Positions 1-64,000 of a stretch of DNA of 64,000 nt are shown piece after piece; the stretch's first letter is position 1; every line of letters begins with the position of its first letter. The position numbers and the translations under genes were made by a program. Below the pieces are notes generated by a model. That model was not told where the DNA came from. It made no database searches and worked only from the letters and a program-made list of their open reading frames with translations. Source of the DNA: an uncultured Bacteroidota bacterium (GTDB lineage Bacteria; Bacteroidota; Bacteroidia; Flavobacteriales; Flavobacteriaceae); assembly GCA_902523635.1 (NCBI GenBank), contig CABZAE010000003.1, forward strand, positions 1 through 64,000. Reading direction: 5' to 3'.

Positions 1-1
1 A

Positions 2-340
2 AAAAAAATAGCAAAAAAGAGCAAATCTGCTGCTTTAGTTTCATGTCCCCAAAAAAGAGGTGTTTGTACGCGTGTTTACACAACAACCCCTAAAAAACCA
101 AATTCGGCAATGAGAAAAGTTGCAAGGGTAAGATTAACCAACGGAACTGAAATCAATGCATATATACCTGGTGAGGGACATAATTTACAAGAACACTCAA
201 TAGTTCTCGTTAGAGGCGGAAGAGTTAAAGATCTTCCGGGTGTTCGTTACCACATAGTTCGTGGTGCTCTCGACACTGCAGGTGTTGAAGGAAGGTCTCA
301 AAGGAGATCAAAATATGGTGCTAAGCGCCCAAAAAAATAA
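2..340 (+). CDS. rpsL: Ribosomal protein S12, 5'-truncated by window edge
   Basis: Small-subunit protein of the decoding centre. The frame is open from base 2 ([17 protein letters not shown]) and runs into the ATG the ORF track used as a start, so that ATG is internal. About 112 residues are visible and roughly the first 12 lie outside the window. Hallmarks are the [14 protein letters not shown] segment, [11 protein letters not shown] and the KDLPGVRYH loop, where streptomycin-resistance changes occur in the family. It is the first visible gene of the str operon, followed after 47 bases by rpsG. Confidence 0.97.
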
Positions 341-352
341 TGAATTACAGAC

Positions 353-370
353 GTTCAAATTAATTTGAAC
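353..370. promoter_or_regulatory. 18-bp perfect palindrome in the rpsL-rpsG gap
   Basis: GTTCAAATTAATTTGAAC is its own reverse complement. As RNA it can fold into a 7-bp stem with a UUAA loop. It lies inside the 47-base intercistronic region. In Escherichia coli the same gap holds the S7 repressor target of the str mRNA. That this hairpin has an equivalent role here is inference. It has no T-tract, so it is not an obvious terminator. Confidence 0.5.
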
Positions 371-387
371 CTCTCAAATAAAAGTAA

Positions 388-864
388 ATGAGAAAAAGCA
401 AGGCAAAAAAAAGACCATTACAGCCTGATTCAAGGTTCAATGATCAATTGGTCACAAGATTTGTCAATAACCTCATGTGGAATGGGAAAAAATCCACAGC
501 ATTCAAATTATTTTATGATGCGTTAGATATCATCGAAGAGCGAAAGCAAAATGATGATAAATCCGCCCTGGAGATATGGAAAGATGGCTTATCGAACGTT
601 ATGCCGCATGTAGAGGTTAGGAGCCGAAGAGTAGGTGGTGCTACATTTCAAATACCCATGCCCATAAGACCAGATAGAAAAATTTCAATGGCAATGAAAT
701 GGATGATTTCTTTTGCCAGAAAAAGAAATGAAAAATCCATGGCTTTAAAATTAGCATCTGAAATTTTAGCTGCAGAGAAGGAGGAAGGAGCTGCAGTAAA
801 AAAGAGAATTGATGTCCATAAGATGGCTGAAGCCAACAAAGCGTTTTCACATTTTAGATTTTAA
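388..864 (+). CDS. rpsG: Ribosomal protein S7
   Basis: Binds the 3' major domain of 16S rRNA and nucleates head assembly of the small subunit. The 158-residue length and the motifs [31 protein letters not shown] and the C-terminal [15 protein letters not shown] are typical of the family. It lies between rpsL and fusA, 2 bases before the fusA start, so the two are probably translationally coupled. S7 is the autogenous regulator of the str operon in enterobacteria; the palindrome just upstream is a candidate target. Confidence 0.97.
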
Positions 865-866
865 TC

Positions 867-2993
867 ATGGCAAGGGACTTAAAATATACACGTAACATCG
901 GAATTGCTGCTCATATTGACGCAGGTAAAACTACAACTACTGAAAGAATTCTATTTTATACAGGTGTAAGTCATAAAATTGGTGAGGTACATGACGGTGC
1001 AGCTACCATGGACTGGATGGAGCAAGAGCAAGAGAGAGGTATTACTATTACTTCTGCAGCTACTACATGCACATGGAATTTCCCTACCAATCAAGGAGAG
1101 AAAAAAGAAGATACAAAACCTTACCAATTTAATATTATTGATACACCAGGACACGTTGATTTCACTGTTGAAGTGAATAGATCACTTCGTGTTTTGGATG
1201 GTTTGGTTTTTCTTTTCAGTGCTGTCGATGGTGTTGAACCCCAATCGGAAACAAATTGGAGGTTGGCAGACAATTACAAAGTTCCAAGAATGGGATTTGT
1301 TAATAAAATGGACAGACAGGGCTCAAACTTTCTAAATGTTTGTAATCAGATTAAAGAAATGCTGAAGTCCAATGCAGTGCCCGTCGTTCTTCCAATTGGA
1401 GAAGAAGATAATTTTAAAGGAATTGTTGATTTGGTTAAAAATCAAGCCATTATTTGGCACGATGAGAAAATGGGTTCAACCTACGATATTGTTGATATTC
1501 CAGATGAGATGAAAACCGAAGTTGAAGAATACAGAGCCAATTTAATTGAGGCGGTTGCCGAATACGATGATGCATTGCTAGAAAAGTTTTTCGACGATCC
1601 AGAATCAATTTCTGAGTCAGAAATCCATGAAGCACTAAGAAAAGCTACCCAGGATATGAGTATCATTCCAATGATTTGTGGGTCTGCTTTCAAAAATAAA
1701 GGAGTTCAGTTTTTACTAGATGCAGTTTGTAGGTATTTACCATCACCATTAGACAAAGAAGCTATTGTTGGAACTGACCCGAAAACTGATAACAATATTG
1801 AGCGAAAGCCTAGTGTCAATGAACCTTTTTCAGCTCTTGCTTTCAAAATAGCCACAGATCCTTACGTTGGAAGACTTGCATTTTTCAGGGTGTATTCTGG
1901 TAAACTAGATGCAGGGTCTTATGTATTGAATAACAGATCTGGAAATAAAGAAAGAATATCTAGAATTTTTCAGATGCATGCAGACAAGCAAAACTCAATA
2001 CCTGTTATTGAGGCCGGTGACATCGGTGCAGCCGTTGGTTTCAAAGACATCAAAACAGGAGACACTCTTTCGTCCGAAAAAAACCCTATTATTTTAGAAA
2101 GTATGGTGTTCCCTGACCCAGTTATTGGGATTGCCGTAGAACCAAAAACCAAGGCAGATGTTGACAAATTAGGCCTTGCTCTCGGAAAGTTAGCCGAAGA
2201 GGATCCAACTTTTCAGGTTAAAACAGATGAAGCTTCAGGTCAAACAATTATTTCTGGAATGGGTGAGTTACATCTTGATATTCTAGTTGACCGTCTCAAA
2301 AGGGAATTTAAAGTTGAGGTAAATCAAGGTCAACCTCAAGTTGAATATAAAGAAGCCATAACTGGATCAGCTGATCATAGAGAGGTTTATAAAAAGCAAT
2401 CTGGAGGTAGAGGTAAGTTTGCTGATATTGTTTTCACTATGGAGCCTGCCGATGATGGGAAATCAGGTCTTGAATTTATTAATTTAATTAAAGGAGGTAA
2501 CATTCCAAGAGAATTCATTCCCTCTGTTGAAAAGGGGTTTAAAGAGGCTATGAAAAATGGTCCACTTGCTGGTTTTGAAATGGACTCCATGAAAATTACA
2601 TTAAAAGACGGTTCATTTCATGCAGTTGATTCTGACTCTTTGTCTTTTGAATTAGCAGCAAAATTAGGATTCAAGAGTGCAGCAAAGCTTGCGAAATCAG
2701 TTATTATGGAACCCATAATGAAACTTGAAGTTTTAACTCCTGAAGAAAATATGGGTGACATAGTTGGGGATTTAAACAGGAGAAGAGGCCAGGTTAATAG
2801 CATGGATGACCGCGCAGGATCGAAAGTTGTCAAAGCTGAAGTCCCGCTCTCAGAGATGTTTGGTTATGTAACATCATTAAGAACGTTAAGTTCAGGTAGA
2901 GCTACATCCACTATGGAATTTGACCATTATGCAGCTACTCCTCAAAATGTTTCTACAGAAGTCATCGCATCTATAAACGGAACTAAAGAATAA
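867..2993 (+). CDS. fusA: Translation elongation factor G
   Basis: GTPase that translocates tRNAs and mRNA after peptide transfer. The 708 residues have the usual domain order: a G domain with the P-loop [12 protein letters not shown] near residues 15-25, the switch segment [17 protein letters not shown] and NKMD; then domain II; domains III to V follow, with [10 protein letters not shown] and the C-terminal [15 protein letters not shown]. The start is ATG 2 bases after the rpsG stop. Nothing indicates a mitochondrial-type or antibiotic-protection paralog, and the position in the str operon supports the housekeeping copy. Confidence 0.98.
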
Positions 2994-3003
2994 AACCAAA
3001 TAT

Positions 3004-3309
3004 ATGAGTCAAAAAATAAGAATAAAATTAAAATCATACGACTTCAATTTGGTTGATAAGTCAGCTGAGAAAATTGTTAAAACTGTTAAAACAACTGGAG
3101 CCATTGTTACTGGTCCGATTCCATTACCCACTCACAAGAAAATTTTTACAGTTTTGCGATCTCCTCATGTTAACAAAAAATCAAGAGAACAATTTCAATT
3201 GTCCTCTTACAAAAGATTAATGGACATATATAGCTCATCATCTAAAACAATCGATGCGCTAATGAAACTTGAACTTCCAAGCGGAGTTGAGGTTGAAATA
3301 AAAGTTTAA
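3004..3309 (+). CDS. rpsJ: Ribosomal protein S10
   Basis: Small-subunit head protein that also takes part in transcription antitermination as NusE. The 101-residue length fits. Recognisable segments are [50 protein letters not shown] and the conserved end [11 protein letters not shown]. It opens the S10 operon and follows fusA by only 10 bases, so the str and S10 clusters are probably read through here, as in other Bacteroidota. Confidence 0.97.
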
Positions 3310-3320
3310 AATTATTAGTA

Positions 3321-3938
3321 ATGTCTGGATTGATTGGAAAAAAAATAGGAATGACAAGTATTTTCGACGAAAGTGGAAAAAACCTCCCTTGTACAGTTAT
3401 TAAAGCTGGTCCCTGTGTCGTGACTCAAATCAAGTCCAAAGAAACTGATGGATATGATTCAGTTCAACTCGGTTTCACTGATAAAAATGATAAGCATGTT
3501 AACAATGCAGAATCGGGACATTTCAAAAAAGCTAACACTGCCCCTAAAAAAAACTTAACTGAGTTCAAGGGTTTTGAAGAGGAATTAAAAATTGGAGATA
3601 AGTTAACGGTTGATCATTTTGAGGAAGGGGAGTATGTTGATGTTTCAGGCCTTTCTAAAGGGAGAGGTTTCCAAGGCGTTGTCAAAAGACATGGTTTTGC
3701 AGGAGTTGGTCAAGCAACTCATGGTCAGCATAACAGACTAAGAGCACCTGGATCAATAGGTGCTGCTTCATATCCTGCTCGTGTGTTCAAAGGAATGAAA
3801 ATGGCCGGAAGAATGGGTAATGAGAAAATTACCATTCAAAATCTCAAAGTTTTGAAAGTTGTGAAGGAAAAAAATTTACTTGTTTTGAAAGGAAGCGTTC
3901 CAGGGCATAAGAATTCAATTTTAGTTATTAGAAAGTAA
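3321..3938 (+). CDS. rplC: Ribosomal protein L3
   Basis: Early-assembling large-subunit protein near the peptidyl transferase centre. It starts [19 protein letters not shown] and contains the central loop with [15 protein letters not shown] and [26 protein letters not shown], including the glutamine of the GQATHGQHN stretch. Its 205 residues match the family. The stop overlaps the rplD start as TAATG, suggesting stop-start coupling. Confidence 0.97.
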
Positions 3939-4564
3939 TGAAAGTGACTGTTTTAAATATTAAAGGAAAAGAAACTGGAAGAACTGTCGAGCTTTCTAAG
4001 TCAATCTATGAGATTGTTCCAAACAAACATGCAATATATCTTGATGTTAAAAGATACTTAGCAAATAATCGACAGGGAACAAATAAGACCAAGGAAAGAT
4101 CTGAAATTAAAGGAAGTACAAGAAAAATTAAGAAACAAAAAGGTACAGGAACTGCTCGAGCTGGAAGTATTAAAAACCCCATATTTAGAGGTGGTGGAAA
4201 CATATTTGGTCCTAGAGTAAGATCGTACTCACAAAAACTTAATAAGAATCAAAAAAGATTAGCTAGAAAGTCTGCATTATCAATTAAAGCTAAAAATAAG
4301 GAGCTTACTGTCATTGAAGATTTAGAAATGAAAGAACCCAAGACAAAATCGTTTGTTCAAATCATTAATGCTTTAGGTCTTACTGAAAAAAAATCATTAT
4401 TTGTTACACCTGAACTTAATAAAAACTTTGTCCTATCCTCCAGAAATTTTGAGAAGACTAAAGTAATAACAAACAATGAAATAAGTACATATAATTTAAT
4501 GAACTCTGAACATTTAGTCATGTTTGAAAGTTCAGTTAGTAAAATTGAGTCAACATTAAAGTAA
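3938..4564 (+). CDS. rplD: Ribosomal protein L4
   Basis: Large-subunit protein whose extended loop lines the exit tunnel, seen here as the basic stretch RKIKKQKGTGTARAGS and NIFGPRVRSYSQKLNK. In E. coli L4 represses the S10 operon; no matching leader can be judged here. It is 208 residues and overlaps the rplC stop by one base (TAATG). The C-terminal half is more divergent and lysine-rich, which is usual for this clade. Confidence 0.96.
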   Translation: MKVTVLNIKGKETGRTVELSKSIYEIVPNKHAIYLDVKRYLANNRQGTNKTKERSEIKGSTRKIKKQKGTGTARAGSIKNPIFRGGGNIFGPRVRSYSQKLNKNQKRLARKSALSIKAKNKELTVIEDLEMKEPKTKSFVQIINALGLTEKKSLFVTPELNKNFVLSSRNFEKTKVITNNEISTYNLMNSEHLVMFESSVSKIESTLK

Positions 4565-4568
4565 TATT

Positions 4569-4859
4569 ATGGAGATTTTAAAAAAACCTTTGATTACTGA
4601 AAAAGCGACTAGTGAAAGTGAATTAAAAAATAGATTTACTTTTCTTGTCAAAGTTGACGCGAATAAAGTCGAAATAAAAAAAGCAGTAGAAAAAAAATAT
4701 GGTGTATCCGTTGAAAAAGTTTGGACTCAAATTTATGGACCTGAAAGGAGAATTAGATATACCAAAAATGGAATACAGAGAGGGAAGTCAAATATTAAAA
4801 AGAAAGCAATTGTTCAACTCTCTGATGGTGATACGATAGATTTCTATAACAACATTTAA
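4569..4859 (+). CDS. rplW: Ribosomal protein L23
   Basis: Exit-tunnel rim protein that docks trigger factor and SRP. It is 96 residues, starting MEILKKPLITEKAT, with FLVKVDANKVEIKKAVEKKYGV and a basic loop near residue 70 (GIQRGKSNIKKK). It sits 4 bases after rplD and before rplB in standard S10-operon order. Being short, it is recognised mainly from these motifs and its position. Confidence 0.95.
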   Translation: MEILKKPLITEKATSESELKNRFTFLVKVDANKVEIKKAVEKKYGVSVEKVWTQIYGPERRIRYTKNGIQRGKSNIKKKAIVQLSDGDTIDFYNNI

Positions 4860-4871
4860 TAAATAATAAGA

Positions 4872-5696
4872 ATGGCAGTAAAATCTTTAAAACCAATAAC
4901 ACCAGGTCAACGAGGAAGAGTCGTTAATGGTTTTGATGCATTAACCAAAGATAAACCTGAAAAAAGTTTACTCAAACCAAAGAAAAGAACTGGAGGAAGG
5001 AATAATCAAGGGAAAATGACAATGAAGTTTATTGGTGGTGGTCATAAAAAAAGATACAGAGTTGTAGACTTTAAGAGAGACAGAAAAGGGGATTTTGCTG
5101 AAGTAATTTCAATAGAATATGATCCCAATAGATCTGCGTTCATTGCTCTAACAAAGTTTGATGATAATGAAAAAAGATATGTAATTGCTCAGAAAGGTAT
5201 GAAAGTTGGTGACAAGATTGTTTCTGGCTCTGATGCAAATCCTGATATTGGAAATTGTATGCCCCTTTCTGATATTCCCCTTGGAACGGTAATATCGTGT
5301 ATTGAAATGAATCCAGGTAAAGGTGCTCAAATTGCCAGAAGTGCTGGATCATTTGCTCAGTTAATGGCAAAAGAAGGAAAGTTTGCAACGATTAAACTTC
5401 CCTCAGGTGAGACAAGGTTAATTCTTTCGGTATGTAATGCTACCATTGGATCTGTCTCCAACTCTGACCATCAGTTAACTGTTTTTGGTAAAGCTGGTTC
5501 GAGAAGATGGCTTGGAAGAAGACCTCGTACAAGACCTGTAGTAATGAATCCTGTAGATCATCCCATGGGGGGTGGAGAAGGTAGAGCTTCGGGTGGTCAC
5601 CCAAGATCAAAAAATGGAATACCGGCCAAAGGTTTCAGAACAAGGGATAAGAAAAAAGCAAGTAACAAGTATATAATTGAAAGAAAAAAGAAGTAA
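4872..5696 (+). CDS. rplB: Ribosomal protein L2
   Basis: Universally conserved 23S rRNA-binding protein needed for subunit joining and peptidyl transfer. It is 274 residues with the RNA-binding N-terminal half ([26 protein letters not shown]) and the C-terminal segment [21 protein letters not shown], which carries the conserved histidine of the active-site region. Its length and order between rplW and rpsS are canonical. Confidence 0.98.
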
Positions 5697-5699
5697 AAA

Positions 5700-5975
5700 A
5701 TGCCTAGATCTCTAAAAAAAGGACCATATGTACACTACAGCTTAACCAAAAAGGTGCAAACAAACTTGGACAGTAAAAAAAAGTCTGTAATAAAAACTTG
5801 GTCAAGATCCTCAATGATTATTCCAGATTTTGTAGGTCAAACCATAGCTGTACACAATGGTAGACAGTTCGTACCTGTTTATATAACTGAAAACATGGTA
5901 GGACATAAACTTGGAGAGTTTTCACCAACTCGTTCATTTAGAGGACATGCTGGTGGAAAAAAGAGTAAAAAGTAA
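5700..5975 (+). CDS. rpsS: Ribosomal protein S19
   Basis: Small-subunit head protein that contacts S13 and the A-site tRNA region. It is 91 residues beginning [19 protein letters not shown], with [24 protein letters not shown] and ending in [20 protein letters not shown]. It starts 3 bases after rplB. Confidence 0.97.
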
Positions 5976-5989
5976 AATAAGTTATTGTA

Positions 5990-6397
5990 ATGGGACAAAG
6001 AAAAAGATTATCGGCAGAGAAGATTAAGGACTCTAAAAAGGGTATCTCTTTTGCTATTCTTAAAAGTTGTCCTACATCTCCAAGGAAAATGCGTCTTGTT
6101 GCAGACACTATTAGAGGTAAAAATGTAGATCATGCGCTTACTGTTCTTAAGTTTAGTCAAAAAGAGGCATCAAAAAAACTTGAAAAGCTGTTGTTGTCTG
6201 CTTTATCCAATTGGCAATCAAAAAATGAAAATAATGATATTGAAGATGCACAATTATTTATTAAAGAAATTAGAGTCGATAGTGCTGGAATGTTAAAAAG
6301 ATTAAGACCTGCTCCTCAAGGAAGGGCTCACCGAATTAGAAAAAGATCTAACCACGTAACATTAGTCTTAGGCTCCAAAAGTATAATTGAAAATTAA
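5990..6397 (+). CDS. rplV: Ribosomal protein L22
   Basis: Large-subunit protein whose beta-hairpin reaches the exit tunnel. It is 135 residues with [24 protein letters not shown], the alpha/beta fold, and the tunnel loop with [27 protein letters not shown]. Its stop is one base before the true rpsC start. Confidence 0.97.
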
Positions 6398-6398
6398 T

Positions 6399-7115
6399 AT
6401 GGGACAAAAAACAAATCCGATTGGTAACAGATTAGGAATCATCAGAGGATGGGAGTCCAACTGGTTTGGTGGAGACAAATATGGTGATAAGTTAGCTGAG
6501 GATCATAAAATTAGAAAGTATGTTTTCGCAAGATTAGCTAAAGCTAGTGTTTCTCGTGTAATAATTGAAAGAACCCTTAAACTAGTTACTTTAACAATTA
6601 CAACGGCTAGACCTGGTATCATTATAGGAAAAGCTGGTCAAGAAGTTGATAAATTGAAGGAGGAATTGAAAAAAATTTCTGGTAAAGATATTCAACTTAA
6701 TATAATAGAAATCAAAAGACCCGAGTTAGAAGCTCAACTAGTAGCTTCAAGTATTTGTAGACAAATTGAAAGTAGAATTTCTTACAGAAGAGCAATTAAA
6801 ATGGCAATTGCTGCAACTATGAGAATGAATGCTGAGGGAATTAAAGTTCAGATTTCTGGAAGATTAAATGGTGCTGAAATGGCTAGATCTGAGTCTTATA
6901 AGGAAGGAAGAATACCCTTGTCAACATTTAGAGCGGATATTGATTATGCATTAGTTGAAGCTCAAACAACTTACGGAAAACTTGGTGTAAAAGTGTGGAT
7001 AATGAAAGGTGAGGTTTATGGAAAGAGAGAACTTTCTCCATTAGTTGGATTAAGTTTAAGTGCTGCAAAATCCAAAGGAAACGCTGCAAAAGGAAGGAAA
7101 CAAAGAAGAAGATAA
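6399..7115 (+). CDS. rpsC: Ribosomal protein S3
   Basis: Small-subunit protein at the mRNA entry channel with helicase activity. The ORF track begins 12 bases earlier, inside rplV; I chose the second ATG because the family starts [14 protein letters not shown]. This gives 238 residues. The KH domain shows [17 protein letters not shown], and the C-terminal domain shows [14 protein letters not shown] and [16 protein letters not shown]. The basic C-terminal tail is lysine and arginine rich. Confidence 0.97.
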
Positions 7116-7124
7116 ATTTAAAGA

Positions 7125-7544
7125 ATGTTATCACCTAAAAGAACAAAATATAGGAAAATGCAAAAAGGAAGGATGAAAGGTCTCTCCCACAGAGGTCACA
7201 TTCTTTCAAATGGTATGTATGGATTAAAGTCCCTTGATTCATGTTTCATTACATCTAGACAAATAGAAGCAGCTAGGATTGCGGCTACCAGATTTATGAA
7301 AAGAGAAGGCCAACTCTGGATAAAAATATTTCCAGATAAGCCAATCACAAAAAAACCTCTCGAGGTTAGGATGGGTAAGGGTAAAGGTGCTCCTGAATAT
7401 TTTGTTGCAGTAGTCAAACCTGGAAGAATTATGTTTGAAGTTTCTGGGGTCACCCTAGACGTTGCAAAAGAGGCTTTAAGGCTGGCATCTCAAAAACTTC
7501 CAGTTAAAACCAAATTTATTATCGCAAGAGATTACGAGGCTTAA
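7125..7544 (+). CDS. rplP: Ribosomal protein L16
   Basis: Large-subunit protein that helps organise the A site. It is 139 residues starting [19 protein letters not shown], with [30 protein letters not shown] and the conserved [23 protein letters not shown]. This contains the arginine that is hydroxylated in E. coli. It follows rpsC by 9 bases. Confidence 0.97.
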
Positions 7545-7553
7545 AAATAAAAA

Positions 7554-7751
7554 ATGAAACAAAAAGAGGTTATAGAGTTATCAGTTGATGAATTAAATGA
7601 AAAGCTTAATACTTTTATGAAGGAATTAGCAGATATGAAAATGAGTCATGCTGTTTCACCAATTGAAAACCCTTTGCAAATTAGGAATACACGTAGATTA
7701 ATCGCACGAATTTACACTGAGTTAACCAGGAGAAAACAAGAACAAGAATAA
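7554..7751 (+). CDS. rpmC: Ribosomal protein L29
   Basis: Small helical-hairpin protein at the tunnel exit near L23. It is 65 residues, [27 protein letters not shown] followed by [21 protein letters not shown]. It lies between rplP and rpsQ, two bases before the rpsQ start. Confidence 0.95.
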
Positions 7752-7752
7752 A

Positions 7753-8010
7753 ATGGAAAAACGAAACTTAAGAAAAGAAAGAATTGGTGTTGTCACTAGT
7801 AACAAGATGCAAAAATCTATTGTTGTTTCGGAAGTCAACAAGGTAAAGCATCCCATGTACGGAAAGTTTGTTTTGAAAACAAAAAAATATGTTGCCCATG
7901 ATGATGGAAATGAGTGTAATATTGGTGATACTGTAAAAATTATGGAAACAAGACCAATAAGTAAATCAAAATGTTGGAGACTTGTTAAAATTTTAGAAAG
8001 AGCAAAATAA
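7753..8010 (+). CDS. rpsQ: Ribosomal protein S17
   Basis: Primary 16S rRNA-binding protein with an OB fold. It is 85 residues: [22 protein letters not shown], then [20 protein letters not shown] and [21 protein letters not shown]. The stop overlaps the rplN start as TAATG. Confidence 0.96.
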
Positions 8011-8378
8011 TGTTACAACAAGAATCAAGATTATCAGTCGCTGACAACACTGGAGCAAAAGAAGTTCTTACTATTAGAGTTTTGGGAGGAACTAAAAGAA
8101 GATATGCCTCTGTTGGTGATAAAATAGTTGTTACAATTAAACAAGCTACGCCTAACGGAACAATGAAAAAAGGTCAAGTTTCAACTGCAGTGGTTGTTCG
8201 AACAAAAAAGGAAGTAAGAAGGAAGGACGGCTCATACATAAGGTTTGATGATAATGCTTGTGTTCTTTTAGATGCTGCCGGTGAAATGAGAGGTACCCGA
8301 GTATTTGGACCCGTTGCCAGAGAGTTGAGAGACAAAAAGTTTATGAGAATTATTTCTTTAGCACCTGAAGTTTTATAA
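8010..8378 (+). CDS. rplN: Ribosomal protein L14
   Basis: Large-subunit protein at the subunit interface, contacting 16S helix 14. It is 122 residues: [62 protein letters not shown], and the end [23 protein letters not shown]. One-base overlap with rpsQ. Confidence 0.97.
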
Positions 8379-8379
8379 A

Positions 8380-8691
8380 ATGAAAAAAATTAAAATTAAA
8401 ACTGGAGATAATATCAAAGTTATTGCAGGAGATCACAAAGGATCTGAGGGTAAGGTAATTAAAATATTTAAGGCTAGTAATACTGCTTTAATTGAAGGCA
8501 TTAATATGGTTAAAAAGCACAATAAACCCAGCTCTAAAAATCCTAAGGGTGGCATAACAGATATTGAAGCACCTATCAATATTTCAAATATTTCACTCTT
8601 AAATTCTAACGGTGAAACTACGAGGGTAGGATATAAAATTATTGATGGAGAGAAAAAAAGATTTGGACTTAAATCTGATGAAATAATATAA
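8380..8691 (+). CDS. rplX: Ribosomal protein L24
   Basis: Assembly initiator of the large subunit. It is 103 residues with the KOW motif [21 protein letters not shown] at the N terminus, followed by [14 protein letters not shown]-type sequence (here [21 protein letters not shown]). It starts one base after rplN. Confidence 0.96.
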
Positions 8692-8693
8692 TT

Positions 8694-9569
8694 ATGAGTT
8701 ATCAACCAAGGTTAAAAAAAGAATTCAGCGAAAGGATTATTCATTCCCTTAAAAATGAATATTCTTACAAGAATATCATGATGGTTCCTAAACTCAAAAA
8801 AATTGTTATTAGTAAGGGAGTCGGTTCCGCAGTTGCAGATAAAAAATTAATTGATCATGCCGTAGATGAACTAACCTTGATTTCAGGTCAGAAAGCCATC
8901 CCAACTATTTCCAAAAAAGATGTTGCCTCTTTTAAACTTAGAAAAGGAATGCCTATCGGTGCAAAAGTCACTCTTAGATCTGAAAGGATGTACGAATTTC
9001 TTGATAGATTAATAACTTCCGCATTACCTAGGGTTCGTGATTTCCAAGGAATCAAAACGTCAGGTTTTGATGGTAGAGGAAATTATAATTTAGGAATTAC
9101 CGAACAAATAATTTTTCCCGAAATAGATATTGACAAGGTTAATAAGATTTCTGGTATGGATATTTCATTTGTTACTAGTGCTAATACAGACAAGGAAGCT
9201 CAATCATTACTTTCTGAGCTCGGCCTTCCTTTCAAGAAAATATCAGTTATTAAACCAAATAGTTTAGACAAAGTTAAAGACGATGTCAAATCTAAAGTTA
9301 ATGATGAGGCTGAAATAAATATTGAATCAGAACTTGTTCATGATGGTGAAACTGTAAATAATTCCAGTGGTAATAATAAGGAACCAAATGAAAAATCTGA
9401 GTCGCATGATACTGTTGGAGTCGAACAGGTACCAAGTGATAACTTAAACTCTGAACCAGAGGCTGAAAGCGAAAATCCTGGTATTCAAAAAGAGGCGGAA
9501 AATAGCAATTCAGACATTGAAGAAATTAATGGTGAAAATACAAACGATAAACCAAAAGAAAATAATTAG
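8694..9569 (+). CDS. rplE: Ribosomal protein L5 with long acidic C-terminal tail
   Basis: Residues 1 to about 182 are ordinary L5, the 5S rRNA-binding protein of the central protuberance. They include [42 protein letters not shown], the GRGNYNLGI loop and [18 protein letters not shown]5 normally ends there at about 180 residues. This protein continues in frame for about 109 more, to 291, in a low-complexity tail rich in Glu, Asp, Asn and Ser with almost no hydrophobic clusters. The tail stops just before rpsN, so it is not a fused neighbouring gene. A sequencing frameshift is unlikely, because rpsN starts normally 3 bases after the stop. The function of the tail is unknown. Confidence 0.95.
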
Positions 9570-9572
9570 ATT

Positions 9573-9842
9573 ATGGCTAAAGAATCAATGAAAGCTCGTG
9601 AAATAAAAAGAGCCAAGCTTTGTGCAAAGTATGCAGAAAAAAGGTCTGCGCTAAAAAAAGCTGGAGATTATGATGCATTACAAAAATTACCTAAGAATTC
9701 ATCTCCTGTTCGAGCTCATAATAGATGTAAATTAACCGGTAGACCCAAGGGTTACATGAGACAGTTTGGAATCTCTAGAGTTTTATTTAGAGAAATGGCT
9801 AACAAGGGTTTAATTCCGGGAGTTAGAAAAGCAAGTTGGTAA
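9573..9842 (+). CDS. rpsN: Ribosomal protein S14, zinc-independent form
   Basis: Small-subunit head protein. It is 89 residues, the longer form without the CxxC-x12-CxxC zinc knuckle; only isolated cysteines remain ([31 protein letters not shown]). The ending [15 protein letters not shown] is diagnostic. It lies between rplE and rpsH as in other spc operons. Confidence 0.97.
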
Positions 9843-9854
9843 AATAAAAATAAT

Positions 9855-10253
9855 ATGAACACAGATCCGATAGCAGATTACCTAACGAGAATAAGAAATG
9901 CAAATAGTGCTGGACACAAAGTAGTAACAGTTCCTGCTTCTAATATTAAGAAAGAATTAACAAAGATTTTATTTGACCAAGGCTATATACTAAGCTATAA
10001 GTTTGATGATGATACAAGTCAAGGATCAATTAAGATAGCATTGAAGTATGATAGTTACACAAAAACACCAGTTATCAAGAGGTTAGAAAGGGTTAGTAAA
10101 CCTGGTTTGCGAAAGTACACTGGTTGCGATACGATTCCAAGAGTAATTAATGGTTTGGGTGTTGCAATTATTTCAACTTCAAAAGGTCTAATGACTGGGA
10201 AAAGGGCCAAACAATCTAAACTAGGTGGTGAAATTATATGTTATGTTTACTAA
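9855..10253 (+). CDS. rpsH: Ribosomal protein S8
   Basis: Primary 16S rRNA-binding protein, the spc operon repressor in E. coli. It is 132 residues: MNTDPIADYLTRIRNANSAGH, VTVPASNIKKELTKILFDQGYI and the C-terminal core VINGLGVAIISTSKGLMTGKRAKQSKLGGEIICYVY. Twelve bases separate it from rpsN. Confidence 0.97.
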   Translation: MNTDPIADYLTRIRNANSAGHKVVTVPASNIKKELTKILFDQGYILSYKFDDDTSQGSIKIALKYDSYTKTPVIKRLERVSKPGLRKYTGCDTIPRVINGLGVAIISTSKGLMTGKRAKQSKLGGEIICYVY

Positions 10254-10262
10254 AAAATAAAT

Positions 10263-10805
10263 ATGTCAAGAATAGGAAATAATCCCATATTAATCCCAGA
10301 TGGAGTTTCAGTTGAAATTCAAGAGAAACTATTTGTTGCCAAAGGTAAACTAGGTGAACTTTCTCAAAATTTTGATTCAGTTTCTATTGAAAGGTCTGAT
10401 AATTCAATCGTCGTGAAAAGAAATAGTGAATCAAAATTAGACAAATCTAAACATGGCCTATACAGATCTTTGTTTTACAATATGATCGTGGGTGTAAGTG
10501 AAGGTTGGATTAAAGAACTTGAACTTGTTGGGGTAGGCTACAGGGCCCATGCACAAGGTCAAAAATTGGAGCTAGCTTTAGGTTTTTCACACAACATTGT
10601 TTTCATGATTCCAAACGAAGTTAAAGTTGAAACAGTTTCTGAAAAAGGTAAGAATCCAGTTATTAAATTAACATCTATAGACAAACAACTTGTAGGATCC
10701 ATAGCTGCTAAAATCAGAAGTTTTAGAAAACCCGAACCTTACAAGGGTAAAGGTGTCAAATATGTAGGTGAACAAATTCGAAGGAAAGCTGGTAAATCAG
10801 CATAA
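10263..10805 (+). CDS. rplF: Ribosomal protein L6
   Basis: Large-subunit protein near the sarcin-ricin loop and factor-binding site. It is 180 residues with two related RNA-recognition-like halves. It starts MSRIGNNPILIPDGVSVEI and has LVGVGYRAHAQGQKLELALGFSHNI and the conserved end FRKPEPYKGKGVKYVGEQIRRKAGK. Confidence 0.97.
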   Translation: MSRIGNNPILIPDGVSVEIQEKLFVAKGKLGELSQNFDSVSIERSDNSIVVKRNSESKLDKSKHGLYRSLFYNMIVGVSEGWIKELELVGVGYRAHAQGQKLELALGFSHNIVFMIPNEVKVETVSEKGKNPVIKLTSIDKQLVGSIAAKIRSFRKPEPYKGKGVKYVGEQIRRKAGKSA

Positions 10806-10814
10806 TAATTTAAT

Positions 10815-11171
10815 ATGAGTAAGAAAAAAGTTTTAAAAAGAAATAAAATTAGAAAACGAATTCGCAAGATCGTTATTGGTTCTGATATTCAGCCAAGACT
10901 TTCAGTTTTTCGAAGCAATAAAGAAATTTATGCTCAACTTATAGATGATTTGAATGGAAATACTATAGTTAGTGCATCCAGTAGAGATAAAGACATCAAG
11001 AAAGGGTCATTAACAAAAACCGAAATATCTAAATCAGTTGGTCTATCCCTCGGAAATAAGGCAGTAAAAGCTGGCTTACACAAAGTTGGTTTTGATAGGG
11101 GGGGATATCTTTATCACGGAAGGGTAAAATCTCTAGCTGATGGTGCGCGTGAAGCTGGTTTAAAATTTTAA
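10815..11171 (+). CDS. rplR: Ribosomal protein L18
   Basis: 5S rRNA-binding protein of the central protuberance. It is 118 residues with a basic N terminus ([18 protein letters not shown]), [20 protein letters not shown] and the signature [28 protein letters not shown]. It follows rplF by 9 bases. Confidence 0.97.
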
Positions 11172-11174
11172 TAT

Positions 11175-11693
11175 ATGATTAACAGTAAAAATAAATTTGT
11201 AAAACCTGGAGGTCTTGAACTTAAAGACAGACTCGTTAGTATTCAAAGAGTTACTAAGGTAACTAAAGGTGGAAGAGCATTTGGCTTTTCTGCAATTGTT
11301 GTTGTAGGTGATGAAAGTGGTGTTGTTGGACATGGGTTAGGTAAAGCAAAGGAAGTTGCAACGGCTATTGCAAAGGCTGTTGAAGATGCAAAAAAGAATT
11401 TAATAAAAATTCCATTAAACAAAACAACTGTCCCACATGAGCAAAAGGGAAAACACGGAGGTGCTCGTGTATACATAAAACCAGCCTCCGAGGGTACTGG
11501 AGTAATTGCAGGTGGAGCAGTTCGAGCAGTGCTTGAAACACTTGGTGTTCAAGACGTTCTTTCTAAATCTCAGGGATCATCTAACCCGCACAACGTAGTA
11601 AAAGCTACATTTGATGCTTTACTCAGACTTAGAAATGCAAATACTGTTGCTGAGGAAAGAGGAATAAGTTTAGAAAAAGTTTTTAACGGATAA
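11175..11693 (+). CDS. rpsE: Ribosomal protein S5
   Basis: Small-subunit protein at the mRNA entry channel that affects fidelity. It is 172 residues: the double-stranded-RNA-binding-like N-terminal domain with [31 protein letters not shown], then the C-terminal domain with [39 protein letters not shown]. Canonical length and place. Confidence 0.97.
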
Positions 11694-11700
11694 AGTTGTC

Positions 11701-11877
11701 ATGGCAATAATAAAAATTAAAAAAATAAGAAGCGAAATTAATAGACCAGGTGATCAAAAAAAGACATTGATTGCGCTTGGTTTAAAAAAAATAGGACAAG
11801 AGGTTGAACATAAAGATACACCGAGCATCATGGGTATGATAAATAAAGTTCAACATCTTGTTACAATTGTTAAGTAA
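11701..11877 (+). CDS. rpmD: Ribosomal protein L30
   Basis: This gene is too short for the ORF track. The ATG 7 bases after rpsE opens a 58-codon frame: MAIIKIKKIRSEINRPGDQKK, then TLIALGLKKIGQ and PSIMGMINKVQHLVTIVK, ending in TAA. These are the two helices and strands of the bacterial L30 fold, and the position between rpsE and rplO is the usual place for rpmD. Confidence 0.96.
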   Translation: MAIIKIKKIRSEINRPGDQKKTLIALGLKKIGQEVEHKDTPSIMGMINKVQHLVTIVK

Positions 11878-11883
11878 TATATT

Positions 11884-12336
11884 ATGAATTTAAGTGATTT
11901 AAAACCAAATAAAGGTTCTATTTCTAGACCAAAAAAAAGGTTGGGAAGAGGACAAGGTTCTGGAAAGGGTGGTACTGCCACAAGAGGTCACAAGGGTGCC
12001 AAATCGAGATCAGGTTATTCCAAGAAATTAGGCTTTGAAGGTGGTCAAATGCCATTGCAAAGAAGAATACCAAAATTTGGTTTTAAAAATATTAATAGAG
12101 TAGAGTATCAACCTGTTAATTTAGGTAAGATTCAGGAATTATTTGATAACAAAAAAATTAAAAAAGTTGTTGGTCTTAACTCATTTATTGAAAACGGGTT
12201 TGCAAATAAGACTGACCTGATTAAAGTACTAGGAAATGGGAAATTGACTGTTCCACTAAAAATCTCCGCTCACAAGTTTTCAAAATCAGCCCAAAAAGCT
12301 ATTGAGAAAGCTGGAGGTGAAGTAATTACTATTTAA
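11884..12336 (+). CDS. rplO: Ribosomal protein L15
   Basis: Large-subunit assembly protein. It is 150 residues: MNLSDLKPNKGSISRPKKRLGRGQGSG, the glycine-rich basic extension GGTATRGHKGAKSRSGYSKKLGFEGGQMPLQRRIPKFGF, and a globular C-terminal domain. It is the last ribosomal gene before secY, whose start is one base after the stop. Confidence 0.97.
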   Translation: MNLSDLKPNKGSISRPKKRLGRGQGSGKGGTATRGHKGAKSRSGYSKKLGFEGGQMPLQRRIPKFGFKNINRVEYQPVNLGKIQELFDNKKIKKVVGLNSFIENGFANKTDLIKVLGNGKLTVPLKISAHKFSKSAQKAIEKAGGEVITI

Positions 12337-12337
12337 T

Positions 12338-13684
12338 ATGGGAAAATTTATAGATACACTTTACAGCATATGGAAAATTGAGGAACTAAGAAATAGGATT
12401 TTAATAACCTTGTTTTTCATTGCAATTTACAGACTTGGTGCACAAGTTGTTCTCCCTGGAATTGATTCAGTCCAGCTCGGAGAACTTTCTAGTAGGACCG
12501 AAGGTGGAGGACTATTAGGTATTTTAAATGCCTTCACTGGAGGGGCCTTTGCAAATGCATCTGTATTTGCTCTTGGTATAATGCCATACATATCCGCATC
12601 AATTGTAGTTCAGCTGATGGGTATAGCAGTCCCTTATCTACAAAAACTTCAAAAGGAGGGTGAAAGTGGTAGGAAAACTATAAATCAGATAACACGTTGG
12701 TTAACTATTTTAATTTGTGTTGTACAAGCTCCAGCTTATTTGTACAGCCTTGGTGCACTCGGTGTTCCTGAAAGCGCATTTATCATGGGTAAAGGTGTGG
12801 GCTTTATTGTACCCTCCGTAATTATTCTTGTAACTGGCTGTGTTTTTGCTATGTGGCTTGGTGAAAAAATCACGGACAGAGGAATTGGAAATGGTATATC
12901 ACTATTAATAACTGTAGGAATAATCGCATCTCTTCCACAATCATTCGTTCAGGAATTTACATCTCGTGTTTTTGAAAGTAATGGGGGTTTAATTTTAATT
13001 TTGATTGAGTTGGTTGTTTGGGTTATTGTGATTGGGTTGTGTGTTCTTTTAGTATTGGCGGTTAGGCAGATACCAGTTCAGTACGCAAGAAGGACCAGGT
13101 CTGGAAGTCTAGATAGAAATCAAGCGTCTAGTAGACAGTATATTCCATTGAGATTAAATGCTTCTGGTGTGATGCCGATAATTTTTGCTCAAGCTATTAT
13201 GTTTGCTCCAGCTTACTTGGGTCAACTTTTAGGTGATTCAAATGTTGGTCTTTGGATGCAAGCATCTTTTAGTGATATGTTTGGTTTGTGGTATAATATT
13301 TTATTTGGTTTACTTATCGTTGGCTTTACATTCTTTTATACTGCGATCACAGTACCAACCAACAAGATGTCTGATGATTTAAAGAGAAGTGGTGGATTTG
13401 TTCCTGGAATTCGACCAGGATCAGAAACCTCTGAGTTTTTGGATAAGATAATGTCATTAATCACATTTCCAGGTTCTTTATTTTTGGCTGCTCTTTCAGT
13501 TTTACCAGCTATAGTTGTGCAAATAATGGGAATGCAACAAGGGTGGGCATTATTTTATGGCGGAACATCTTTATTAATAATGGTCGGAGTAGCAATTGAT
13601 ACAATACAGCAGATAAACGCTTATTTGCTAAATAGACATTATGATGGACTAATGAAGACAGGTAAAAACAGAAAATTAGCTTAA
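12338..13684 (+). CDS. secY: Preprotein translocase subunit SecY
   Basis: Channel subunit of the SecYEG translocon in the inner membrane. It is 448 residues with about ten hydrophobic segments. The first begins near residue 18 (NRILITLFFIAIYRLGAQVVLPGID), followed by the plug region GGLLGILNAFTGGAFANASVFALGIMPYISASI. Cytosolic loop residues include RRTRSGSLDRNQASSRQYIPLRLNASGVMPIIFA and PTNKMSDDLKRSGGFVPGIRPG, the latter contacting SecA and the ribosome in the family. It lies immediately downstream of rplO. Confidence 0.98.
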   Translation: MGKFIDTLYSIWKIEELRNRILITLFFIAIYRLGAQVVLPGIDSVQLGELSSRTEGGGLLGILNAFTGGAFANASVFALGIMPYISASIVVQLMGIAVPYLQKLQKEGESGRKTINQITRWLTILICVVQAPAYLYSLGALGVPESAFIMGKGVGFIVPSVIILVTGCVFAMWLGEKITDRGIGNGISLLITVGIIASLPQSFVQEFTSRVFESNGGLILILIELVVWVIVIGLCVLLVLAVRQIPVQYARRTRSGSLDRNQASSRQYIPLRLNASGVMPIIFAQAIMFAPAYLGQLLGDSNVGLWMQASFSDMFGLWYNILFGLLIVGFTFFYTAITVPTNKMSDDLKRSGGFVPGIRPGSETSEFLDKIMSLITFPGSLFLAALSVLPAIVVQIMGMQQGWALFYGGTSLLIMVGVAIDTIQQINAYLLNRHYDGLMKTGKNRKLA

Positions 13685-13687
13685 TTT

Positions 13688-13903
13688 ATGGCAAAACAAG
13701 AGGCTATAGAACAAGATGGTACTATAATAGAAGCGCTCTCAAACGCAATGTTTAGAGTTGAGCTAGAAAATGGACATGTAGTAACTGCCCATATTTCAGG
13801 TAAAATGAGAATGCATTATATTAAATTACTTCCAGGAGACAAGGTAAAATTGGAAATGAGTCCTTATGATTTAACTAAAGCGAGAATAACATATAGACAT
13901 TAA
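13688..13903 (+). CDS. infA: Translation initiation factor IF-1
   Basis: Small OB-fold factor that occupies the ribosomal A site during initiation. It is 71 residues: [60 protein letters not shown] is the canonical core, closing with KARITYRH. It lies between secY and rpmJ. There is no adk or map gene in the gap, unlike many other phyla. Confidence 0.97.
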
Positions 13904-13907
13904 AAAA

Positions 13908-14024
13908 ATGAAAGTTAGAGCATCAGTAAAAAAAAGAAGCCCAGAATGTAAAATTGTTCGAAGAAAGGGTAGATTGTATGTAATTAACAAAAAGAATCCA
14001 AGATTTAAACAAAGACAAGGATAA
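13908..14024 (+). CDS. rpmJ: Ribosomal protein L36, reduced zinc ligand set
   Basis: Below the ORF-track length cutoff. ATG 4 bases after infA opens a 38-codon frame: [21 protein letters not shown], then [20 protein letters not shown]. Classic L36 binds zinc through three Cys and one His. Only one Cys (residue 14) is left here, and the His near the C terminus is Phe. This matches the zinc-free form common in Bacteroidota. Confidence 0.96.
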
Positions 14025-14029
14025 TTATT

Positions 14030-14404
14030 ATGGCAAGAATATCTGGTATCGATATACCCAAACATAAAAGAGGAGCTATAGCCCTCACATATATTTACGG
14101 AATAGGCCAAAGTAGAGCAAAAACTATTTTGGAATTAGCCAATGTATCATTAGATAAAAAAGTTTCGGAGTGGAACGATGAGGAGACTTCAAAAATTAGA
14201 GAAGTCGTTGGTAAATATACAATTGAAGGGGAACTACGTTCGGAGAATCAAATTAATATTAAAAGATTAATGGATATTGGATGTTACAGAGGAATCAGAC
14301 ACAGAACTGGACTTCCCCTAAGAGGACAAAAAACAAAAAATAATTCTAGAACTAGAAAAGGTAAAAGAAAAACTGTTGCCAACAAGAAAAAAGTAACTAA
14401 ATAA
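14030..14404 (+). CDS. rpsM: Ribosomal protein S13
   Basis: Small-subunit head protein that bridges to the large subunit. It is 124 residues: [34 protein letters not shown] (helix-two-turn-helix), [37 protein letters not shown] and a basic tail. It is the first gene of the alpha-operon block and is followed 6 bases later by rpsK. Confidence 0.97.
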
Positions 14405-14410
14405 GATTTT

Positions 14411-14794
14411 ATGGCTAAAGTAGTCTCAAAAAAAAGAAAAGTAGTTGTTGATATGTATGGAGAAGTTCATATTAACGCTTCATTTAACAACATTATAATT
14501 ACAATAACTAACAACAAAGGTGAAGTAATATCTTGGTCATCTGCAGGAAAAGTAGGTTTCAGAGGATCAAAAAAAAATACACCCTATGCAGCTCAGTTAG
14601 CTGCAGAGGACGCAGTAAAGGTAGCGAATGAGTCTGGTATGAGAAAAGCAAAGGTCTTTGTAAAAGGACCAGGAAATGGTCGAGAATCAGCCATTAGAAC
14701 AATCCATAATAACGGAATCGAGGTAACTGAAATTTTTGATGTAACCCCCCAACCGCATAATGGATGTAGACCACCTAAAAGAAGAAGAGTTTAA
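14411..14794 (+). CDS. rpsK: Ribosomal protein S11
   Basis: Platform protein of the small subunit, near the mRNA exit. It is 127 residues: [52 protein letters not shown], and the signature [44 protein letters not shown]. The next gene, rpsD, follows after 55 bases, the widest gap within this ribosomal block. Confidence 0.97.
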
Positions 14795-14849
14795 TTTATA
14801 AAAATTTTTGTCGAAGGATAGACCTTAATTCACAAATAAAATAAATAAT

Positions 14850-15455
14850 ATGGCAAGATATACAGGTCCTAAAACCAAAATAGCGAGAAAATTCGGTGAA
14901 TCCATTTTTGGAGAGGACAAGTCTTTTGAAAAAAAGAAGTACCCCCCTGGTCAACACGGAAATAACAGAAGAAGAGGAAAAAAATCGGAGTATGCTATTC
15001 AGCTAATGGAAAAGCAGAAGGCTAAATATACCTATGGCATTCTAGAACGACAATTTAGAAATATTTTTGAAAAAGCAAATAGAAGCAAAGGAGTTACTGG
15101 AGAAGCTTTGTTACAGTTGTGTGAATCTAGGTTAGATAATTTAGTGTTTCGTCTAGGCATTGCCTCAACTCGTAGAGGAGCCAGACAGTTAGTTAGCCAC
15201 AGACACATAACAGTAGATGGAGAAATTTGTAATATTCCTTCCAGAACAATAAAGGTAGGTGAAAAAATTGGTGTAAGGGAAAAATCAAAATCCATCAACT
15301 ACATTGAAGACTCTCTTTCTAATTCCTCTTCCGTTTATGAGTGGATAAGTTGGAATTCTGATCTAATGGAAGGAACATTAGTAAATATCCCAGAAAGAGA
15401 TCAAATTCCTGAAAATATTAAAGAACAATTAATCGTCGAACTATATTCGAAATAA
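14850..15455 (+). CDS. rpsD: Ribosomal protein S4
   Basis: Primary 16S rRNA-binding protein and alpha-operon repressor in E. coli. It is 201 residues. The N-terminal domain ([20 protein letters not shown]) lacks the four-cysteine zinc site of the C-plus form. The S4 RNA-binding domain shows [33 protein letters not shown]. The 55-base leader holds only weak inverted repeats. Confidence 0.97.
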
Positions 15456-15465
15456 ATAATAAATT

Positions 15466-16458
15466 ATGGCAGTATTCAATTTTCAAAAACCTGATAAAGT
15501 AATAATGATAGATTCCTCTGAATTTGAGGGAAAGTTTGAGTTTCGTCCCCTTGAACCTGGGTATGGATTAACTATTGGAAACGCATTAAGAAGAGTGCTA
15601 CTATCATCACTTGAAGGGTTCGCATTTACATCAGTTAGAATAGACAAAATTGATCATGAGTTTTCATCTTTACCTGGAATTGTCGAAGATGTAACCGAAA
15701 TTGTTTTAAATCTCAAACAAGTTTGTCTAAAAAGACAAATCGAAACAGTAGAAAATGAAACTGTAAATATTTCAATTTCAGGTCAAGATCAAATATCAGC
15801 GGGTGACTTGCAAAAATTTATATCAAGTTTTCAGGTATTGAATCCTGATTTGATAATTTGCAATCTTGAAAAAAATGTAAGTTTTGATATTGAATTGACA
15901 ATTGAAAAGGGAAGAGGTTATGTTCCAGCTGAGGAAAATAAAAAACCATCAGCTCCAATAGGAACTATATTTATGGATTCTATTTTTACACCCATTAAAA
16001 ATGTAAAATATTCAATTGAGAATTTTAGGGTAGAACAGAAGACAGATTATGAAAAATTGATTTTTGAAATTGTTTCAGACGGATCAATCCACCCTAAAGA
16101 CGCATTAACCGAAGGTGCAAAAACATTGATTCATCACTTCATGCTGTTCTCTGATGAAAGAATAACCTTGGAAGCTGACGAAATAGCCCAAACAGAAACC
16201 TATGATGAAGAATCGCTGCACATGAGACAGCTCTTAAAAACACGATTGGTAGATATGGATCTATCTGTTAGAGCCTTAAATTGTTTGAAAGCTGCAGAGG
16301 TCGAGACTCTTGGTGATCTTGTCTCATTTAATAAGACTGATTTAATGAAGTTTAGGAACTTTGGTAAAAAGTCTCTTACAGAATTAGAGGAGTTGGTTAT
16401 AATTAAAGGTCTTAATTTTGGAATGGATCTGTCAAAATATAAGTTAGATAAAGATTAA
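15466..16458 (+). CDS. rpoA: RNA polymerase alpha subunit
   Basis: Scaffold subunit on which RNA polymerase assembles; the C-terminal domain binds upstream DNA and activators. It is 330 residues. The N-terminal domain has [36 protein letters not shown] and [18 protein letters not shown] linker at about 230-250 leads to the alpha-CTD with [45 protein letters not shown]. It lies between rpsD and rplQ. Confidence 0.98.
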
Positions 16459-16467
16459 CCTTAAGAC

Positions 16468-17115
16468 ATGAAACACGGAAAAAAAATAGCTCGCTTAGGA
16501 AGAAAAACTGCTCACAGAAAGTATATGCTTGCGAATATGGCATCTTCTCTCATTGAGCATAAATCTATTAATACTACCGTGACTAAAGCAAAAGCACTCA
16601 AGAGATACATTGAACCATTGGTTACAAAATCAAAAAATGATTCAACACACAACCGTAGAATTGTTTTTAGATCCCTAAGAAATAAATATGCTGTTACAGA
16701 ACTTTTCAGAAATATTTCTCAAAAAATTGGTGATCGACCTGGTGGCTACACCAGAGTAATAAAACTCGGTAACCGTCTGGGAGATAATGCCAGTATGGCA
16801 TTGATTGAATTCGTCGATTATAATTCAATTTACAACCCAAACTCAGATTCTAGCAAAAAGAAGAGAAGAAGAAGAAAGAAAGCTTCAAAAACTGAAACTT
16901 CAGCTGTTGAGGAAGCTCCAGCTGTTGAGGAAGCTCCAGCTGTTGAGGAAGCTCCAGTTGTTGAAGAAGCTCCAGTTGTTGAGGAAGCTCCAGCTGTTGA
17001 GGAAGCTCCATCTGTTGATATTGATAACAATGAATCTGATGTTAATGATTCCAGCGAGGGGTCTATTGAGAATAATCAGTCTGGGGACGATACCACTAAA
17101 AAAAACAATAATTAA
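16468..17115 (+). CDS. rplQ: Ribosomal protein L17 with repeat-containing acidic tail
   Basis: Large-subunit protein near the tunnel exit. Residues 1 to about 120 are the L17 core: [53 protein letters not shown] and [30 protein letters not shown]. After a lysine/arginine bridge ([14 protein letters not shown]) the protein has six copies of a [AV]VEEAP hexapeptide, then a Ser/Asp/Asn-rich end, for 215 residues in total. Extended L17 tails occur in Bacteroidota; the exact repeat looks lineage-specific. It ends the ribosomal run. Confidence 0.96.
16903..17010 (+). repeat. Six tandem 18-bp repeats encoding VEEAP units
   Basis: The unit GCTGTTGAGGAAGCTCCA is repeated six times in phase with the reading frame. 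Units 4 and 5 start GTT instead of GCT, and unit 4 also has GAA for GAG. The near-identity at DNA level, not just protein level, points to recent slippage or unequal exchange. Copy number is likely variable among relatives. Confidence 0.9.
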
Positions 17116-17292
17116 AATTAATTTTTCCTCTTCATCGACTCGACAACTATTTTTCCTGATTTTAATAAAATCATCTTAGAATAATCAAGATTTTTGATTT
17201 TATTAAAGCAATGAACAATTCTTAATAAAATTGAATTAATCTTATCAGCTTTTTCAATTTTGTTTGCTTTTTTGTAGTAATTTTATGTTTAA

Positions 17293-18396
17293 ATGAATGT
17301 GAGAGGCAAAGCACTAATATTATTACAGGACGGAACAGTTTTTTTTGGAAAATCCCTGGGAGTTAGTGGAACTGCATTTGGAGAGTTGTGTTTTAATACA
17401 GGAATGACTGGATATCAAGAGATTTTCACAGACCCATCATATTATGGCCAACTTATGGTCACAACCAATGCACATATCGGAAATTATGGTACAAATAGTG
17501 ATGAGATTGAGTCCGATAGTCCCAAAATTGCTGGTTTAATATGTAAAAATTTTAATCAAAAATTTTCAAGACCTAAAGCAGACAGTTCATTACAAGATTT
17601 TTTTAAAAAACATAAACTTGTCTCTATCTCAGATGTGGATACCAGAGCATTGGTATCATATATAAGAGATAACGGGGCTATGAATGCTGTAATTACTACT
17701 TACCCAGATAAGCTTGATGAATTGAAAAAAAAGCTCAGTGATCAACCTAAAATGGAGGGATTAGAATTGGCATCTAAAGTTTCAACTAAAAAACCATATT
17801 TTTTTGGTAATCCAGATTCTAAATTCAAGGTCTCAGCTTTAGATCTCGGAATCAAAAGAAATATTTTAAGAAACTTATCCAAAAGAGATGTTTATATAAA
17901 AGTTTTTCCGCACAACTCTTCTTTCAAGGAAATGTCTGAATGGAATCCTGATGGATTTTTCATTTCTAATGGACCTGGTGATCCAGAGCCCTTAGAATCT
18001 GCCATTCAAACTGCGAAGAATATAATTAAAACTAAATCACCTTTGTTTGGTATATGTTTAGGACATCAAGTAATTGCACTAGCTATGGGTATTTCAACAT
18101 ATAAAATGCATAATGGTCACCGCGGTATAAATCACCCTGTCATAAATTTAAAAACCGGTAAAGGTGAAATATCTTCACAAAATCATGGTTTTGCGATTAA
18201 TCGAGAAGAAACTGAGTCACATTCCGATGTGGAAATCACACACGTTCATTTAAATGATAATACAATTGCTGGCATTAGTATAAAAAACAGTAATTGTTTC
18301 TCTGTCCAGTATCATCCTGAGGCAAGTCCAGGTCCACATGATTCTAATTATCTTTTTGATGAATTTGTTCAAATGATAATTGATAACAAAAAATAA
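17293..18396 (+). CDS. carA: Carbamoyl-phosphate synthase small subunit
   Basis: Glutamine amidotransferase subunit that feeds ammonia to CarB for pyrimidine and arginine synthesis. It is 367 residues. The N-terminal domain has [33 protein letters not shown] and [21 protein letters not shown]. The class-I glutaminase domain has NGPGDPEP, the nucleophile segment GICLGHQ and the His-Glu pair in [13 protein letters not shown]. Its stop overlaps the eno start (TAATG). carB is not adjacent but lies about 40 kb downstream in this window. Confidence 0.97.
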
Positions 18397-19688
18397 TGAG
18401 TAAGATTAGTGAAATTTTTGCTAGGCAAATTTTTGACTCAAGAGGAAACCCCACTGTTGAGGTTGATGTAACAACACAAGATGGTGCTTTTGGAAGAGCA
18501 GCTGTACCCTCTGGTGCATCAACTGGTGAACATGAAGCTGTTGAATTAAGAGATGGAGGAAAAAAATTCATGGGTAAAGGAGTCTTGAAAGCTGTAAGAA
18601 ATGTAAATGAGATAATCTCTAAATCCCTTATTGGAAAATCTATTTTTAAACAATCTGAAATAGATAATTTAATGATTGAAATTGATGCTACCCATAATAA
18701 AGCTAATCTTGGAGCTAATTCTATTCTAGGAGTTTCTTTAGCTGTTGCAAAAGCAGCAAGTAATCAAAAAAAAGTTCCACTTTACAATTATGTTTCTGGC
18801 GGAGCTGGTAAAACATTACCAGTCCCTATGATGAATATAATTAATGGAGGATCACATTCGGATGCACCGATTGCCTTTCAAGAATTTATGATAGTTCCTG
18901 TAATTGCCGAATCATTTAGTCATGCAATGCAAATTGGAACCGAAATATTTCATAATCTCAAAAAAATATTAAATGATCGAGGACTTTCAACTTCTGTCGG
19001 AGATGAGGGTGGTTTTGCTCCCAAGCTCAGTGGAACTGAGGATGCCTTAGAAACGATCATCCATTCAATTGAAAAATCTGGATACAGGTCTGGTAATGAT
19101 GTTATGATCGCCTTAGATTGTGCTTCATCTGAATTTTTTAATAAAGGAATATATGATTACTCGATTTTTGAGGGTTCTAATGGGAAAAAATTAAATTCAA
19201 ATGAACAAGCAGACTACTTGTCACAATTATCAAAAAATTATCCGATCATATCGATTGAAGATGGAATGGATGAAAACGATTGGCATGGGTGGAGTTATTT
19301 AACAAAGGTTTGTGGGAAAAGAGTACAATTGGTCGGTGATGACTTATTTGTTACAAACTCTGACCGATTAAAAAAAGGGATCAAAGAAAAAGTTGGAAAC
19401 TCAATTTTAATCAAAGTTAACCAGATTGGAACTCTTACTGAAACAATAGATGCAGTAAAAATCGCAAAAGATGCTGGCTACACAACCGTAATGTCTCACC
19501 GATCAGGTGAAACAGAGGATAGTACAATAGCAGATCTCGCTGTCGCATTGTCAACTGGCCAAATTAAGACTGGTTCAGCATCCAGAAGTGACAGAATGGC
19601 TAAATATAACCAACTAATCCGGATTGAAGAGGCTTTGGGTAGTGATGCAATTTATCCTCAAAAAGATGCTTTCAATATAATATTTTAG
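18396..19688 (+). CDS. eno: Enolase
   Basis: Glycolytic and gluconeogenic enzyme interconverting 2-phosphoglycerate and phosphoenolpyruvate. It is 430 residues. Motifs: [36 protein letters not shown] (catalytic Glu region), [24 protein letters not shown], the signature [13 protein letters not shown] with the catalytic Lys, and [10 protein letters not shown]. One-base overlap with carA suggests they are co-transcribed. Confidence 0.98.
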
Positions 19689-19722
19689 TTATACTTTTTT
19701 TCTTTAATTTTATAACTTACAT

Positions 19723-21024
19723 ATGTCTAAAAAAGTTAATCTTAAAATAAAAGATAAAGAGATTGATCTCGACCTAATTGAGGGATCTGAAAATGAATTA
19801 GCAATCGATATTAGTAAGTTGAGGGCAAACTCTAATTTGATTACAATTGATCCTGGATATAAAAATACTGGTTCTTGTAAAAGTGGAATAACTTTTTTAA
19901 ATGGAGAGAAAGGGGTTTTAAGGTACAGAGGCTATTCAATCGAGGAGCTTGCTCAAAAAGCCAGCTTTTTAGAAGTAGCTTTTTTATTAATTTATGGTGA
20001 GTTGCCAAACAAAAAACAGCTAAGCCAACTTCTTACAGATATTCAAAATAATTCAATAATTGATGAAGATGTAAAAAGGATTTTGGAGACATTTCCAAAA
20101 TCAGCTCATCCAATGGGTATTTTATCCTCTTTGACAAGTGCATTAATCGCGTTTAAACCTGAGAAAAAAATAAGTTTAAACAATAATGATAAAAGTGAGG
20201 AGGATTATATGTATTCAAATATTGTTCAGTTACTGGCTAAGATTCCTATGTTAGTTGCTTGGGTTCATAGACGTAGACGTGGTCTTGCACTAAAATATGG
20301 TAACTATAATTTGGGCTACGTTGAAAATATTACAAAAATGATGTTTCAGCTACCCAATCAAGAATACATTGAAAATAAGGTGATTGTTGATGCCATGAAT
20401 AAGCTTTTAATTTTACATGCAGATCACGAGCAAAATTGCTCAACATCAACTGTTCGAATTGTTGGCTCATCAGAGGCAAGTTTATTTGCTTCCGTCTCTG
20501 CAGGTATTTCCGCTCTATGGGGCAGATTACATGGTGGAGCTAACGAAGCGGTTTTACAAATGTTGGAAGCTATCCGAAGAGATGGTGGTGACACAAAAAA
20601 ATTTATGTCTAAGGCAAAAGATAAATCTGATCCATTCAGATTAATGGGGTTTGGTCATAGAGTATATAAAAACTTTGATCCTAGAGCAAAAATTATTAAA
20701 GTTGCTGCTGATAAAGTTTTGAATGATTTAGGGATAAATGACCCAATTTTAGATATTGCAAAAAGTTTGGAGCACGAGGCATTAAATGACCAGTATTTCA
20801 TAGATAGAAAGCTGTATCCTAACGTAGATTTCTATTCAGGAATAATTTATAAGGCTTTAGACATTCCAACTGAAATGTTTACAGTAATGTTCGCACTTGG
20901 TAGATTACCTGGTTGGGTAGCGCATTGGAGAGAAATGAGGATGAATAAAGAACCAATTGGAAGACCTAGACAAGTTTATACAGGAGAAGTATCAAGAGAC
21001 TTTAAAGAAATCAATTTGCGTTAA
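19723..21024 (+). CDS. gltA: Citrate synthase
   Basis: Condenses acetyl-CoA and oxaloacetate at the entry of the TCA cycle. It is 433 residues, the hexameric type I length. It shows LRYRGYSIEELAQ, LHADHEQNCSTSTVRIVGSSEASLF (catalytic His and the signature), WGRLHGGANEAVLQML and GFGHRVYKNFDPRAK, with a C-terminal RPRQVYTG. It starts 34 bases after eno and is followed by two amidinotransferase-fold genes. Confidence 0.97.
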   Translation: MSKKVNLKIKDKEIDLDLIEGSENELAIDISKLRANSNLITIDPGYKNTGSCKSGITFLNGEKGVLRYRGYSIEELAQKASFLEVAFLLIYGELPNKKQLSQLLTDIQNNSIIDEDVKRILETFPKSAHPMGILSSLTSALIAFKPEKKISLNNNDKSEEDYMYSNIVQLLAKIPMLVAWVHRRRRGLALKYGNYNLGYVENITKMMFQLPNQEYIENKVIVDAMNKLLILHADHEQNCSTSTVRIVGSSEASLFASVSAGISALWGRLHGGANEAVLQMLEAIRRDGGDTKKFMSKAKDKSDPFRLMGFGHRVYKNFDPRAKIIKVAADKVLNDLGINDPILDIAKSLEHEALNDQYFIDRKLYPNVDFYSGIIYKALDIPTEMFTVMFALGRLPGWVAHWREMRMNKEPIGRPRQVYTGEVSRDFKEINLR

Positions 21025-21036
21025 ATTACAAATAAA

Positions 21037-21945
21037 ATGGAATTCAATGTTGCTGACGAAACATCTAGTCTTAAATCAGTGATAATTGGAGTTGCAAAGA
21101 ATTCAGGGAAAATTCCCGATTTGATGGATTTATATGATCCAAAATCCGTAAGAAATTTAAAGAATAATAGTTATCCATCTGAGTCTGATCTAAAAAAAGA
21201 GCTGAGCGAATTCATTACGATCCTAAAAAAATATAATGTTACTGTTTACAGACCAAAAGACATTTATGATATAAATCAAATATTTGTTCGTGATGTAGGA
21301 TTCGTGATCGATAATTTTTTTTTCAAGTCTAATATAATACCCAAGAGAGACAAAGAGTATGAGGGTATAATAAACATTATTAAATCTTTTGACAGTGAGT
21401 TAATAGAGCTTCCTGTTGACATTCATATTGAGGGTGGTGATGTAATTAATTTTAATAATTATTTATTTATTGGTTATTACGAAAAAAAAAATTATTCAAA
21501 ACTTTACACCGCCAGAACAAATAAAAATGCAATTGATTTTTTTAAAAAGTTTTTTCCAAAAAAAATAATTAAACCATTTCACTTAAATAAGTCTAACACG
21601 ATCCCTGAAAAAAATGCATTACATCTAGATTGTTGTTTACAAATAGTTGGTCAAGACAACGCAATTATGTGTTCAGAATTATTCACAAATAAAAATGATG
21701 TTGTTTGGTTGAAATCATTTTTTGGAGAAAAAAATATCTTTTTTGCCGATAAAAATGAAATGTCATCAATGTATTGTAATGTTTTATCAATAAATAGAAA
21801 CACAGTGGTTTCACAGCCATCTTTTAAAAGACTAAATAATTGGTTAAAAGATATCGGATATTGTGTTGAAGTTGTTGATTTTAGTGAAGTTTCAAAACTA
21901 GGTGGTTCTTTCCGTTGTTGTTCACTTCCACTAATAAGATATTGA
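21037..21945 (+). CDS. Amidinotransferase-fold hydrolase (DDAH/arginine deiminase-like)
   Basis: Member of the pentein superfamily that hydrolyses or transfers guanidino groups, as in arginine deiminase, dimethylarginine hydrolase and glycine amidinotransferase. The 302 residues carry FVRDVGFVIDN, HIEGGDVINF, LHLDCCLQIVG (likely catalytic His) and the C-terminal GGSFRCCSLPL with the nucleophilic Cys. It is followed after one base by a second pentein, so the pair is probably one operon downstream of gltA. The substrate cannot be told from sequence; a guanidino or citrulline-like compound is the family expectation. Confidence 0.85.
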   Translation: MEFNVADETSSLKSVIIGVAKNSGKIPDLMDLYDPKSVRNLKNNSYPSESDLKKELSEFITILKKYNVTVYRPKDIYDINQIFVRDVGFVIDNFFFKSNIIPKRDKEYEGIINIIKSFDSELIELPVDIHIEGGDVINFNNYLFIGYYEKKNYSKLYTARTNKNAIDFFKKFFPKKIIKPFHLNKSNTIPEKNALHLDCCLQIVGQDNAIMCSELFTNKNDVVWLKSFFGEKNIFFADKNEMSSMYCNVLSINRNTVVSQPSFKRLNNWLKDIGYCVEVVDFSEVSKLGGSFRCCSLPLIRY

Positions 21946-21946
21946 A

Positions 21947-22870
21947 ATGGCAAAGTTTGTAAACTCAATTTTGATGATAAGACCGTTTAATTTCAGATTT
22001 AATTCTGAGACTGCTAAGAATAATTATTTTCAAAAACAAAATATAAGTGCAGTTGAGGAAAATGTTCTAAAAAAATCAATAAACGAATTTGATCAATTGG
22101 TAATCAAGTTAAAAAGTTGTGGGTTTAATGTTCATATTTTTCAGGATGATCATAAAAATGATACACCCGATTCTGTTTTTCCAAACAATTGGATAACATT
22201 CCATGAAAATAAAAAAATCGCAATCTATCCAATGTTTGCTAAAAACAGAAGAATGGAAAGAGATGAAAGAGTAATTAAATTCTTGGAAGCCAAAAATTTA
22301 GTTTTTGAAAGCGTTTATGATTATACTAGTGCTGAAAATGATGGTTTATATTTAGAGGGAACTGGGAGTATGGTTTTAGATCGTTACAATAAAAAAGCTT
22401 ATTGCTCACTTTCAGAAAGGACTAATGAAAATCTTATTATTGAGTTTTGCAATGATTTTAATTACATGCCAATAGTTTTTAATTCATTCCAAACAAGTGG
22501 TAAAAAAAGAAAACCTATTTATCATACTAATGTAATGATGTGTTTAGCCCACAAGTATTGTGTAATTTGCTTAAGTTCAATTGATTGCAAAAAGCAAAAA
22601 GAATTGGTCCGACAAAGTCTTATATATGATAATAAGGAAATCATCGAAATATCCGAAGCTCAACTTAATTTGTTTGCTGGCAATATGATTGAGTTAATTA
22701 ATAATAGTGGAAGTTTTCTTTTCATGAGTCAATCTGCATACACATCACTTACTGAAAATCAAATTCATAAAATATCTAAATATTCAAAAATTATTTATAC
22801 TTCAGTCTCTACAATAGAAAATTGTGGTGGAGGTAGTGTAAGGTGTATGATTGCGGAAATTTTTAATTAG
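21947..22870 (+). CDS. ctlX: CtlX-like amidinotransferase-family hydrolase
   Basis: Second pentein-fold protein, 307 residues. It resembles the family named citrulline utilization hydrolase CtlX from the start NSILMIRPFNFRFN and the length. Active-site segments: TPDSVFPNNWITFHE, LEGTGSMVLDR, a His in IYHTNVMMCL and a C-terminal Cys in NCGGGSVRCMIAEIF. It starts one base after the preceding pentein and its 3' end overlaps the next, convergent gene by 8 bases. The name rests on family resemblance; the reaction in this organism is not shown. Confidence 0.8.
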   Translation: MAKFVNSILMIRPFNFRFNSETAKNNYFQKQNISAVEENVLKKSINEFDQLVIKLKSCGFNVHIFQDDHKNDTPDSVFPNNWITFHENKKIAIYPMFAKNRRMERDERVIKFLEAKNLVFESVYDYTSAENDGLYLEGTGSMVLDRYNKKAYCSLSERTNENLIIEFCNDFNYMPIVFNSFQTSGKKRKPIYHTNVMMCLAHKYCVICLSSIDCKKQKELVRQSLIYDNKEIIEISEAQLNLFAGNMIELINNSGSFLFMSQSAYTSLTENQIHKISKYSKIIYTSVSTIENCGGGSVRCMIAEIFN

Positions 22871-23264
22871 AAATTTTCAAATTTTGAATTTTCTTGAAAA
22901 AATTAAAATCAGTTTTATTTTTAACCTCAACTTTGATATTGTGTTGATCAATATGTAAAGAATAGATATTAGACTCTCCTTTAAAAATATTTAATTTGAA
23001 GAACGGTATAATAAGGCCATAGGTTTCGAGAAGGGATCTAAAAAAAATAATAATTCCTTTTTTTCTTATTTCAATGTTACATCTATTTAGATTATTGTCA
23101 AGGTCTAATATATTTTTAATTTTAGTACTACAATAAACAATTTTTAAATTTCCCGAACCTACACCTCCAACTTTGAGTCTTTCAAAAAATGAATAAGGCG
23201 ACCCCACCAAGCTTTTAATCTTAGACTTTATTTTAGGGTCGTTATAAGAAATATTAATTAACAT
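22863..23264 (-). CDS. Conserved flavobacterial protein of unknown function
   Basis: A 133-residue protein I do not assign to a function. It opens MLINISYNDPKIKSKIKSLVGSPYSFFERLKV and has GIIIFFRSLLETYGLIIPFFKLNIFKG and a final SLHIDQHNIKVEV stretch. It has no signal peptide and no long membrane segment, though the central part is quite hydrophobic. I recall similar proteins in other Flavobacteriia, so it is probably a real gene. It is convergent with ctlX (8-base overlap) and divergent from argS (71-base gap). Confidence 0.75.
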   Translation of the reverse strand: MLINISYNDPKIKSKIKSLVGSPYSFFERLKVGGVGSGNLKIVYCSTKIKNILDLDNNLNRCNIEIRKKGIIIFFRSLLETYGLIIPFFKLNIFKGESNIYSLHIDQHNIKVEVKNKTDFNFFKKIQNLKISN

Positions 23265-23335
23265 AAATTATTGCTAAAAGAATTGATAAATAAAATTATT
23301 CTTTTATAATTATCTTTACAATGATAATTTTTTAA

Positions 23336-25114
23336 ATGGATTTAAAGAAATTAATAGAGGAAAATATTTGTAATTATATTTTTTCGAATTACGAACTAAA
23401 AGTTTCTTATATCGAAATTCAAAGTACTCGTAAAGAATACAAAGGAGACATTACAGTAGTAATTTTTCCACTAATCAAACTTCTTAAAAAATCTCCTTTG
23501 GACCTAGGTTCAGAAATTGGAGACCACCTTTTAAGTGAAATAAAATTAATTGAAAATTACAATGTGATTCACGGTTTTTTGAATTTAAACATTTCGAACA
23601 ATTACTACATACAACTTTTAAAAAAGGTTATTTCTCAAAAAAAATTCGGTATCTCAGAACCCAATGAGGATAGTCCATTATATTTGGTCGAATTTTCATC
23701 TCCAAACACCAATAAGCCATTACATTTAGGTCACATAAGAAATATTCTTTTAGGTTCTGCTATTTCCAATATTTTGGAAGCTAATGGAAAAAAAGTAGTT
23801 AGGACTCAAATAATTAATGATAGGGGAATTCATATATGTAAATCAATAGTTGCTTGGCAAAATTTTGCTAAGAACGATACTCCTGATATTACACACACCA
23901 AAGGGGACCACTTTGTTGGGAAATATTATGTGCTTTTCGAAAAAATATACAGAGAACAGGTTTCAGATCTCATAAAGGATGGTTATGATAAAAAATATGC
24001 TGAAAAAAATGCATCCATATTTCAAGATGCTCAAAATTTACTTTTAAAATGGGAATCTGGAGATAAGGAAGTTATTAAACTTTGGAAGAAAATGAATAAT
24101 TGGGTTTACAGAGGTTTTCAACAAACTTACAGCGAGTTAAATGTTCATTTTGATTCTAATTATTATGAAAGTAAAACTTATTTAACTGGAAAAAAAGTTG
24201 TTGAGAAAGGGGTTGCTGATAAAATTTTTTCAAAAAAATCAGATGGTTCTGTTTGGGTGGATTTGAGTGAAGATGGTTTGGACGAAAAGATATTGCTTAG
24301 GTCTGATGGGACATCAGTATACATAACTCAAGATATAGGAACTGCTATTTTAAGATATGAAAACAATCCAGAAATGAAAGGTGTTATTTACACTGTAGGT
24401 AGTGAACAGGATTATCATTTTAGAGTTCTTTTTAAAATCTTAGAAAAATTAAAATATTCGTGGTCCCATAATTTACATCACCTAAGCTATGGAATGGTAG
24501 ATCTACCCTCTGGAAAAATGAAAAGTAGGGAGGGTACAGTTGTGGATGCCGATGAGATTATTGATGAAATGAAATCCAGAGCCTCTAATATTTCTGATGA
24601 GTTAGGAAAAATTCAAGATTTTACATTAAATGAGAAAGATCAATTAAATAAAATGATAGGGATGGGAGCTTTGAAATATTTTATATTAAAAGTCGATTCA
24701 AAAAAAAGAATTTTATTTAACCCTGATGAATCGATTGATTTTAATGGAAATACAGGGCCTTTTATTCAATATACTCATGCTAGGATTCAATCTCTTTTAA
24801 AGAAGGGAGGTGAATTATCCGACAACTTAAATGATTCTTTAATTATAAACGTTAAAGAAAAACAAATAATTAAAAAAGTTTTAGAATTCCCATCTGTAAT
24901 AAAAAATGCTGGAAGTAATTTAAGTCCTGCTACCATTATCAATTATACATATGATTTAGTTAAAGACTATAATTCTTATTATCAGTCCGTAAGTATCTTA
25001 AAAATAAGTGATAAGGAAATGAAAAATTTTCGGATGAGTTTATCATTTATGGTTGCGCGAATAATCAGAAATTCTATGAATCTTGTTGGTATTGATGTTC
25101 CCGAAAAGATGTAA
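23336..25114 (+). CDS. argS: Arginyl-tRNA synthetase
   Basis: Class I enzyme charging tRNA-Arg. It is 592 residues. The HIGH motif appears as SSPNTNKPLHLGHIRNILLG, and the KMSKS-equivalent as GKMKSREGTV. LSYGMVDLPSG and YFILKVDSKKRILFNPDESIDFNGNTGPFIQYTHARIQSLL lead into the C-terminal DALR anticodon-binding domain. The start ATG follows an AT-rich leader. A strong terminator lies directly after the stop codon. Confidence 0.97.
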   Translation: MDLKKLIEENICNYIFSNYELKVSYIEIQSTRKEYKGDITVVIFPLIKLLKKSPLDLGSEIGDHLLSEIKLIENYNVIHGFLNLNISNNYYIQLLKKVISQKKFGISEPNEDSPLYLVEFSSPNTNKPLHLGHIRNILLGSAISNILEANGKKVVRTQIINDRGIHICKSIVAWQNFAKNDTPDITHTKGDHFVGKYYVLFEKIYREQVSDLIKDGYDKKYAEKNASIFQDAQNLLLKWESGDKEVIKLWKKMNNWVYRGFQQTYSELNVHFDSNYYESKTYLTGKKVVEKGVADKIFSKKSDGSVWVDLSEDGLDEKILLRSDGTSVYITQDIGTAILRYENNPEMKGVIYTVGSEQDYHFRVLFKILEKLKYSWSHNLHHLSYGMVDLPSGKMKSREGTVVDADEIIDEMKSRASNISDELGKIQDFTLNEKDQLNKMIGMGALKYFILKVDSKKRILFNPDESIDFNGNTGPFIQYTHARIQSLLKKGGELSDNLNDSLIINVKEKQIIKKVLEFPSVIKNAGSNLSPATIINYTYDLVKDYNSYYQSVSILKISDKEMKNFRMSLSFMVARIIRNSMNLVGIDVPEKM

Positions 25115-25142
25115 AAAAAAACCGCCGTAAAGGCGGTTTTTA
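25113..25142. terminator. Bidirectional intrinsic terminator, argS / proteorhodopsin
   Basis: An A-run, then CCGCC, loop GTAAA, GGCGG and a T-run. The A- and T-runs extend the stem and supply a U-tract in either direction. It sits between the convergent ends of argS and the proteorhodopsin gene, so it can end both transcripts. Confidence 0.93.
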
Positions 25143-25163
25143 TTTGAATGAAAAAAGACTCTG

Positions 25164-25892
25164 TTACTTGGAAACAGCTAAGTTGTAAACAACTAAACCA
25201 AATCCAATTTTGTTGATTGAATCACCAACATTGTAAATGAAATCCATATTTTCTGCAGCTACTAGTCCAGTCATGAAGGAGTACCACATGCCATCACCAG
25301 TACCAATCATGTAACCAACCGGATAAATTGCCCACCCAATAATTACAAATAATACAAGTGTATTGTGAGCAGATTGTACCGCTCCACCAGCTGACGCAGC
25401 TAGTTTAGCAAGTTCTCCAAATTTGATCATGTAAACAATGGCGAAATATGCCAAACCAGAAAATAATCCCCAAAGAGAGGCATTTCCTAAACCAGCTTCA
25501 CCAACATAACCAGTGACTAACATGATAGTTGAAAGGACAACTAAATCTCTAAGATGCTTAGTTGTAGCACCAGCAGCTTTTAGAATTAGATAAAACTCAA
25601 CACACATTAAAGGAACAGTTAAGATCCAGTCAACATACCTGAAGACCGTTGTGCTGTCTCCTTCTGCGTGAGCATCTCTCATGTACATGTAATGTACGGC
25701 TGCTATAAAGGTAATAAGTCCAGAAACAAGGAGTGATGTTTTCCATTTTCCATCTACTGAACCCATAGATAGGAAAAAGAAAGCAGAAGCTGCCATCATA
25801 GCCATTGTTCCTATCCAAAAAGTAATACCAACTAGGTCGTCACCAGCAGGAGTATTACCGAAAAAATACATTAGATTTAAAAAATTTTCCAT
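25164..25892 (-). CDS. Green-absorbing proteorhodopsin (H+ pump)
   Basis: Light-driven outward proton pump with bound retinal; seven membrane segments fill most of 242 residues. In this numbering Asp88 is the proton acceptor, Thr92 and Glu99 complete the DTE motif of H+ pumps (DWILTVPLMCVEF), Lys228 in GDSINKIGFG binds retinal, and His67 stands before YMYMR. Met96 is at the spectral-tuning site (residue 105 of the SAR86 protein), as in green-tuned flavobacterial forms. The ORF track start is 48 bases too early: a TATATTTG -7 box lies inside that extension, and the family starts close to MENFLNLMYFFG. It is divergent from blh. Confidence 0.97.
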   Translation of the reverse strand: MENFLNLMYFFGNTPAGDDLVGITFWIGTMAMMAASAFFFLSMGSVDGKWKTSLLVSGLITFIAAVHYMYMRDAHAEGDSTTVFRYVDWILTVPLMCVEFYLILKAAGATTKHLRDLVVLSTIMLVTGYVGEAGLGNASLWGLFSGLAYFAIVYMIKFGELAKLAASAGGAVQSAHNTLVLFVIIGWAIYPVGYMIGTGDGMWYSFMTGLVAAENMDFIYNVGDSINKIGFGLVVYNLAVSK

Positions 25893-25923
25893 AATTATAT
25901 AATTAATTGTTTTTGTTAAACCC

Positions 25924-25931
25924 CAAATATA
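25924..25931 (-). promoter_or_regulatory. Proteorhodopsin -7 box TATATTTG
   Basis: Exact match to the Bacteroidota sigma-A -7 element TAnnTTTG, 31 bases before the chosen ATG. No clear TTG at -33. It lies within the longer ORF of the track, supporting the downstream start. Confidence 0.65.
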
Positions 25932-25951
25932 TAAAAACAATTCTTAATCCA

Positions 25952-25959
25952 TACATTTG
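25952..25959 (+). promoter_or_regulatory. blh -7 box TACATTTG
   Basis: Exact TAnnTTTG match 23 bases before the blh ATG, and 20 bases from the oppositely directed proteorhodopsin box. The two promoters are almost back to back, so a single regulator could control both genes. Confidence 0.6.
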
Positions 25960-25982
25960 TATACTAATTTTTTACTTAACGG

Positions 25983-26870
25983 ATGTTAAAATCTCATTTT
26001 TTTGACACTTTTAATTCGAAATTAATAATTATTTCGTCTATTCTTTGCTTTATTCTTAGCAATATATTTAATGAAACTGTTCAAAATGTAGCTATCATGA
26101 CAGGAATTCTCACTTTTGGAGTAATACACGGAGCTAATGATGTGATTCTTTTAAACAAAAATCTAGAGAAACCTGCCTTAAATTCAAAGTATCTAATATT
26201 ATTATATTCTCTGATGGTACTATTGAGCGCAATTTTTTTCTTTTATTTTTCAGTTATTGCATTAACGTTTTTTGTTTTGTATAGTTCATATCATTTTGGT
26301 GAGCAACAATGGACTCTTTTCGAAAAAAAGAAAACTAATTTGAGCTTCTTACACTTTTCATATGGATTATTTATTTTTTCTATGCTGTTTATATTTAATG
26401 AACAAGATGTCTCTAAAATTATTTACGATATCACATCCATTTTCATAACTGAAAACCAGTTTCTAAATTTTTTTATTATTTCATCCTCTTGTCTTTGTTT
26501 TAGCATAATATTTTTTTACAAAAAGATAATCCGCCAACTTTCTACACAAGTGGTTTTACTTGTTTTGCTTTCGATATTATTTTACTTATCTGATTTGATG
26601 TTATCATTTGCTGTCTATTTTGTTTTTTGGCACAGTATACCATCAATTGTAGAGCAAACGAACTACATTTTCGGTCAAAATAACTATACATCCTTTATTA
26701 AATATTTCAAAAAAGCATTTATTTACTGGGTCGTATCAATGATTGGTCTCATTGTTTTTTTCTATTTTCTAAAAGATAATCAATCTTTATTAATAAGTGT
26801 TTTCTTTTCTTTTTTAGCTGCAATCACATTACCTCATACATTGGTAATTTTTAGAATTAAGATTAAATAA
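25983..26870 (+). CDS. blh: Beta-carotene 15,15'-dioxygenase, Brp/Blh family
   Basis: Integral-membrane oxygenase that cleaves beta-carotene into two retinal molecules, the chromophore of the neighbouring proteorhodopsin. It is 295 residues with several hydrophobic segments. The metal-binding histidines expected in the family are visible in GVIHGANDVILL, YSSYHFGEQQW, FVFWHSIPSIVEQ and the C-terminal LPHTLVIFRIK. It is divergent from the rhodopsin gene. No carotenoid genes (crt) are seen in this window, so beta-carotene must be made from elsewhere. Confidence 0.95.
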   Translation: MLKSHFFDTFNSKLIIISSILCFILSNIFNETVQNVAIMTGILTFGVIHGANDVILLNKNLEKPALNSKYLILLYSLMVLLSAIFFFYFSVIALTFFVLYSSYHFGEQQWTLFEKKKTNLSFLHFSYGLFIFSMLFIFNEQDVSKIIYDITSIFITENQFLNFFIISSSCLCFSIIFFYKKIIRQLSTQVVLLVLLSILFYLSDLMLSFAVYFVFWHSIPSIVEQTNYIFGQNNYTSFIKYFKKAFIYWVVSMIGLIVFFYFLKDNQSLLISVFFSFLAAITLPHTLVIFRIKIK

Positions 26871-26895
26871 TTATTAGTTAACTTAAGTAAATTAT

Positions 26896-26903
26896 TAAAT
26901 TTG
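26896..26903 (+). promoter_or_regulatory. Likely ffh promoter -7 box TAAATTTG
   Basis: Exact TAnnTTTG match 15 bases before the ffh ATG, in the 48-base gap after blh. A weak TTA lies 22 bases upstream in place of the -33 TTG. Confidence 0.5.
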
Positions 26904-26918
26904 AGAAAATCATAAAAT

Positions 26919-28250
26919 ATGTTTGGTAATCTTACAGAGAAGCTAAATTCTGCCTTCCAAGTGCTAAAAGGACATGGAAAAATTACAGAAATTAATGTAG
27001 CTGAAACTTTAAAAGAGGTCAGAAGAGCATTGTTAGAAGCAGATGTAAATTATAAAACTGCAAAAGAATTTACAAAAAATGTTAAAGAAAAAGCAATAGG
27101 TCAAAATGTTTTAACAAATCTCAAACCAGGACAGTTATTAGTCAAGATTGTTAAAGATGAATTGTCAAAACTCATGGGAGAAAATGCTTCTGGTATTAAT
27201 TTATCTGAGTCTCCTACAATAGTTTTGATGTCAGGTTTACAGGGTTCAGGAAAAACAACATTTAGTGGAAAACTTGCAAACCACCTTAGAAAAAAAAAAT
27301 CGAAAACTCCACTGTTAGTTGCCTGCGATGTGTACAGGCCTGCTGCAATTGAACAGTTGAGAATAATAGGAGAGCAAATAAATATTGAAGTCTATTGCGA
27401 TGAGAGTGAGAAAAACCCGGTTAAAATTGCAAAAGATTCAATTGACTTTGCCAAAAAAAACGGTAAAAACCTAATTATATTAGATACAGCTGGAAGGTTG
27501 GCGATCGATGATGTAATGATGAATGAAATTAAAAATATTCATCAAGCTGTTGATCCATCAGAAACATTATTTGTTGTTGATTCAATGACAGGTCAGGATG
27601 CTGTTAATACTGCAAAAACATTCAATGATATTTTAGATTTTGATGGTGTTGTATTAACCAAATTAGATGGTGATACCAGAGGAGGTGCAGCCTTGTCAAT
27701 TAAATCTGTCGTCGACAAACCGATAAAGTTTATTGGAACTGGCGAAAAAATGGATGCCATTGACGTTTTTCACCCCGAAAGAATGGCTGATAGAATTCTT
27801 GGAATGGGAGACATCGTATCATTGGTTGAAAAAGCACAGGACTTATACGATGAAAAACAAGCAAGGATTCTTAATAAAAAAATTGCCAAAAGCCAGTTTG
27901 GTCTTGACGATTTTCTTGATCAAATCAAAAAAATAAAAAAAATGGGTAACATTAAGGATATGGTTAATATGATTCCAGGTGCATCCAAAGCTGTTGGAGA
28001 CAATGAAATTGACGAGGACTCATTCAAACATATTGAAGCTTTGATATTGTCGATGACCCCAAAAGAAAGATCTAATCCCAAAATAATTGATATGAGCAGA
28101 AAAAAAAGAATTTCTATGGGAAGTGGGATTGATGTCCAGGAACTTAACAGACTTTTAAAGCAATTTCAACAAATGTCAAAAATGATGAAATTGATGCAAA
28201 GTGGAGGGTCATCTAAACTTATGCAGATGATGCAAGGTTTTAAACAATAA
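26919..28250 (+). CDS. ffh: Signal recognition particle protein Ffh
   Basis: SRP54 GTPase that brings ribosomes with membrane-protein nascent chains to FtsY and SecY. It is 443 residues: N domain (MFGNLTEKLNSAFQVLKGHGKITE), G domain with SGLQGSGKTTFSGKLA, DTAGRL and TKLDGDTRGGAAL, and a methionine-rich M domain ending MMKLMQSGGSSKLMQMM. It is followed by folD after 3 bases. Confidence 0.98.
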   Translation: MFGNLTEKLNSAFQVLKGHGKITEINVAETLKEVRRALLEADVNYKTAKEFTKNVKEKAIGQNVLTNLKPGQLLVKIVKDELSKLMGENASGINLSESPTIVLMSGLQGSGKTTFSGKLANHLRKKKSKTPLLVACDVYRPAAIEQLRIIGEQINIEVYCDESEKNPVKIAKDSIDFAKKNGKNLIILDTAGRLAIDDVMMNEIKNIHQAVDPSETLFVVDSMTGQDAVNTAKTFNDILDFDGVVLTKLDGDTRGGAALSIKSVVDKPIKFIGTGEKMDAIDVFHPERMADRILGMGDIVSLVEKAQDLYDEKQARILNKKIAKSQFGLDDFLDQIKKIKKMGNIKDMVNMIPGASKAVGDNEIDEDSFKHIEALILSMTPKERSNPKIIDMSRKKRISMGSGIDVQELNRLLKQFQQMSKMMKLMQSGGSSKLMQMMQGFKQ

Positions 28251-28253
28251 AGT

Positions 28254-29129
28254 ATGAAATTAATTGACGGAAAAAAAATTGCATTAAAAATTAAAGACGA
28301 GATTAAAGATCAAGTTTATAAAATGATTGAACTTGGTGAAAAACCCCCTCACTTAGCTGCAGTGATTGTCGGCAATGATGGGGCAAGCTTGACATATGTA
28401 GGGAGTAAAGTTAAATCATGCAAACAAGTTGGATTTAATTCGACATTGATCACTTTACCAGAAAATATTTCAGAAAATGAATTATTATATGAAGTTGATA
28501 AGCTCAACAAAAATAATGATATTGATGGGTTTATAGTCCAATTACCATTGCCCAAGCACATTGATGAGAATAAAGTAACATTATCTATAAATCCAAATAA
28601 GGATGTTGATGGGTTTCATCCCTCAAATTTTGGAAAAATGGCCTTAGGTATGAAATCATTTATTCCTGCAACCCCATTTGGTATTATTGAACTTTTGGAC
28701 AGGTATCAAATCAAAACATCTGGTAAACATACTGTAGTGATAGGTAGAAGTAGTATTGTTGGAAGACCTATCAGTATATTGATGAACTCAAAGGGAAAAT
28801 CAGGTGACTCAACAGTGACAGTGGTACACAGTAGAACAAAAAATATTAAGGATTATATTAAAAGTGCTGATATTTTAATTTCTGCTTTGGGAGTGCCAGA
28901 CTTTGTAAAAAAAGAAATGGTAAAAGATGGTGTTGTTGTTATTGATGTTGGAATTACCAGAGTAATAGATGAAAATTCTGAAAAGGGCTACGTTATCAAA
29001 GGGGATGTTGATTTTGAATCTGTAAAAGATAAAGCTAGTTATATTACACCAGTTCCAGGTGGAGTGGGTCCAATGACTATCGCTATGCTTTTGAAAAACA
29101 CGTTACTTTCTCGTTCAATTAATTCTTGA
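28254..29129 (+). CDS. folD: Bifunctional methylenetetrahydrofolate dehydrogenase/cyclohydrolase
   Basis: Interconverts 5,10-methylene- and 10-formyl-tetrahydrofolate for purine and formyl-Met synthesis. It is 291 residues with AAVIVGNDGASLTYVGSKVKSCKQVG (the catalytic Lys lies in YVGSKVK), DGFIVQLPLPKHI, the signature PNKDVDGFHP, the NADP-binding VVIGRSSIVGRPIS, and PVPGGVGPMTIAML near the end. It is convergent with the VOC gene, one base apart. Confidence 0.97.
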   Translation: MKLIDGKKIALKIKDEIKDQVYKMIELGEKPPHLAAVIVGNDGASLTYVGSKVKSCKQVGFNSTLITLPENISENELLYEVDKLNKNNDIDGFIVQLPLPKHIDENKVTLSINPNKDVDGFHPSNFGKMALGMKSFIPATPFGIIELLDRYQIKTSGKHTVVIGRSSIVGRPISILMNSKGKSGDSTVTVVHSRTKNIKDYIKSADILISALGVPDFVKKEMVKDGVVVIDVGITRVIDENSEKGYVIKGDVDFESVKDKASYITPVPGGVGPMTIAMLLKNTLLSRSINS

Positions 29130-29130
29130 A

Positions 29131-29553
29131 TTATTTTTTAAATATTTGGTTTGGATCCTTGAATGACTTGAATTCAAGGGCATTTCCAGAGGGGTCTTTA
29201 AAAAACATTGTTGCCTGTTCTCCAACTAATCCTTTGAACCTTATGTAGGGCTCAATTATGAATTGAATTTTTTTATTTTTCAACATTTTTGAAAACATTT
29301 GAAATTGTCTCCATTCCAAAATAATACCAAAATGAGGAATTGGAACATCTTTTCCATCTACATGGTTGGTGTCTTTTTCATATTTATGATCAGCTTTATA
29401 ATGAATGACTAATTGATGCCCAAAAAAATCATAGTCAATCCATTCATTACTACTTCTACCTTCGCTGAGCTCAAGGACTTGACCATAAAAGTGTTTTGAT
29501 TTTGCTAAATCTTTTACAGGTATTGCAAGGTGAAAAGGTGATAGTTTTTCCAT
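29131..29553 (-). CDS. VOC (glyoxalase/dioxygenase) family protein
   Basis: A 140-residue vicinal-oxygen-chelate protein with the paired beta-alpha-beta fold. The first module has LSPFHLAIPVKDLAKSKHFYGQVLELSEGR and HQLVIHY; the second has IPHFGIILEW and MFFKDPSGNALEFKSF. Possible metal ligands are His8, the His residues in HQLVIHY and IPHFG, and the Glu in ALEFK. The substrate is not identifiable. It lies 8 bases downstream of the lipoprotein gene, in the same direction. Confidence 0.85.
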   Translation of the reverse strand: MEKLSPFHLAIPVKDLAKSKHFYGQVLELSEGRSSNEWIDYDFFGHQLVIHYKADHKYEKDTNHVDGKDVPIPHFGIILEWRQFQMFSKMLKNKKIQFIIEPYIRFKGLVGEQATMFFKDPSGNALEFKSFKDPNQIFKK

Positions 29554-29561
29554 TTAGTTTT

Positions 29562-30128
29562 TTAATTCCAACCTATCATAAACCTTTTTATTTTGGTTTT
29601 TGGTGGTATATCTTTAGCTTCAATTTTTTTTATTGTCCCCTTTTGCAAATGCTTCGGTAATTTATTTTTATCAATTATGAAATAAGCATCTATTTCATCA
29701 ACAAAAATAACTAAATTATTAATTGTATTTTGAATACTTGATATGTTGTGATTTTTTTTTATATCAGAGAAATTGCTTAAAAGATTTATACCTTTATTGG
29801 ATTTGAAAATTGGGCTTTTTATCTCAATAGTTTCAATTTTTTCATTTAAATCGTGTTGTTGATGTGGCGTCAATGTCAATAAATGATTTCCTGACTTATC
29901 ATACAGGAGATATTTATCCTCACTAGAATACATGTAATCACCCTCGCCAATTCTTTTTACAATTGAATCATTTGAAAAGATGGAATCAAGATCTTTCACT
30001 TTTGATTCCTTTTTTAGAAATCCAATAGATCCTTTACTAATTAAATAATTATTATTTAACTCATTGCAGCTAGATAAAAAAAGTAAGAATGAAAAGAAAA
30101 AAATGTTTTTCGCAAATCTATATATCAT
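29562..30128 (-). CDS. Predicted lipoprotein of unknown function
   Basis: The 188 residues begin with a signal peptide, NIFFFSFLLFLSSC, whose LSSC lipobox predicts lipidation of Cys21. The mature part has VKDLDSIFSNDSIVKRIGEGDYMYSSEDKYLLYDKSGNHLLTLTPH, an alternating hydrophobic pattern suggesting beta structure, and a basic C terminus. Similar proteins occur next to queE in other Flavobacteriia, as far as I recall; no function is known to me. It is divergent from queE. Confidence 0.75.
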   Translation of the reverse strand: MIYRFAKNIFFFSFLLFLSSCNELNNNYLISKGSIGFLKKESKVKDLDSIFSNDSIVKRIGEGDYMYSSEDKYLLYDKSGNHLLTLTPHQQHDLNEKIETIEIKSPIFKSNKGINLLSNFSDIKKNHNISSIQNTINNLVIFVDEIDAYFIIDKNKLPKHLQKGTIKKIEAKDIPPKTKIKRFMIGWN

Positions 30129-30132
30129 TTTC

Positions 30133-30161
30133 TAAATGTAATAATTCATTTTAAATACCAA
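30133..30161 (-). promoter_or_regulatory. Promoter of the lipoprotein gene, start codon 4 nt from the -7 box
   Basis: Reading on the minus strand: TTG, 18 bases, TACATTTA, four bases (GAAA), then the ATG. The spacing fits the TTG-N17-23-TAnnTTTG rule, with A in place of the last G. Transcription would begin at or next to the start codon. Confidence 0.55.
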
Positions 30162-30175
30162 TAAATTTTATACCA

Positions 30176-30183
30176 TATATTTG
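30176..30183 (+). promoter_or_regulatory. queE -7 box TATATTTG, 4 nt before GTG start
   Basis: An exact TAnnTTTG match followed by TTTA and then the GTG start codon of queE. No matching -33 TTG is seen. If functional, the mRNA would be leaderless or nearly so. Confidence 0.6.
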
Positions 30184-30187
30184 TTTA

Positions 30188-30820
30188 GTGAGTGATCAGG
30201 AATTAAAAATTAATTTAAAAGATGGTAAATATTTACCTGTGATGGAATCGTTTTACACCATTCAAGGTGAAGGTTTCCACAGTGGAAGCCCTGCCCATTT
30301 TATTCGAACTGCAGGATGTGATGTTGGATGTGGTTGGTGTGATGTCAAAGAAAGTTGGGATGAGGATTTACACCCTATTGTAGATATTAGAACGTTAATT
30401 AATGATGTCAAATCCGATTGTAATATCGTTGTTGTTACGGGTGGTGAGCCACTACTCTGGAACATGAAACCATTGACAAAACTATTAAAGAAAAATAATT
30501 TTAAAACTCACATTGAAACGTCCGGATCAAGTAAATTAACAGGCGACTGGGATTGGATTTGTTTATCTCCGAAAAAGAGGAAATCACCTATGTCTGAAGT
30601 CTACAAGAAGGCAAATGAGTTAAAAATGATAATTTACAACAACAGTGACTTTAAATTCGCTGAGGAGCAAGCTAAAAAAGTTAACTCACAATGTATGTTG
30701 TTCTTACAACCTGAGTGGACTAGAAAAGATTTGATAATGCCAAAAATCGTTGATTATGTAATGAAGAATAGCAAATGGAAAATATCTCTTCAAACGCATA
30801 AATATTTAAATATTCCTTAA
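30188..30820 (+). CDS. queE: 7-carboxy-7-deazaguanine synthase
   Basis: Radical SAM enzyme in synthesis of the queuosine/7-deazapurine precursor preQ0. It is 210 residues in the short QueE form. FYTIQGEGFHSGSPAHFIRTAGC leads into the cluster ligands CDVGCGWC (Cx3Cx2C), then VTGGEPLL and the C-terminal SLQTHKYLNIP. The start is GTG. A Met at residue 19 is an alternative, but the residues before it (KYLPVMESF) match the family, so I keep GTG. It ends overlapping the convergent DUF1343 gene. Confidence 0.93.
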   Translation: MSDQELKINLKDGKYLPVMESFYTIQGEGFHSGSPAHFIRTAGCDVGCGWCDVKESWDEDLHPIVDIRTLINDVKSDCNIVVVTGGEPLLWNMKPLTKLLKKNNFKTHIETSGSSKLTGDWDWICLSPKKRKSPMSEVYKKANELKMIIYNNSDFKFAEEQAKKVNSQCMLFLQPEWTRKDLIMPKIVDYVMKNSKWKISLQTHKYLNIP

Positions 30821-32016
30821 TCATACAACAAATAATTTTTTCTCAGAGTTTTAAATTTTTTGATACCTTTTTTCCACCCATCTCTGATCTGTTTCGCTGT
30901 CTTACCGTTTTCAATTTGTTTTTGCAGAATATTATTACCCGCCAATCTAACAAAACCTTTTTTAAAAAAAGATAATTTATCTTTTGAATTATTGTATGCA
31001 AAAATCAGCCATTCTAAATTAATTCGAGATAAAATACTTTGATTACTCAAATCAAAACCGTAACATTTTGTGTTTTGGTGTTTTGGGAATTTAGCACCTG
31101 ACATCGATTTCGGAGTAAAAGAGAAAAGTTTGTTATCCCAATACGGATTTCCAAAAATTTGAAATTGCATATTTGTTCCTCTACCTATGCTTATATCAGT
31201 TTGTTCAAAGAAACATAAACTGGGATAAAGATTAATAGATTGTTTATTAGGTAAATTTGGTGAGGGTTTAATTGGAAGATCATAAATTATTTTTCGGTCA
31301 TAGTTTTTCAATGGAATAACTTTTAAGTCACTTTTTATTCCTTTTTTAAGCCATCCCTCCTCATTAATCATCATTGCAAACTCTCCAACCGTCATTCCAT
31401 GTACTATAGGTACAGGATGCATACCGACGAAACTTTTGAATTTCATGTCGAGTATCGGTCCATCTACATAATGTCCGTTGGGATTAGGTCTATCCAATAT
31501 ATAAATTTTCTTATTATTCTCTGCGACAGATTCCATCACCATGTGCATTGTTGAAATATAAGTGTAAAACCTTGCTCCAACATCTTGAATATCAAAAATC
31601 ACAACATCAATGTTTTCAAGATGTTTTGAGGAGGGCTTTCTATTTTCTCCATATAAAGTAACAATTGGAAGCCCTGTTTTAATATCAAAACCATCCGAAA
31701 CTTTCTCACCAGCATCAGCAATTCCTCTGAATCCGTGCTCCGGAGCAAAAACTTTTTTTACGTTAATGTTCATACTAATTAACGTATCTATTAAGTGAAC
31801 ATATTTCTTTCTAGAGCGAATTCTTGAGGTTTGATTGGCTACGACTGCAATTCTTTTGTTCTTAATATCTTTAAAGTAGAGTTCAGTTTGTTCTGCACCA
31901 ACCAGAATCCTTTCAGTTTGGGCAAAAGATTTTTGAGCTGAATTTATCACAATTAAAAAAAAAGTAATTTTGATTACAATTGGAAAAACTAATTCAGAAA
32001 TTGAAATTCGAAACAT
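30817..32016 (-). CDS. Exported DUF1343 protein, NamZ-like (exo-N-acetylmuramidase family)
   Basis: The 399 residues start with a signal peptide of about 33 residues (hydrophobic VFPIVIKITFFLIVI, then a cleavable SFAQ). The mature protein opens RILVGAEQTELYFKDIKNKRIAVVANQTSR and has FAPEHGFRGIADAGEKV, DIQDVGARFYTYISTM, DRPNPNGHYVDGP and GRGTNMQFQIFGNPYW, all DUF1343 hallmarks. Known members include NamZ exo-beta-N-acetylmuramidases, which trim peptidoglycan fragments. The ATG at 32016 is the only start giving a full signal peptide, so the gene overlaps the 5' end of the divergent permease gene. The stop overlaps queE's. Confidence 0.88.
   Translation of the reverse strand: MFRISISELVFPIVIKITFFLIVINSAQKSFAQTERILVGAEQTELYFKDIKNKRIAVVANQTSRIRSRKKYVHLIDTLISMNINVKKVFAPEHGFRGIADAGEKVSDGFDIKTGLPIVTLYGENRKPSSKHLENIDVVIFDIQDVGARFYTYISTMHMVMESVAENNKKIYILDRPNPNGHYVDGPILDMKFKSFVGMHPVPIVHGMTVGEFAMMINEEGWLKKGIKSDLKVIPLKNYDRKIIYDLPIKPSPNLPNKQSINLYPSLCFFEQTDISIGRGTNMQFQIFGNPYWDNKLFSFTPKSMSGAKFPKHQNTKCYGFDLSNQSILSRINLEWLIFAYNNSKDKLSFFKKGFVRLAGNNILQKQIENGKTAKQIRDGWKKGIKKFKTLRKNYLLYD
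31965..31972 (+). promoter_or_regulatory. Candidate -7 box TAATTTTG for the LolC/E-type permease gene
   Basis: Exact TAnnTTTG match located inside the signal-peptide coding region of the opposite-strand DUF1343 gene, 28 bases before the preferred TTG start. No -33 TTG at correct spacing. Confidence 0.4.
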
Positions 32017-33230
32017 TTATAGCGTCAAAAATTATTAGGTCAAACCCTTATAAAAATACCATTTCAGCTCCAATTATAAAAATATCCATACTATCAATTA
32101 CAATTGGATTTTTAATGATGTTATTATCCATTTCAATTGGAAATGGTTTACAAAATACTATTAAAAATAAAGTTTCATCTTTTTTTGGACATGTTTTAAT
32201 TACAAACTTTCAAAATAACAATTCAGAATCATCATTAGATCCAATTTTGATAAAAGAAGATTTGGAAAAAGTTTTTGAATTAAACAATATTAACCACGTT
32301 CAGTCAGTAGCCTACAAAACTGGATTAGTGACTTCAAATACGACGTTTGAAGGTGTTGTGTTCAAGGGAATTAACAGTGACTTTAACTACGATATTTTTT
32401 CTGATTATGTTTTATATGGAAAAATTCCTGAAATCACGGATTCATTAACCAACCAAGTTGCAATATCAAATTTTTTATCAAAAAGAATTAATCTTGAAAT
32501 TGGAGATAAATTTAAAACTTCTTTTTTTAATGCCAATTCAAATATACCTAGTGAGAGAAATTTTGAAGTGGTTGGCATTTATGAGTCAGGGCTCACAGAC
32601 TTTGATAATCTCTATTTTTTTGGAGATATAAAACACATACAAAAAATGAATAAGTGGCATTCAAGTCAAGTTGGTAATTTTGAAATTTTTATTAATGATT
32701 TTGAAGAGATAGAATCAATTACAAATAAACTTTATTCCGATACTCCATCAAATTTAGACGTGATTTCCATTTCAGAAAAATTTCCTGAAATATTCAATTG
32801 GATTAAACTATTTGATATGAACATAATTTTGATAATAATTATAATGATTCTTGTTGCTGGAGGAAACATGATTACAGCTTTAATTGTCACCATTTTGGAA
32901 AAATCACAATTAATTGGAGTTCTTAGGGTTATGGGAGCCCAAGTGAAGAGTGTTAGACTAATTTTTTTAACCAATGGTATTTATTTAATATGTATTGGTC
33001 TTGCATTTGGAAATTTTATTGGACTTCTATTACTTTACATACAAAAGTATTTTGGAGTATATAAATTAAATCCAGAAATTTATTATGTCTCCACACTCCC
33101 AGTTGAAATAAATTTTATTACAATTCTATTACTGAATCTTGGAATATTATTTTTTTGTTTATTGATGTTAATTATTCCATCTAAGATTATTGAGAAAATC
33201 AGTCCAGTAGACGCTATCAAAATCAAATAA
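32001..33230 (+). CDS. LolC/E-type ABC transporter permease
   Basis: Inner-membrane subunit of the lipoprotein-release (LolCDE) or MacB-like ABC family. About 409 residues: a first membrane helix near residue 30 (IIKISILSITIGFLMMLL), a periplasmic MacB-PCD domain to about 255, then three helices forming the FtsX domain (IILIIIIMILVAGGNMITALIV; GIYLICIGLAFGNFIGLLLLYI; FITILLLNLGILFFCLLMLIIP) and the end SPVDAIKIK. There is no ATG; the track used TTG at 31980. I prefer TTG at 32001 because relatives begin close to KFETFIASKII. The cognate ATPase is not in the window. Confidence 0.85.
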   Translation: MKFETFIASKIIRSNPYKNTISAPIIKISILSITIGFLMMLLSISIGNGLQNTIKNKVSSFFGHVLITNFQNNNSESSLDPILIKEDLEKVFELNNINHVQSVAYKTGLVTSNTTFEGVVFKGINSDFNYDIFSDYVLYGKIPEITDSLTNQVAISNFLSKRINLEIGDKFKTSFFNANSNIPSERNFEVVGIYESGLTDFDNLYFFGDIKHIQKMNKWHSSQVGNFEIFINDFEEIESITNKLYSDTPSNLDVISISEKFPEIFNWIKLFDMNIILIIIIMILVAGGNMITALIVTILEKSQLIGVLRVMGAQVKSVRLIFLTNGIYLICIGLAFGNFIGLLLLYIQKYFGVYKLNPEIYYVSTLPVEINFITILLLNLGILFFCLLMLIIPSKIIEKISPVDAIKIK

Positions 33231-33287
33231 TCTTAAAGAAATAAAATTAAAAGACACTAAAGAGCTAACTTTACAGCAAAGTAAATA

Positions 33288-34271
33288 ATGAATTATTTTG
33301 ATAATATATTACAGACTATTGGCAACACTCCGTTAATCAAATTAAATGAGATTGTAAGTGAGGTTGAAGCTTTGGTGCTTGCAAAAGTTGAATACTTTAA
33401 CCCAGGTAGCTCTGTAAAAGACCGAATGGCATTAAAAATGATTGAGGATGCTGAGAAATCTGGCAAGCTTAATCCTGGTGGAACTATCGTTGAAGGAACT
33501 TCAGGTAATACTGGAATGGGTCTAGCCCTTGCAGCAATTGTTAAAGGCTACAAACTAATTTGTGTATCATCAGATAAACAATCCAAAGAGAAGTTTGATA
33601 TTTTGAGAGCTGTTGGTGCGAAAGTAGTATTGTGTCCTACTAATGTTAAGCCAGAAGATCCGTTATCTTATTATTCTACTGCTAGAAGAATTGCCGAAGA
33701 AACACCTAATTCTTGGTATGTTAATCAGTATGATAATTTATCGAATACCCAAGCTCATTATGAAACTACTGGACCAGAAATATGGAACCAAACGGAAGGA
33801 AAAATAACTCATTTTGTTGTGGGTGTAGGCACAGGTGGAACTATTTCTGGTGTTGGTAAATACTTGAAAGAAAAAAATCCAAAAATTAAAGTTTGGGGAA
33901 TCGATACTTATGGATCTGTATTCAAAAAATATCACGAAACAGGTGAGTTTGATGAAAATGAAATTTACCCTTATGTAACTGAGGGTATTGGAGAAGATAT
34001 TATACCAAAGAATGTCAATTTTAATTTAATTGATGCCTTTGAGAAAGTCAATGACGAAGATGCAGCTATATTTACCAGAAAACTTGCAAAAATGGAAGGT
34101 ATTTTTGCTGGAAATTCATGTGGAGCTGCGGTTAAAGGTGTATTACAGCTAAAAAAACATTTCACAGCAGAAGATGTTGTTGTGGTTTTACTTCATGATT
34201 CAGGAAGTCGATACATCGGAAAAGTTTACAATGACGAATGGATGAAAAAACAAGGATTCAAAACTGATTAA
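33288..34271 (+). CDS. Cysteine synthase / cystathionine beta-synthase-like PLP enzyme
   Basis: Fold-type II PLP enzyme, 327 residues with no regulatory CBS domains. IGNTPLIKLNEIV precedes Lys44 in NPGSSVKDRMAL, the expected PLP lysine. EGTSGNTGMGLA binds the substrate carboxylate, VGVGTGGTISGVGKYLK holds the PLP phosphate, and FAGNSCGAAVKGVLQL ends the core. The family contains O-acetylserine sulfhydrylases and cystathionine beta-synthases, and sequence alone does not separate them. It is followed after 4 bases by a diaminopropionate ammonia-lyase homologue. Confidence 0.88.
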   Translation: MNYFDNILQTIGNTPLIKLNEIVSEVEALVLAKVEYFNPGSSVKDRMALKMIEDAEKSGKLNPGGTIVEGTSGNTGMGLALAAIVKGYKLICVSSDKQSKEKFDILRAVGAKVVLCPTNVKPEDPLSYYSTARRIAEETPNSWYVNQYDNLSNTQAHYETTGPEIWNQTEGKITHFVVGVGTGGTISGVGKYLKEKNPKIKVWGIDTYGSVFKKYHETGEFDENEIYPYVTEGIGEDIIPKNVNFNLIDAFEKVNDEDAAIFTRKLAKMEGIFAGNSCGAAVKGVLQLKKHFTAEDVVVVLLHDSGSRYIGKVYNDEWMKKQGFKTD

Positions 34272-34275
34272 AATA

Positions 34276-35364
34276 GTGTGTTTCCTAATAAATTTTCCAA
34301 CTAATCATTTAACCAAAGACACAACTCATAGAATTTTACTTAAAGGTCACCCCTTAAACTTTCATAAAAAATTAAAAAACTACAAATCGACTGTTTTGCA
34401 TAATTTACGAGGTTTAGCATCAAAATGGAATTTATGTGCAATACATGTTAAGGATGAATCTACCAGATTTGGCTTAGGATCATTCAAACCCTTAGGAGTA
34501 TCTTACGCTGTACACAAACTAAATAAAATTGTTAATTTAAAGGAAACACTATGTGCAGCAACGGATGGAAATCATGGTATTGGATTATCATGGATTTCAC
34601 AAGTTTTTAATAAAAAATGCGTTATCTACGTACCAAGGCATACTACCAAATCAAGAACAAAATTCATTACTAATTTGGGTTCTAAGGTAATCAAGCTTGA
34701 AAAAAACTATGATCAAACATGCGAGCATGCCCTACAAACATCAAAAAAAATGGATTGGCAATTGGTACAAGACGTTTCTTTCAAAGGATATGAAAAAATT
34801 CCTGCTTATATTATGTCAGGTTATCAGACTCATATGCATGAGATAGGTGAGCAAATTGAATGTAAAGAATTACCTTTTTTTGATGTTGTTTTTTTACAGT
34901 GTGGTGTTGGTTCATGGGCTGCATCTTGCATTTGGTATTATTTAGAAAAATATGGATCAAAGCGACCTAAAATTATTTTAGTTGAACCACGAGAGTCTGC
35001 TGGCGTTTATGAATCATTTAAATCAAAAAAAAGAACCAATCCTAAGGGATCTTTAAAGACTATAGCACAGAGTTTAAATTGTGGCAAACCATCCCTTTCT
35101 GCTTGGGGTATAATACAATCTGGATGTGATGGTTGCATAAAAGTTGATGATGCTGATATAATCGCAGCTAAAAATATTTATTTAAACTCAAAAGGTAATG
35201 ATCCAAAAATATTTTCTGGAGCCTCAGGAGCTGTTGGATTGGCAGGACTATTAAAATGTCTTAATGATAAAAAATTTGGTAACATGAAAAAACACATAGG
35301 TTTAGGTCCAAATTCAAAGGTTCTGCTTTTTAACACAGAAGGAACTTTATTTGACAATCTTTAA
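34276..35364 (+). CDS. Diaminopropionate ammonia-lyase homologue
   Basis: Fold-type II PLP enzyme expected to convert 2,3-diaminopropionate to pyruvate and ammonia. It is 362 residues. Lys71 in GLGSFKPLGVSYA is the PLP lysine, Asp97 in ATDGNHGIGL and Asp166 in VQDVSFKGYEKIP match the two catalytic Asp residues of E. coli YgeX, and QCGVGSWAASCIWYY forms the phosphate-side loop. The start is GTG, with no in-frame ATG near. It lies 4 bases downstream of the cysteine synthase-like gene and ends 5 bases from the convergent fadE. Confidence 0.87.
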   Translation: MCFLINFPTNHLTKDTTHRILLKGHPLNFHKKLKNYKSTVLHNLRGLASKWNLCAIHVKDESTRFGLGSFKPLGVSYAVHKLNKIVNLKETLCAATDGNHGIGLSWISQVFNKKCVIYVPRHTTKSRTKFITNLGSKVIKLEKNYDQTCEHALQTSKKMDWQLVQDVSFKGYEKIPAYIMSGYQTHMHEIGEQIECKELPFFDVVFLQCGVGSWAASCIWYYLEKYGSKRPKIILVEPRESAGVYESFKSKKRTNPKGSLKTIAQSLNCGKPSLSAWGIIQSGCDGCIKVDDADIIAAKNIYLNSKGNDPKIFSGASGAVGLAGLLKCLNDKKFGNMKKHIGLGPNSKVLLFNTEGTLFDNL

Positions 35365-35369
35365 AAATT

Positions 35370-37181
35370 CTAAAAACAATAATTATTTTCAGTTTTCAAT
35401 TTATCAGCAATTGTATTTCTTAAGCCTATAACATTAGGAAATTCATAATATTTTGTAAACCTTTTTAGACCCATTAGTAGACCCTTTTGTTCATCTCCGT
35501 CTGTAAAAGATACGATGACTTCTTTCCCTTTCATTTGAACAATTTCCACGGCTTTATAAACATATAATTTTGTCATGGCTATTTGTCCATCCTGCGATTC
35601 ATTGCCAAATCGTTTACAATTTTTTTCAGTCCTCAGTAAAGCTGATTCACACATATAAATTTCTATCAAAATATCGGAAACACCCATTAAAACTTGTTGA
35701 TGTTTTTCTAATTCTGTTCCAAATTTTTTAATTCCTGTTCCTGCCAACATTAAGAATACTTTTTTCAAATTGCTAATAATCATTTTCTCTTGTGATAAAA
35801 GTTCAGAAAAATCCGGAATTTCAAATGAAGGTATACCCTTTAATTCTTCTTCAACTTTTGTAGCTGGATTTATAAAATCTATATGACCCTTCATCGCTTT
35901 TTTAATCAACATACCGACACTAAGCATTCTATTTATTTCGTTAGTTCCCTCGTATATTCGAGCTATTCTTGCATCCCTCCAAGCAGATTCCATTGGAGTA
36001 TCTGCAGAAAATCCCATTCCTCCAAAAATTTGTATTCCTTCATCAGATGTATTTTGACAGTCTTCAGAAACAGCTACTTTTAGGATTGAGCACTCAACGA
36101 CATATTCTTCAACCCCTTTCAATTCTGCTTCTTGCAAAGTATTTCCACTTTTATGCCTCATTTCAATTCTATCCTCAATATCCTTAGACGCTCTATAGCA
36201 AGCAGATTCACCAACATATGCATCGGTTGCCATTTGTGCGATTTTCTGTTTTATAGCTTCAAAATCAATAATTTTAGTTTTGAACTGTACTCTTTCATTT
36301 GCGTATTGTACACTAAGTTTGGTGACTCTTTTCATAGCATCAATACATGCAACAGCAAGTTTGATTCTACCAACATTAAGTGAGTTCATTGCAATTTTAA
36401 AACCATTTCCTCTTTCTGAGAGCATGTTTTCAATTGGTACTTTGGTATCATTAAAGAAAACCTGCCTAGTTGAGGATGAGTGAATACCTAATTTATTTTC
36501 CTCCTCACCTAGGGTAATTCCATTATTTGGATCATTTGGAACAATAAAGCCAGTTATGTTTTTATCATCTTCGATTCTTGCAAAAACAATAAAAATATTT
36601 GCAAATCCAGCATTAGAAATCCACATTTTTTGACCTGAAATCAAGTAGTTTTTTCCATCATTTGATAGAACTGCCTTGGTTTTTCCACTATTTGCATCCG
36701 AGCCTGCAGTTGGTTCTGTCAAACAATATGCACCGAAATGTTCACCTGAGGATAATTTTGGAACATATTTTTTCTTTTGATCTTCGGTACCATAAAGCAC
36801 AATGGGCATTGTTCCAATACCTGTGTGTGCTCCAAATGCCGTGGATAACGATCCTGTACAACCTGAAATGTACTCACAAACAAGCATTGTAGAAACAAAA
36901 CCCATACCTAGACCTCCGTATTCTTCAGGAACAGCAACGCCTAAAAAGCCCAACTCACCTGCTTTTCTCATTACATCTTCAGTTAGTTTGAAATCTTTCT
37001 TTTCGAAACGTTCCTTATTAGGCCAAACTTCCTTTTCAATGAAATCTATAACTGCCTGTTTCATCATTTTTTGTTCCTCTGTAAAATCTTCAGGTGTAAA
37101 AACGTTTTGGCAATCTGTTTCCTTTATTATAAATTCACCACCTCTTGTGATTTCTTGTTTTTTTTCAATTATTTCTTCCAT
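35370..37181 (-). CDS. fadE: Acyl-CoA dehydrogenase
   Basis: FAD enzyme for the first step of beta-oxidation. It is 603 residues, the long form with an extra C-terminal helical domain, like Bacillus FadE and mitochondrial VLCAD. It shows GFLGVAVPEEYGGLGMGFVS, YCLTEPTAGSDANSGKTKAVL, KMWISNAGFANIFIVFAR and DARIARIYEGTNEINRMLS, in which the Glu of YEGTNE is the likely catalytic base. It is the last gene of marR-fadN-fadA-fadE, 14 bases after fadA. The electron-acceptor ETF genes are not in the window. Confidence 0.95.
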   Translation of the reverse strand: MEEIIEKKQEITRGGEFIIKETDCQNVFTPEDFTEEQKMMKQAVIDFIEKEVWPNKERFEKKDFKLTEDVMRKAGELGFLGVAVPEEYGGLGMGFVSTMLVCEYISGCTGSLSTAFGAHTGIGTMPIVLYGTEDQKKKYVPKLSSGEHFGAYCLTEPTAGSDANSGKTKAVLSNDGKNYLISGQKMWISNAGFANIFIVFARIEDDKNITGFIVPNDPNNGITLGEEENKLGIHSSSTRQVFFNDTKVPIENMLSERGNGFKIAMNSLNVGRIKLAVACIDAMKRVTKLSVQYANERVQFKTKIIDFEAIKQKIAQMATDAYVGESACYRASKDIEDRIEMRHKSGNTLQEAELKGVEEYVVECSILKVAVSEDCQNTSDEGIQIFGGMGFSADTPMESAWRDARIARIYEGTNEINRMLSVGMLIKKAMKGHIDFINPATKVEEELKGIPSFEIPDFSELLSQEKMIISNLKKVFLMLAGTGIKKFGTELEKHQQVLMGVSDILIEIYMCESALLRTEKNCKRFGNESQDGQIAMTKLYVYKAVEIVQMKGKEVIVSFTDGDEQKGLLMGLKRFTKYYEFPNVIGLRNTIADKLKTENNYCF

Positions 37182-37195
37182 TTTAAACAGTTTTA

Positions 37196-38380
37196 TTAAT
37201 TCAAAAATTCAAAAATACCTGCAGCTCCTTGACCCGTCCCCACACACATAGTAACCATTCCGAACTTAGATTTCCTAATTCTCATTTCATCGAAAATTTG
37301 AACAGATAATTTAGCGCCGGTACATCCGAGCGGATGACCTAGAGCAATAGCTCCACCATTAACGTTGACGATTTCCTTATTTAAACCAAGTTCTTTTATC
37401 ACAGCCAACGATTGTGATGAAAATGCTTCATTAAGTTCAATAAGATCAATATCGTTGATATTAAGATTTGATTGTTCTAAAACTTTCGGAATCGCCTTTA
37501 CAGGTCCAATTCCCATTATTTTTGGTGGGACTCCAGCGACTGCATAGTTCACAAATTTTGCAATTGGGTTAATATTAAGTTCTTTAACCATATCCTCACT
37601 CATGATTGTTACAAAAGCTGCTCCATCACTCATTTGTGAGGAGTTTCCAGCCGTAACACTTCCATTTTGAGCAAAAACTGGCTTCAATTTATTTAACACC
37701 TCAACACTTGTATCGTGTCTAGGGCCCTCATCTTTTTGAACCAAGTATTTTTTTGAGGATTTTACTCCTGCATCGTTAATAAATGTTTCTGAAATTTCTA
37801 TTGGAACGATTGAAGATTCAAATTTATTTTCAGAAATAGCTTTAATTGCTTTTTGGTGAGATTCATATGCAAATTTATCTTGATCTTCTCTTGAAATTGA
37901 GAAATCATTAGCAACTTGCTCTGCAGTCAATCCCATTCCCCAATAATAATCCTCATTTCCTTGCTTCGCGTTTTTGTATCCTGGAACTGGTCTATAACCT
38001 CCCATTGGAATAAAACTCATACTTTCAACTCCACCTGCAATTACGCAATGAGCCATGCCTGATTTGATTTTTGCCGCTGCAAGTGCAATGGTCTCTAAAC
38101 CAGATGCACAATATCTGTTGATTGTAACTCCAGGCACATCGTCAATTCCAAGACCCATTAATGAAATTAATCTACCAATATTTAATCCCTGCTCAGCTTC
38201 AGGCATCGCATTGCCAACTATAACATCATCAATTCTCTTTTTATCCAAATTGGGGATATCATTGATCATGTAATTAATTGTTTGTGCAGCTAATTCATCA
38301 GGTCTTTTAAATCTAAAAAGTCCTCTCGGAGCTTTACCAACAGCTGTGCGGTATCCTTTAACTATATATGCTTCGTTCAT
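37196..38380 (-). CDS. fadA: Acetyl-CoA C-acyltransferase (3-ketoacyl-CoA thiolase)
   Basis: Thiolytic last step of beta-oxidation. It is 394 residues. The nucleophilic Cys is in NRYCASGLETIALAAA; GGVESMS and NEAFSSQSLAV follow; the catalytic His lies in NGGAIALGHPLGCTGAK and the second Cys in MVTMCVGTGQGAAGIFE. It begins 4 bases after fadN ends. An acetyl-CoA acetyltransferase is the alternative reading, but the operon context favours the beta-oxidation thiolase. Confidence 0.95.
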   Translation of the reverse strand: MNEAYIVKGYRTAVGKAPRGLFRFKRPDELAAQTINYMINDIPNLDKKRIDDVIVGNAMPEAEQGLNIGRLISLMGLGIDDVPGVTINRYCASGLETIALAAAKIKSGMAHCVIAGGVESMSFIPMGGYRPVPGYKNAKQGNEDYYWGMGLTAEQVANDFSISREDQDKFAYESHQKAIKAISENKFESSIVPIEISETFINDAGVKSSKKYLVQKDEGPRHDTSVEVLNKLKPVFAQNGSVTAGNSSQMSDGAAFVTIMSEDMVKELNINPIAKFVNYAVAGVPPKIMGIGPVKAIPKVLEQSNLNINDIDLIELNEAFSSQSLAVIKELGLNKEIVNVNGGAIALGHPLGCTGAKLSVQIFDEMRIRKSKFGMVTMCVGTGQGAAGIFEFLN

Positions 38381-38384
38381 ATTA

Positions 38385-40790
38385 TTAATTTCTTAGTGGT
38401 TTACCTGTTTTAAGAATATGCTCAATTCGTTCTAGAGTTTTTCTTTCTGAACATAGAGATAAAAATGCTTCTCTTTCCAAATCTAATATATACTGATCGT
38501 TAACAAACGTTGGTTCAGAAAGATCTCCTCCGGCCATAACATAAGCCAATTTATTAGCAATTTTTTTATCATGTTCGGAAATGTAATTTGCTGTTTTCAT
38601 AGAGTCTGTACCTACTAAAAACATTCCAAGTGCCTGTTTTCCTAAAACCTTAATATTTTTTTCTCTAATAGGGGGAATGTATCCGCTTTCAGAGAGAAGA
38701 ATTGCGTGTTTTTTTGCAACTGCAATCTGTGAGTTTTTATTCATTAGAACCAAATCTTTTGCTTTTTTAAGCAAACCAAAATCGAACGCTTCATACGCTG
38801 AAGTTGAAGTTTTGGCCATTCCGATAGTTAAAAAATATTCTTGCATCACATTTAGCTCAACATCATTTTTATTAAAATTTTCGGCTGCTCTCAGGGTCAT
38901 TTCTTTACAACCTCCACCACCTGGAATTAATCCAGCCCCCATCTCAACTAAACCAATATAGGTCTCAGGATTTACTATTGCTTTGTCACAATGCATTACA
39001 AGTTCGCAACCCCCACCAAGTGTTAGACCGTGAGGTGCAGCTATTACAGGAATGTTTGAAAACCTGAGCTTCATCATGGTATCTTGAAATATTTTAATAG
39101 CCATGTTGATTTCATCGTATTCTTGTTCAACTGACATCATGAAAATCATTCCCAAATTTGCCCCAGCAGAAAAGTGAGCTCCTTCATTTCCAATAACCAG
39201 TCCACGGAAATTTTTCTCACCTATTTCTAATGATTTATTTATACCTTGAAGAACACCCTCACCGATAGTATTCATTTTTGACCTAAATTCTAAATTAATT
39301 ACTCCATCACCGATATCAGTTATTATGGAATCTTTATTTTCCCAAATTGTTTTGTTTTCATGTAGATTTTTAAGAATAATGAAGGATTCGTAACCAGGTT
39401 TGATTTTAAATTTACAGGTATTCAAATCATAATACGCAGAATTGCCATTCTCAACAGAGTAAAATTTATCTACTCCATTTTGAATCATTTTATTTATCCA
39501 ACCCGTTGGTTTATAACCTAACGATTTAATCAATTCAACACCTTGTTTTAATCCAATAGAATTCCATACCTCAAATGGTCCATATTGCCAGCCATATCCA
39601 GCTTTCAAAGCATCGTCAATTTTGTAAATGTCATCACATATTTCTGGAACTCTGTTTTGGATATATGCAAACAAAGAACCAAAATTTCGTCTGTAGAATT
39701 CTCCAGCTTTATCTTTTCCATTGACTAAGACAGAGAATCTTTCAGAAACATCCTCTATTTTTTTTGCAAAACCCATGGTTTCAAAGAGCACTTTTTTTGT
39801 TGATTTATATTCAAGAGTTCTAAGGTCCAGTGAAAGTATTTCAGATTTTCCATCGGAGTTTTTTATTCTTTTATAAAATCCACTTCCAGTTTTTGAGCCT
39901 AGTAGATTTTTTTTGACCATTTGGTCAATATACTCTGGCATTTTAAAAATATTTCTAAACTCATCATTGGGACAGTTTTCATAAATACCTTTTGCAACAT
40001 TAATTGTTGTATCAAGCCCCACAATATCACTTGTTCTAAAAGTTGCAGATTTTGGGTTTCCTATTATTGGTCCGGTAAGTTTATCAATTTCTTCAACAGT
40101 GAGTTCTAATTCTTCAACCATATTTAAAATATTAGACATCCCAAACATTCCAATTCTGTTTCCAATAAAACCAGGTGTGTCTTTTGCCAAAATCGAAACT
40201 TTACCTAAAAATCGTTGCCCAAAATCGATTAAAAAATCTATGACATCAGAATCACAATCTGGACCCGGAATAATTTCAAAAAGTTTTAAATATCTTGGAG
40301 GGTTAAAAAAATGAGTGACTGCAAAGTGTTTTCTAAAATCTTCACTACGATTTTCATTCATAAATTTAATTGGTATTCCTGACGTATTGGAAGTAACCAG
40401 AGATCCTTTTTTTCTGTGTTTTTCAATTTGATCAAAAACAATTTTTTTAATTTCGATTTTTTCTGTAACGACTTCTATTATCCAATCACAATTTGAAATG
40501 AGAGGAAGATCATCATTGAGATTACCCAATTTTATTCTGTCTATGAATTTTTTGTTGTAGATCGGAGATGGCTTTGATTTGACACATCGATCAAACATTT
40601 CTCTTACGATTCTATTTTTTACTTTCTTATCAGAAAGCGTTAGACCCAATTTTTTTTCTTTATCATTTATTTTACTCGGCGTTATGTCAAGAAGTAAAAC
40701 CTTAATCCCAATGTTGGCGAAATGACATGCGATTCCAGAACCCATAATTCCTGAGCCAATTACAGCAACTTCTTTTATTGTTCTATTCAT
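38385..40790 (-). CDS. fadN: 3-Hydroxyacyl-CoA dehydrogenase / enoyl-CoA hydratase fusion
   Basis: Two-domain beta-oxidation enzyme of 801 residues. The NAD-binding dehydrogenase is N-terminal (VAVIGSGIMGSGIACHFANIGIKVLLLD, then VTSNTSGIPI, HFFNPPRYLKLFEIIPG, KDTPGFIGNRIGMF). The crotonase domain is C-terminal, with AHFSAGANLGM, APHGLTLGGGCELVMHCDKAI and EMGAGLIPGGGGCKEM. This order matches Bacillus FadN and is the reverse of E. coli FadB. It lies 9 bases after marR, and the whole cluster parallels Bacillus fadNAE with a local repressor in front. Confidence 0.95.
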   Translation of the reverse strand: MNRTIKEVAVIGSGIMGSGIACHFANIGIKVLLLDITPSKINDKEKKLGLTLSDKKVKNRIVREMFDRCVKSKPSPIYNKKFIDRIKLGNLNDDLPLISNCDWIIEVVTEKIEIKKIVFDQIEKHRKKGSLVTSNTSGIPIKFMNENRSEDFRKHFAVTHFFNPPRYLKLFEIIPGPDCDSDVIDFLIDFGQRFLGKVSILAKDTPGFIGNRIGMFGMSNILNMVEELELTVEEIDKLTGPIIGNPKSATFRTSDIVGLDTTINVAKGIYENCPNDEFRNIFKMPEYIDQMVKKNLLGSKTGSGFYKRIKNSDGKSEILSLDLRTLEYKSTKKVLFETMGFAKKIEDVSERFSVLVNGKDKAGEFYRRNFGSLFAYIQNRVPEICDDIYKIDDALKAGYGWQYGPFEVWNSIGLKQGVELIKSLGYKPTGWINKMIQNGVDKFYSVENGNSAYYDLNTCKFKIKPGYESFIILKNLHENKTIWENKDSIITDIGDGVINLEFRSKMNTIGEGVLQGINKSLEIGEKNFRGLVIGNEGAHFSAGANLGMIFMMSVEQEYDEINMAIKIFQDTMMKLRFSNIPVIAAPHGLTLGGGCELVMHCDKAIVNPETYIGLVEMGAGLIPGGGGCKEMTLRAAENFNKNDVELNVMQEYFLTIGMAKTSTSAYEAFDFGLLKKAKDLVLMNKNSQIAVAKKHAILLSESGYIPPIREKNIKVLGKQALGMFLVGTDSMKTANYISEHDKKIANKLAYVMAGGDLSEPTFVNDQYILDLEREAFLSLCSERKTLERIEHILKTGKPLRN

Positions 40791-40799
40791 AACTTACAT

Positions 40800-41240
40800 T
40801 CAAAAAACTTTTTTTGTTTCAATTATTTCATTAATGTTTTCAATGACATTGTGGAAATTTTCTAGAGATTCATTTCCTATAACTTCTAGTACCTTATCAT
40901 TGAATTTCATTACGGCTGCTTTTGATGATGCTCTATGTTTTTTACCTAGCTCTGTCAAATGAATTAATACACTTCTTCTGTCAATTGGATGCGGTTTTCG
41001 AGTAATTAAATTCTTAATTTCCATCGTCTTCAACGTTCTTGACAAGCTTGTTGCTTCCATCCCCATCTTTGGACCAAGTGAAGTTGATGGTGTTCCTTTT
41101 TTTGGATCAATACTCAGCAATGCAAATCCCACGGCCATTGTGCCATTGTATTTTGCAGCTTCCTCATTATACATTTTTGCTACACTTTGCCACGTTGATC
41201 TAAGAACATGGTCAATTGTCTTTTTTTTGGTCTTTGACAT
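40800..41240 (-). CDS. MarR-family transcriptional regulator, likely fad operon repressor
   Basis: Winged-helix DNA-binding protein of 146 residues from ATG 41240; the track start 3 bases earlier is a TTG. The recognition region is GMEATSLSRTLKTMEIKNLITRKPHPIDRRSVLIHLTELGKKH, with the DRR wing typical of MarR. Dimerisation helices flank it. The operon position before fadN and a 32-bp palindrome directly in front suggest autoregulation and control of beta-oxidation, probably relieved by a fatty-acid or acyl-CoA ligand (inference). The ATG lies 4 bases after a TAAATTTG box, so the mRNA may be leaderless. Confidence 0.92.
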   Translation of the reverse strand: MSKTKKKTIDHVLRSTWQSVAKMYNEEAAKYNGTMAVGFALLSIDPKKGTPSTSLGPKMGMEATSLSRTLKTMEIKNLITRKPHPIDRRSVLIHLTELGKKHRASSKAAVMKFNDKVLEVIGNESLENFHNVIENINEIIETKKVF

Positions 41241-41244
41241 CAAT

Positions 41245-41252
41245 CAAATTTA
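41245..41252 (-). promoter_or_regulatory. marR-fad operon -7 box TAAATTTG
   Basis: Exact TAnnTTTG match on the minus strand, followed by ATTG and then the marR ATG. It begins one base after the palindrome, so a repressor dimer on the palindrome would occupy the upstream promoter DNA. Confidence 0.65.
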
Positions 41253-41253
41253 A

Positions 41254-41285
41254 ATAAAAATACTATGCGCGCATAGTATTTTTAT
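41254..41285. promoter_or_regulatory. 32-bp perfect palindrome, MarR operator candidate
   Basis: Every base from 41254 to 41285 pairs with its mirror partner around TACTATGCGCGCATAGTA, with AT-rich outer arms. Two-fold symmetry is what a MarR dimer recognises, and the site directly abuts the marR -7 box. It also begins 8 bases after the purL stop on the same strand. As RNA the GC core plus flanking A and U runs could fold into an intrinsic terminator for purL. Confidence 0.85.
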
Positions 41286-41293
41286 AAATTTTT

Positions 41294-44200
41294 TTAAAAT
41301 TTAGATAACCATTTATGAGCATTTTCAAATGCAGTAACCCAAGGGGAAAGCTTATCTTTTCTTTTACTTGGATAATGAGGCCAGTTCCATGGAAAAGTTG
41401 ACCTTTCTAGATGAGGCATCATAGCGATATGTCTTCCATTTTCACTACCAATTATAGCTGTGTTATAATCTGATCCATTTGGATTGGCCGGGTATTCTTC
41501 ATAACCATATTTTCCGATTATATTGTATTCGCTTTCACATAATGGTAGACTGAATTTCCCCTCACCATGGGCACTCCAAATGCCGAGCTTCAACCCACCC
41601 ATATTTTTAAACATTATGGATTCATTGTTTTGAATTTCAACGGATGTGAAAATACATTCAAATTTTTTGGAATCATTATGTTCCATGGTAGGTTTTTTTA
41701 CATGTTCTGGATGCAATAACCCAAGCTCAATGAACAATTGACATCCATTACAAACACCTAACGATAAAGTGTCTTTTTTTGAGAAAAAACTCATGAGACT
41801 TTTTTTGGCTTTTTCATTGTAAATAAATGAACCAGCCCAACCTTTTGCTGAACCTAACACGTCTGAGTTTGAAAAACCACCAACTGCAACGATGAAATGA
41901 ATGTTTTCAAGATTTTCTCTTCCAGAAATTAAGTCGGACATATGAATATCTTTGACGTTAAAACCTGCTAAGTCCATTACATAAGCCATTTCTCTTTCTG
42001 AATTACTTCCCTTATCTCTTATTATAGCAGCATTTATTTTTTTTTGATTTGATGTTGATAGATTACCACTAAAATTTTCAGGGAAATTAAAGACAAGAGG
42101 TTGTTTTTTAAAGTTTTCAAACCTTTCTTTAGCTTTTGCTATACCACTTTGGTGAATATCCATCAAATATGATTTCTTAAACCATAAATCCCTATATTTT
42201 TCGACGCATAAATTAAGTTGATCTCTATTGTTTTTTATTTTTAAGTTTCCAGTTCTATCAACTTTACCAATTTTAAAAAAATTAATTTTTTTCTCTCTTA
42301 ATATCTTTTCAATAGTTCTTTTTCCTTGAAAAACTATTGCTGGATTCTCGCAAAAAAGTAAATCGACAGTTTTTTGATCACCTATATCACTTAAATCTAT
42401 GTCTGCACCTAAACCGTTTTCTGAGAAACATAATTCAAGTAATGTAGTAATCAAACCGCCAGAACTAACATCATGACCTGAGATAATAAAGTTGCTTTTT
42501 ATTAGGCCTTGAAAAATATTGAATGCCTCAGCAAAGTATTTAGAATCTTTTATATCTGGACAACTGTTTCCAACTTCGTCGAGAGTTTGAGCTAACGCTG
42601 AACCACCAATATCATGGGACGATTTTGAAAAGTCAATGTAATAAATACTATCGTTACAATATTTAAACACTGGCTCAACAACCTTATTTATATTACTACA
42701 ATTAGCTGTAGCAGAAATTATAACTGTACCAGGTGCTAGCACATCAACGTCATTATATCTTTGTTTCATTGATAGTGAATCTTTTCCTGTTGGAATGTTA
42801 ATTCCAAGATCAATCGCAAAATTGGAGCAAGATTCTACAGCTTCATACAATCTTGCATCTTCGCCAGGATTATTACACGGCCACATCCAATTTGCTGATA
42901 GAGATATGGACTTAATCCCATTATTTAGAGGAGCCCAAATTATGTTAGTTAATGCCTTGGCAATAGCAACCCTTGAACCTGCAGATGGATCTATTAACGC
43001 AATTACAGGTGCATGTCCGATTGATGTAGCAACTCCGAATGGATTTTTGAAGTCCAAAGCCATAACTCCACAATTATTTAGAGGTAATTGTAATTGACCA
43101 ACACACTGTTGTTTAGCTACTTTGCCCGTTACACATCTATCTACTTTGTTAGTTAGCCAATCTTTACAGGCGACTGATTCGAGGCTAAGAACATTCTTTA
43201 AATATTTTTCAAATAAATTAAAGTCACATTTTATATTTGAAAATTTAGATTTTAGACTTATATCACTCATCATTGTCTTTGGTGAATTACCAAAAAAATC
43301 AGAAAGTTCTAGATTTATTGGCATCTCATTACTTGATTGAGATTTTATAATAAATTTCTTATCACCTGAGATTTTACCGACTTTGTAGCATGGGCATTTT
43401 TCTCGATTTGCAATTTTTTTAAGCTTTTTGAAGTTTTTTTCAGAAATTATTAGACCCATCCTTTCTTGCGACTCATTACCAATAATTTCTTTAAAAGACA
43501 GGGTGTCATCACCAATTGGTAATTCATCAATATCAACAATTCCTCCTGTCTCATCTACAAGTTCTGATAAACAGTTTAAATGCCCTCCAGCTCCGTGATC
43601 ATGAATTGAAATAATTGTATTCTCCTCAAATTCAACAAATGCTCTAATTGTATTTGCAACTCTTTTTTGCATTTCAGGATTTGATCTTTGTACAGCATTT
43701 AATTCAATTCCTGAACTATATTTTCCGGTGTCTGTTGAGGATACTGAGGCCCCACCCATACCAATTCTGTAATTATCACCCCCAAGTATTACAATTACAT
43801 CATCTTTTCTCGGAGTTTCTTTGATACTTTGATTAAATTTTCCAAATCCAATTCCACCAGCAAGCATAATTACTTTATCATATCCAAGTTTAACTTTCCC
43901 AGATTCATGTTCAAATGTTAATAATGATCCGCATATTAGTGGTTGACCAAATTTATTTCCGAAGTCTGATGCCCCGTTTGATGCTTTTATTAAAATATCA
44001 ATGGGGGATTGGTATAACCATTTTCTTTCTTTTTTAACCCAATTTTCATTACTATCTATTCTTGGGTATGGTGTCATGTATACTGCAGTACCAGCTAATG
44101 GAATCGATCCTTTACCGCCCGCAAGTCGATCTCTAATTTCTCCTCCCGAACCAGTAGCAGCTCCACTGAATGGTTCAACTGTTGTTGGGAAATTATGTGT

Positions 44201-44941
44201 TTCAGCTTTTAAAGATATGACTGAACTAAAAGTACTTTTTTTATAGTATGATGGCTCAGATGGATCAACAGGAGAAAACTGTTCAACATCAGGACCTTTA
44301 ATGAAAGCCACATTGTCTTTGTATGCAGATACAATTTCATTTTTATTCAACTTTGAAGTCTTTTTTATCAAATCAAAAAGAGAATGTTTCATTTTTTTAT
44401 TATCAATAATAAAGGTTCCATTGAATATTTTATGTCTACAGTGTTCAGAATTTACTTGAGAAAAGCCAAAAACTTCAGAGTCTGTAAGCTTCCTTTTAAG
44501 TTTTTTAGAAAGATTCTCCAAGTAGTTTATTTCGTCTACACTCAATGCCAAACCTTCTTTGGAATTATAAGTTGAAATATCTGATATTTCTTTGATAGAT
44601 TCAGGATTTATTGAAACGTTAAAAACATGTTGGTTAAGCTTACTGTAAACTTCATTTATCATAGGGTCATGCTTATTATGGTTTTTGTCAAATTCTGAGA
44701 ACATTTCAATCCTCTTAATCCCCTTTATGACCATGTTTTGTGTTATTTCAACAGCATTCGTGCTCCAAGGAGTTACCATTGATTTTCTAGGTCCAAGAAA
44801 AGTTCCTGAAATTTCAGTTTTACCTGTTAAAAAATTCGCATTGAACAACCACTCAAGTTTTTGAATGTCTTTTTGGTTTATTGTATTACTTGTATCAACA
44901 GTATAAATTAGATTTTGTTTGTCCTTGAAGAAAAAAACCAT
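41294..44941 (-). CDS. purL: Phosphoribosylformylglycinamidine synthase
   Basis: Large single-chain FGAM synthase of purine synthesis. It is 1215 residues. The N-terminal PurS-like part is followed by the FGAM synthetase domains (SEHCRHKIFNG, LKAETHNFPTTVEPFSGAATGSGGEIRD, GGGDNYRIGMGGAS-type loop, HDHGAGGHLNCLSELV, GHDVSSGGLITTLLE) and a C-terminal class-I glutaminase with SLGVCNGCQLFIELGLL and a His-Glu pair in MMPHLERSTFPWNW. It is monocistronic between rsmB-like and marR genes. A TAATTTTG box lies 19 bases upstream. Confidence 0.97.
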   Translation of the reverse strand: MVFFFKDKQNLIYTVDTSNTINQKDIQKLEWLFNANFLTGKTEISGTFLGPRKSMVTPWSTNAVEITQNMVIKGIKRIEMFSEFDKNHNKHDPMINEVYSKLNQHVFNVSINPESIKEISDISTYNSKEGLALSVDEINYLENLSKKLKRKLTDSEVFGFSQVNSEHCRHKIFNGTFIIDNKKMKHSLFDLIKKTSKLNKNEIVSAYKDNVAFIKGPDVEQFSPVDPSEPSYYKKSTFSSVISLKAETHNFPTTVEPFSGAATGSGGEIRDRLAGGKGSIPLAGTAVYMTPYPRIDSNENWVKKERKWLYQSPIDILIKASNGASDFGNKFGQPLICGSLLTFEHESGKVKLGYDKVIMLAGGIGFGKFNQSIKETPRKDDVIVILGGDNYRIGMGGASVSSTDTGKYSSGIELNAVQRSNPEMQKRVANTIRAFVEFEENTIISIHDHGAGGHLNCLSELVDETGGIVDIDELPIGDDTLSFKEIIGNESQERMGLIISEKNFKKLKKIANREKCPCYKVGKISGDKKFIIKSQSSNEMPINLELSDFFGNSPKTMMSDISLKSKFSNIKCDFNLFEKYLKNVLSLESVACKDWLTNKVDRCVTGKVAKQQCVGQLQLPLNNCGVMALDFKNPFGVATSIGHAPVIALIDPSAGSRVAIAKALTNIIWAPLNNGIKSISLSANWMWPCNNPGEDARLYEAVESCSNFAIDLGINIPTGKDSLSMKQRYNDVDVLAPGTVIISATANCSNINKVVEPVFKYCNDSIYYIDFSKSSHDIGGSALAQTLDEVGNSCPDIKDSKYFAEAFNIFQGLIKSNFIISGHDVSSGGLITTLLELCFSENGLGADIDLSDIGDQKTVDLLFCENPAIVFQGKRTIEKILREKKINFFKIGKVDRTGNLKIKNNRDQLNLCVEKYRDLWFKKSYLMDIHQSGIAKAKERFENFKKQPLVFNFPENFSGNLSTSNQKKINAAIIRDKGSNSEREMAYVMDLAGFNVKDIHMSDLISGRENLENIHFIVAVGGFSNSDVLGSAKGWAGSFIYNEKAKKSLMSFFSKKDTLSLGVCNGCQLFIELGLLHPEHVKKPTMEHNDSKKFECIFTSVEIQNNESIMFKNMGGLKLGIWSAHGEGKFSLPLCESEYNIIGKYGYEEYPANPNGSDYNTAIIGSENGRHIAMMPHLERSTFPWNWPHYPSKRKDKLSPWVTAFENAHKWLSKF

Positions 44942-44960
44942 TGTAAACCAAATGTTAAAT

Positions 44961-44968
44961 CAAAATTA
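44961..44968 (-). promoter_or_regulatory. Candidate purL -7 box TAATTTTG
   Basis: Exact TAnnTTTG match 19 bases before the purL ATG. No -33 TTG with correct spacing, so the call is tentative. Confidence 0.4.
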
Positions 44969-45031
44969 TGCGAAAAAAATACAATCCCTTGATTTTTAAA
45001 ATCTAAGTTAGTAACGATTTGATTGATTTTA

Positions 45032-46249
45032 TTAACAAGTTTGTTTTAAAGCCAGTCTGGCCATGTAAAATCCATCAAACCCATCACTAGGGTTTATTTT
45101 ATTTTCATCTTCAAAATCAAAATTTTTTCCTTCTTCTGATTTTAAAAATTTTTTTATCTGAATTTCATTTTCACTTGGCAAAATTGAACAGGTAGCATAA
45201 ACCAACTTACCACCTTTTTTAAGTAAAGGAGAGTATTTTTTTAAAATGTTTAATTGTTTTTCTCTTACCCTTTGAATGAAATCAAGGTTTAACTTCCATT
45301 TTGCATCAGGATTTCTTTTCAATACGCCAAGTCCTGAGCAAGGAGCGTCAATAAGAAGTCTATCAAATTTTCCATAAAGTTTTTTTACTGATTTTAAATT
45401 ATCAATTAGTTTAGTTTGAATATTGAACGCTCCATTTCTTTTTGATCTTTTCCTAAGCTCATTCAGTTTATACTGATTTATGTCCATTGCAATTATTTTA
45501 CCCTTATTTTCCATCAAGCAAGATAAATGAAGTGTTTTACCTCCGGCACCTGCACACACATCACAAACTCTCATACCTTTTTCTAGTTCAAGAAAGGGAG
45601 CGACAAGTTGAGATGAAGCATCTTGTAGTTCATATAAACCCTTTTTAAAAGATTCCCTTACGAACAAATTACACCTTTTTTTTAATACCAGTGCATTTGG
45701 ATAGTCTTTAATTGTATTTGTCTCAATTCCCTCATTTATTAATACTTTTTTAAGTTGATTTTTAGTAATTTTATGAGTGTTGGTTCTTATGACTACAGAA
45801 TTAGATTTATTTAGCTCATTTAATTCTTTTTCCCATTTTTTTTCACCCAGTTCTTGTGATCCAATTTTGTCAAGCCAGTTCGGTATGGATTCTCTAAATT
45901 TTCTAATTTTGGATAAGCTATCAAATTTTCCTTTGATTTTTCTCTTAGGGATATTTTCAAACTCTTTCCAATTAGGAATTGGTATTCCTCTTAAAACAGC
46001 CCACACAGAAAAAAATTTCCACAATTCATTCGAATTGTGTGGGGATTTAATATCTGCTATTTTAGAATATAATCTTTTCCACCTAACTATATCATAACAT
46101 GTCTCTGCTATAAAGCCCCTGTCTTTACTTCCCCATTTTTTATTACTTTTTAAGGTTTTTTCGATAGCTTTATCTGCATAGATATTATTGTTAAAAATAT
46201 TGTCTAAAGTATAAATTACTCCAATGACTAAATTTTTATGGAGTATCAT
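45032..46249 (-). CDS. RsmB/NOP-family RNA (cytosine-C5) methyltransferase
   Basis: SAM-dependent rRNA or tRNA methyltransferase, 405 residues. An N-terminal NusB-like helical part (WGSKDRGFIAETCYDIVRWKRLY) precedes the Rossmann domain. SAM-binding VCDVCAGAGGKTLHLSCLM, the PCSG motif in LIDAPCSGLGVLKRNPDAKWKL, and the catalytic Cys in VYATCSILPSENE identify the family. The ending DGFDGFYMARL is typical. It lies 24 bases downstream of the sensor gene of the ECF module, in the same direction. Which RNA it modifies is not shown. Confidence 0.92.
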   Translation of the reverse strand: MILHKNLVIGVIYTLDNIFNNNIYADKAIEKTLKSNKKWGSKDRGFIAETCYDIVRWKRLYSKIADIKSPHNSNELWKFFSVWAVLRGIPIPNWKEFENIPKRKIKGKFDSLSKIRKFRESIPNWLDKIGSQELGEKKWEKELNELNKSNSVVIRTNTHKITKNQLKKVLINEGIETNTIKDYPNALVLKKRCNLFVRESFKKGLYELQDASSQLVAPFLELEKGMRVCDVCAGAGGKTLHLSCLMENKGKIIAMDINQYKLNELRKRSKRNGAFNIQTKLIDNLKSVKKLYGKFDRLLIDAPCSGLGVLKRNPDAKWKLNLDFIQRVREKQLNILKKYSPLLKKGGKLVYATCSILPSENEIQIKKFLKSEEGKNFDFEDENKINPSDGFDGFYMARLALKQTC

Positions 46250-46273
46250 CTTTAAGCTTTTTTAATATGAAAG

Positions 46274-46723
46274 TTAGTTTTCTCTTATTCTTCTTGATTC
46301 TCGCAATTTCTTCATCATCTCTCTTCGAAATTCTTCTTCTAGTCTAAACAATTCATAAGTTTTTCTTGGAGATAAAACTTCTTTCAATTGTGATATAAGT
46401 TGTCCTCTGAGTTCAACTTTTTTCTTTTCATAATCCATGTAATCATTTATAAGTTGTGCATATTCCGAGTCACTGAACTCTAATTCATCTGCAACCCCTC
46501 TGAAATTACTTTTATTGTCATCCCAAAGTTTATATAAGCTATCCTCATAAGATTTGTAAGCCTTCCAAAAATCTGATTCAATGCTGGAGTTAAGTTTTAA
46601 TTTTTCAGATAAAAAAAGTTTTTTATATGCGTTAACCTTTTCCCTGCTAAGTCTTTCTGATTGAAATGAATAGCTGGATTGAAAAAATAAGATTGCAATG
46701 AGAGTAAATATTAATTTTTTCAT
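46274..46723 (-). CDS. Secreted 'sensor of ECF-type sigma factor' protein
   Basis: The 149 residues have a signal peptide (MKKLIFTLIAILFFQSSYS) and a charged helical mature part: LSREKVNAYKKLFLSEKLKLNSSIESDFWKAYKSYEDSL resembles the Spy/CpxP-like helical proteins of flavobacterial sigma modules, followed by coiled-coil-prone LRGQLISQLKEVLSPRKTYELFRLEEEFRREMMKKL. It starts one base after the anti-sigma-like gene. A periplasmic role in envelope-stress sensing is inferred from family and context. Confidence 0.75.
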   Translation of the reverse strand: MKKLIFTLIAILFFQSSYSFQSERLSREKVNAYKKLFLSEKLKLNSSIESDFWKAYKSYEDSLYKLWDDNKSNFRGVADELEFSDSEYAQLINDYMDYEKKKVELRGQLISQLKEVLSPRKTYELFRLEEEFRREMMKKLRESRRIREN

Positions 46724-47185
46724 TTATTCATAAATTATAATTTCCGCACTTGGGTTTTCAATAAAATAATTTTCAATGTCGAAATAATTAACATATTCAG
46801 AAAAATCTAAATCATCCGAGTCTAATAAATCAATAAAATCGTAGGTAGATAGTTCTATTATGTGCTTATCAGCATAGTTCATAACATCTGAATAATTAAT
46901 TTCTTTGTTGAATTTAAAAAGATTATATACTGTAAAGACCAATACAAATATAGCAGCTACAGACGAAGCTCTGTAAAAAACATTTTTTAAGTACCTTATT
47001 TTACCTGACCTTATTTTTTGCTTGATTACCCTAGAACTAATATATTCAAAATACTCATCAGGAATTAAAAAATCATTTGTTACAGGAATGAATTCACTAA
47101 TTAATTTTGAATTAAAATTTTTTAAATAACCCTTAGGAATTTTGAACCTGCTCTTAATTAGTGGTATTTTACTTTTGTTACTCAT
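46724..47185 (-). CDS. Putative single-pass anti-sigma factor
   Basis: The 153 residues have a basic cytoplasmic N-terminal half, one membrane helix near residues 68-88 (ASSVAAIFVLVFTVYNLF), and an acidic, Asp/Tyr-rich exterior half ending FIENPSAEIIIYE. No zinc-binding HxxxCxxC motif is present. The position between an ECF sigma gene and the sensor gene is the main evidence for an anti-sigma role; sequence similarity alone is not decisive. Confidence 0.6.
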   Translation of the reverse strand: MSNKSKIPLIKSRFKIPKGYLKNFNSKLISEFIPVTNDFLIPDEYFEYISSRVIKQKIRSGKIRYLKNVFYRASSVAAIFVLVFTVYNLFKFNKEINYSDVMNYADKHIIELSTYDFIDLLDSDDLDFSEYVNYFDIENYFIENPSAEIIIYE

Positions 47186-47207
47186 TTTTATATAGACAAT
47201 CTAAATA

Positions 47208-47759
47208 TTAAAAGGTTTGAATTTCTGCAATTTCTTTTTTTATTTTTTTTACGGCAATGTGATATGACGCTTTTAAGGAACCAACCGAAGTGCCCAAAAT
47301 TTCAGAAATATCTTTAAATTTTAAATCTTGTTCATACTTCATTTGAAAGACAAGCTTTTGTTTTTTTGGAAGTTTTGAAATTATCAATTGCAACTTATAT
47401 TGCAATTCATCTCCATTAAAATAAGGATCTTCTTTTAAATTTGAAACCATTAAATCGAACATTTCTTCACTATTGTGAAAGTATTTTTTTGATTTGGATT
47501 TTAAAAAATTAAGAGATTCATTTGTTGCAATTCTATACATCCACGTGTAAAGTTTACTATCTCCCTTAAACTTATTTATTCCTCTGAAGACTTTGACAAA
47601 AGTATTTTGTAAGACATCATCTGTGTCATCATGGTTTAATACTAACTTACGAATATGCCAATATAAAGGTTTCTTGTACTGATTCACTAACAAATGGAAA
47701 GCCTGATTTTTTGTTGTTTTGTTTTTTAAATTTTTTATTAAATCAGATTCGTTTTTCAA
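47208..47759 (-). CDS. ECF-type RNA polymerase sigma factor
   Basis: A 183-residue extracytoplasmic-function sigma factor. Region 2 has LVNQYKKPLYWHIRKLVLNHDDTDDVLQNTFVKVFRGINKFKGDSKLYTWMYRIATNESLNF; region 4 has LPKKQKLVFQMKYEQDLKFKDISEILGTSVGSLKASYHIAVKKI. The start codon is TTG with no nearby ATG. It may lie further 5' or be genuinely TTG, since the N terminus aligns well with relatives from here. It leads a three-gene module with the anti-sigma-like and sensor genes. A 17-bp palindrome stands upstream. Confidence 0.92.
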   Translation of the reverse strand: MKNESDLIKNLKNKTTKNQAFHLLVNQYKKPLYWHIRKLVLNHDDTDDVLQNTFVKVFRGINKFKGDSKLYTWMYRIATNESLNFLKSKSKKYFHNSEEMFDLMVSNLKEDPYFNGDELQYKLQLIISKLPKKQKLVFQMKYEQDLKFKDISEILGTSVGSLKASYHIAVKKIKKEIAEIQTF

Positions 47760-47766
47760 AGTTATA

Positions 47767-47783
47767 TATCTAAAATTTAGATA
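47767..47783. promoter_or_regulatory. 17-bp palindrome before the ECF sigma gene
   Basis: TATCTAAAATTTAGATA has perfect 8-base arms around one central base. It sits in the 42-base gap between the ABC exporter's stop and the sigma start, next to a TAACTTTG sequence (47757-47764) whose TTG is also the start codon. Candidate operator or part of an autoregulated promoter; it is very AT-rich, so a chance origin is possible. Confidence 0.35.
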
Positions 47784-47801
47784 ATTAATTCTATGTTTGG
47801 T

Positions 47802-49622
47802 TTAATTAAATGATTGATACTTAATTAATTTTGAATATACTCCTTTCTGTTCCAATAGTTCACTGTGTTTTCCGCTTTCAACTATTTTTCCTTTATTCAT
47901 AACCAATATCATATCTGCATTTTGAATCGTTGATAATCTGTGAGCTATTATCAATGATGTTCGGTTTTTCATTAAATTTTCCAATGCATGTTGAACTAAT
48001 TTTTCTGATTCAGAATCAAGCGATGAGGTAGCTTCATCCAAAATCATAATTGGTGGATTATTTAAAACAGCCCTTGCAATTGAAATTCTCTGTTTTTGAC
48101 CACCCGAAAGATTACCACCAAAACTACCTACATTCGTTTCAAATTTATTTTCTAATTTTTCAACAAATTCAATTGAATTTGAGATTTTAGAGGCTTCAAT
48201 TATTTTATTTTTTGGAATTTCTTCAGTAAGAATAATGTTTGACTTAACTGTATCGTTAAAAAGAAGAGATTCTTGAGGAACAAATCCAATTAAAGATCGT
48301 AAATCTGATTTTTTTATGTGTTTGATATTAATATCATCAATACATATTTCGCCAGAATGTACATCAAAAAATCTTGGAATTAAATTAGCTAAGGTAGTTT
48401 TTCCACTTCCTGATTGACCAACCAAAGCGATTGTTTTACCTTTTTGAATCTTAAATGAAAGATTATCTAAAACCATTTTTTTTCCATAAGAAAAACTAAC
48501 ATTACGAAATGTTATCTCTTGGTCGAATGATTTTTTTTCAATTGGATTTTTCATTTCCTTTATATCTGATTCAGACTCCAATATCTCAAAGACCCTTTCA
48601 GCTGCGGCATTTCCCTTTTTAATAGAGTAGGATGCTTTACTGATCGATTTGGCTGGTGTTAATACACCATAAGCTAAGCCCATGTAAGTCAAAAAAGCTG
48701 CCGGGTTCAATTGCATATCGACTAAAACCAATTTTCCTCCATACCACAACAATACCCCAATTACAGATATACCTAAAAATTCGCTCAACGGGCTAGCTAA
48801 ATTTTGTTTATTTATTAATTTATTTGAGTAGTAATAAAACTTATTATTCGTTTTCAAAAACTTATTTATAAAAAATGATTCGGCAACGAATCCTTTGATT
48901 ATTTTTAAACCATTTAATGTTTCTTCGGAAATTGATAAAATTTCGCCTTGTTCTTTTTGAACAACGTTGGATGTTGACTTCAATGATTTTCCAATTATTG
49001 AAATTATAAAGCCTGAAATAGGAATGAAAATTAGAACAAAAACTGTTAGTTTAAAACTAATTAAAAACATGGCAATTACAGTAAAAAATATTGTCAGAGG
49101 TTCTCTTATGATGATTTCAAAAATTGATAAAAAAGACAACTGTATTTCGGTCACATCATTAGTGAATCGTGAGACGACATCTCCCTTTTTCTTTGTTTGG
49201 TAATAGGAGATTGGTAGACTAATTATTTTTTTGTAAAGTTTTTCTCTCAAATCCTTCAAAATTCCATTTCTAAAAAATGTTATGAAAAACATAGCTAAGT
49301 AATTGAAAAGGTTTTTTAAAAAAAATAGAACAACAATTGTGATGATTACTAATATCAAGGCTTTGTTAGGATCATTGTTTGCAAATGAATTGACAAGAAA
49401 GTTTAACCAAGCTTCAAAATCTTTTCCAAAACTTAAGAAGTTTTCAAAATTTGGCTTTTCATAAGTTTTTTCAGAATCTCCAAACAAAACTTCTAACATA
49501 GGCATTAACGATAAAAAAGATAATGCACTGAAGATTGCATAAAGTATATTAAAAAAAATATTTAAAAAAATAAATCTTTTATAGGGTTTACCAAGCCAAA
49601 AAACTTTCTTGAAACTTTTCAT
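47802..49622 (-). CDS. MsbA-like ABC exporter (membrane plus ATPase)
   Basis: Half-size exporter of 606 residues that should act as a homodimer in the inner membrane. Six hydrophobic segments fill about residues 15-330. The nucleotide-binding domain shows Walker A GQSGSGKTTLANLI, Q-loop GFVPQESLLF, signature LSGGQKQRISIARAV, Walker B IMILDEATSSLDS and the H-loop IIAHRLST. MsbA lipid-A flippase is the closest role, and the glycosyltransferase and hexose mutase upstream fit an envelope function, but the cargo is not proven. It overlaps the mutase gene by one base. Confidence 0.9.
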   Translation of the reverse strand: MKSFKKVFWLGKPYKRFIFLNIFFNILYAIFSALSFLSLMPMLEVLFGDSEKTYEKPNFENFLSFGKDFEAWLNFLVNSFANNDPNKALILVIITIVVLFFLKNLFNYLAMFFITFFRNGILKDLREKLYKKIISLPISYYQTKKKGDVVSRFTNDVTEIQLSFLSIFEIIIREPLTIFFTVIAMFLISFKLTVFVLIFIPISGFIISIIGKSLKSTSNVVQKEQGEILSISEETLNGLKIIKGFVAESFFINKFLKTNNKFYYYSNKLINKQNLASPLSEFLGISVIGVLLWYGGKLVLVDMQLNPAAFLTYMGLAYGVLTPAKSISKASYSIKKGNAAAERVFEILESESDIKEMKNPIEKKSFDQEITFRNVSFSYGKKMVLDNLSFKIQKGKTIALVGQSGSGKTTLANLIPRFFDVHSGEICIDDINIKHIKKSDLRSLIGFVPQESLLFNDTVKSNIILTEEIPKNKIIEASKISNSIEFVEKLENKFETNVGSFGGNLSGGQKQRISIARAVLNNPPIMILDEATSSLDSESEKLVQHALENLMKNRTSLIIAHRLSTIQNADMILVMNKGKIVESGKHSELLEQKGVYSKLIKYQSFN

Positions 49623-51325
49623 TAAAAACTAAATTCTTTAATTAATTCGTTTAATTTGAAATCAAGTTTTTTATTTGTATCATAGTACATATTCTTTTTA
49701 TTGAGTAAAGTGTTGACACTAAAATAAAATTTTATTTTTGGTTCTGTTCCGCTTGGCCGAACAGCGATTTCAGATCCATCTGATAATTCAAAAATTAAAA
49801 CATTTGATTTTGGGAGATAAATATTAGTTTTTTTATTGTTTATAAAATCAACTTTTTCTGAACTTAAAAAATCTTTTAATGACACTAATTTTGTTCCTGC
49901 AATTTCATTTTTTTTTAGATTTCTGAAATGTTCCATCATTCTGTTAATTTCCATAGATCCATCAATTCCGTCCTTTTTAATAGTCACTAATTTCTCCTTA
50001 AAAAAACCATATTTTATGTAACAATCTAACAGATAATTGAATACATCTGAATTATCTTTTTTACATTCTGAGGCCAATTCACAGAAAAGAAGAGCAGTTG
50101 TTATAGCATCCTTATCTCTAACAAAATCACCAACAACAAATCCATTACTTTCTTCACCTCCACACAAAAATCTTTTTTTTGGAAAATCTTCTACCATTTT
50201 AGAAATCCATTTGAAACCAGTTAATCCTAATTTTAGTTCAACCCCATTTTGGTCAGCGATATTTTTTAGCATTGGTGTTGATACAATCGTTGATCCAATA
50301 AAACAGGATTCTTTATTTTTTTCTTTCTCAAGTAGGTAATTTATTAAAACAACCATAATTTGATTTCCATTCAAAACAAAAAAATTACCCGAACTGTCTT
50401 TTATGCCGACACCCAAGCGATCTGCATCTGGGTCAGTTCCTAGAAAAATATCTGCATTTTTTTTAATTGCTAATTTTTTTGCATAATCAAACGCACTTTC
50501 TTCTTCAGGGTTAGGAGATTTAACTGTTGGAAAATTCCCATCTGGAAGTTTTTGTTCATCTACAATTGATAAATCACTGTATCCTGCTGATTTTAAAACA
50601 TTGGGCAATATTTTATATGATGTTCCATGTATGGGTGTAAATACTATCTTAAGGTTTTCCCTGTCGGATCTACCTATCTTACCAAATTTAATGGAATCTT
50701 TTAAAAAAGAATCATCTATTTTTTTATCGATTAATTGGATTAAGTTTTTTTGGATTTCAAATTTGATTTTATCATAATTAACTTTATTAATTTCATTTAT
50801 TAAGATTTTATCAATGGGAGGTACAATCTGTCCTCCATTAGTCCAATAAACTTTGTAACCATTGTATTCAGGGGGATTGTGCGATGCAGTTAATACAATT
50901 CCACATGTGCAACCAAGTTTAGTAATACAGTATGATAATATAGGTGTGGGTCGAAGTGAGCTAAAAAGATAGACCTTTATTCCATTGCCTGAAAAAACTT
51001 CAGAAACTTTTTTAGCTAAATATTCAGAGTTATTCCTACAGTCAAAAGCAATTACTACTGACTTCTTGGCGATTTTTTTTTTATTAATGTAATTTGATAT
51101 GCCTTGAGTATTTTTGCCTAATGTGTATTTATTAATTCTGTTGGGACCTAATCCCATTATTCCTCTCATTCCCCCAGTACCAAATTCTAGATTTTTATAA
51201 AATGAATCAAAAAATTTTTTAGGTTCTTTATGTTTTAGGTTTTTTACAAGTTCAATTGTATTGGAATCAAAAGGAAATTTTGTCCAAGTTTCATAATTTT
51301 TTTTGACAGTAGGTGAATCCAACAT
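49622..51325 (-). CDS. Phosphoglucomutase/phosphomannomutase (phospho-sugar mutase)
   Basis: Moves phosphate between the C1 and C6 positions of hexoses, supplying sugar nucleotides. It is 567 residues in the PgcA-type length class. It shows GTGGMRGIMGLGPNRINKYT, catalytic Ser in GIVLTASHNPPEYNGYKVYW, metal-binding DPDADRLGVG, substrate loop GGEESNGFVVGDFVRDKDA and phosphate loop AVRPSGTEPKIKFYF. It is linked by TAATG overlaps to both the glycosyltransferase before it and the exporter after it. Confidence 0.93.
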   Translation of the reverse strand: MLDSPTVKKNYETWTKFPFDSNTIELVKNLKHKEPKKFFDSFYKNLEFGTGGMRGIMGLGPNRINKYTLGKNTQGISNYINKKKIAKKSVVIAFDCRNNSEYLAKKVSEVFSGNGIKVYLFSSLRPTPILSYCITKLGCTCGIVLTASHNPPEYNGYKVYWTNGGQIVPPIDKILINEINKVNYDKIKFEIQKNLIQLIDKKIDDSFLKDSIKFGKIGRSDRENLKIVFTPIHGTSYKILPNVLKSAGYSDLSIVDEQKLPDGNFPTVKSPNPEEESAFDYAKKLAIKKNADIFLGTDPDADRLGVGIKDSSGNFFVLNGNQIMVVLINYLLEKEKNKESCFIGSTIVSTPMLKNIADQNGVELKLGLTGFKWISKMVEDFPKKRFLCGGEESNGFVVGDFVRDKDAITTALLFCELASECKKDNSDVFNYLLDCYIKYGFFKEKLVTIKKDGIDGSMEINRMMEHFRNLKKNEIAGTKLVSLKDFLSSEKVDFINNKKTNIYLPKSNVLIFELSDGSEIAVRPSGTEPKIKFYFSVNTLLNKKNMYYDTNKKLDFKLNELIKEFSF

Positions 51326-52269
51326 TAATTTGATTTTTCAACAATTTTATATTGGCTCTTAATTTTTTTATTTCGTAAGATCAACTCTCCCAAAAAACCT
51401 GCGAGAAAAAATTGGGATCCAATTATCATTGTTGTTAGTGAAATGTAAAATTCTGGTCTTTCTGTAATTAATCTCCCTCCAGAATTAATAAATAACTTAT
51501 CTATCCCGAGAAAAGCTGCAAATAAAAAACCTGTTAAAATCATCAATGTGCCAATCAATCCAAAAAAATGCATTGGTCTTTTTCCAAACTTGTGAGTAAA
51601 CCACAATGTTAATAAATCTAAAAACCCTTTTAAAAATCTATCTGCCCCATACTTTGTATTTCCATATTTTCGTGGATGATGTTTAACAATTTTTTGTGTG
51701 ATCCTGTTGAATCCAGAATTTTTTGCAAGCACTGGAATATATCTATGCATTCCGTTTGTAAGTGTGATCTCTTTAGCTAGGTCATTTTTATAAGCTTTGA
51801 TACCACAATTAAAATCGTTCAATTTTAAGCCAGATGTTTTTCTTGCAGCCCAATTAAATATTTTGGAGGGAAAGTTTTTAAATATTAAAGAATCATATCT
51901 TACCTTTTTCCAACCTGATACAAGGTCATAAGAGTCTACATCAATCATTTTATAAAATTCAGGTATTTCATTTGGATCATCCTGCAGATCTGCATCCAGT
52001 GTTATAATTACATTTCCAATGGCCTGATTGAAACCAGCGGAAAGTGCATGGGATTTACCAAAATTTCTAGAAAACCTCAATCCCTTGACATGATCATATT
52101 TTTTGCCAATTTTTTTTATCACACGCCATGAGCTGTCATTACTACCATCATCAATGTATATGATTTCATAAATTAAACCCATGTTATTAATAACATTTAC
52201 AATTGAAGAATTTAGTTCTTCTATAGATTTATCCTCATTGTAAAGTGGAATAACAATTGATAAATTCAT
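51325..52269 (-). CDS. Family 2 glycosyltransferase, membrane-anchored
   Basis: A 314-residue inverting GT-A enzyme. The N-terminal catalytic domain has SIVIPLYNEDKSIEELN, IIYIDDGSNDSSWR and ITLDADLQDDPNEIP (the DxD metal site), with a PRKYGNTKYG loop. Two C-terminal membrane helices follow (FFGLIGTLMILTGFLFAAFLG and MIIGSQFFLAGFLGELIL). This resembles polyprenyl-phosphate mannosyl/glucosyl transferases (DPM1/GtrB-like), which make lipid-linked sugar donors. The acceptor is inferred. It overlaps DUF4199 by 4 bases (ATGA). Confidence 0.9.
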   Translation of the reverse strand: MNLSIVIPLYNEDKSIEELNSSIVNVINNMGLIYEIIYIDDGSNDSSWRVIKKIGKKYDHVKGLRFSRNFGKSHALSAGFNQAIGNVIITLDADLQDDPNEIPEFYKMIDVDSYDLVSGWKKVRYDSLIFKNFPSKIFNWAARKTSGLKLNDFNCGIKAYKNDLAKEITLTNGMHRYIPVLAKNSGFNRITQKIVKHHPRKYGNTKYGADRFLKGFLDLLTLWFTHKFGKRPMHFFGLIGTLMILTGFLFAAFLGIDKLFINSGGRLITERPEFYISLTTMIIGSQFFLAGFLGELILRNKKIKSQYKIVEKSN

Positions 52270-52772
52270 ACTCTACTTTTCTTTGTTTTAATTAATAGGC
52301 CTAAAATAACACTGTAAATAAAACCAAATACGATTGTGAAGAAAAGTATACTTGGGTAAGTTAACCAAGTATAAGGCTTAGCAGCTTCAACATATTCATT
52401 TAAGTTCATGTTTGCTAATGCTTCAGGATAGTTTTCAGCAGTTTGGTAATAGCTTATCTCAAGTGCTTTATCCATGTAATCTGGTTCTATAATATTTGTA
52501 AGTAATAGTGTGTAAGAAATTGCTATTAGCGATACAACTAAAGATATACCCGTTCCAATTTTTCTAACTTGTGCCCATGAAATTAATGAATCATTATGTT
52601 TTTTAAAAGCTATACATGCCAACGTAATTCCAGAAATTTGGATCAGTGCGTTTATAATTTGAGTCGAGGAACTATTTTCATAATGAGCATCAAGTATGAA
52701 CAGCATAATTGCAAAACAAATTAATACCAAACCAGTCCAAAGACCATATTCTATAATGTATTTTTTCATCAT
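52266..52772 (-). CDS. DUF4199 membrane protein
   Basis: The 168 residues have four predicted membrane helices: YGLWTGLVLICFAIMLFIL, INALIQISGITLACIAF, GTGISLVVSLIAISYTLLL and ILFFTIVFGFIYSVILGLLI. The gene opens with two adjacent ATGs. DUF4199 proteins recur beside such glycosyltransferases in Bacteroidota, and no biochemical role is known to me. It is the first gene of the minus-strand DUF4199-GT2-mutase-exporter operon. Confidence 0.8.
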   Translation of the reverse strand: MMKKYIIEYGLWTGLVLICFAIMLFILDAHYENSSSTQIINALIQISGITLACIAFKKHNDSLISWAQVRKIGTGISLVVSLIAISYTLLLTNIIEPDYMDKALEISYYQTAENYPEALANMNLNEYVEAAKPYTWLTYPSILFFTIVFGFIYSVILGLLIKTKKSRV

Positions 52773-52853
52773 CTTTTTTAAGTGTAAAAGTAGTCAGAAA
52801 TTATTATAATTCATTTGTCCAGCAATGAGCCTAACTAAAATGAACATATTTTG

Positions 52854-52883
52854 TTGCCAATTTTAAAAAAAAAATTAATTTTG
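52854..52883 (+). promoter_or_regulatory. rpmE2 promoter, TTG-N19-TAATTTTG
   Basis: A full match to the Bacteroidota sigma-A promoter: TTG, 19 bases, then TAATTTTG. A second TTG immediately upstream would give 22 bases, also allowed. The ATG of rpmE2 follows 16 bases after the box. There is an A-rich spacer and no Shine-Dalgarno sequence. Confidence 0.75.
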
Positions 52884-52899
52884 TGATCCTAAATATTAT

Positions 52900-53151
52900 A
52901 TGAAAAAAGGAATACATCCAGAAAATTACAGACTAGTAGCATTCAAAGACATGTCAAATAATGATATTTTTTTAACTAAATCTACAGTTGATACAAAGGA
53001 GACCATTGAATATGAAGGAAATACTTACCCACTTGTCAAGTTAGAGATTTCAAGAACATCACACCCATATTACACTGGAAAAACTAAACTTGTAGATACT
53101 GCTGGTAGAATTGATAAGTTCAAAAACAGATATTCCAAACTTAAAAAATAA
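52900..53151 (+). CDS. rpmE2: Ribosomal protein L31, type B
   Basis: An 83-residue large-subunit protein of the zinc-independent YkgM/L31B type. It starts [30 protein letters not shown], with [30 protein letters not shown] at the end. There are no cysteines, so it cannot bind zinc as type A does. It stands alone on the plus strand with its own promoter, between the minus-strand DUF4199 operon and the peptide-binding lipoprotein gene. Confidence 0.96.
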
Positions 53152-54747
53152 TTATTCCTTGTAAACCTCTTTTAGTTTCAAGAGGTTTGTAGCGTTAATT
53201 TTAAACCCCCTCAAATTTTTTTTAGTTAGAACTAGAACCTCGTCATAATACAGGGGAATAATCGGAGATTCCTCTATAATCATACTGTCTAGATCTTGAT
53301 AATAATTGAATCTTTTTGTTTTTGATTGTTGTTCATAAGACTTTAGAAAAATGCTGTCAAATTTTGAATTCTCAAAATGAGTGTAATTAGGTCCAAAAGG
53401 TGATTTGTTTTTGCTGTAAAATAATGTTAGATAATTTTCTGGATCAGGGTAGTCAGCAATCCAACTTGCTCGAAACATTTCAAGTTTACCATTAGATTTA
53501 GCTTGTCTCATAGTTGATGGAGGAAGTACATCAATATTGATTTTGATTCCAACTTTCAGTAACTCTCTTTGAACGAATTCAATAATGTCGAGGTAGTTTG
53601 CATCAGTTGAGATTGTAAGTTCAATGTTTTCAACATCATTTTCTGACTTATATTCGCTGATAAGTCTAATAGATTCATTGAGGTCGTATTCAAATCCTTT
53701 AGTTCTTTTTCCAATCAAACCAATGGGAATAAAACCGTGAGTGGCAGGACTTCCGATGTTGTTTCTGAGAAACCTCATCATTTTTTTACGATCAATTGCG
53801 TAATTAATTGCTTTTCTGAGTTTTTTGTGATTAGAATTTAATTTTTCCTTGGCAAGGAAAAATCCAATATATTCAGTGTTTAGATATGGTCCACTTAGAA
53901 GATTAAGCAATTTTTCATATTTGTTCTTTAAAACCCCATCTCTAGTTAAAATCTCATCTTTGAATGAAGAATCAATAGAGTTTATGTAATCAATTTTTCC
54001 TTTAATAAATTCCAAGAATTCACTTTTTTTTTCAGGTAAAAAAGTTATGGAAATTGATTCCAAATATGGAAGTTGTTTACCATGTTTATCTTTTTCAAAA
54101 TACAGTTCATTTTTTCTTAAAACAAGTTTAACATTTTCCTCCCATTTTTTAAATTTAAATGGTCCAGTACCTATTGGATTTTTTCCAAACTTATTTCCAA
54201 AATGTGATACTGCTTCTTGAGGAACAACTGAAAAGTATTTCATTGAAAGACTTTCTAGAAATGCTGAAAAGGGAGCTTTTAAATTAACTTGAAAAACACT
54301 GTCATTTAAAGCTTTGAATGATTTAATCTTATTGAGTGACCAGGCACCTGGTGATGCTAAATTAGGGTCTATCAGTCTTTGGAAGCTATATTCAAAATCG
54401 TAAGCATCCACAGACCTGGTTGAGTCTTTACCAAAAATTACTGACTTGTGGAATTTTATATTTTTTTTGAGTACAAATCTATATTCCAATCCATTTTTAG
54501 AAATGAACCATTTTTTTGCTAAATCTCCACTAATATTCAATGAGTCATCTAATTTTATAAGTCCGTTGAAGATTTGATTTACAGGTCTGATATTTCGAAG
54601 GGTACTTGAAAAAGCTGGGTCTAATGAACTAATATTGGCGTGTTCATTATATCTAAAAATTAGTTTATCATCAACATAGTTGCTATCACTACAACTTATA
54701 ATAGTGAAAATAAAAATGGAAATTAATGTTATAGCTTTTCTCGACAT
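53152..54747 (-). CDS. Peptide-type ABC transporter substrate-binding lipoprotein
   Basis: The 531 residues start with a lipoprotein signal (AITLISIFIFTIISC) and continue as the SBP_bac_5 fold. This includes YNEHANISSLDPAFSSTLRNI, VNQIFNGLIKLDDSLNISGDLAKKW, the YRFVLKKNIKFHKS strand, GTGPFKFKKWEENVKLVLRKNELY, LRKAINYAIDRKKMM and the C-terminal ASWIADYPDPENYLTLFYS. Oligopeptides or similar compounds are the expected ligands. No permease or ATPase genes are adjacent, so its transporter is elsewhere or it has another use. Confidence 0.88.
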   Translation of the reverse strand: MSRKAITLISIFIFTIISCSDSNYVDDKLIFRYNEHANISSLDPAFSSTLRNIRPVNQIFNGLIKLDDSLNISGDLAKKWFISKNGLEYRFVLKKNIKFHKSVIFGKDSTRSVDAYDFEYSFQRLIDPNLASPGAWSLNKIKSFKALNDSVFQVNLKAPFSAFLESLSMKYFSVVPQEAVSHFGNKFGKNPIGTGPFKFKKWEENVKLVLRKNELYFEKDKHGKQLPYLESISITFLPEKKSEFLEFIKGKIDYINSIDSSFKDEILTRDGVLKNKYEKLLNLLSGPYLNTEYIGFFLAKEKLNSNHKKLRKAINYAIDRKKMMRFLRNNIGSPATHGFIPIGLIGKRTKGFEYDLNESIRLISEYKSENDVENIELTISTDANYLDIIEFVQRELLKVGIKINIDVLPPSTMRQAKSNGKLEMFRASWIADYPDPENYLTLFYSKNKSPFGPNYTHFENSKFDSIFLKSYEQQSKTKRFNYYQDLDSMIIEESPIIPLYYDEVLVLTKKNLRGFKINATNLLKLKEVYKE

Positions 54748-54758
54748 TTATTAAAAAC

Positions 54759-54766
54759 TATATTTG
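54759..54766 (+). promoter_or_regulatory. mtaB -7 box TATATTTG
   Basis: Exact TAnnTTTG match 28 bases before the mtaB ATG within the 47-base divergent gap. No TTG at -33. Confidence 0.5.
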
Positions 54767-54794
54767 CAAACAAAATTAAGATTTATCAACATTA

Positions 54795-56129
54795 ATGAAA
54801 AATAAAGTTAAAGTCGCACTAACCACCCTAGGTTGTAAACTGAATTTTTCAGAAACCTCAACAATTTCGAGAAAGTTTTTAGAAAATGGTTATGAGGTCG
54901 TTGAATTTCAAAATTTTGCCGAAATATACGTTATTAATACTTGTTCAGTTACACAGAACGCTGATAAGCAGTTTAAATTATTGGTAAGCAAAGTAATGAA
55001 AATCAATAAAGCTGCTTACGTAGTAGCAATTGGTTGCTATGCACAACTAAATCCAAATGAGTTAGGATCAGTTCCAGGAGTTGATTTAGTTCTTGGCTCT
55101 AAAGAGAAGTTCAAAATTTTAGATTATATAAATGATATCACAAAAAATAGTTTTTCTGAAATTCATTCTTGTGAAATAAATGAATCTGATTTTTATGTAC
55201 CTAGTTTTTCAATTGGAGATAGGACCAGATCTTTTTTAAAGGTGCAAGATGGATGTGATTATAAGTGTAGTTACTGTACGATCCCACTCGCCAGGGGAAT
55301 ATCAAGAAGTGGAAAGCTATCGAGCATAATTGAATCTGCAAAAAAAATAGCAGATTCTGATGTAAAAGAGATTGTTCTTACTGGAGTCAACATTGGAGAC
55401 TATGGAAAGGGAGAGTTTGGTGATAAAAAACACGACAGTACTTTTTTGGAACTTATAGAAAATCTTGACAAAATTAATGGTATAGATCGATTTAGAATAT
55501 CATCTATTGAACCAAACTTACTTTCAAATGAAATTATAAATTTTGTTGCTAATAGCGACAAGTTTGTTCCGCATTTCCATATTCCATTGCAGAGTGGATC
55601 CGATAATGTATTGAGGTTTATGAGACGTAGATATAATACATCACTTTATTCTCAAAGGATTGGTTATATCAAATCATTAATTCCAAATGCATGTATAGGA
55701 GCTGATGTAATAGTTGGATTTCCTGGTGAGGATGAAAAGAAATTTATGGAAACATTTAAATTTATTCAAAATCTAGAAATATCATACCTACATGTTTTTT
55801 CATATTCTGAAAGAAAAAATACACGTGCCTCACGACTGGAGAATTCAGTTGATAAAAATATAAGATCAAAGAGAAGTAAAATTTTAAGAACTTTATCTTT
55901 AAAGATGCGTCGTGATTTTTACACTAAACAACTCGGTAACTTTCACAACGTACTATTTGAATCCGAAAATAAAAAAGGGTTTATTTACGGATTTACTGAA
56001 AATTATGTTAGAGTTAAAACCAATTGGAGTTTTAAGTTGGCTAATACAATAACCAAAAGAAGGTTATCCAGAATTGATGATGATGGGCATGTTATTATAG
56101 AACCAGTTCAAAATCTAGTTACAGTCTAA
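54795..56129 (+). CDS. mtaB: tRNA t6A37 C2-methylthiotransferase
   Basis: Radical SAM methylthiotransferase that makes ms2t6A37 in tRNAs reading ANN codons. It is 444 residues. The N-terminal UPF0004 domain has TLGCKLNFSETSTISR, NTCSVTQNAD and AIGCYAQLNP, giving three cluster cysteines. The radical SAM domain has LKVQDGCDYKCSYCTIPLARG (Cx3Cx2C), then GVNIGDYG, HFHIPLQSGSDNVLRFMRRRY and a short TRAM-like C terminus. Its 3' end overlaps the convergent GNAT-like gene by 11 bases. Confidence 0.95.
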   Translation: MKNKVKVALTTLGCKLNFSETSTISRKFLENGYEVVEFQNFAEIYVINTCSVTQNADKQFKLLVSKVMKINKAAYVVAIGCYAQLNPNELGSVPGVDLVLGSKEKFKILDYINDITKNSFSEIHSCEINESDFYVPSFSIGDRTRSFLKVQDGCDYKCSYCTIPLARGISRSGKLSSIIESAKKIADSDVKEIVLTGVNIGDYGKGEFGDKKHDSTFLELIENLDKINGIDRFRISSIEPNLLSNEIINFVANSDKFVPHFHIPLQSGSDNVLRFMRRRYNTSLYSQRIGYIKSLIPNACIGADVIVGFPGEDEKKFMETFKFIQNLEISYLHVFSYSERKNTRASRLENSVDKNIRSKRSKILRTLSLKMRRDFYTKQLGNFHNVLFESENKKGFIYGFTENYVRVKTNWSFKLANTITKRRLSRIDDDGHVIIEPVQNLVTV

Positions 56130-56412
56130 TTCCGATTGGAAGTAAGTCTTTAAATTCTTTATGTTTTTTTATGAACTGACGAATCTGTGGGGAAGTAGGC
56201 ATAATTCTAATATTCTTTTCCTTTATAATTTCAAAAACCTCCCTAATAAATGTTTCTTCAAAATCAGGGTTTGAATCAGAATTTGGGACAACAAGTTTAG
56301 TTAAAAAGATTTTTCTGTCCTGTAAAGCGTATTCAATTTTGGCCAAACCTTGATCAACTTCGACTTCGAACTGACGTAGAAAAGTGTTGTCATATATGGT
56401 TAAGCTTGTCAT
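56119..56412 (-). CDS. Small GNAT-like protein with degenerate acetyl-CoA loop
   Basis: The 97 residues align in outline with the short COG2388 (YjdJ-type) N-acetyltransferases: an opening strand pair RQFEVEVDQGLAKIEYALQDRKIFLTKLVVP, a helix, then NIRIMPTSPQIRQFIKKHKEFKDLLP. The Q/RxxGxG/A acetyl-CoA loop that should follow LVVP is missing and replaced by NSDSNPDFEETF. Similar degenerate forms seem common in Flavobacteriia. Either acetyl-CoA is bound differently or the protein is not an acetyltransferase. Confidence 0.7.
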   Translation of the reverse strand: MTSLTIYDNTFLRQFEVEVDQGLAKIEYALQDRKIFLTKLVVPNSDSNPDFEETFIREVFEIIKEKNIRIMPTSPQIRQFIKKHKEFKDLLPIGIRL

Positions 56413-56437
56413 TAAATATTAATCTTTATTTTTAATA

Positions 56438-56445
56438 CAAATATA
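56438..56445 (-). promoter_or_regulatory. Candidate -7 box TATATTTG for the GNAT-like gene
   Basis: Exact TAnnTTTG match 25 bases before the ATG on the minus strand. A TTTTTG stands 24 bases further upstream, one base outside the usual spacing. Confidence 0.5.
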
Positions 56446-56484
56446 CAAAATTGAATGAAAAAGCTTTGTCAAAAATTCTAAATC

Positions 56485-57135
56485 ATGATCCATGTCTATT
56501 TGATGCCAGGAATGTCAGCAAATTCATTAATTTTTGAAAGAATAAAATTCCCGGAAAATTATGAGCTTCATTATTTGAACTGGATTAGTCCAAAAAAAGA
56601 TGAATCCATTCAAAATTATGCTATCCGATTTTCGTCCTTGATTAAAAACGATGAACCTGTAATGATTGGAGTTTCCTTTGGCGGAATATTGGTTCAGGAG
56701 ATCTCTAAAATCATTAACGTAAAAAAAATAATAATTATTTCAAGTGTCAAGTCTGCTTCAGAGTTGCCAGTACATATGAAATTTGGTCGTTTTACTAAAA
56801 CTTATAAATTATTACCTTTAAAATGGATTAATGATTTTGAATCACTCGCTTCTTTTGTTTTGGGTCCTCTTGTCAACAGGAGACTACAACTTTACAGAAA
56901 ATATTTGACAGTCAGAGATGAAAATTATCTTAGCTGGTCTGTACATGAGCTAATACAATGGAAGCAAAAAAAACCTCTGAAAGATATAATTCATATTCAT
57001 GGAACCAATGACAGGATTTTCCCAGTATTGTTTATTAAAAACTATATTAAAGTACGTGGGGGAGATCATGCAATGATTTTAAAGAAGGCTAACTGGCTTA
57101 ATAAAAAAATTCCAGAGCTGATAGAAAAAAATTAA
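56485..57135 (+). CDS. Alpha/beta hydrolase family protein
   Basis: A 216-residue compact alpha/beta hydrolase. HVYLMPGMSANSLIFERI provides the oxyanion-hole strand. The nucleophile elbow is MIGVSFGGILVQEI (Ser in GVSFGG). The acid is likely the Asp of HGTNDRIFP, and the base the His of RGGDHAMI. A cap-like helical stretch lies between. There is no signal peptide, so it is cytoplasmic. The substrate is unknown. Its 3' end overlaps the convergent TPR gene by 4 bases. Confidence 0.85.
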   Translation: MIHVYLMPGMSANSLIFERIKFPENYELHYLNWISPKKDESIQNYAIRFSSLIKNDEPVMIGVSFGGILVQEISKIINVKKIIIISSVKSASELPVHMKFGRFTKTYKLLPLKWINDFESLASFVLGPLVNRRLQLYRKYLTVRDENYLSWSVHELIQWKQKKPLKDIIHIHGTNDRIFPVLFIKNYIKVRGGDHAMILKKANWLNKKIPELIEKN

Positions 57136-57647
57136 ATTCTTTTCATTTGTTGTTGCATCATTCTTATCTGATCAGCAAGCATTCTTTGTTTATCAATTTT
57201 TTTTGCTTCGTTGAGAAGAGCAGTAGCCTCTCTTTTTCTTCTTTTTTGCATGAGTATTCCCGCTAAACTTAATTTTGCCATTGCTAAGTCATGATTCATT
57301 GATAAACCCAACGATATAGCTTTTTTAAAATATTTTTCGGCCTCGGTTAAATTTGTTTGTGAACTAATTATTCCATTTAAATAATTGTAGTAGCCAACCT
57401 GTTTTTGAGTTAGTGCACTTTCAGGTTTTTTGATTTTATTTAACCATTTTTTTGTGCCATCAAAATCCTGTTTGCGCATTCTCAGGAAAGCTAGTAAAAT
57501 GATCTCATTTTTGAAATAGAAAAAAATCAAAAGAAGAGTCAAAAAAATAAGTGCAATTCCATTTCCTATGTTATTTTCTGTAAATTGAAAAATAGAATAT
57601 CCTAAAGATGCTGTTGAAAGAATTAATTTTATATATTTTGGAAACAT
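57132..57647 (-). CDS. Membrane-anchored TPR-like protein of unknown function
   Basis: The 171 residues have two hydrophobic segments near the N terminus (YIKLILSTASLGYSIFQF and GIALIFLTLLLIFFYF). A soluble helical part follows with at least two tetratricopeptide-like repeats: AEKYFKKAISLGLSMNHDLAMAKLSLAGILMQKRRKREATALLNEAKKID. The end is Gln/Met-rich. It is probably a protein-interaction platform on the cytoplasmic membrane face. It lies between the hydrolase and rpmH, with no obvious partner. Confidence 0.75.
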   Translation of the reverse strand: MFPKYIKLILSTASLGYSIFQFTENNIGNGIALIFLTLLLIFFYFKNEIILLAFLRMRKQDFDGTKKWLNKIKKPESALTQKQVGYYNYLNGIISSQTNLTEAEKYFKKAISLGLSMNHDLAMAKLSLAGILMQKRRKREATALLNEAKKIDKQRMLADQIRMMQQQMKRI

Positions 57648-57678
57648 ATTTTTTGGAGTAGTTATTTTAAGTATTGAT

Positions 57679-57708
57679 TTGAGTTAGTAAAAAGTTATCG
57701 TATATTTG
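57679..57708 (+). promoter_or_regulatory. rpmH promoter, TTTG-N19-TATATTTG
   Basis: TTG, 19 bases, TATATTTG: an exact match to the Bacteroidota sigma-A promoter in both boxes and spacing. The rpmH ATG follows 36 bases after the -7 box. Confidence 0.8.
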
Positions 57709-57744
57709 GCCGCAAATTTGAGCAAAAGTAATTAATTATTTGAA

Positions 57745-57903
57745 ATGAAAAGAACTTTTCAACCCTCTAACAGGAAAAGAAAAAATAAACACGGATTTAG
57801 AGAAAGAATGTCAACCCCAAATGGAAGGAAAGTTCTTGCTTCAAGAAGATCAAAAGGCAGAAGTAAAATTTCTGTTTCTTGTGAACCCAGACACAAAAAA
57901 TAA
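57745..57903 (+). CDS. rpmH: Ribosomal protein L34
   Basis: Missed by the ORF track because of its size. ATG opens 52 codons: [41 protein letters not shown], then [14 protein letters not shown]. The first 44 residues are canonical L34; the short tail after KGRSK is typical of Flavobacteriia. Unlike many bacteria, it is not next to rnpA or dnaA here. It has its own strong promoter and a strong terminator, so it is probably monocistronic. Confidence 0.97.
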
Positions 57904-57927
57904 GTGAATAAATTTTTAAAAAAATCT

Positions 57928-57959
57928 AGGTGTTACTTTTTCAGTAACACCTTTTTTTA
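57928..57959 (+). terminator. Intrinsic terminator of rpmH
   Basis: AGGTGTTACT pairs over ten bases with AGTAACACCT around a TTTTC loop, followed by seven T residues. It lies 24 bases after the rpmH stop and separates rpmH from carB. Confidence 0.95.
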
Positions 57960-57989
57960 TATATATTAATTAATCAAATAAATGTTTGT

Positions 57990-60839
57990 ATGCCCCTCCG
58001 TAAAGACATTAAAAGTATTCTGATAATTGGCTCTGGTCCAATAATTATAGGTCAAGCCTGTGAATTTGATTATTCTGGTTCGCAAGCTCTTAGATCATTA
58101 AAAGAAGATGGTATAAAAACCATTCTTGTTAATTCTAATCCAGCTACAATAATGACCGATCCAGTCATGGCTGATCACATATACTTAAAGCCATTAAACA
58201 CAAAATCTATTAGATATATACTTTCTAAACATAAAATAGATGCAGTTTTACCAACAATGGGAGGTCAAACTGCTCTAAATTTATGTATAGAGGCTGATGA
58301 GAAAGGAATTTGGGATGAATTTAATGTAGAGATTATTGGTGTAGATATCGACGCAATTAATATTACCGAAGATAGAGAACAATTCAAGCAACTTTTAAAA
58401 ACAATTAATATTCCTGTTGCACCTGCCAAGACAGCTACATCTTTTTTAAAAGGGAAGGAAATTGCTCAAGAGTTTGGTTTTCCAATAGTAATTAGACCAT
58501 CTTTTACACTTGGTGGAAGTGGAGCTTCATTAGTCCAAAAGTCGGAAGATTTTGATGAGTTGTTAACTAGAGGCTTAGAAGCATCACCAATTCATGAAGT
58601 CTTGATTGATAAAGCTCTAATGGGCTGGAAAGAATACGAACTAGAACTATTGAGAGATAAAAATGATAATGTCGTAATAATATGTACAATCGAAAATATG
58701 GATCCCATGGGCATCCACACTGGAGACTCTATAACTGTAGCACCCGCAATGACACTTTCAGATACAGCCTATCAACGCATGAGAGACATGGCTATAAAAA
58801 TGATGCGTAGTATCGGAGATTTTGCTGGAGGATGTAACGTTCAATTTGCTGTCAGTCCAGACGATAAGGAGGACATTATTGCTATTGAAATAAATCCAAG
58901 AGTATCCAGGTCTTCTGCTTTAGCCTCAAAGGCTTCCGGATATCCAATCGCAAAGATTGCAAGTAAGTTAGCTATTGGATATACATTGGATGAGTTAGAT
59001 AATCAGATAACTAAATCAACATCTGCTCTATTTGAACCAACACTTGATTATGTTATTGTTAAGATTCCAAGATGGAACTTTGATAAGTTTGAGGGCTCCG
59101 AAAGAATCTTAGGTTTACAAATGAAGTCTGTTGGTGAGGTTATGGGAATTGGAAGGTCGTTTATGGAAGCCCTACACAAGGCAACACAATCATTAGAAAT
59201 AAAAAGAAATGGAATTGGTGCTGATGGAAAGGGTTATACAGATTACGACACAGTTATTAGAAAATTGACTTATGCATCATGGGACAGGGTTTTTGTTATA
59301 TATGATGCAATAAAATTAGGGATCTCATTGGATAGAATTCATGATATAACCAAAATTGATATTTGGTACTTAAGGCAATATGAGAAACTTATAAGCTTGG
59401 AGAAAGTAATATCAGAGTTAACAATTGATAATATTTCTAAAGAAATTCTTTTAGAAGCAAAACAAATGGGATTTGCAGACAGACAAATTGCTCACATGCT
59501 TGGTTGTATGGAAAGTGTAGTATATAAAAAGAGAAAAAGTTTGAATATTAATAGGGTTTATAAGCTAGTTGATACTTGTGCTGCTGAGTTTAAAGCACAA
59601 ACACCTTACTATTACTCTACTTTTGAAGAATCAGTTCAGAATTCCGATGGAACAATCACAACTCAAAATGAAAGTACAGTCTCAAAAAATAAAAAAATTG
59701 TTGTTCTAGGTTCTGGTCCAAACAGAATAGGTCAAGGTATTGAGTTTGACTATTGCTGTGTACATGGAGTTCTGGCATCTTCTGAATGTGGATATGAAAC
59801 GGTTATGATTAATTGTAATCCTGAAACTGTTTCAACTGATTTTGATATTGCAGATAAGCTATATTTTGAACCGGTCTTCTGGGAACACATTTATGATATT
59901 ATTGAACATGAAAAGCCTGAAGGTGTGATTGTTCAGCTTGGTGGTCAGACTGCCTTGAAGTTGGCTGAAAAATTAGATAGATATGGAATAAAAATCATGG
60001 GAACTACTTACAAAGCTCTAGATTTAGCAGAGGATAGAGGAAGCTTTTCAACCTTACTTAAGGAGAATAATATTCCATATCCTGAGTTTGGAGTTGCTGA
60101 GACAGCAGATGAAGCTCTCGTTTTAGCTGATAAATTACATTTTCCAATCTTAGTTAGACCTTCATATGTTCTTGGAGGACAGGGAATGAAAATTGTAATT
60201 AATAAAGAAGACTTAGAAGCTCATGTAGTTGATTTATTACAGAAAATACCTAATAACAAATTGTTACTAGATCATTACTTAGATGGTGCAATTGAGGCAG
60301 AGGCAGATGCGATTTGTGATGGTGAAAATGTTTTAATCATAGGAATTATGGAACACATTGAGCCTTGTGGCATCCATTCTGGTGATTCCAACGCAACTCT
60401 TCCTCCATTCAATCTAGGTAAACTTGTTATGCAACAAATTATTGATCATACAAAAAAAATTGCACTTGCATTAAATACAGTTGGTTTGATCAATATCCAG
60501 TTTGCTATCAAAGACGAAGTCGTTTTTATAATCGAAGCAAATCCAAGAGCTTCTCGAACTGTTCCTTTCATTGCCAAGGCATATCAACAACCTTATGTTA
60601 ATTATGCGACAAAAGTTATGTTAGGTAAAATGAAGGTATCAGACATAAATTACAAGCCTGACTTGAAAGGCTTTGCAATTAAACAACCTGTTTTTTCATT
60701 TAATAAATTTCCAAACGTGAATAAAAGCTTGGGTCCTGAGATGAAAAGTACTGGTGAGAGTATTCTTTTTATTGATTCTTTGAAGGATGATGAGTTTTAT
60801 GAACTTTATTCAAGAAGAAAAATGTATTTAACTAAATAA
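57990..60839 (+). CDS. carB: Carbamoyl-phosphate synthase large subunit, lacking the C-terminal MGS domain
   Basis: Makes carbamoyl phosphate from bicarbonate, ATP and ammonia delivered by CarA. Two homologous halves are present: ILIIGSGPIIIGQACEFDYSGSQA and an ATP-grasp domain with RPSFTLGGSGAS and EINPRVSRSSALASKASGYPIA; then VVLGSGPNRIGQGIEFDYCCVH and RPSYVLGGQGMKIV with EANPRASRTVPFIAKA. The usual bacterial length is about 1070 residues. This protein ends at 949, just after the second ATP-grasp half, so the MGS-like domain that binds UMP and ornithine in E. coli is absent. I recall similar short forms in Flavobacteriia. It is about 40 kb from carA. Confidence 0.96.
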   Translation: MPLRKDIKSILIIGSGPIIIGQACEFDYSGSQALRSLKEDGIKTILVNSNPATIMTDPVMADHIYLKPLNTKSIRYILSKHKIDAVLPTMGGQTALNLCIEADEKGIWDEFNVEIIGVDIDAINITEDREQFKQLLKTINIPVAPAKTATSFLKGKEIAQEFGFPIVIRPSFTLGGSGASLVQKSEDFDELLTRGLEASPIHEVLIDKALMGWKEYELELLRDKNDNVVIICTIENMDPMGIHTGDSITVAPAMTLSDTAYQRMRDMAIKMMRSIGDFAGGCNVQFAVSPDDKEDIIAIEINPRVSRSSALASKASGYPIAKIASKLAIGYTLDELDNQITKSTSALFEPTLDYVIVKIPRWNFDKFEGSERILGLQMKSVGEVMGIGRSFMEALHKATQSLEIKRNGIGADGKGYTDYDTVIRKLTYASWDRVFVIYDAIKLGISLDRIHDITKIDIWYLRQYEKLISLEKVISELTIDNISKEILLEAKQMGFADRQIAHMLGCMESVVYKKRKSLNINRVYKLVDTCAAEFKAQTPYYYSTFEESVQNSDGTITTQNESTVSKNKKIVVLGSGPNRIGQGIEFDYCCVHGVLASSECGYETVMINCNPETVSTDFDIADKLYFEPVFWEHIYDIIEHEKPEGVIVQLGGQTALKLAEKLDRYGIKIMGTTYKALDLAEDRGSFSTLLKENNIPYPEFGVAETADEALVLADKLHFPILVRPSYVLGGQGMKIVINKEDLEAHVVDLLQKIPNNKLLLDHYLDGAIEAEADAICDGENVLIIGIMEHIEPCGIHSGDSNATLPPFNLGKLVMQQIIDHTKKIALALNTVGLINIQFAIKDEVVFIIEANPRASRTVPFIAKAYQQPYVNYATKVMLGKMKVSDINYKPDLKGFAIKQPVFSFNKFPNVNKSLGPEMKSTGESILFIDSLKDDEFYELYSRRKMYLTK

Positions 60840-60860
60840 TAACTTAGCTTTAAAATTTAA

Positions 60861-61970
60861 ATGGAAAACGCCTTACTTTTTATTGCAGTTTTATTGTTCC
60901 TAGGACTTATTATTTTTTTTTTGAAAGCAAACAAAAATAATTCTTCAGATAAATTAATGATTCAACTAACTAATAATCTTAGTAATGAGATTCAAAATAT
61001 CAGAAAAGAGGTAAGTGAAAGTTCAGAAAAAAACAGGACTGAGATTGAAACTAAATTGTCTGCAATTAATAAGGAAATAAATAATTTTCATAAAATTTCA
61101 AAAGAGGACATACAAAAACAATTTACTGAATCTAATAAAGTTATAAAGGATGTTACAGAACAATTAGGTAAGATTAAAGGAACCAATGAACAAGTTTTAA
61201 ACTTTGCCAATCAAATGAAATCTTTGGAAAAAATATTAAGCAATCAAAAACAAAGAGGGATCCTTGGTGAAATTCAACTTGAAAATTTATTATCAAATGT
61301 TCTTCCTCCTGATTTGTTTGAAATGCAATACTCTTTTTTGAGTGGGGAATCTGTTGATGCCATTGTAAAAGTTGGGGAATTTATTATTCCTGTAGATGCT
61401 AAGTTTTCTTTGGATAATTATAATAAAATGATTGAAAGTTCAGATAACTCTGAAATCAAAATTTTAGAAAGAAAATTCAAAGACGACATAAAAAATAGAA
61501 TTGATGAGACTTCAAAATACATTAGACCTAATGAGAAAACCACAGACTACGCATATATGTTTATACCAGCAGATGGTTTATATCAGGACTTATTAAACAG
61601 CAGGGTAGGCTCCCTTAAGATCAATTCTAAAGATTTAGTTTCTTATGCTTATTCAAGGAAAGTAATGATTGTTTCTCCAATGAGTCTCTTTCCAATGCTA
61701 CAAATCACTGTAAAAGCATTACATAACTTAAAAGTTGAAAAATCTATTCATGATATTCTGATGAATATTGATAAATTATCAAATCATTTAAACTCATACC
61801 AAAACTCACATAATAGGCTTGGTAAATCTTTGAGTACTGCTGTGAATCATTACAACGACTCATCAAAAGAATTTGGTAAAATTGATAAGGATGTAATAAA
61901 AATATCAGATGGTAATTTCAAGATAGGAATAGAAACAGATATCGTAAACAGACCTTTAACTGAAGACTAA
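60861..61970 (+). CDS. rmuC: RmuC-family DNA recombination protein
   Basis: Membrane-anchored nuclease-like protein thought to limit inversion or recombination at repeats. It is 369 residues: an N-terminal membrane helix (LLFIAVLLFLGLIIFFL), a coiled-coil stalk of about 100 residues, then the RmuC domain with QRGILGEIQLENLLSNVLPPDLFEMQYSF, IIPVDAKFSLDNYNKM and YAYMFIPADGLYQDLL. The pattern VDAKF is the nuclease-like core. It ends 2 bases from the convergent purB. Confidence 0.92.
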   Translation: MENALLFIAVLLFLGLIIFFLKANKNNSSDKLMIQLTNNLSNEIQNIRKEVSESSEKNRTEIETKLSAINKEINNFHKISKEDIQKQFTESNKVIKDVTEQLGKIKGTNEQVLNFANQMKSLEKILSNQKQRGILGEIQLENLLSNVLPPDLFEMQYSFLSGESVDAIVKVGEFIIPVDAKFSLDNYNKMIESSDNSEIKILERKFKDDIKNRIDETSKYIRPNEKTTDYAYMFIPADGLYQDLLNSRVGSLKINSKDLVSYAYSRKVMIVSPMSLFPMLQITVKALHNLKVEKSIHDILMNIDKLSNHLNSYQNSHNRLGKSLSTAVNHYNDSSKEFGKIDKDVIKISDGNFKIGIETDIVNRPLTED

Positions 61971-61972
61971 TA

Positions 61973-63313
61973 TCATATTCCGGTGTAATTTTTTGGACTA
62001 ATTTTTTTTAGTTCATCTTTAACTGATCTTGAAATGTCAAGTTGTTCAATAAATTTGTGAATTGTTTCTTTGTCAACTTTATCGTTTTTTCTTGTAAAAT
62101 CCTTTAGTTTTTCATACGGATTAGGAAAGCCTTCTCTACGTAAAATTGTTTGAATTGATTCTGCAACCACAGACCAATTTTTATTTAAATCATCCTCAAT
62201 TTTAGAGTCATTTACGATAAGTTTATCAATTCCCTTAGTTGTTGAATTAATAGCAATTAAAGTGTGAGCAAATGGAACACCAATATTTCTTAGAACAGTA
62301 CTGTCAGTCAAATCTCTTTGAAGTCTAGAAATAGGTAATTTTGATGATAAGTGCTGAAAAATGGCATTAGCTATTCCTAAATTACCCTCAGAGTTTTCAA
62401 AATCAATAGGATTGATTTTATGTGGCATCGCTGATGAACCAACTTCCTTTTGATTTATTTTTTGCTTAAAATAATCCATAGAAATATAGGTCCATATATC
62501 TCTGTTAAAATCTATCAAAATGGTATTTATTCTTTTCAAACAATCAAACAATGAAGCCAGATGATCGTAATGTTCGATTTGAGTTGTTGGAAAGGAGTGT
62601 TGAAGTCCTAAACTATTTAAAAACTTTGATGCAAAGTTTTTCCAGTCAATTTCAGGAAAGGCAACAAAGTGAGCATTATAATTTCCAGTTGCTCCACCAA
62701 ATTTTGCTGCGATTGGAATTTTATCCAAAAAAGTCAATTGCTGTTTAATTCTTTCAGAAAAAACTTCAATTTCCTTACCAAGTTTTGTTGGGCTTGCTGG
62801 TTGTCCATGGGTCCTTGCCAGCATAGGTACATCATGATATTCATTACTTTTTTCATCTAATAGAAATAATAATTTCTTTATTTCAGGAATATAAAGTTCG
62901 TTCAGAGCATTTTTGATTGATAGAGGAATAGCTGTATTATTGATATCTTGAGAAGTTAGTCCAAAATGGATAAACTCTTCGTATTTTTTTAGTTTTAGGT
63001 CAGAAAATTTTTTTTTAACAAAGTATTCTACAGCCTTAACGTCGTGATTAGTTTCTTTTTCAATTTCCTTTACCAAAACAGCGTCTTTGTTATTAAAGTC
63101 CTTGTATATTTTTTTAATATTTCCAACTTGATTTTTAGGGAAATCTTTAAAATTGGGAATGTTAGATTCCGTCAATTTTAAAAAGTATTCAATTTCAATT
63201 AAAACACGATACTTGATCAGACTTTCTTCAGAAAAATAGTTTGATAGTTTTCTGCACTTTTCACTATATCTTCCATCGATAGGACTTACAGCATTTAATG
63301 AATTGAGTTTCAT
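61973..63313 (-). CDS. purB: Adenylosuccinate lyase
   Basis: Cleaves SAICAR and adenylosuccinate in purine synthesis. It is 446 residues. N-terminal LNAVSPIDGRYSEKCRKLSNYFSEESLIKYRVLIEIEYFL, HFGLTSQDINNTA, ARTHGQPASPTKLGKE, and the flexible signature loop SSAMPHKINPIDFENSEGN carry the catalytic residues. The track start is 24 bases too early; the family begins at MKLNSLNAV, and a TAACTTTG -7 box lies in the skipped region. Confidence 0.96.
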   Translation of the reverse strand: MKLNSLNAVSPIDGRYSEKCRKLSNYFSEESLIKYRVLIEIEYFLKLTESNIPNFKDFPKNQVGNIKKIYKDFNNKDAVLVKEIEKETNHDVKAVEYFVKKKFSDLKLKKYEEFIHFGLTSQDINNTAIPLSIKNALNELYIPEIKKLLFLLDEKSNEYHDVPMLARTHGQPASPTKLGKEIEVFSERIKQQLTFLDKIPIAAKFGGATGNYNAHFVAFPEIDWKNFASKFLNSLGLQHSFPTTQIEHYDHLASLFDCLKRINTILIDFNRDIWTYISMDYFKQKINQKEVGSSAMPHKINPIDFENSEGNLGIANAIFQHLSSKLPISRLQRDLTDSTVLRNIGVPFAHTLIAINSTTKGIDKLIVNDSKIEDDLNKNWSVVAESIQTILRREGFPNPYEKLKDFTRKNDKVDKETIHKFIEQLDISRSVKDELKKISPKNYTGI

Positions 63314-63334
63314 TGTCTTTCTTTTGAAAGCATA

Positions 63335-63342
63335 CAAAGTTA
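63335..63342 (-). promoter_or_regulatory. purB -7 box TAACTTTG
   Basis: Exact TAnnTTTG match 21 bases before the chosen purB ATG and overlapping the track's longer ORF start, which argues for the downstream start. No -33 TTG. Confidence 0.55.
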
Positions 63343-63364
63343 GTTCTTTAAATTTAAATGTGAT

Positions 63365-64000
63365 CTATTTTCTGTTCAGCACCTTGTATTCTTCATAGCA
63401 CTCACTAATTGCATCTAAAATTTGAAGATCATTTGCAGAAACAATAAAATTTTCTGAATAACTACAGTTACGAAGAATCTCGTCTATATCTATTTTTTGA
63501 ATTTGAAGAAGTTCTTTTAATGTTTCTCTGTCAAATTTCGATGCCAAAAGTTCCCTTATCCTATAATCTTCCTTCATTTGTTTCAGTTTTTTAAGTTGTT
63601 TTGGGTTTTTTCCAAACAAGTTGTACAAAAAGTCTGCAGGATTAAATATAGAATTTAAAACCTTTGAAAATGCACCAATATTTCGAGATCCTCCCTCATA
63701 GCCTCTAGATGGAAGTCCCGGAATACTATATCTTAGGGCCCTACTTATGGGAATATTCTTAGCATCGATTTCTAAATATCCAGTTAATTTGTAAGGGGAT
63801 ACAATAACTTCCTCAAGCGCATATGCTAATTCGGTAATTTGAATTTTTGAATTTTTGAATTTAAGTAAATCGTTTGTTACCCTAACTTTAATAGACTTAA
63901 ACCCAAGGTATGATAAATACAATGTGTCATTAATTTTTGCAGGTATTTCAAACCTTCCATTCTTATCCGTTATGACCCCAACAACTTGATTAAGATTAAT
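63365..64000 (-). CDS. Outer-membrane-type protein with carboxypeptidase-like regulatory domain, 5'-truncated
   Basis: The frame stays open to the window edge; the track start is an internal TTG. The visible N-terminal residues, VVGVITDKNGRFEIPAK then INDTLYLSYLGFKSIKVRV, form most of a CarboxypepD_reg-like beta sandwich (PF13715 type). This domain is common at the start of TonB-linked and other exported Bacteroidota proteins. ALEEVIVSPYKLTG looks like the linker that usually follows. The rest, through GLPSRGYEGGSRNIGAFSKVLNSIFNPADFLYNLFGKNPKQLKKLK, is helical and charged. The missing 5' end should encode a signal peptide. The exact family is not assigned. Confidence 0.75.
   Translation of the reverse strand: MNLNQVVGVITDKNGRFEIPAKINDTLYLSYLGFKSIKVRVTNDLLKFKNSKIQITELAYALEEVIVSPYKLTGYLEIDAKNIPISRALRYSIPGLPSRGYEGGSRNIGAFSKVLNSIFNPADFLYNLFGKNPKQLKKLKQMKEDYRIRELLASKFDRETLKELLQIQKIDIDEILRNCSYSENFIVSANDLQILDAISECYEEYKVLNRK

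Follow-up and report, generated by a model that had tools for sequence, protein, structure and literature searches.

Start-adjacent -7 boxes predict a conserved minority class of leaderless genes in a marine flavobacterial genus

The window analysed in this work is a stretch of 64,000 nucleotides from an uncultured member of the Flavobacteriaceae (contig CABZAE010000003.1 of GCA_902523635.1; the assembly is of metagenome type and partial, with 43 contigs totalling 1.2 Mb and a completeness of 62%). It contains three genes whose start codons lie 4 nt past a -7 promoter box, namely queE, the divergent lipoprotein-like gene beside it, and a marR regulator gene at a distance, with the following features:

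29562 to 30128, minus strand: small lipoprotein-like gene, 188 aa, with an LSSC lipobox-like motif; predicted leaderless here
30133 to 30140, minus strand: -7 box of the lipoprotein gene, TACATTTA, a variant, read directly; 4-nt spacer GAAA, ATG at 30128
30176 to 30183, plus strand: -7 box of queE, TATATTTG, read directly; 4-nt spacer TTTA, then GTG at 30188
30188 to 30820, plus strand: queE (7-carboxy-7-deazaguanine synthase), GTG start at 30188; leaderless mRNA predicted from 30188
40800 to 41240, minus strand: marR, MarR-family regulator gene (Pfam MarR, 1.7e-09); predicted leaderless
41245 to 41252, minus strand: -7 box of marR, TAAATTTG; 4-nt spacer ATTG, ATG at 41240
41261 to 41278, minus strand: palindrome TACTATGCGCGCATAGTA, directly upstream of the marR -7 box and also upstream of the marR genes of congeners

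The identity of QueE is given by a radical SAM Pfam match and by the QGEG motif that its orthologues contain; the lipoprotein-like protein matched no Pfam family. Both boxes lie within the 59 nt (30129-30187) between the two divergent genes. A preliminary description of this DNA had placed all three start codons exactly 4 nt past their boxes, and reading the sequence finds this spacing at 3/3 sites; its naming of the boxes holds for queE and marR, which match TAnnTTTG, and needs amending for the lipoprotein gene, whose box ends in A and is only a variant.

Taken over the window alone, the pattern TAnnTTTGN4RTG is not significant, with 5 matches against 2.9 expected and 16 of 100 shuffles reaching 5, and three of the five matches lie away from the start of any called gene. 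As a raw count in the window the pattern thus carries no weight, and it is strong once restricted to real gene starts. For this, stretches of the source genome and of three congeners were combined to ~1.6 Mb including the window, genes were called by a hexamer-based finder, and the distance from TAnnTTTG to the start codon was measured for the 842 genes that had an upstream space of 25 nt or more. In 23 of them the box stands exactly 4 nt ahead of the start and in 40 it stands at 4-7 nt (23, 8, 7 and 2 genes at 4, 5, 6 and 7 nt, respectively); a trough of 8 genes in total at 8-11 nt comes next, and then a broad leadered mode at 12-30 nt. With the letters of the motif permuted in 29 ways, the mean at spacing 4 was 0.7 and the maximum 3, and shuffled upstream sequences gave 1.0 on average with a maximum of 4. 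The scan against shuffled sequence that the preliminary description had proposed, run here on ~1.6 Mb, therefore yields 23 genes versus 0.7-1.0 expected, an enrichment of ~20-30 fold at the gene starts of these four congeneric genomes. The same preference appears in 80 named Flavobacteriaceae loci with queE left out, where 13 boxes lie at spacing 4 and at most 2 at each spacing from 5 to 9.

Other properties of these starts were recorded in the genus sample. Among the starts called leaderless, 41 of 42 have a purine first (38 ATG, 3 GTG), at the position of the predicted +1, and the upstream stretch of such genes is taken up by the -7 box itself. Shine-Dalgarno-like 4-mers precede 23 of 1372 genes versus 25 in shuffles, which bears out the earlier premise that such sites are few in this genome. 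A -33 element (TTTG) gave no signal in the base frequencies around the box. Because 631 of the 842 genes lack a canonical box at 3-60 nt, the leaderless fraction is uncertain. Codon bias toward ribosomal-protein codon use, taken as an expression proxy, did not separate leaderless from leadered genes (P = 0.42 and 0.30), and a low expression of leaderless genes was dropped as a candidate. Across whole genomes the pattern is in roughly twofold excess over its reversed form, which is not relied on here because many of the matches need not be gene starts.

The three genes of the window differ in how their spacing is conserved. At queE, the arrangement TATATTTG-4 nt-[AG]TG recurs in 22/22 genomes of the genus, with variation in the spacer bases and in the start codon (GTG in 13/22, ATG in 9/22). 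In other Flavobacteriaceae, the queE spacing is 4-7 nt at 49 of 70 loci and 16-19 nt at 11, with none at 8-15 nt, and in these other genera 38 of the 49 leaderless-type loci have a spacing of 5-7 nt. Several named Flavobacterium loci show a queE spacing of 16-18 nt and many marine genera one of 4-7 nt, so that one gene occurs in both modes. For marR, the spacing across 21 genomes is 4-6 nt in 14 and 14-16 nt in 7, with nothing between; an in-frame alternative start, TTG, is present at 41243. The palindrome TACTATGCGCGCATAGTA is found in 20/22 genus genomes within one mismatch, and its position and conservation make it a probable, still putative, autoregulatory operator of marR. Some congeners have one to four extra copies of TACTATGCGCGCATAGTA elsewhere, possibly a small regulon.

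The lipoprotein gene is the weakest of the three sites, having a variant box and a spacing of 13-19 nt in 18 congeners. A box of the type TAC[AT]TTTA stands upstream of its orthologues in 19 congeners, and only the source genome and its closest relative (2 genomes) have a spacing of 4; a strict conservation of this spacing is accordingly ruled out, the 4 nt being common only to the sister genome. Although TACATTTA lacks the final G, boxes ending in TTTA are common at conserved promoters of the genus, e.g. in 5/6 recR orthologues. The gene is present in 19/21 congeners; of the other two, one (G008) has a broken remnant beside queE and the other (G007) no match. From the two-mode spacing of marR and of the lipoprotein gene it follows that the same promoter would be leaderless in one species and leadered in its sister, the lengths between being skipped.

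The class is specific to particular genes, and its conservation extends to other gene families. Ten further families called leaderless in the source genome, together with one divergent partner, were traced into six congeners, and a box ending in TTTG or TTTA lies at 4-7 nt in 50 of 62 orthologues, versus none of the 53 orthologues of nine leadered controls, whose spacing drifts mostly over 12-32 nt (Fisher 2.6e-21). The reciprocal-best pairs within the sampled stretches agree, with 9 leaderless-leaderless pairs. The predicted leaderless set comprises queE, recR, fur, lysA, era, nrnA, dnaX and ruvX, as well as a DUF2520 gene, a TSUP transporter gene, a DUF1800 gene and an AAA/DUF493 divergent pair, and marR joins it in most congeners; some orthologues of leaderless genes (nif3, AAA) show leadered spacing or a degenerate box. 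The divergent pair is located as follows:

L182 10076-10954; L227 6252-7130; also L269, L275-L278 and L280: AAA-type ATPase/DUF493 divergent pair

These two genes are 44-52 nt apart in seven genomes with outward-facing -7 boxes inside the gap; all seven have a box 4-5 nt from the start of DUF493, and most have one 5-6 nt from that of AAA. Because the gap is so short, it leaves little room for other promoters. As separate observations, the -7 box at conserved promoters of the genus frequently ends in A and not G (TATCTTTA, TATATTTA), and the box upstream of recR resembles TAnnTTCG in some other genera.

Among genes with a recognisable box, 42 of 210 (~20%) are leaderless-type in the genus, versus 19 of 242 in other Flavobacteriaceae sampled entirely at loci around queE (P = 0.0002) and 1 of 44, nrnA, in a small sample of two outgroup genomes taken regardless of queE (P = 0.003). 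The AT-richness of the genus makes chance boxes more frequent, which would account for ~3-4 of the 40 at 4-7 nt. In other genera, the orthologues of lysA, nif3, dnaX and DUF493 whose box and start could be located all have leadered spacing, and those of fur and era mostly do; recR and the DUF2520 gene often have, 4-5 nt before the start, a box that is intact or degenerate. These shares, together with the leadered orthologues elsewhere, suggest leader loss in the small-genome lineage. Tentatively, and with a chance that we put a little short of even, leader loss in this small-genome, AT-rich genus may have converted housekeeping genes (lysA, fur, dnaX, DUF493, nif3 and others) to leaderless expression, giving a share about threefold that of relatives, with queE, recR, nrnA and the DUF2520 gene looking leaderless, at least partly, across the family.

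What these comparisons demonstrate is the spacing: how far it exceeds chance, how it is conserved and that it has two modes. Based on them, we propose that the genus very probably has a conserved minority class of promoters of the sigma-ABfr type placed for leaderless mRNAs; the class of leaderless genes first suggested from three sites is thus supported by the ~20-30 fold enrichment, the trough and the orthologue conservation. The promoters of the housekeeping sigma factor (sigma-ABfr type) would be set so that transcription starts at the start codon or no more than ~3 nt from it, and a leaderless mRNA is expected from the position of the box and from the box-to-start distance published for relatives. 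Leaderless mRNAs are translated from the 5′-terminal start codon in a 70S or IF2-dependent manner. By this general knowledge, the predicted mRNAs would be translated through recognition of their 5′-terminal AUG or GUG with no upstream leader. Where transcription begins with respect to the box would carry over from relatives by analogy: F. johnsoniae has 4-5 nt from the box to the transcription start (PMC6847099), and in F. psychrophilum the box spans -12 to -5 (PMC9723704). Since the start lies 4-5 nt after the box in these relatives, a start codon 4 nt past the box would be the first transcribed codon. With the same distance, the trough at 8-11 nt would correspond to leaders of ~4-7 nt, which suggests that such leaders are selected against; selection would keep leaders of 0-3 nt, or of ~9 nt and more, and avoid those between.

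The alternatives concern where transcription and translation begin. The mRNAs could be leadered from unrecognised promoters farther upstream, the start-adjacent TAnnTTTG then being a translation-enhancing or merely compositional AT-rich motif. Unrecognised promoters do exist, as most genes have no identifiable canonical box, and AT-rich signals near starts have been described in Bacteroidetes (PMC3160421). However, a compositional motif agrees poorly with the permutations of equal composition, none of which exceeded 3 genes at the spacing where TAnnTTTG has 23, the tight divergent pairs leave scant space for a further promoter, and at marR and the lipoprotein gene the box is present in leaderless and leadered orthologues alike; we regard this explanation as highly unlikely. 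That the start codons are misplaced, with true starts downstream and leaders of normal length, is scarcely credible, even though codon 19 of queE is a conserved in-frame ATG. Codons 2-18 differ among orthologues 364, 129 and 804 times at the three codon positions, concentrated at third positions, an invariant Gly and Pro precede the codon-19 ATG, and no codon between 1 and 18 could serve as a start in the queE of the source genome. The GTG start of queE is therefore real, because the region from it to the next ATG evolves as coding sequence, and many unrelated genes show an equal spacing.

A closer variant is that initiation varies by a few bases and gives these mRNAs very short leaders of 1-5 nt, so that they fall short of being strictly leaderless. 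The 5-7 nt spacings common in the queE of other genera would fit it, as would the transcription start 4 or 5 nt past the box in F. johnsoniae (PMC6847099); but the mode in the genus is spacing 4 (23 of 40) and queE keeps exactly 4 nt in every genome of the genus, so we consider it rather unlikely, and it differs from the leaderless reading in detail only.

Leaderless mRNAs in Bacteroidota are already known, so the class belongs to a known kind. In published work, 5.5% of the mapped mRNAs of F. psychrophilum are leaderless, with a TAnnTTTG -7 box at -12 to -5 (PMC9723704), ~13% of F. johnsoniae transcripts have leaders of at most 10 nt, many promoters having 4-5 nt from box to transcription start and a weak -33 element (PMC6847099), and 3.7% in B. 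thetaiotaomicron have leaders up to about 10 nt (PMC7366714); the range for leaderless mRNAs in the phylum is thus 3.7-5.5%. When an earlier large survey searched with Pribnow-like boxes, only 1 of 37 Bacteroidetes/Chlorobi genomes turned out to have leaderless genes, and the survey itself stated the choice of box as a limitation (PMC3160421). A gene-start study characterised the FCB group at large by ribosome sites that are AT-rich and non-canonical (PMC9581028).

The class described here resembles that of F. psychrophilum in family, in the -7 box TAnnTTTG and in being a leaderless minority, but the evidence there is 5′-end RNA-seq and here a prediction, at ~20% of promoters with a recognisable box; the two-mode spacing and the conserved gene set reported here are absent from the available part of that account (PMC9723704). 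F. johnsoniae and Bacteroides thetaiotaomicron likewise have a short-leader minority and little or no Shine-Dalgarno use, although this was a side result in what is available of those studies, whereas conservation is followed here at the level of orthologues (PMC6847099, PMC7366714). As for the TA-led leaderless genes predicted across bacteria, leaderlessness is read from a promoter box set close to the start at a constant distance, with the Bacteroidota box in place of the Pribnow-like boxes of that survey (PMC3160421). The leaderless genes of Mycobacterium and Deinococcus, as cited in PMC9581028, also have an ATG or GTG start codon at +1, but they belong to unrelated phyla, depend on another sigma-factor box and make up a far larger share of genes. 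In the open literature we found no conserved leaderless gene set in flavobacteria. What is new here, as a prediction, is the list of conserved leaderless genes together with the two modes of spacing and a share of leaderless promoters about threefold that of relatives.

In Bacteroidota, Shine-Dalgarno sequences are barely used and the signals for translation start are still under study. The list of predicted leaderless genes and their leadered orthologues (marR, queE and the lipoprotein gene) offers matched pairs for tests of start-codon choice, and the avoidance of 4-7 nt leaders is directly testable, given the gap at 8-11 nt. The spacing also provides a simple rule for gene-start annotation in the phylum, where searches with other promoter boxes would miss such genes.

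Follow-up and report, generated by a model that had tools for sequence, protein, structure and literature searches.

A 32-bp palindrome is very probably the operator of a MarR-type repressor of fatty-acid breakdown in Flavobacteriaceae

β-Oxidation genes are repressed by FadR in both Escherichia coli (a GntR-family protein) and Bacillus (a TetR-family protein), and acyl-CoA releases both repressors. The locus described here comes from an uncultured bacterium with a small genome, whose close named relatives are marine Flavobacteriaceae metagenome bins. The FadR systems share its proposed plan, with one repressor over fad and electron-transfer genes and a fatty-acid signal that is presumed here; the differences lie in the protein family (MarR), the operator sequence and the promoter, which is of the Bacteroidota type with −33 and −7 elements. 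Among MarR proteins, SlyA and RovA have the same fold as the regulator at this locus (TM 0.82-0.83 to the DNA complexes 3q5f and 4aij), and the SlyA site, TTAGCAAGCTAA, has the same xxxGC-NN-GCxxx plan as the palindrome core; however, the half-site is TTAGC there and TATGC here, sequence identity is only ~22%, and SlyA and RovA are virulence or global regulators rather than catabolic ones. CouR (p-coumaroyl-CoA) and FabT (fatty-acid synthesis), with fold matches to 5cyv and 6jbx, are likewise MarR proteins tied to CoA or acyl-carrier thioesters and control catabolic or lipid genes, but they serve other pathways through other operators, and the ligand of the present MarR is presumed. A MarR-controlled catabolic regulon is of a known kind, while this one is apparently undescribed in the open-licence literature, where we found neither the operator sequence nor a MarR regulator of flavobacterial β-oxidation.

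The palindrome consists of two directly abutting 16-bp arms (41254-41269 and 41270-41285; spacer 0) that are 100% complementary, reading ATAAAAATACTATGCG and then CGCATAGTATTTTTAT with the symmetry centre between them. No other perfect palindrome in the window is as long (Table 1), and the next-longest have 9-bp arms. About 1 × 10−4 perfect palindromes of 32 bp would be expected by chance per 64 kb at 32% G+C, and the longest arm in 60 windows simulated with a first-order Markov model was 13 bp, bearing out the original prediction of a symmetry beyond chance. On the minus strand, the order of elements is the purL stop, 8 bases, the palindrome, 1 base, TAAATTTG, 4 bases and the marR ATG. The predicted 8-base distance from the purL stop codon (41294-41296) therefore holds, as does the predicted abutment on the marR −7 box (41252-41245), from which a single base separates the palindrome. 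A G+C core had also been proposed for the RNA hairpin, but the CGCG forms its 4-nucleotide loop and the stem contains only two G-C pairs, so a terminator with a G+C core is not what the sequence encodes.

Table 1 Features of the marR-fad locus. Positions are those of the window, that is, the whole 64,000-nucleotide stretch of DNA that was analysed.
Feature	Position	Strand	Basis or remark
32-bp palindrome, putative operator with A/T arms	41254-41285	.	Arm complementarity, simulation
Putative operator TACTATGCGCGCATAGTA, 18 bp	41261-41278	.	Two more copies, ≤3 mismatches, in the genome: etfBA and etfD-like promoters
Invariant core TATGCNNGCATA	41264-41275	.	Kept at 44/47 and 78/80 marR loci
First half-site TATG, on the −33 position of the marR promoter	41272-41275	-	19-20 nt ahead of the −7 box in 75 of 78 named genomes
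−7 box TAAATTTG of the marR-fad promoter	41245-41252	-	Consensus TAnnTTTG
Predicted start of transcription, at or beside the A of the marR ATG	41240-41240	-	Inferred, 4-5 nt past the −7 box as in PMC6847099
marR, MarR-family winged-helix regulator, 146 aa	40800-41240	-	PF01047 E 1.7e-9; AlphaFold
fadB, 3-hydroxyacyl-CoA dehydrogenase / enoyl-CoA hydratase	38385-40790	-	Directly 3' of marR in 79/80 named genomes
fadA, thiolase	37196-38380	-	After fadB
Acyl-CoA dehydrogenase (FadE of Bacillus kind)	35370-37181	-	After fadA
purL, codirectional upstream neighbour, outside the regulon	41294-44941	-	Immediate adjacency found only in this genus

Drawing on the sequence itself and its conservation, on its tendency to occur together with MarR, on the genes that follow the sites and on promoter geometry, we conclude that a MarR-type repressor of fatty-acid breakdown very probably docks at the palindrome, which looks like an ordinary kind of gene switch; MarR binding, its repressing rather than activating effect and the identity of its ligand are inferred. 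More specifically, we have high confidence that it would serve as the autoregulatory operator of the adjacent MarR, with the same protein acting at etfBA and at an EtfD-like gene and being released by a fatty-acid signal. As expected of an autoregulated operator, the palindrome overlaps the regulator's own promoter and is conserved with it, and further copies precede functionally linked genes. The MarR protein exceeded the cut-off for the winged-helix domain (PF01047, 37.8 bits against 24.6), whereas none of the NCBIfam MarR equivalogs (SlyA, HpaR, OhrR and others) matched, the best reaching 40 bits against a cut-off of 120. Its AlphaFold model (pLDDT 91.5) superposed on DNA-bound SlyA, RovA and MepR with TM scores of 0.82-0.84, and on CouR and FabT with slightly lower ones.

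The geometry of the marR promoter is consistent with simple repression. The flavobacterial −7 box, TAnnTTTG, spans −12 to −5 (PMC9723704, PMC6847099), which places transcription initiation at or beside the marR ATG and makes a leaderless or nearly leaderless marR mRNA probable. Relative to this start, the operator spans approximately −38 to −21 and its core approximately −35 to −24. The first TATG lies 19-20 nucleotides ahead of TAnnTTTG in 75 of the 78 named genomes with a marR operator, which puts this half-site on the position of the −33 TTTG element of Bacteroidota promoters (PMC2483708), and a bound MarR dimer should therefore block RNA polymerase. At the etfB site, the spacing to the −7 box is mostly 28, about 9 bp (about one helical turn) farther upstream than at marR; the action of MarR there is less certain and could be weak repression or activation.

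The core is retained before marR at 44 of the 47 whole-genome loci drawn from 60 relatives and in 78 of the 80 named genomes, including those of Flavobacterium, Dokdonia, Winogradskyella, Leeuwenhoekiella and Kordia, and the operator was located before marR in Flavobacterium psychrophilum. Beyond these, the exact core precedes 10 of 16 more distant MarR genes, from other orders of the class. The sequence logo was built from 112 distinct operators chosen by having core TATGCNNGCATA, so its conservation counts at the core positions rest on that choice. Two tandem operators, 27-29 bp apart, precede marR at seven loci, a layout that hints at cooperative or stepwise repression in certain genera.

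A search of the surrounding genome, as assembled (1.21 Mb, 43 contigs, 62% complete; more sites may exist beyond the assembled part), recovered exactly three matches to TATGCNNGCATA, at marR-fad, etfBA and the EtfD-like gene, and zero matches to the reversed control of TATGCRYGCATA. The further sites that had been predicted near fatty-acid genes were found, both in this genome and in relatives from sea and soil. Weaker operators were also sought, and the 17 one-mismatch sites were rejected as candidates because every one lies within an open reading frame. The electron transfer flavoprotein encoded by etfB-etfA is the acceptor for acyl-CoA dehydrogenases. The gene behind the third site encodes an HdrC-type membrane Fe-S protein, and two genes farther on lies one for an HdrB-like CCG protein. 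This pair appears to resemble EtfD/FadF, an ETF:menaquinone oxidoreductase (PMC13083937): an HdrC-like Fe-S protein at a putative MarR site with an HdrB-like CCG protein downstream would fit an electron outlet for ETF, although the putative activity is here split between two genes. At this locus (C2:35675-40400), a 148-aa gene lies between the HdrC-like and HdrB-like genes, and an MlaD-like gene ends 22 bp before the operator. The etfBA operator (C17:8260-11277, site 1501-1518) lies between divergent etfB and pyruvate-dehydrogenase-beta-like genes, a layout kept in several other genera, and might also touch the latter gene.

Among relatives, the core precedes etfB in 28 of 30 cases and the EtfD-like gene in 7 of 30. 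Within the genus, all 22 genomes scanned contained sites and none contained the reversed control pattern; outside marR and etf, these sites lie before a second acyl-CoA dehydrogenase gene in 3 genomes and between enoyl-CoA hydratase and zinc-type oxidoreductase genes in 10 genomes. In larger genomes, sites precede genes for a long-chain acyl-CoA ligase (divergent from marR), a 2,4-dienoyl-CoA-reductase-like protein, FabH-like and nitronate-monooxygenase/FabK-like proteins and a TonB receptor, with some sites before genes without a clear fatty-acid role or within genes. In several genomes, the operator sits at the promoter of genes from a TonB-dependent receptor family, a candidate outer-membrane receptor for fatty acids or lipids.

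The original prediction had assigned the palindrome two roles. Its role as a MarR operator over the fad operon is strongly supported by comparative genomics (the counts at marR loci and the further sites above), whereas the evidence does not support an end to purL transcription, with read-through feeding the fad genes, as something that the element was designed for: orthologues of the operator occur without an adjacent purL. A dual use, the element serving as MarR operator in the DNA and as purL terminator once transcribed, would be compatible with the operator reading, and we regard it as possible but rather unlikely. The RNA would form a stable hairpin (−12.7 to −15 kcal/mol, z ~−4.3) followed by U, similar in energy to a hairpin elsewhere in the window (25105-25155; −14.5 to −16); the gap between purL and marR measures just 53 bp and shows no further terminator. 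The T-run after the core is also longer in this genus than in other genera (7.1 versus 5.5, P = 6 × 10−5 in a test that ignores phylogeny); within the genus, it likewise exceeds the run at etfB. Against this, the stem has just the two G-C pairs described above, and a terminator scan did not list the palindrome. Nor do arm length and hairpin energy at marR differ significantly, within the genus, from those at the etfB sites, which lie between divergent genes and so need no terminator (P = 0.21 and 0.15); a comparison with other genera had suggested that adjacency to purL selects for a longer hairpin, but this idea was set aside on the etfB result. The palindrome and its T-rich spacer are also kept where purL lies elsewhere (~2 kb upstream in several other genera), and the T-rich stretch follows the core at marR in all genera, fitting the AT-rich sequence near −18 that is a general flavobacterial promoter feature (PMC6847099). 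An intrinsic terminator should be tied to the gene that it ends, but this structure is present without adjacent purL and at etfB. Any termination of purL is possibly incidental or a secondary use and does not account for the palindrome's existence. A known RNA family was also rejected, Rfam giving no match near a gathering score. Two other hairpins in the window were noted: the one at 25105-25155, an A-tract/T-tract hairpin between convergent genes, is a good example of an ordinary bidirectional terminator, and a strong hairpin with T7 (57917-57963), ~27 bp before a 949-aa open reading frame (57990) in a divergent intergenic region, is a possible leader or attenuator.

Somewhat less probable, and also compatible with the operator reading, is that MarR bound to the palindrome forms a roadblock to polymerase arriving from purL, such that read-through into the fad genes would also be under MarR control. 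The codirectional purL gene 53 bp upstream and the lack of another clear terminator favour such a roadblock, but the immediate adjacency of purL was found only in this genus. A scenario joining both proposals, which we consider doubtful, is that gene loss between purL and marR in this streamlined genus made the operator two-level, with the DNA as the MarR operator and the RNA (or a MarR roadblock) as the end of purL, and with the fad genes drawing on either the leaderless promoter or regulated read-through out of purine synthesis.

The site might instead belong to another transcription factor, with MarR a bystander in the operon. Across 148 genomes of the order, the site occurred in 73 of the 90 genomes with this MarR (247 matches, compared with 23 for the control) and in 5 of the 58 without it (7 matches, compared with 6), a co-occurrence with a Fisher P of ~3 × 10−19 in a test that ignores relatedness and genome size. 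Such co-occurrence is a correlation, and sites also precede genes away from marR. Nevertheless, ownership by another factor is improbable: the site is kept at the promoter of marR in genomes from across a bacterial class, genomes without this MarR almost lack it, and its two-fold form over 12 bp is what one would expect a MarR dimer to bind. Counting against the operator reading, seventeen MarR genomes have no exact R-Y-centred core, and at least two of these carry TATGCTTGCATA instead. One genome in which a profile search detected no MarR has three exact sites; its congeners have MarR, which was either lost or missed in this genome. Finally, that the palindrome is mainly a purL terminator with marR nearby by accident is hardly credible, despite the stable hairpin 8 nucleotides past the purL stop, as the sequence-specific core persists ahead of both marR and etfB in genera whose upstream genes differ, and between divergent genes.

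Under the favoured operator reading, a MarR dimer lacking a fatty-acid signal would bind TACTATGCGCGCATAGTA and cover the stretch of the marR-fadB-fadA-acd promoter that includes −33, keeping RNA polymerase off by simple repression; binding of the signal to MarR would then release the operon. The ligand is most likely acyl-CoA, a guess from the neighbouring and controlled genes. The same MarR would act at etfBA and the EtfD-like electron-transfer gene, and acyl-CoA dehydrogenation and its electron path would therefore be switched together. In F. psychrophilum, β-oxidation genes are induced by fish mucus and plasma (PMC9723704), which fits the proposed regulon, although that study did not tie the induction to MarR.

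That a MarR repressor can control the catabolic operon to which it belongs is already well known as a principle. What the operator TATGCNNGCATA on the −33 position and its gene set would add is a specific, testable fatty-acid-degradation regulon over much of the class Bacteroidia, bacteria that abound in marine and soil habitats and whose transcription factors have received little study, and one that tells experimenters what protein to delete and at which promoters to look.
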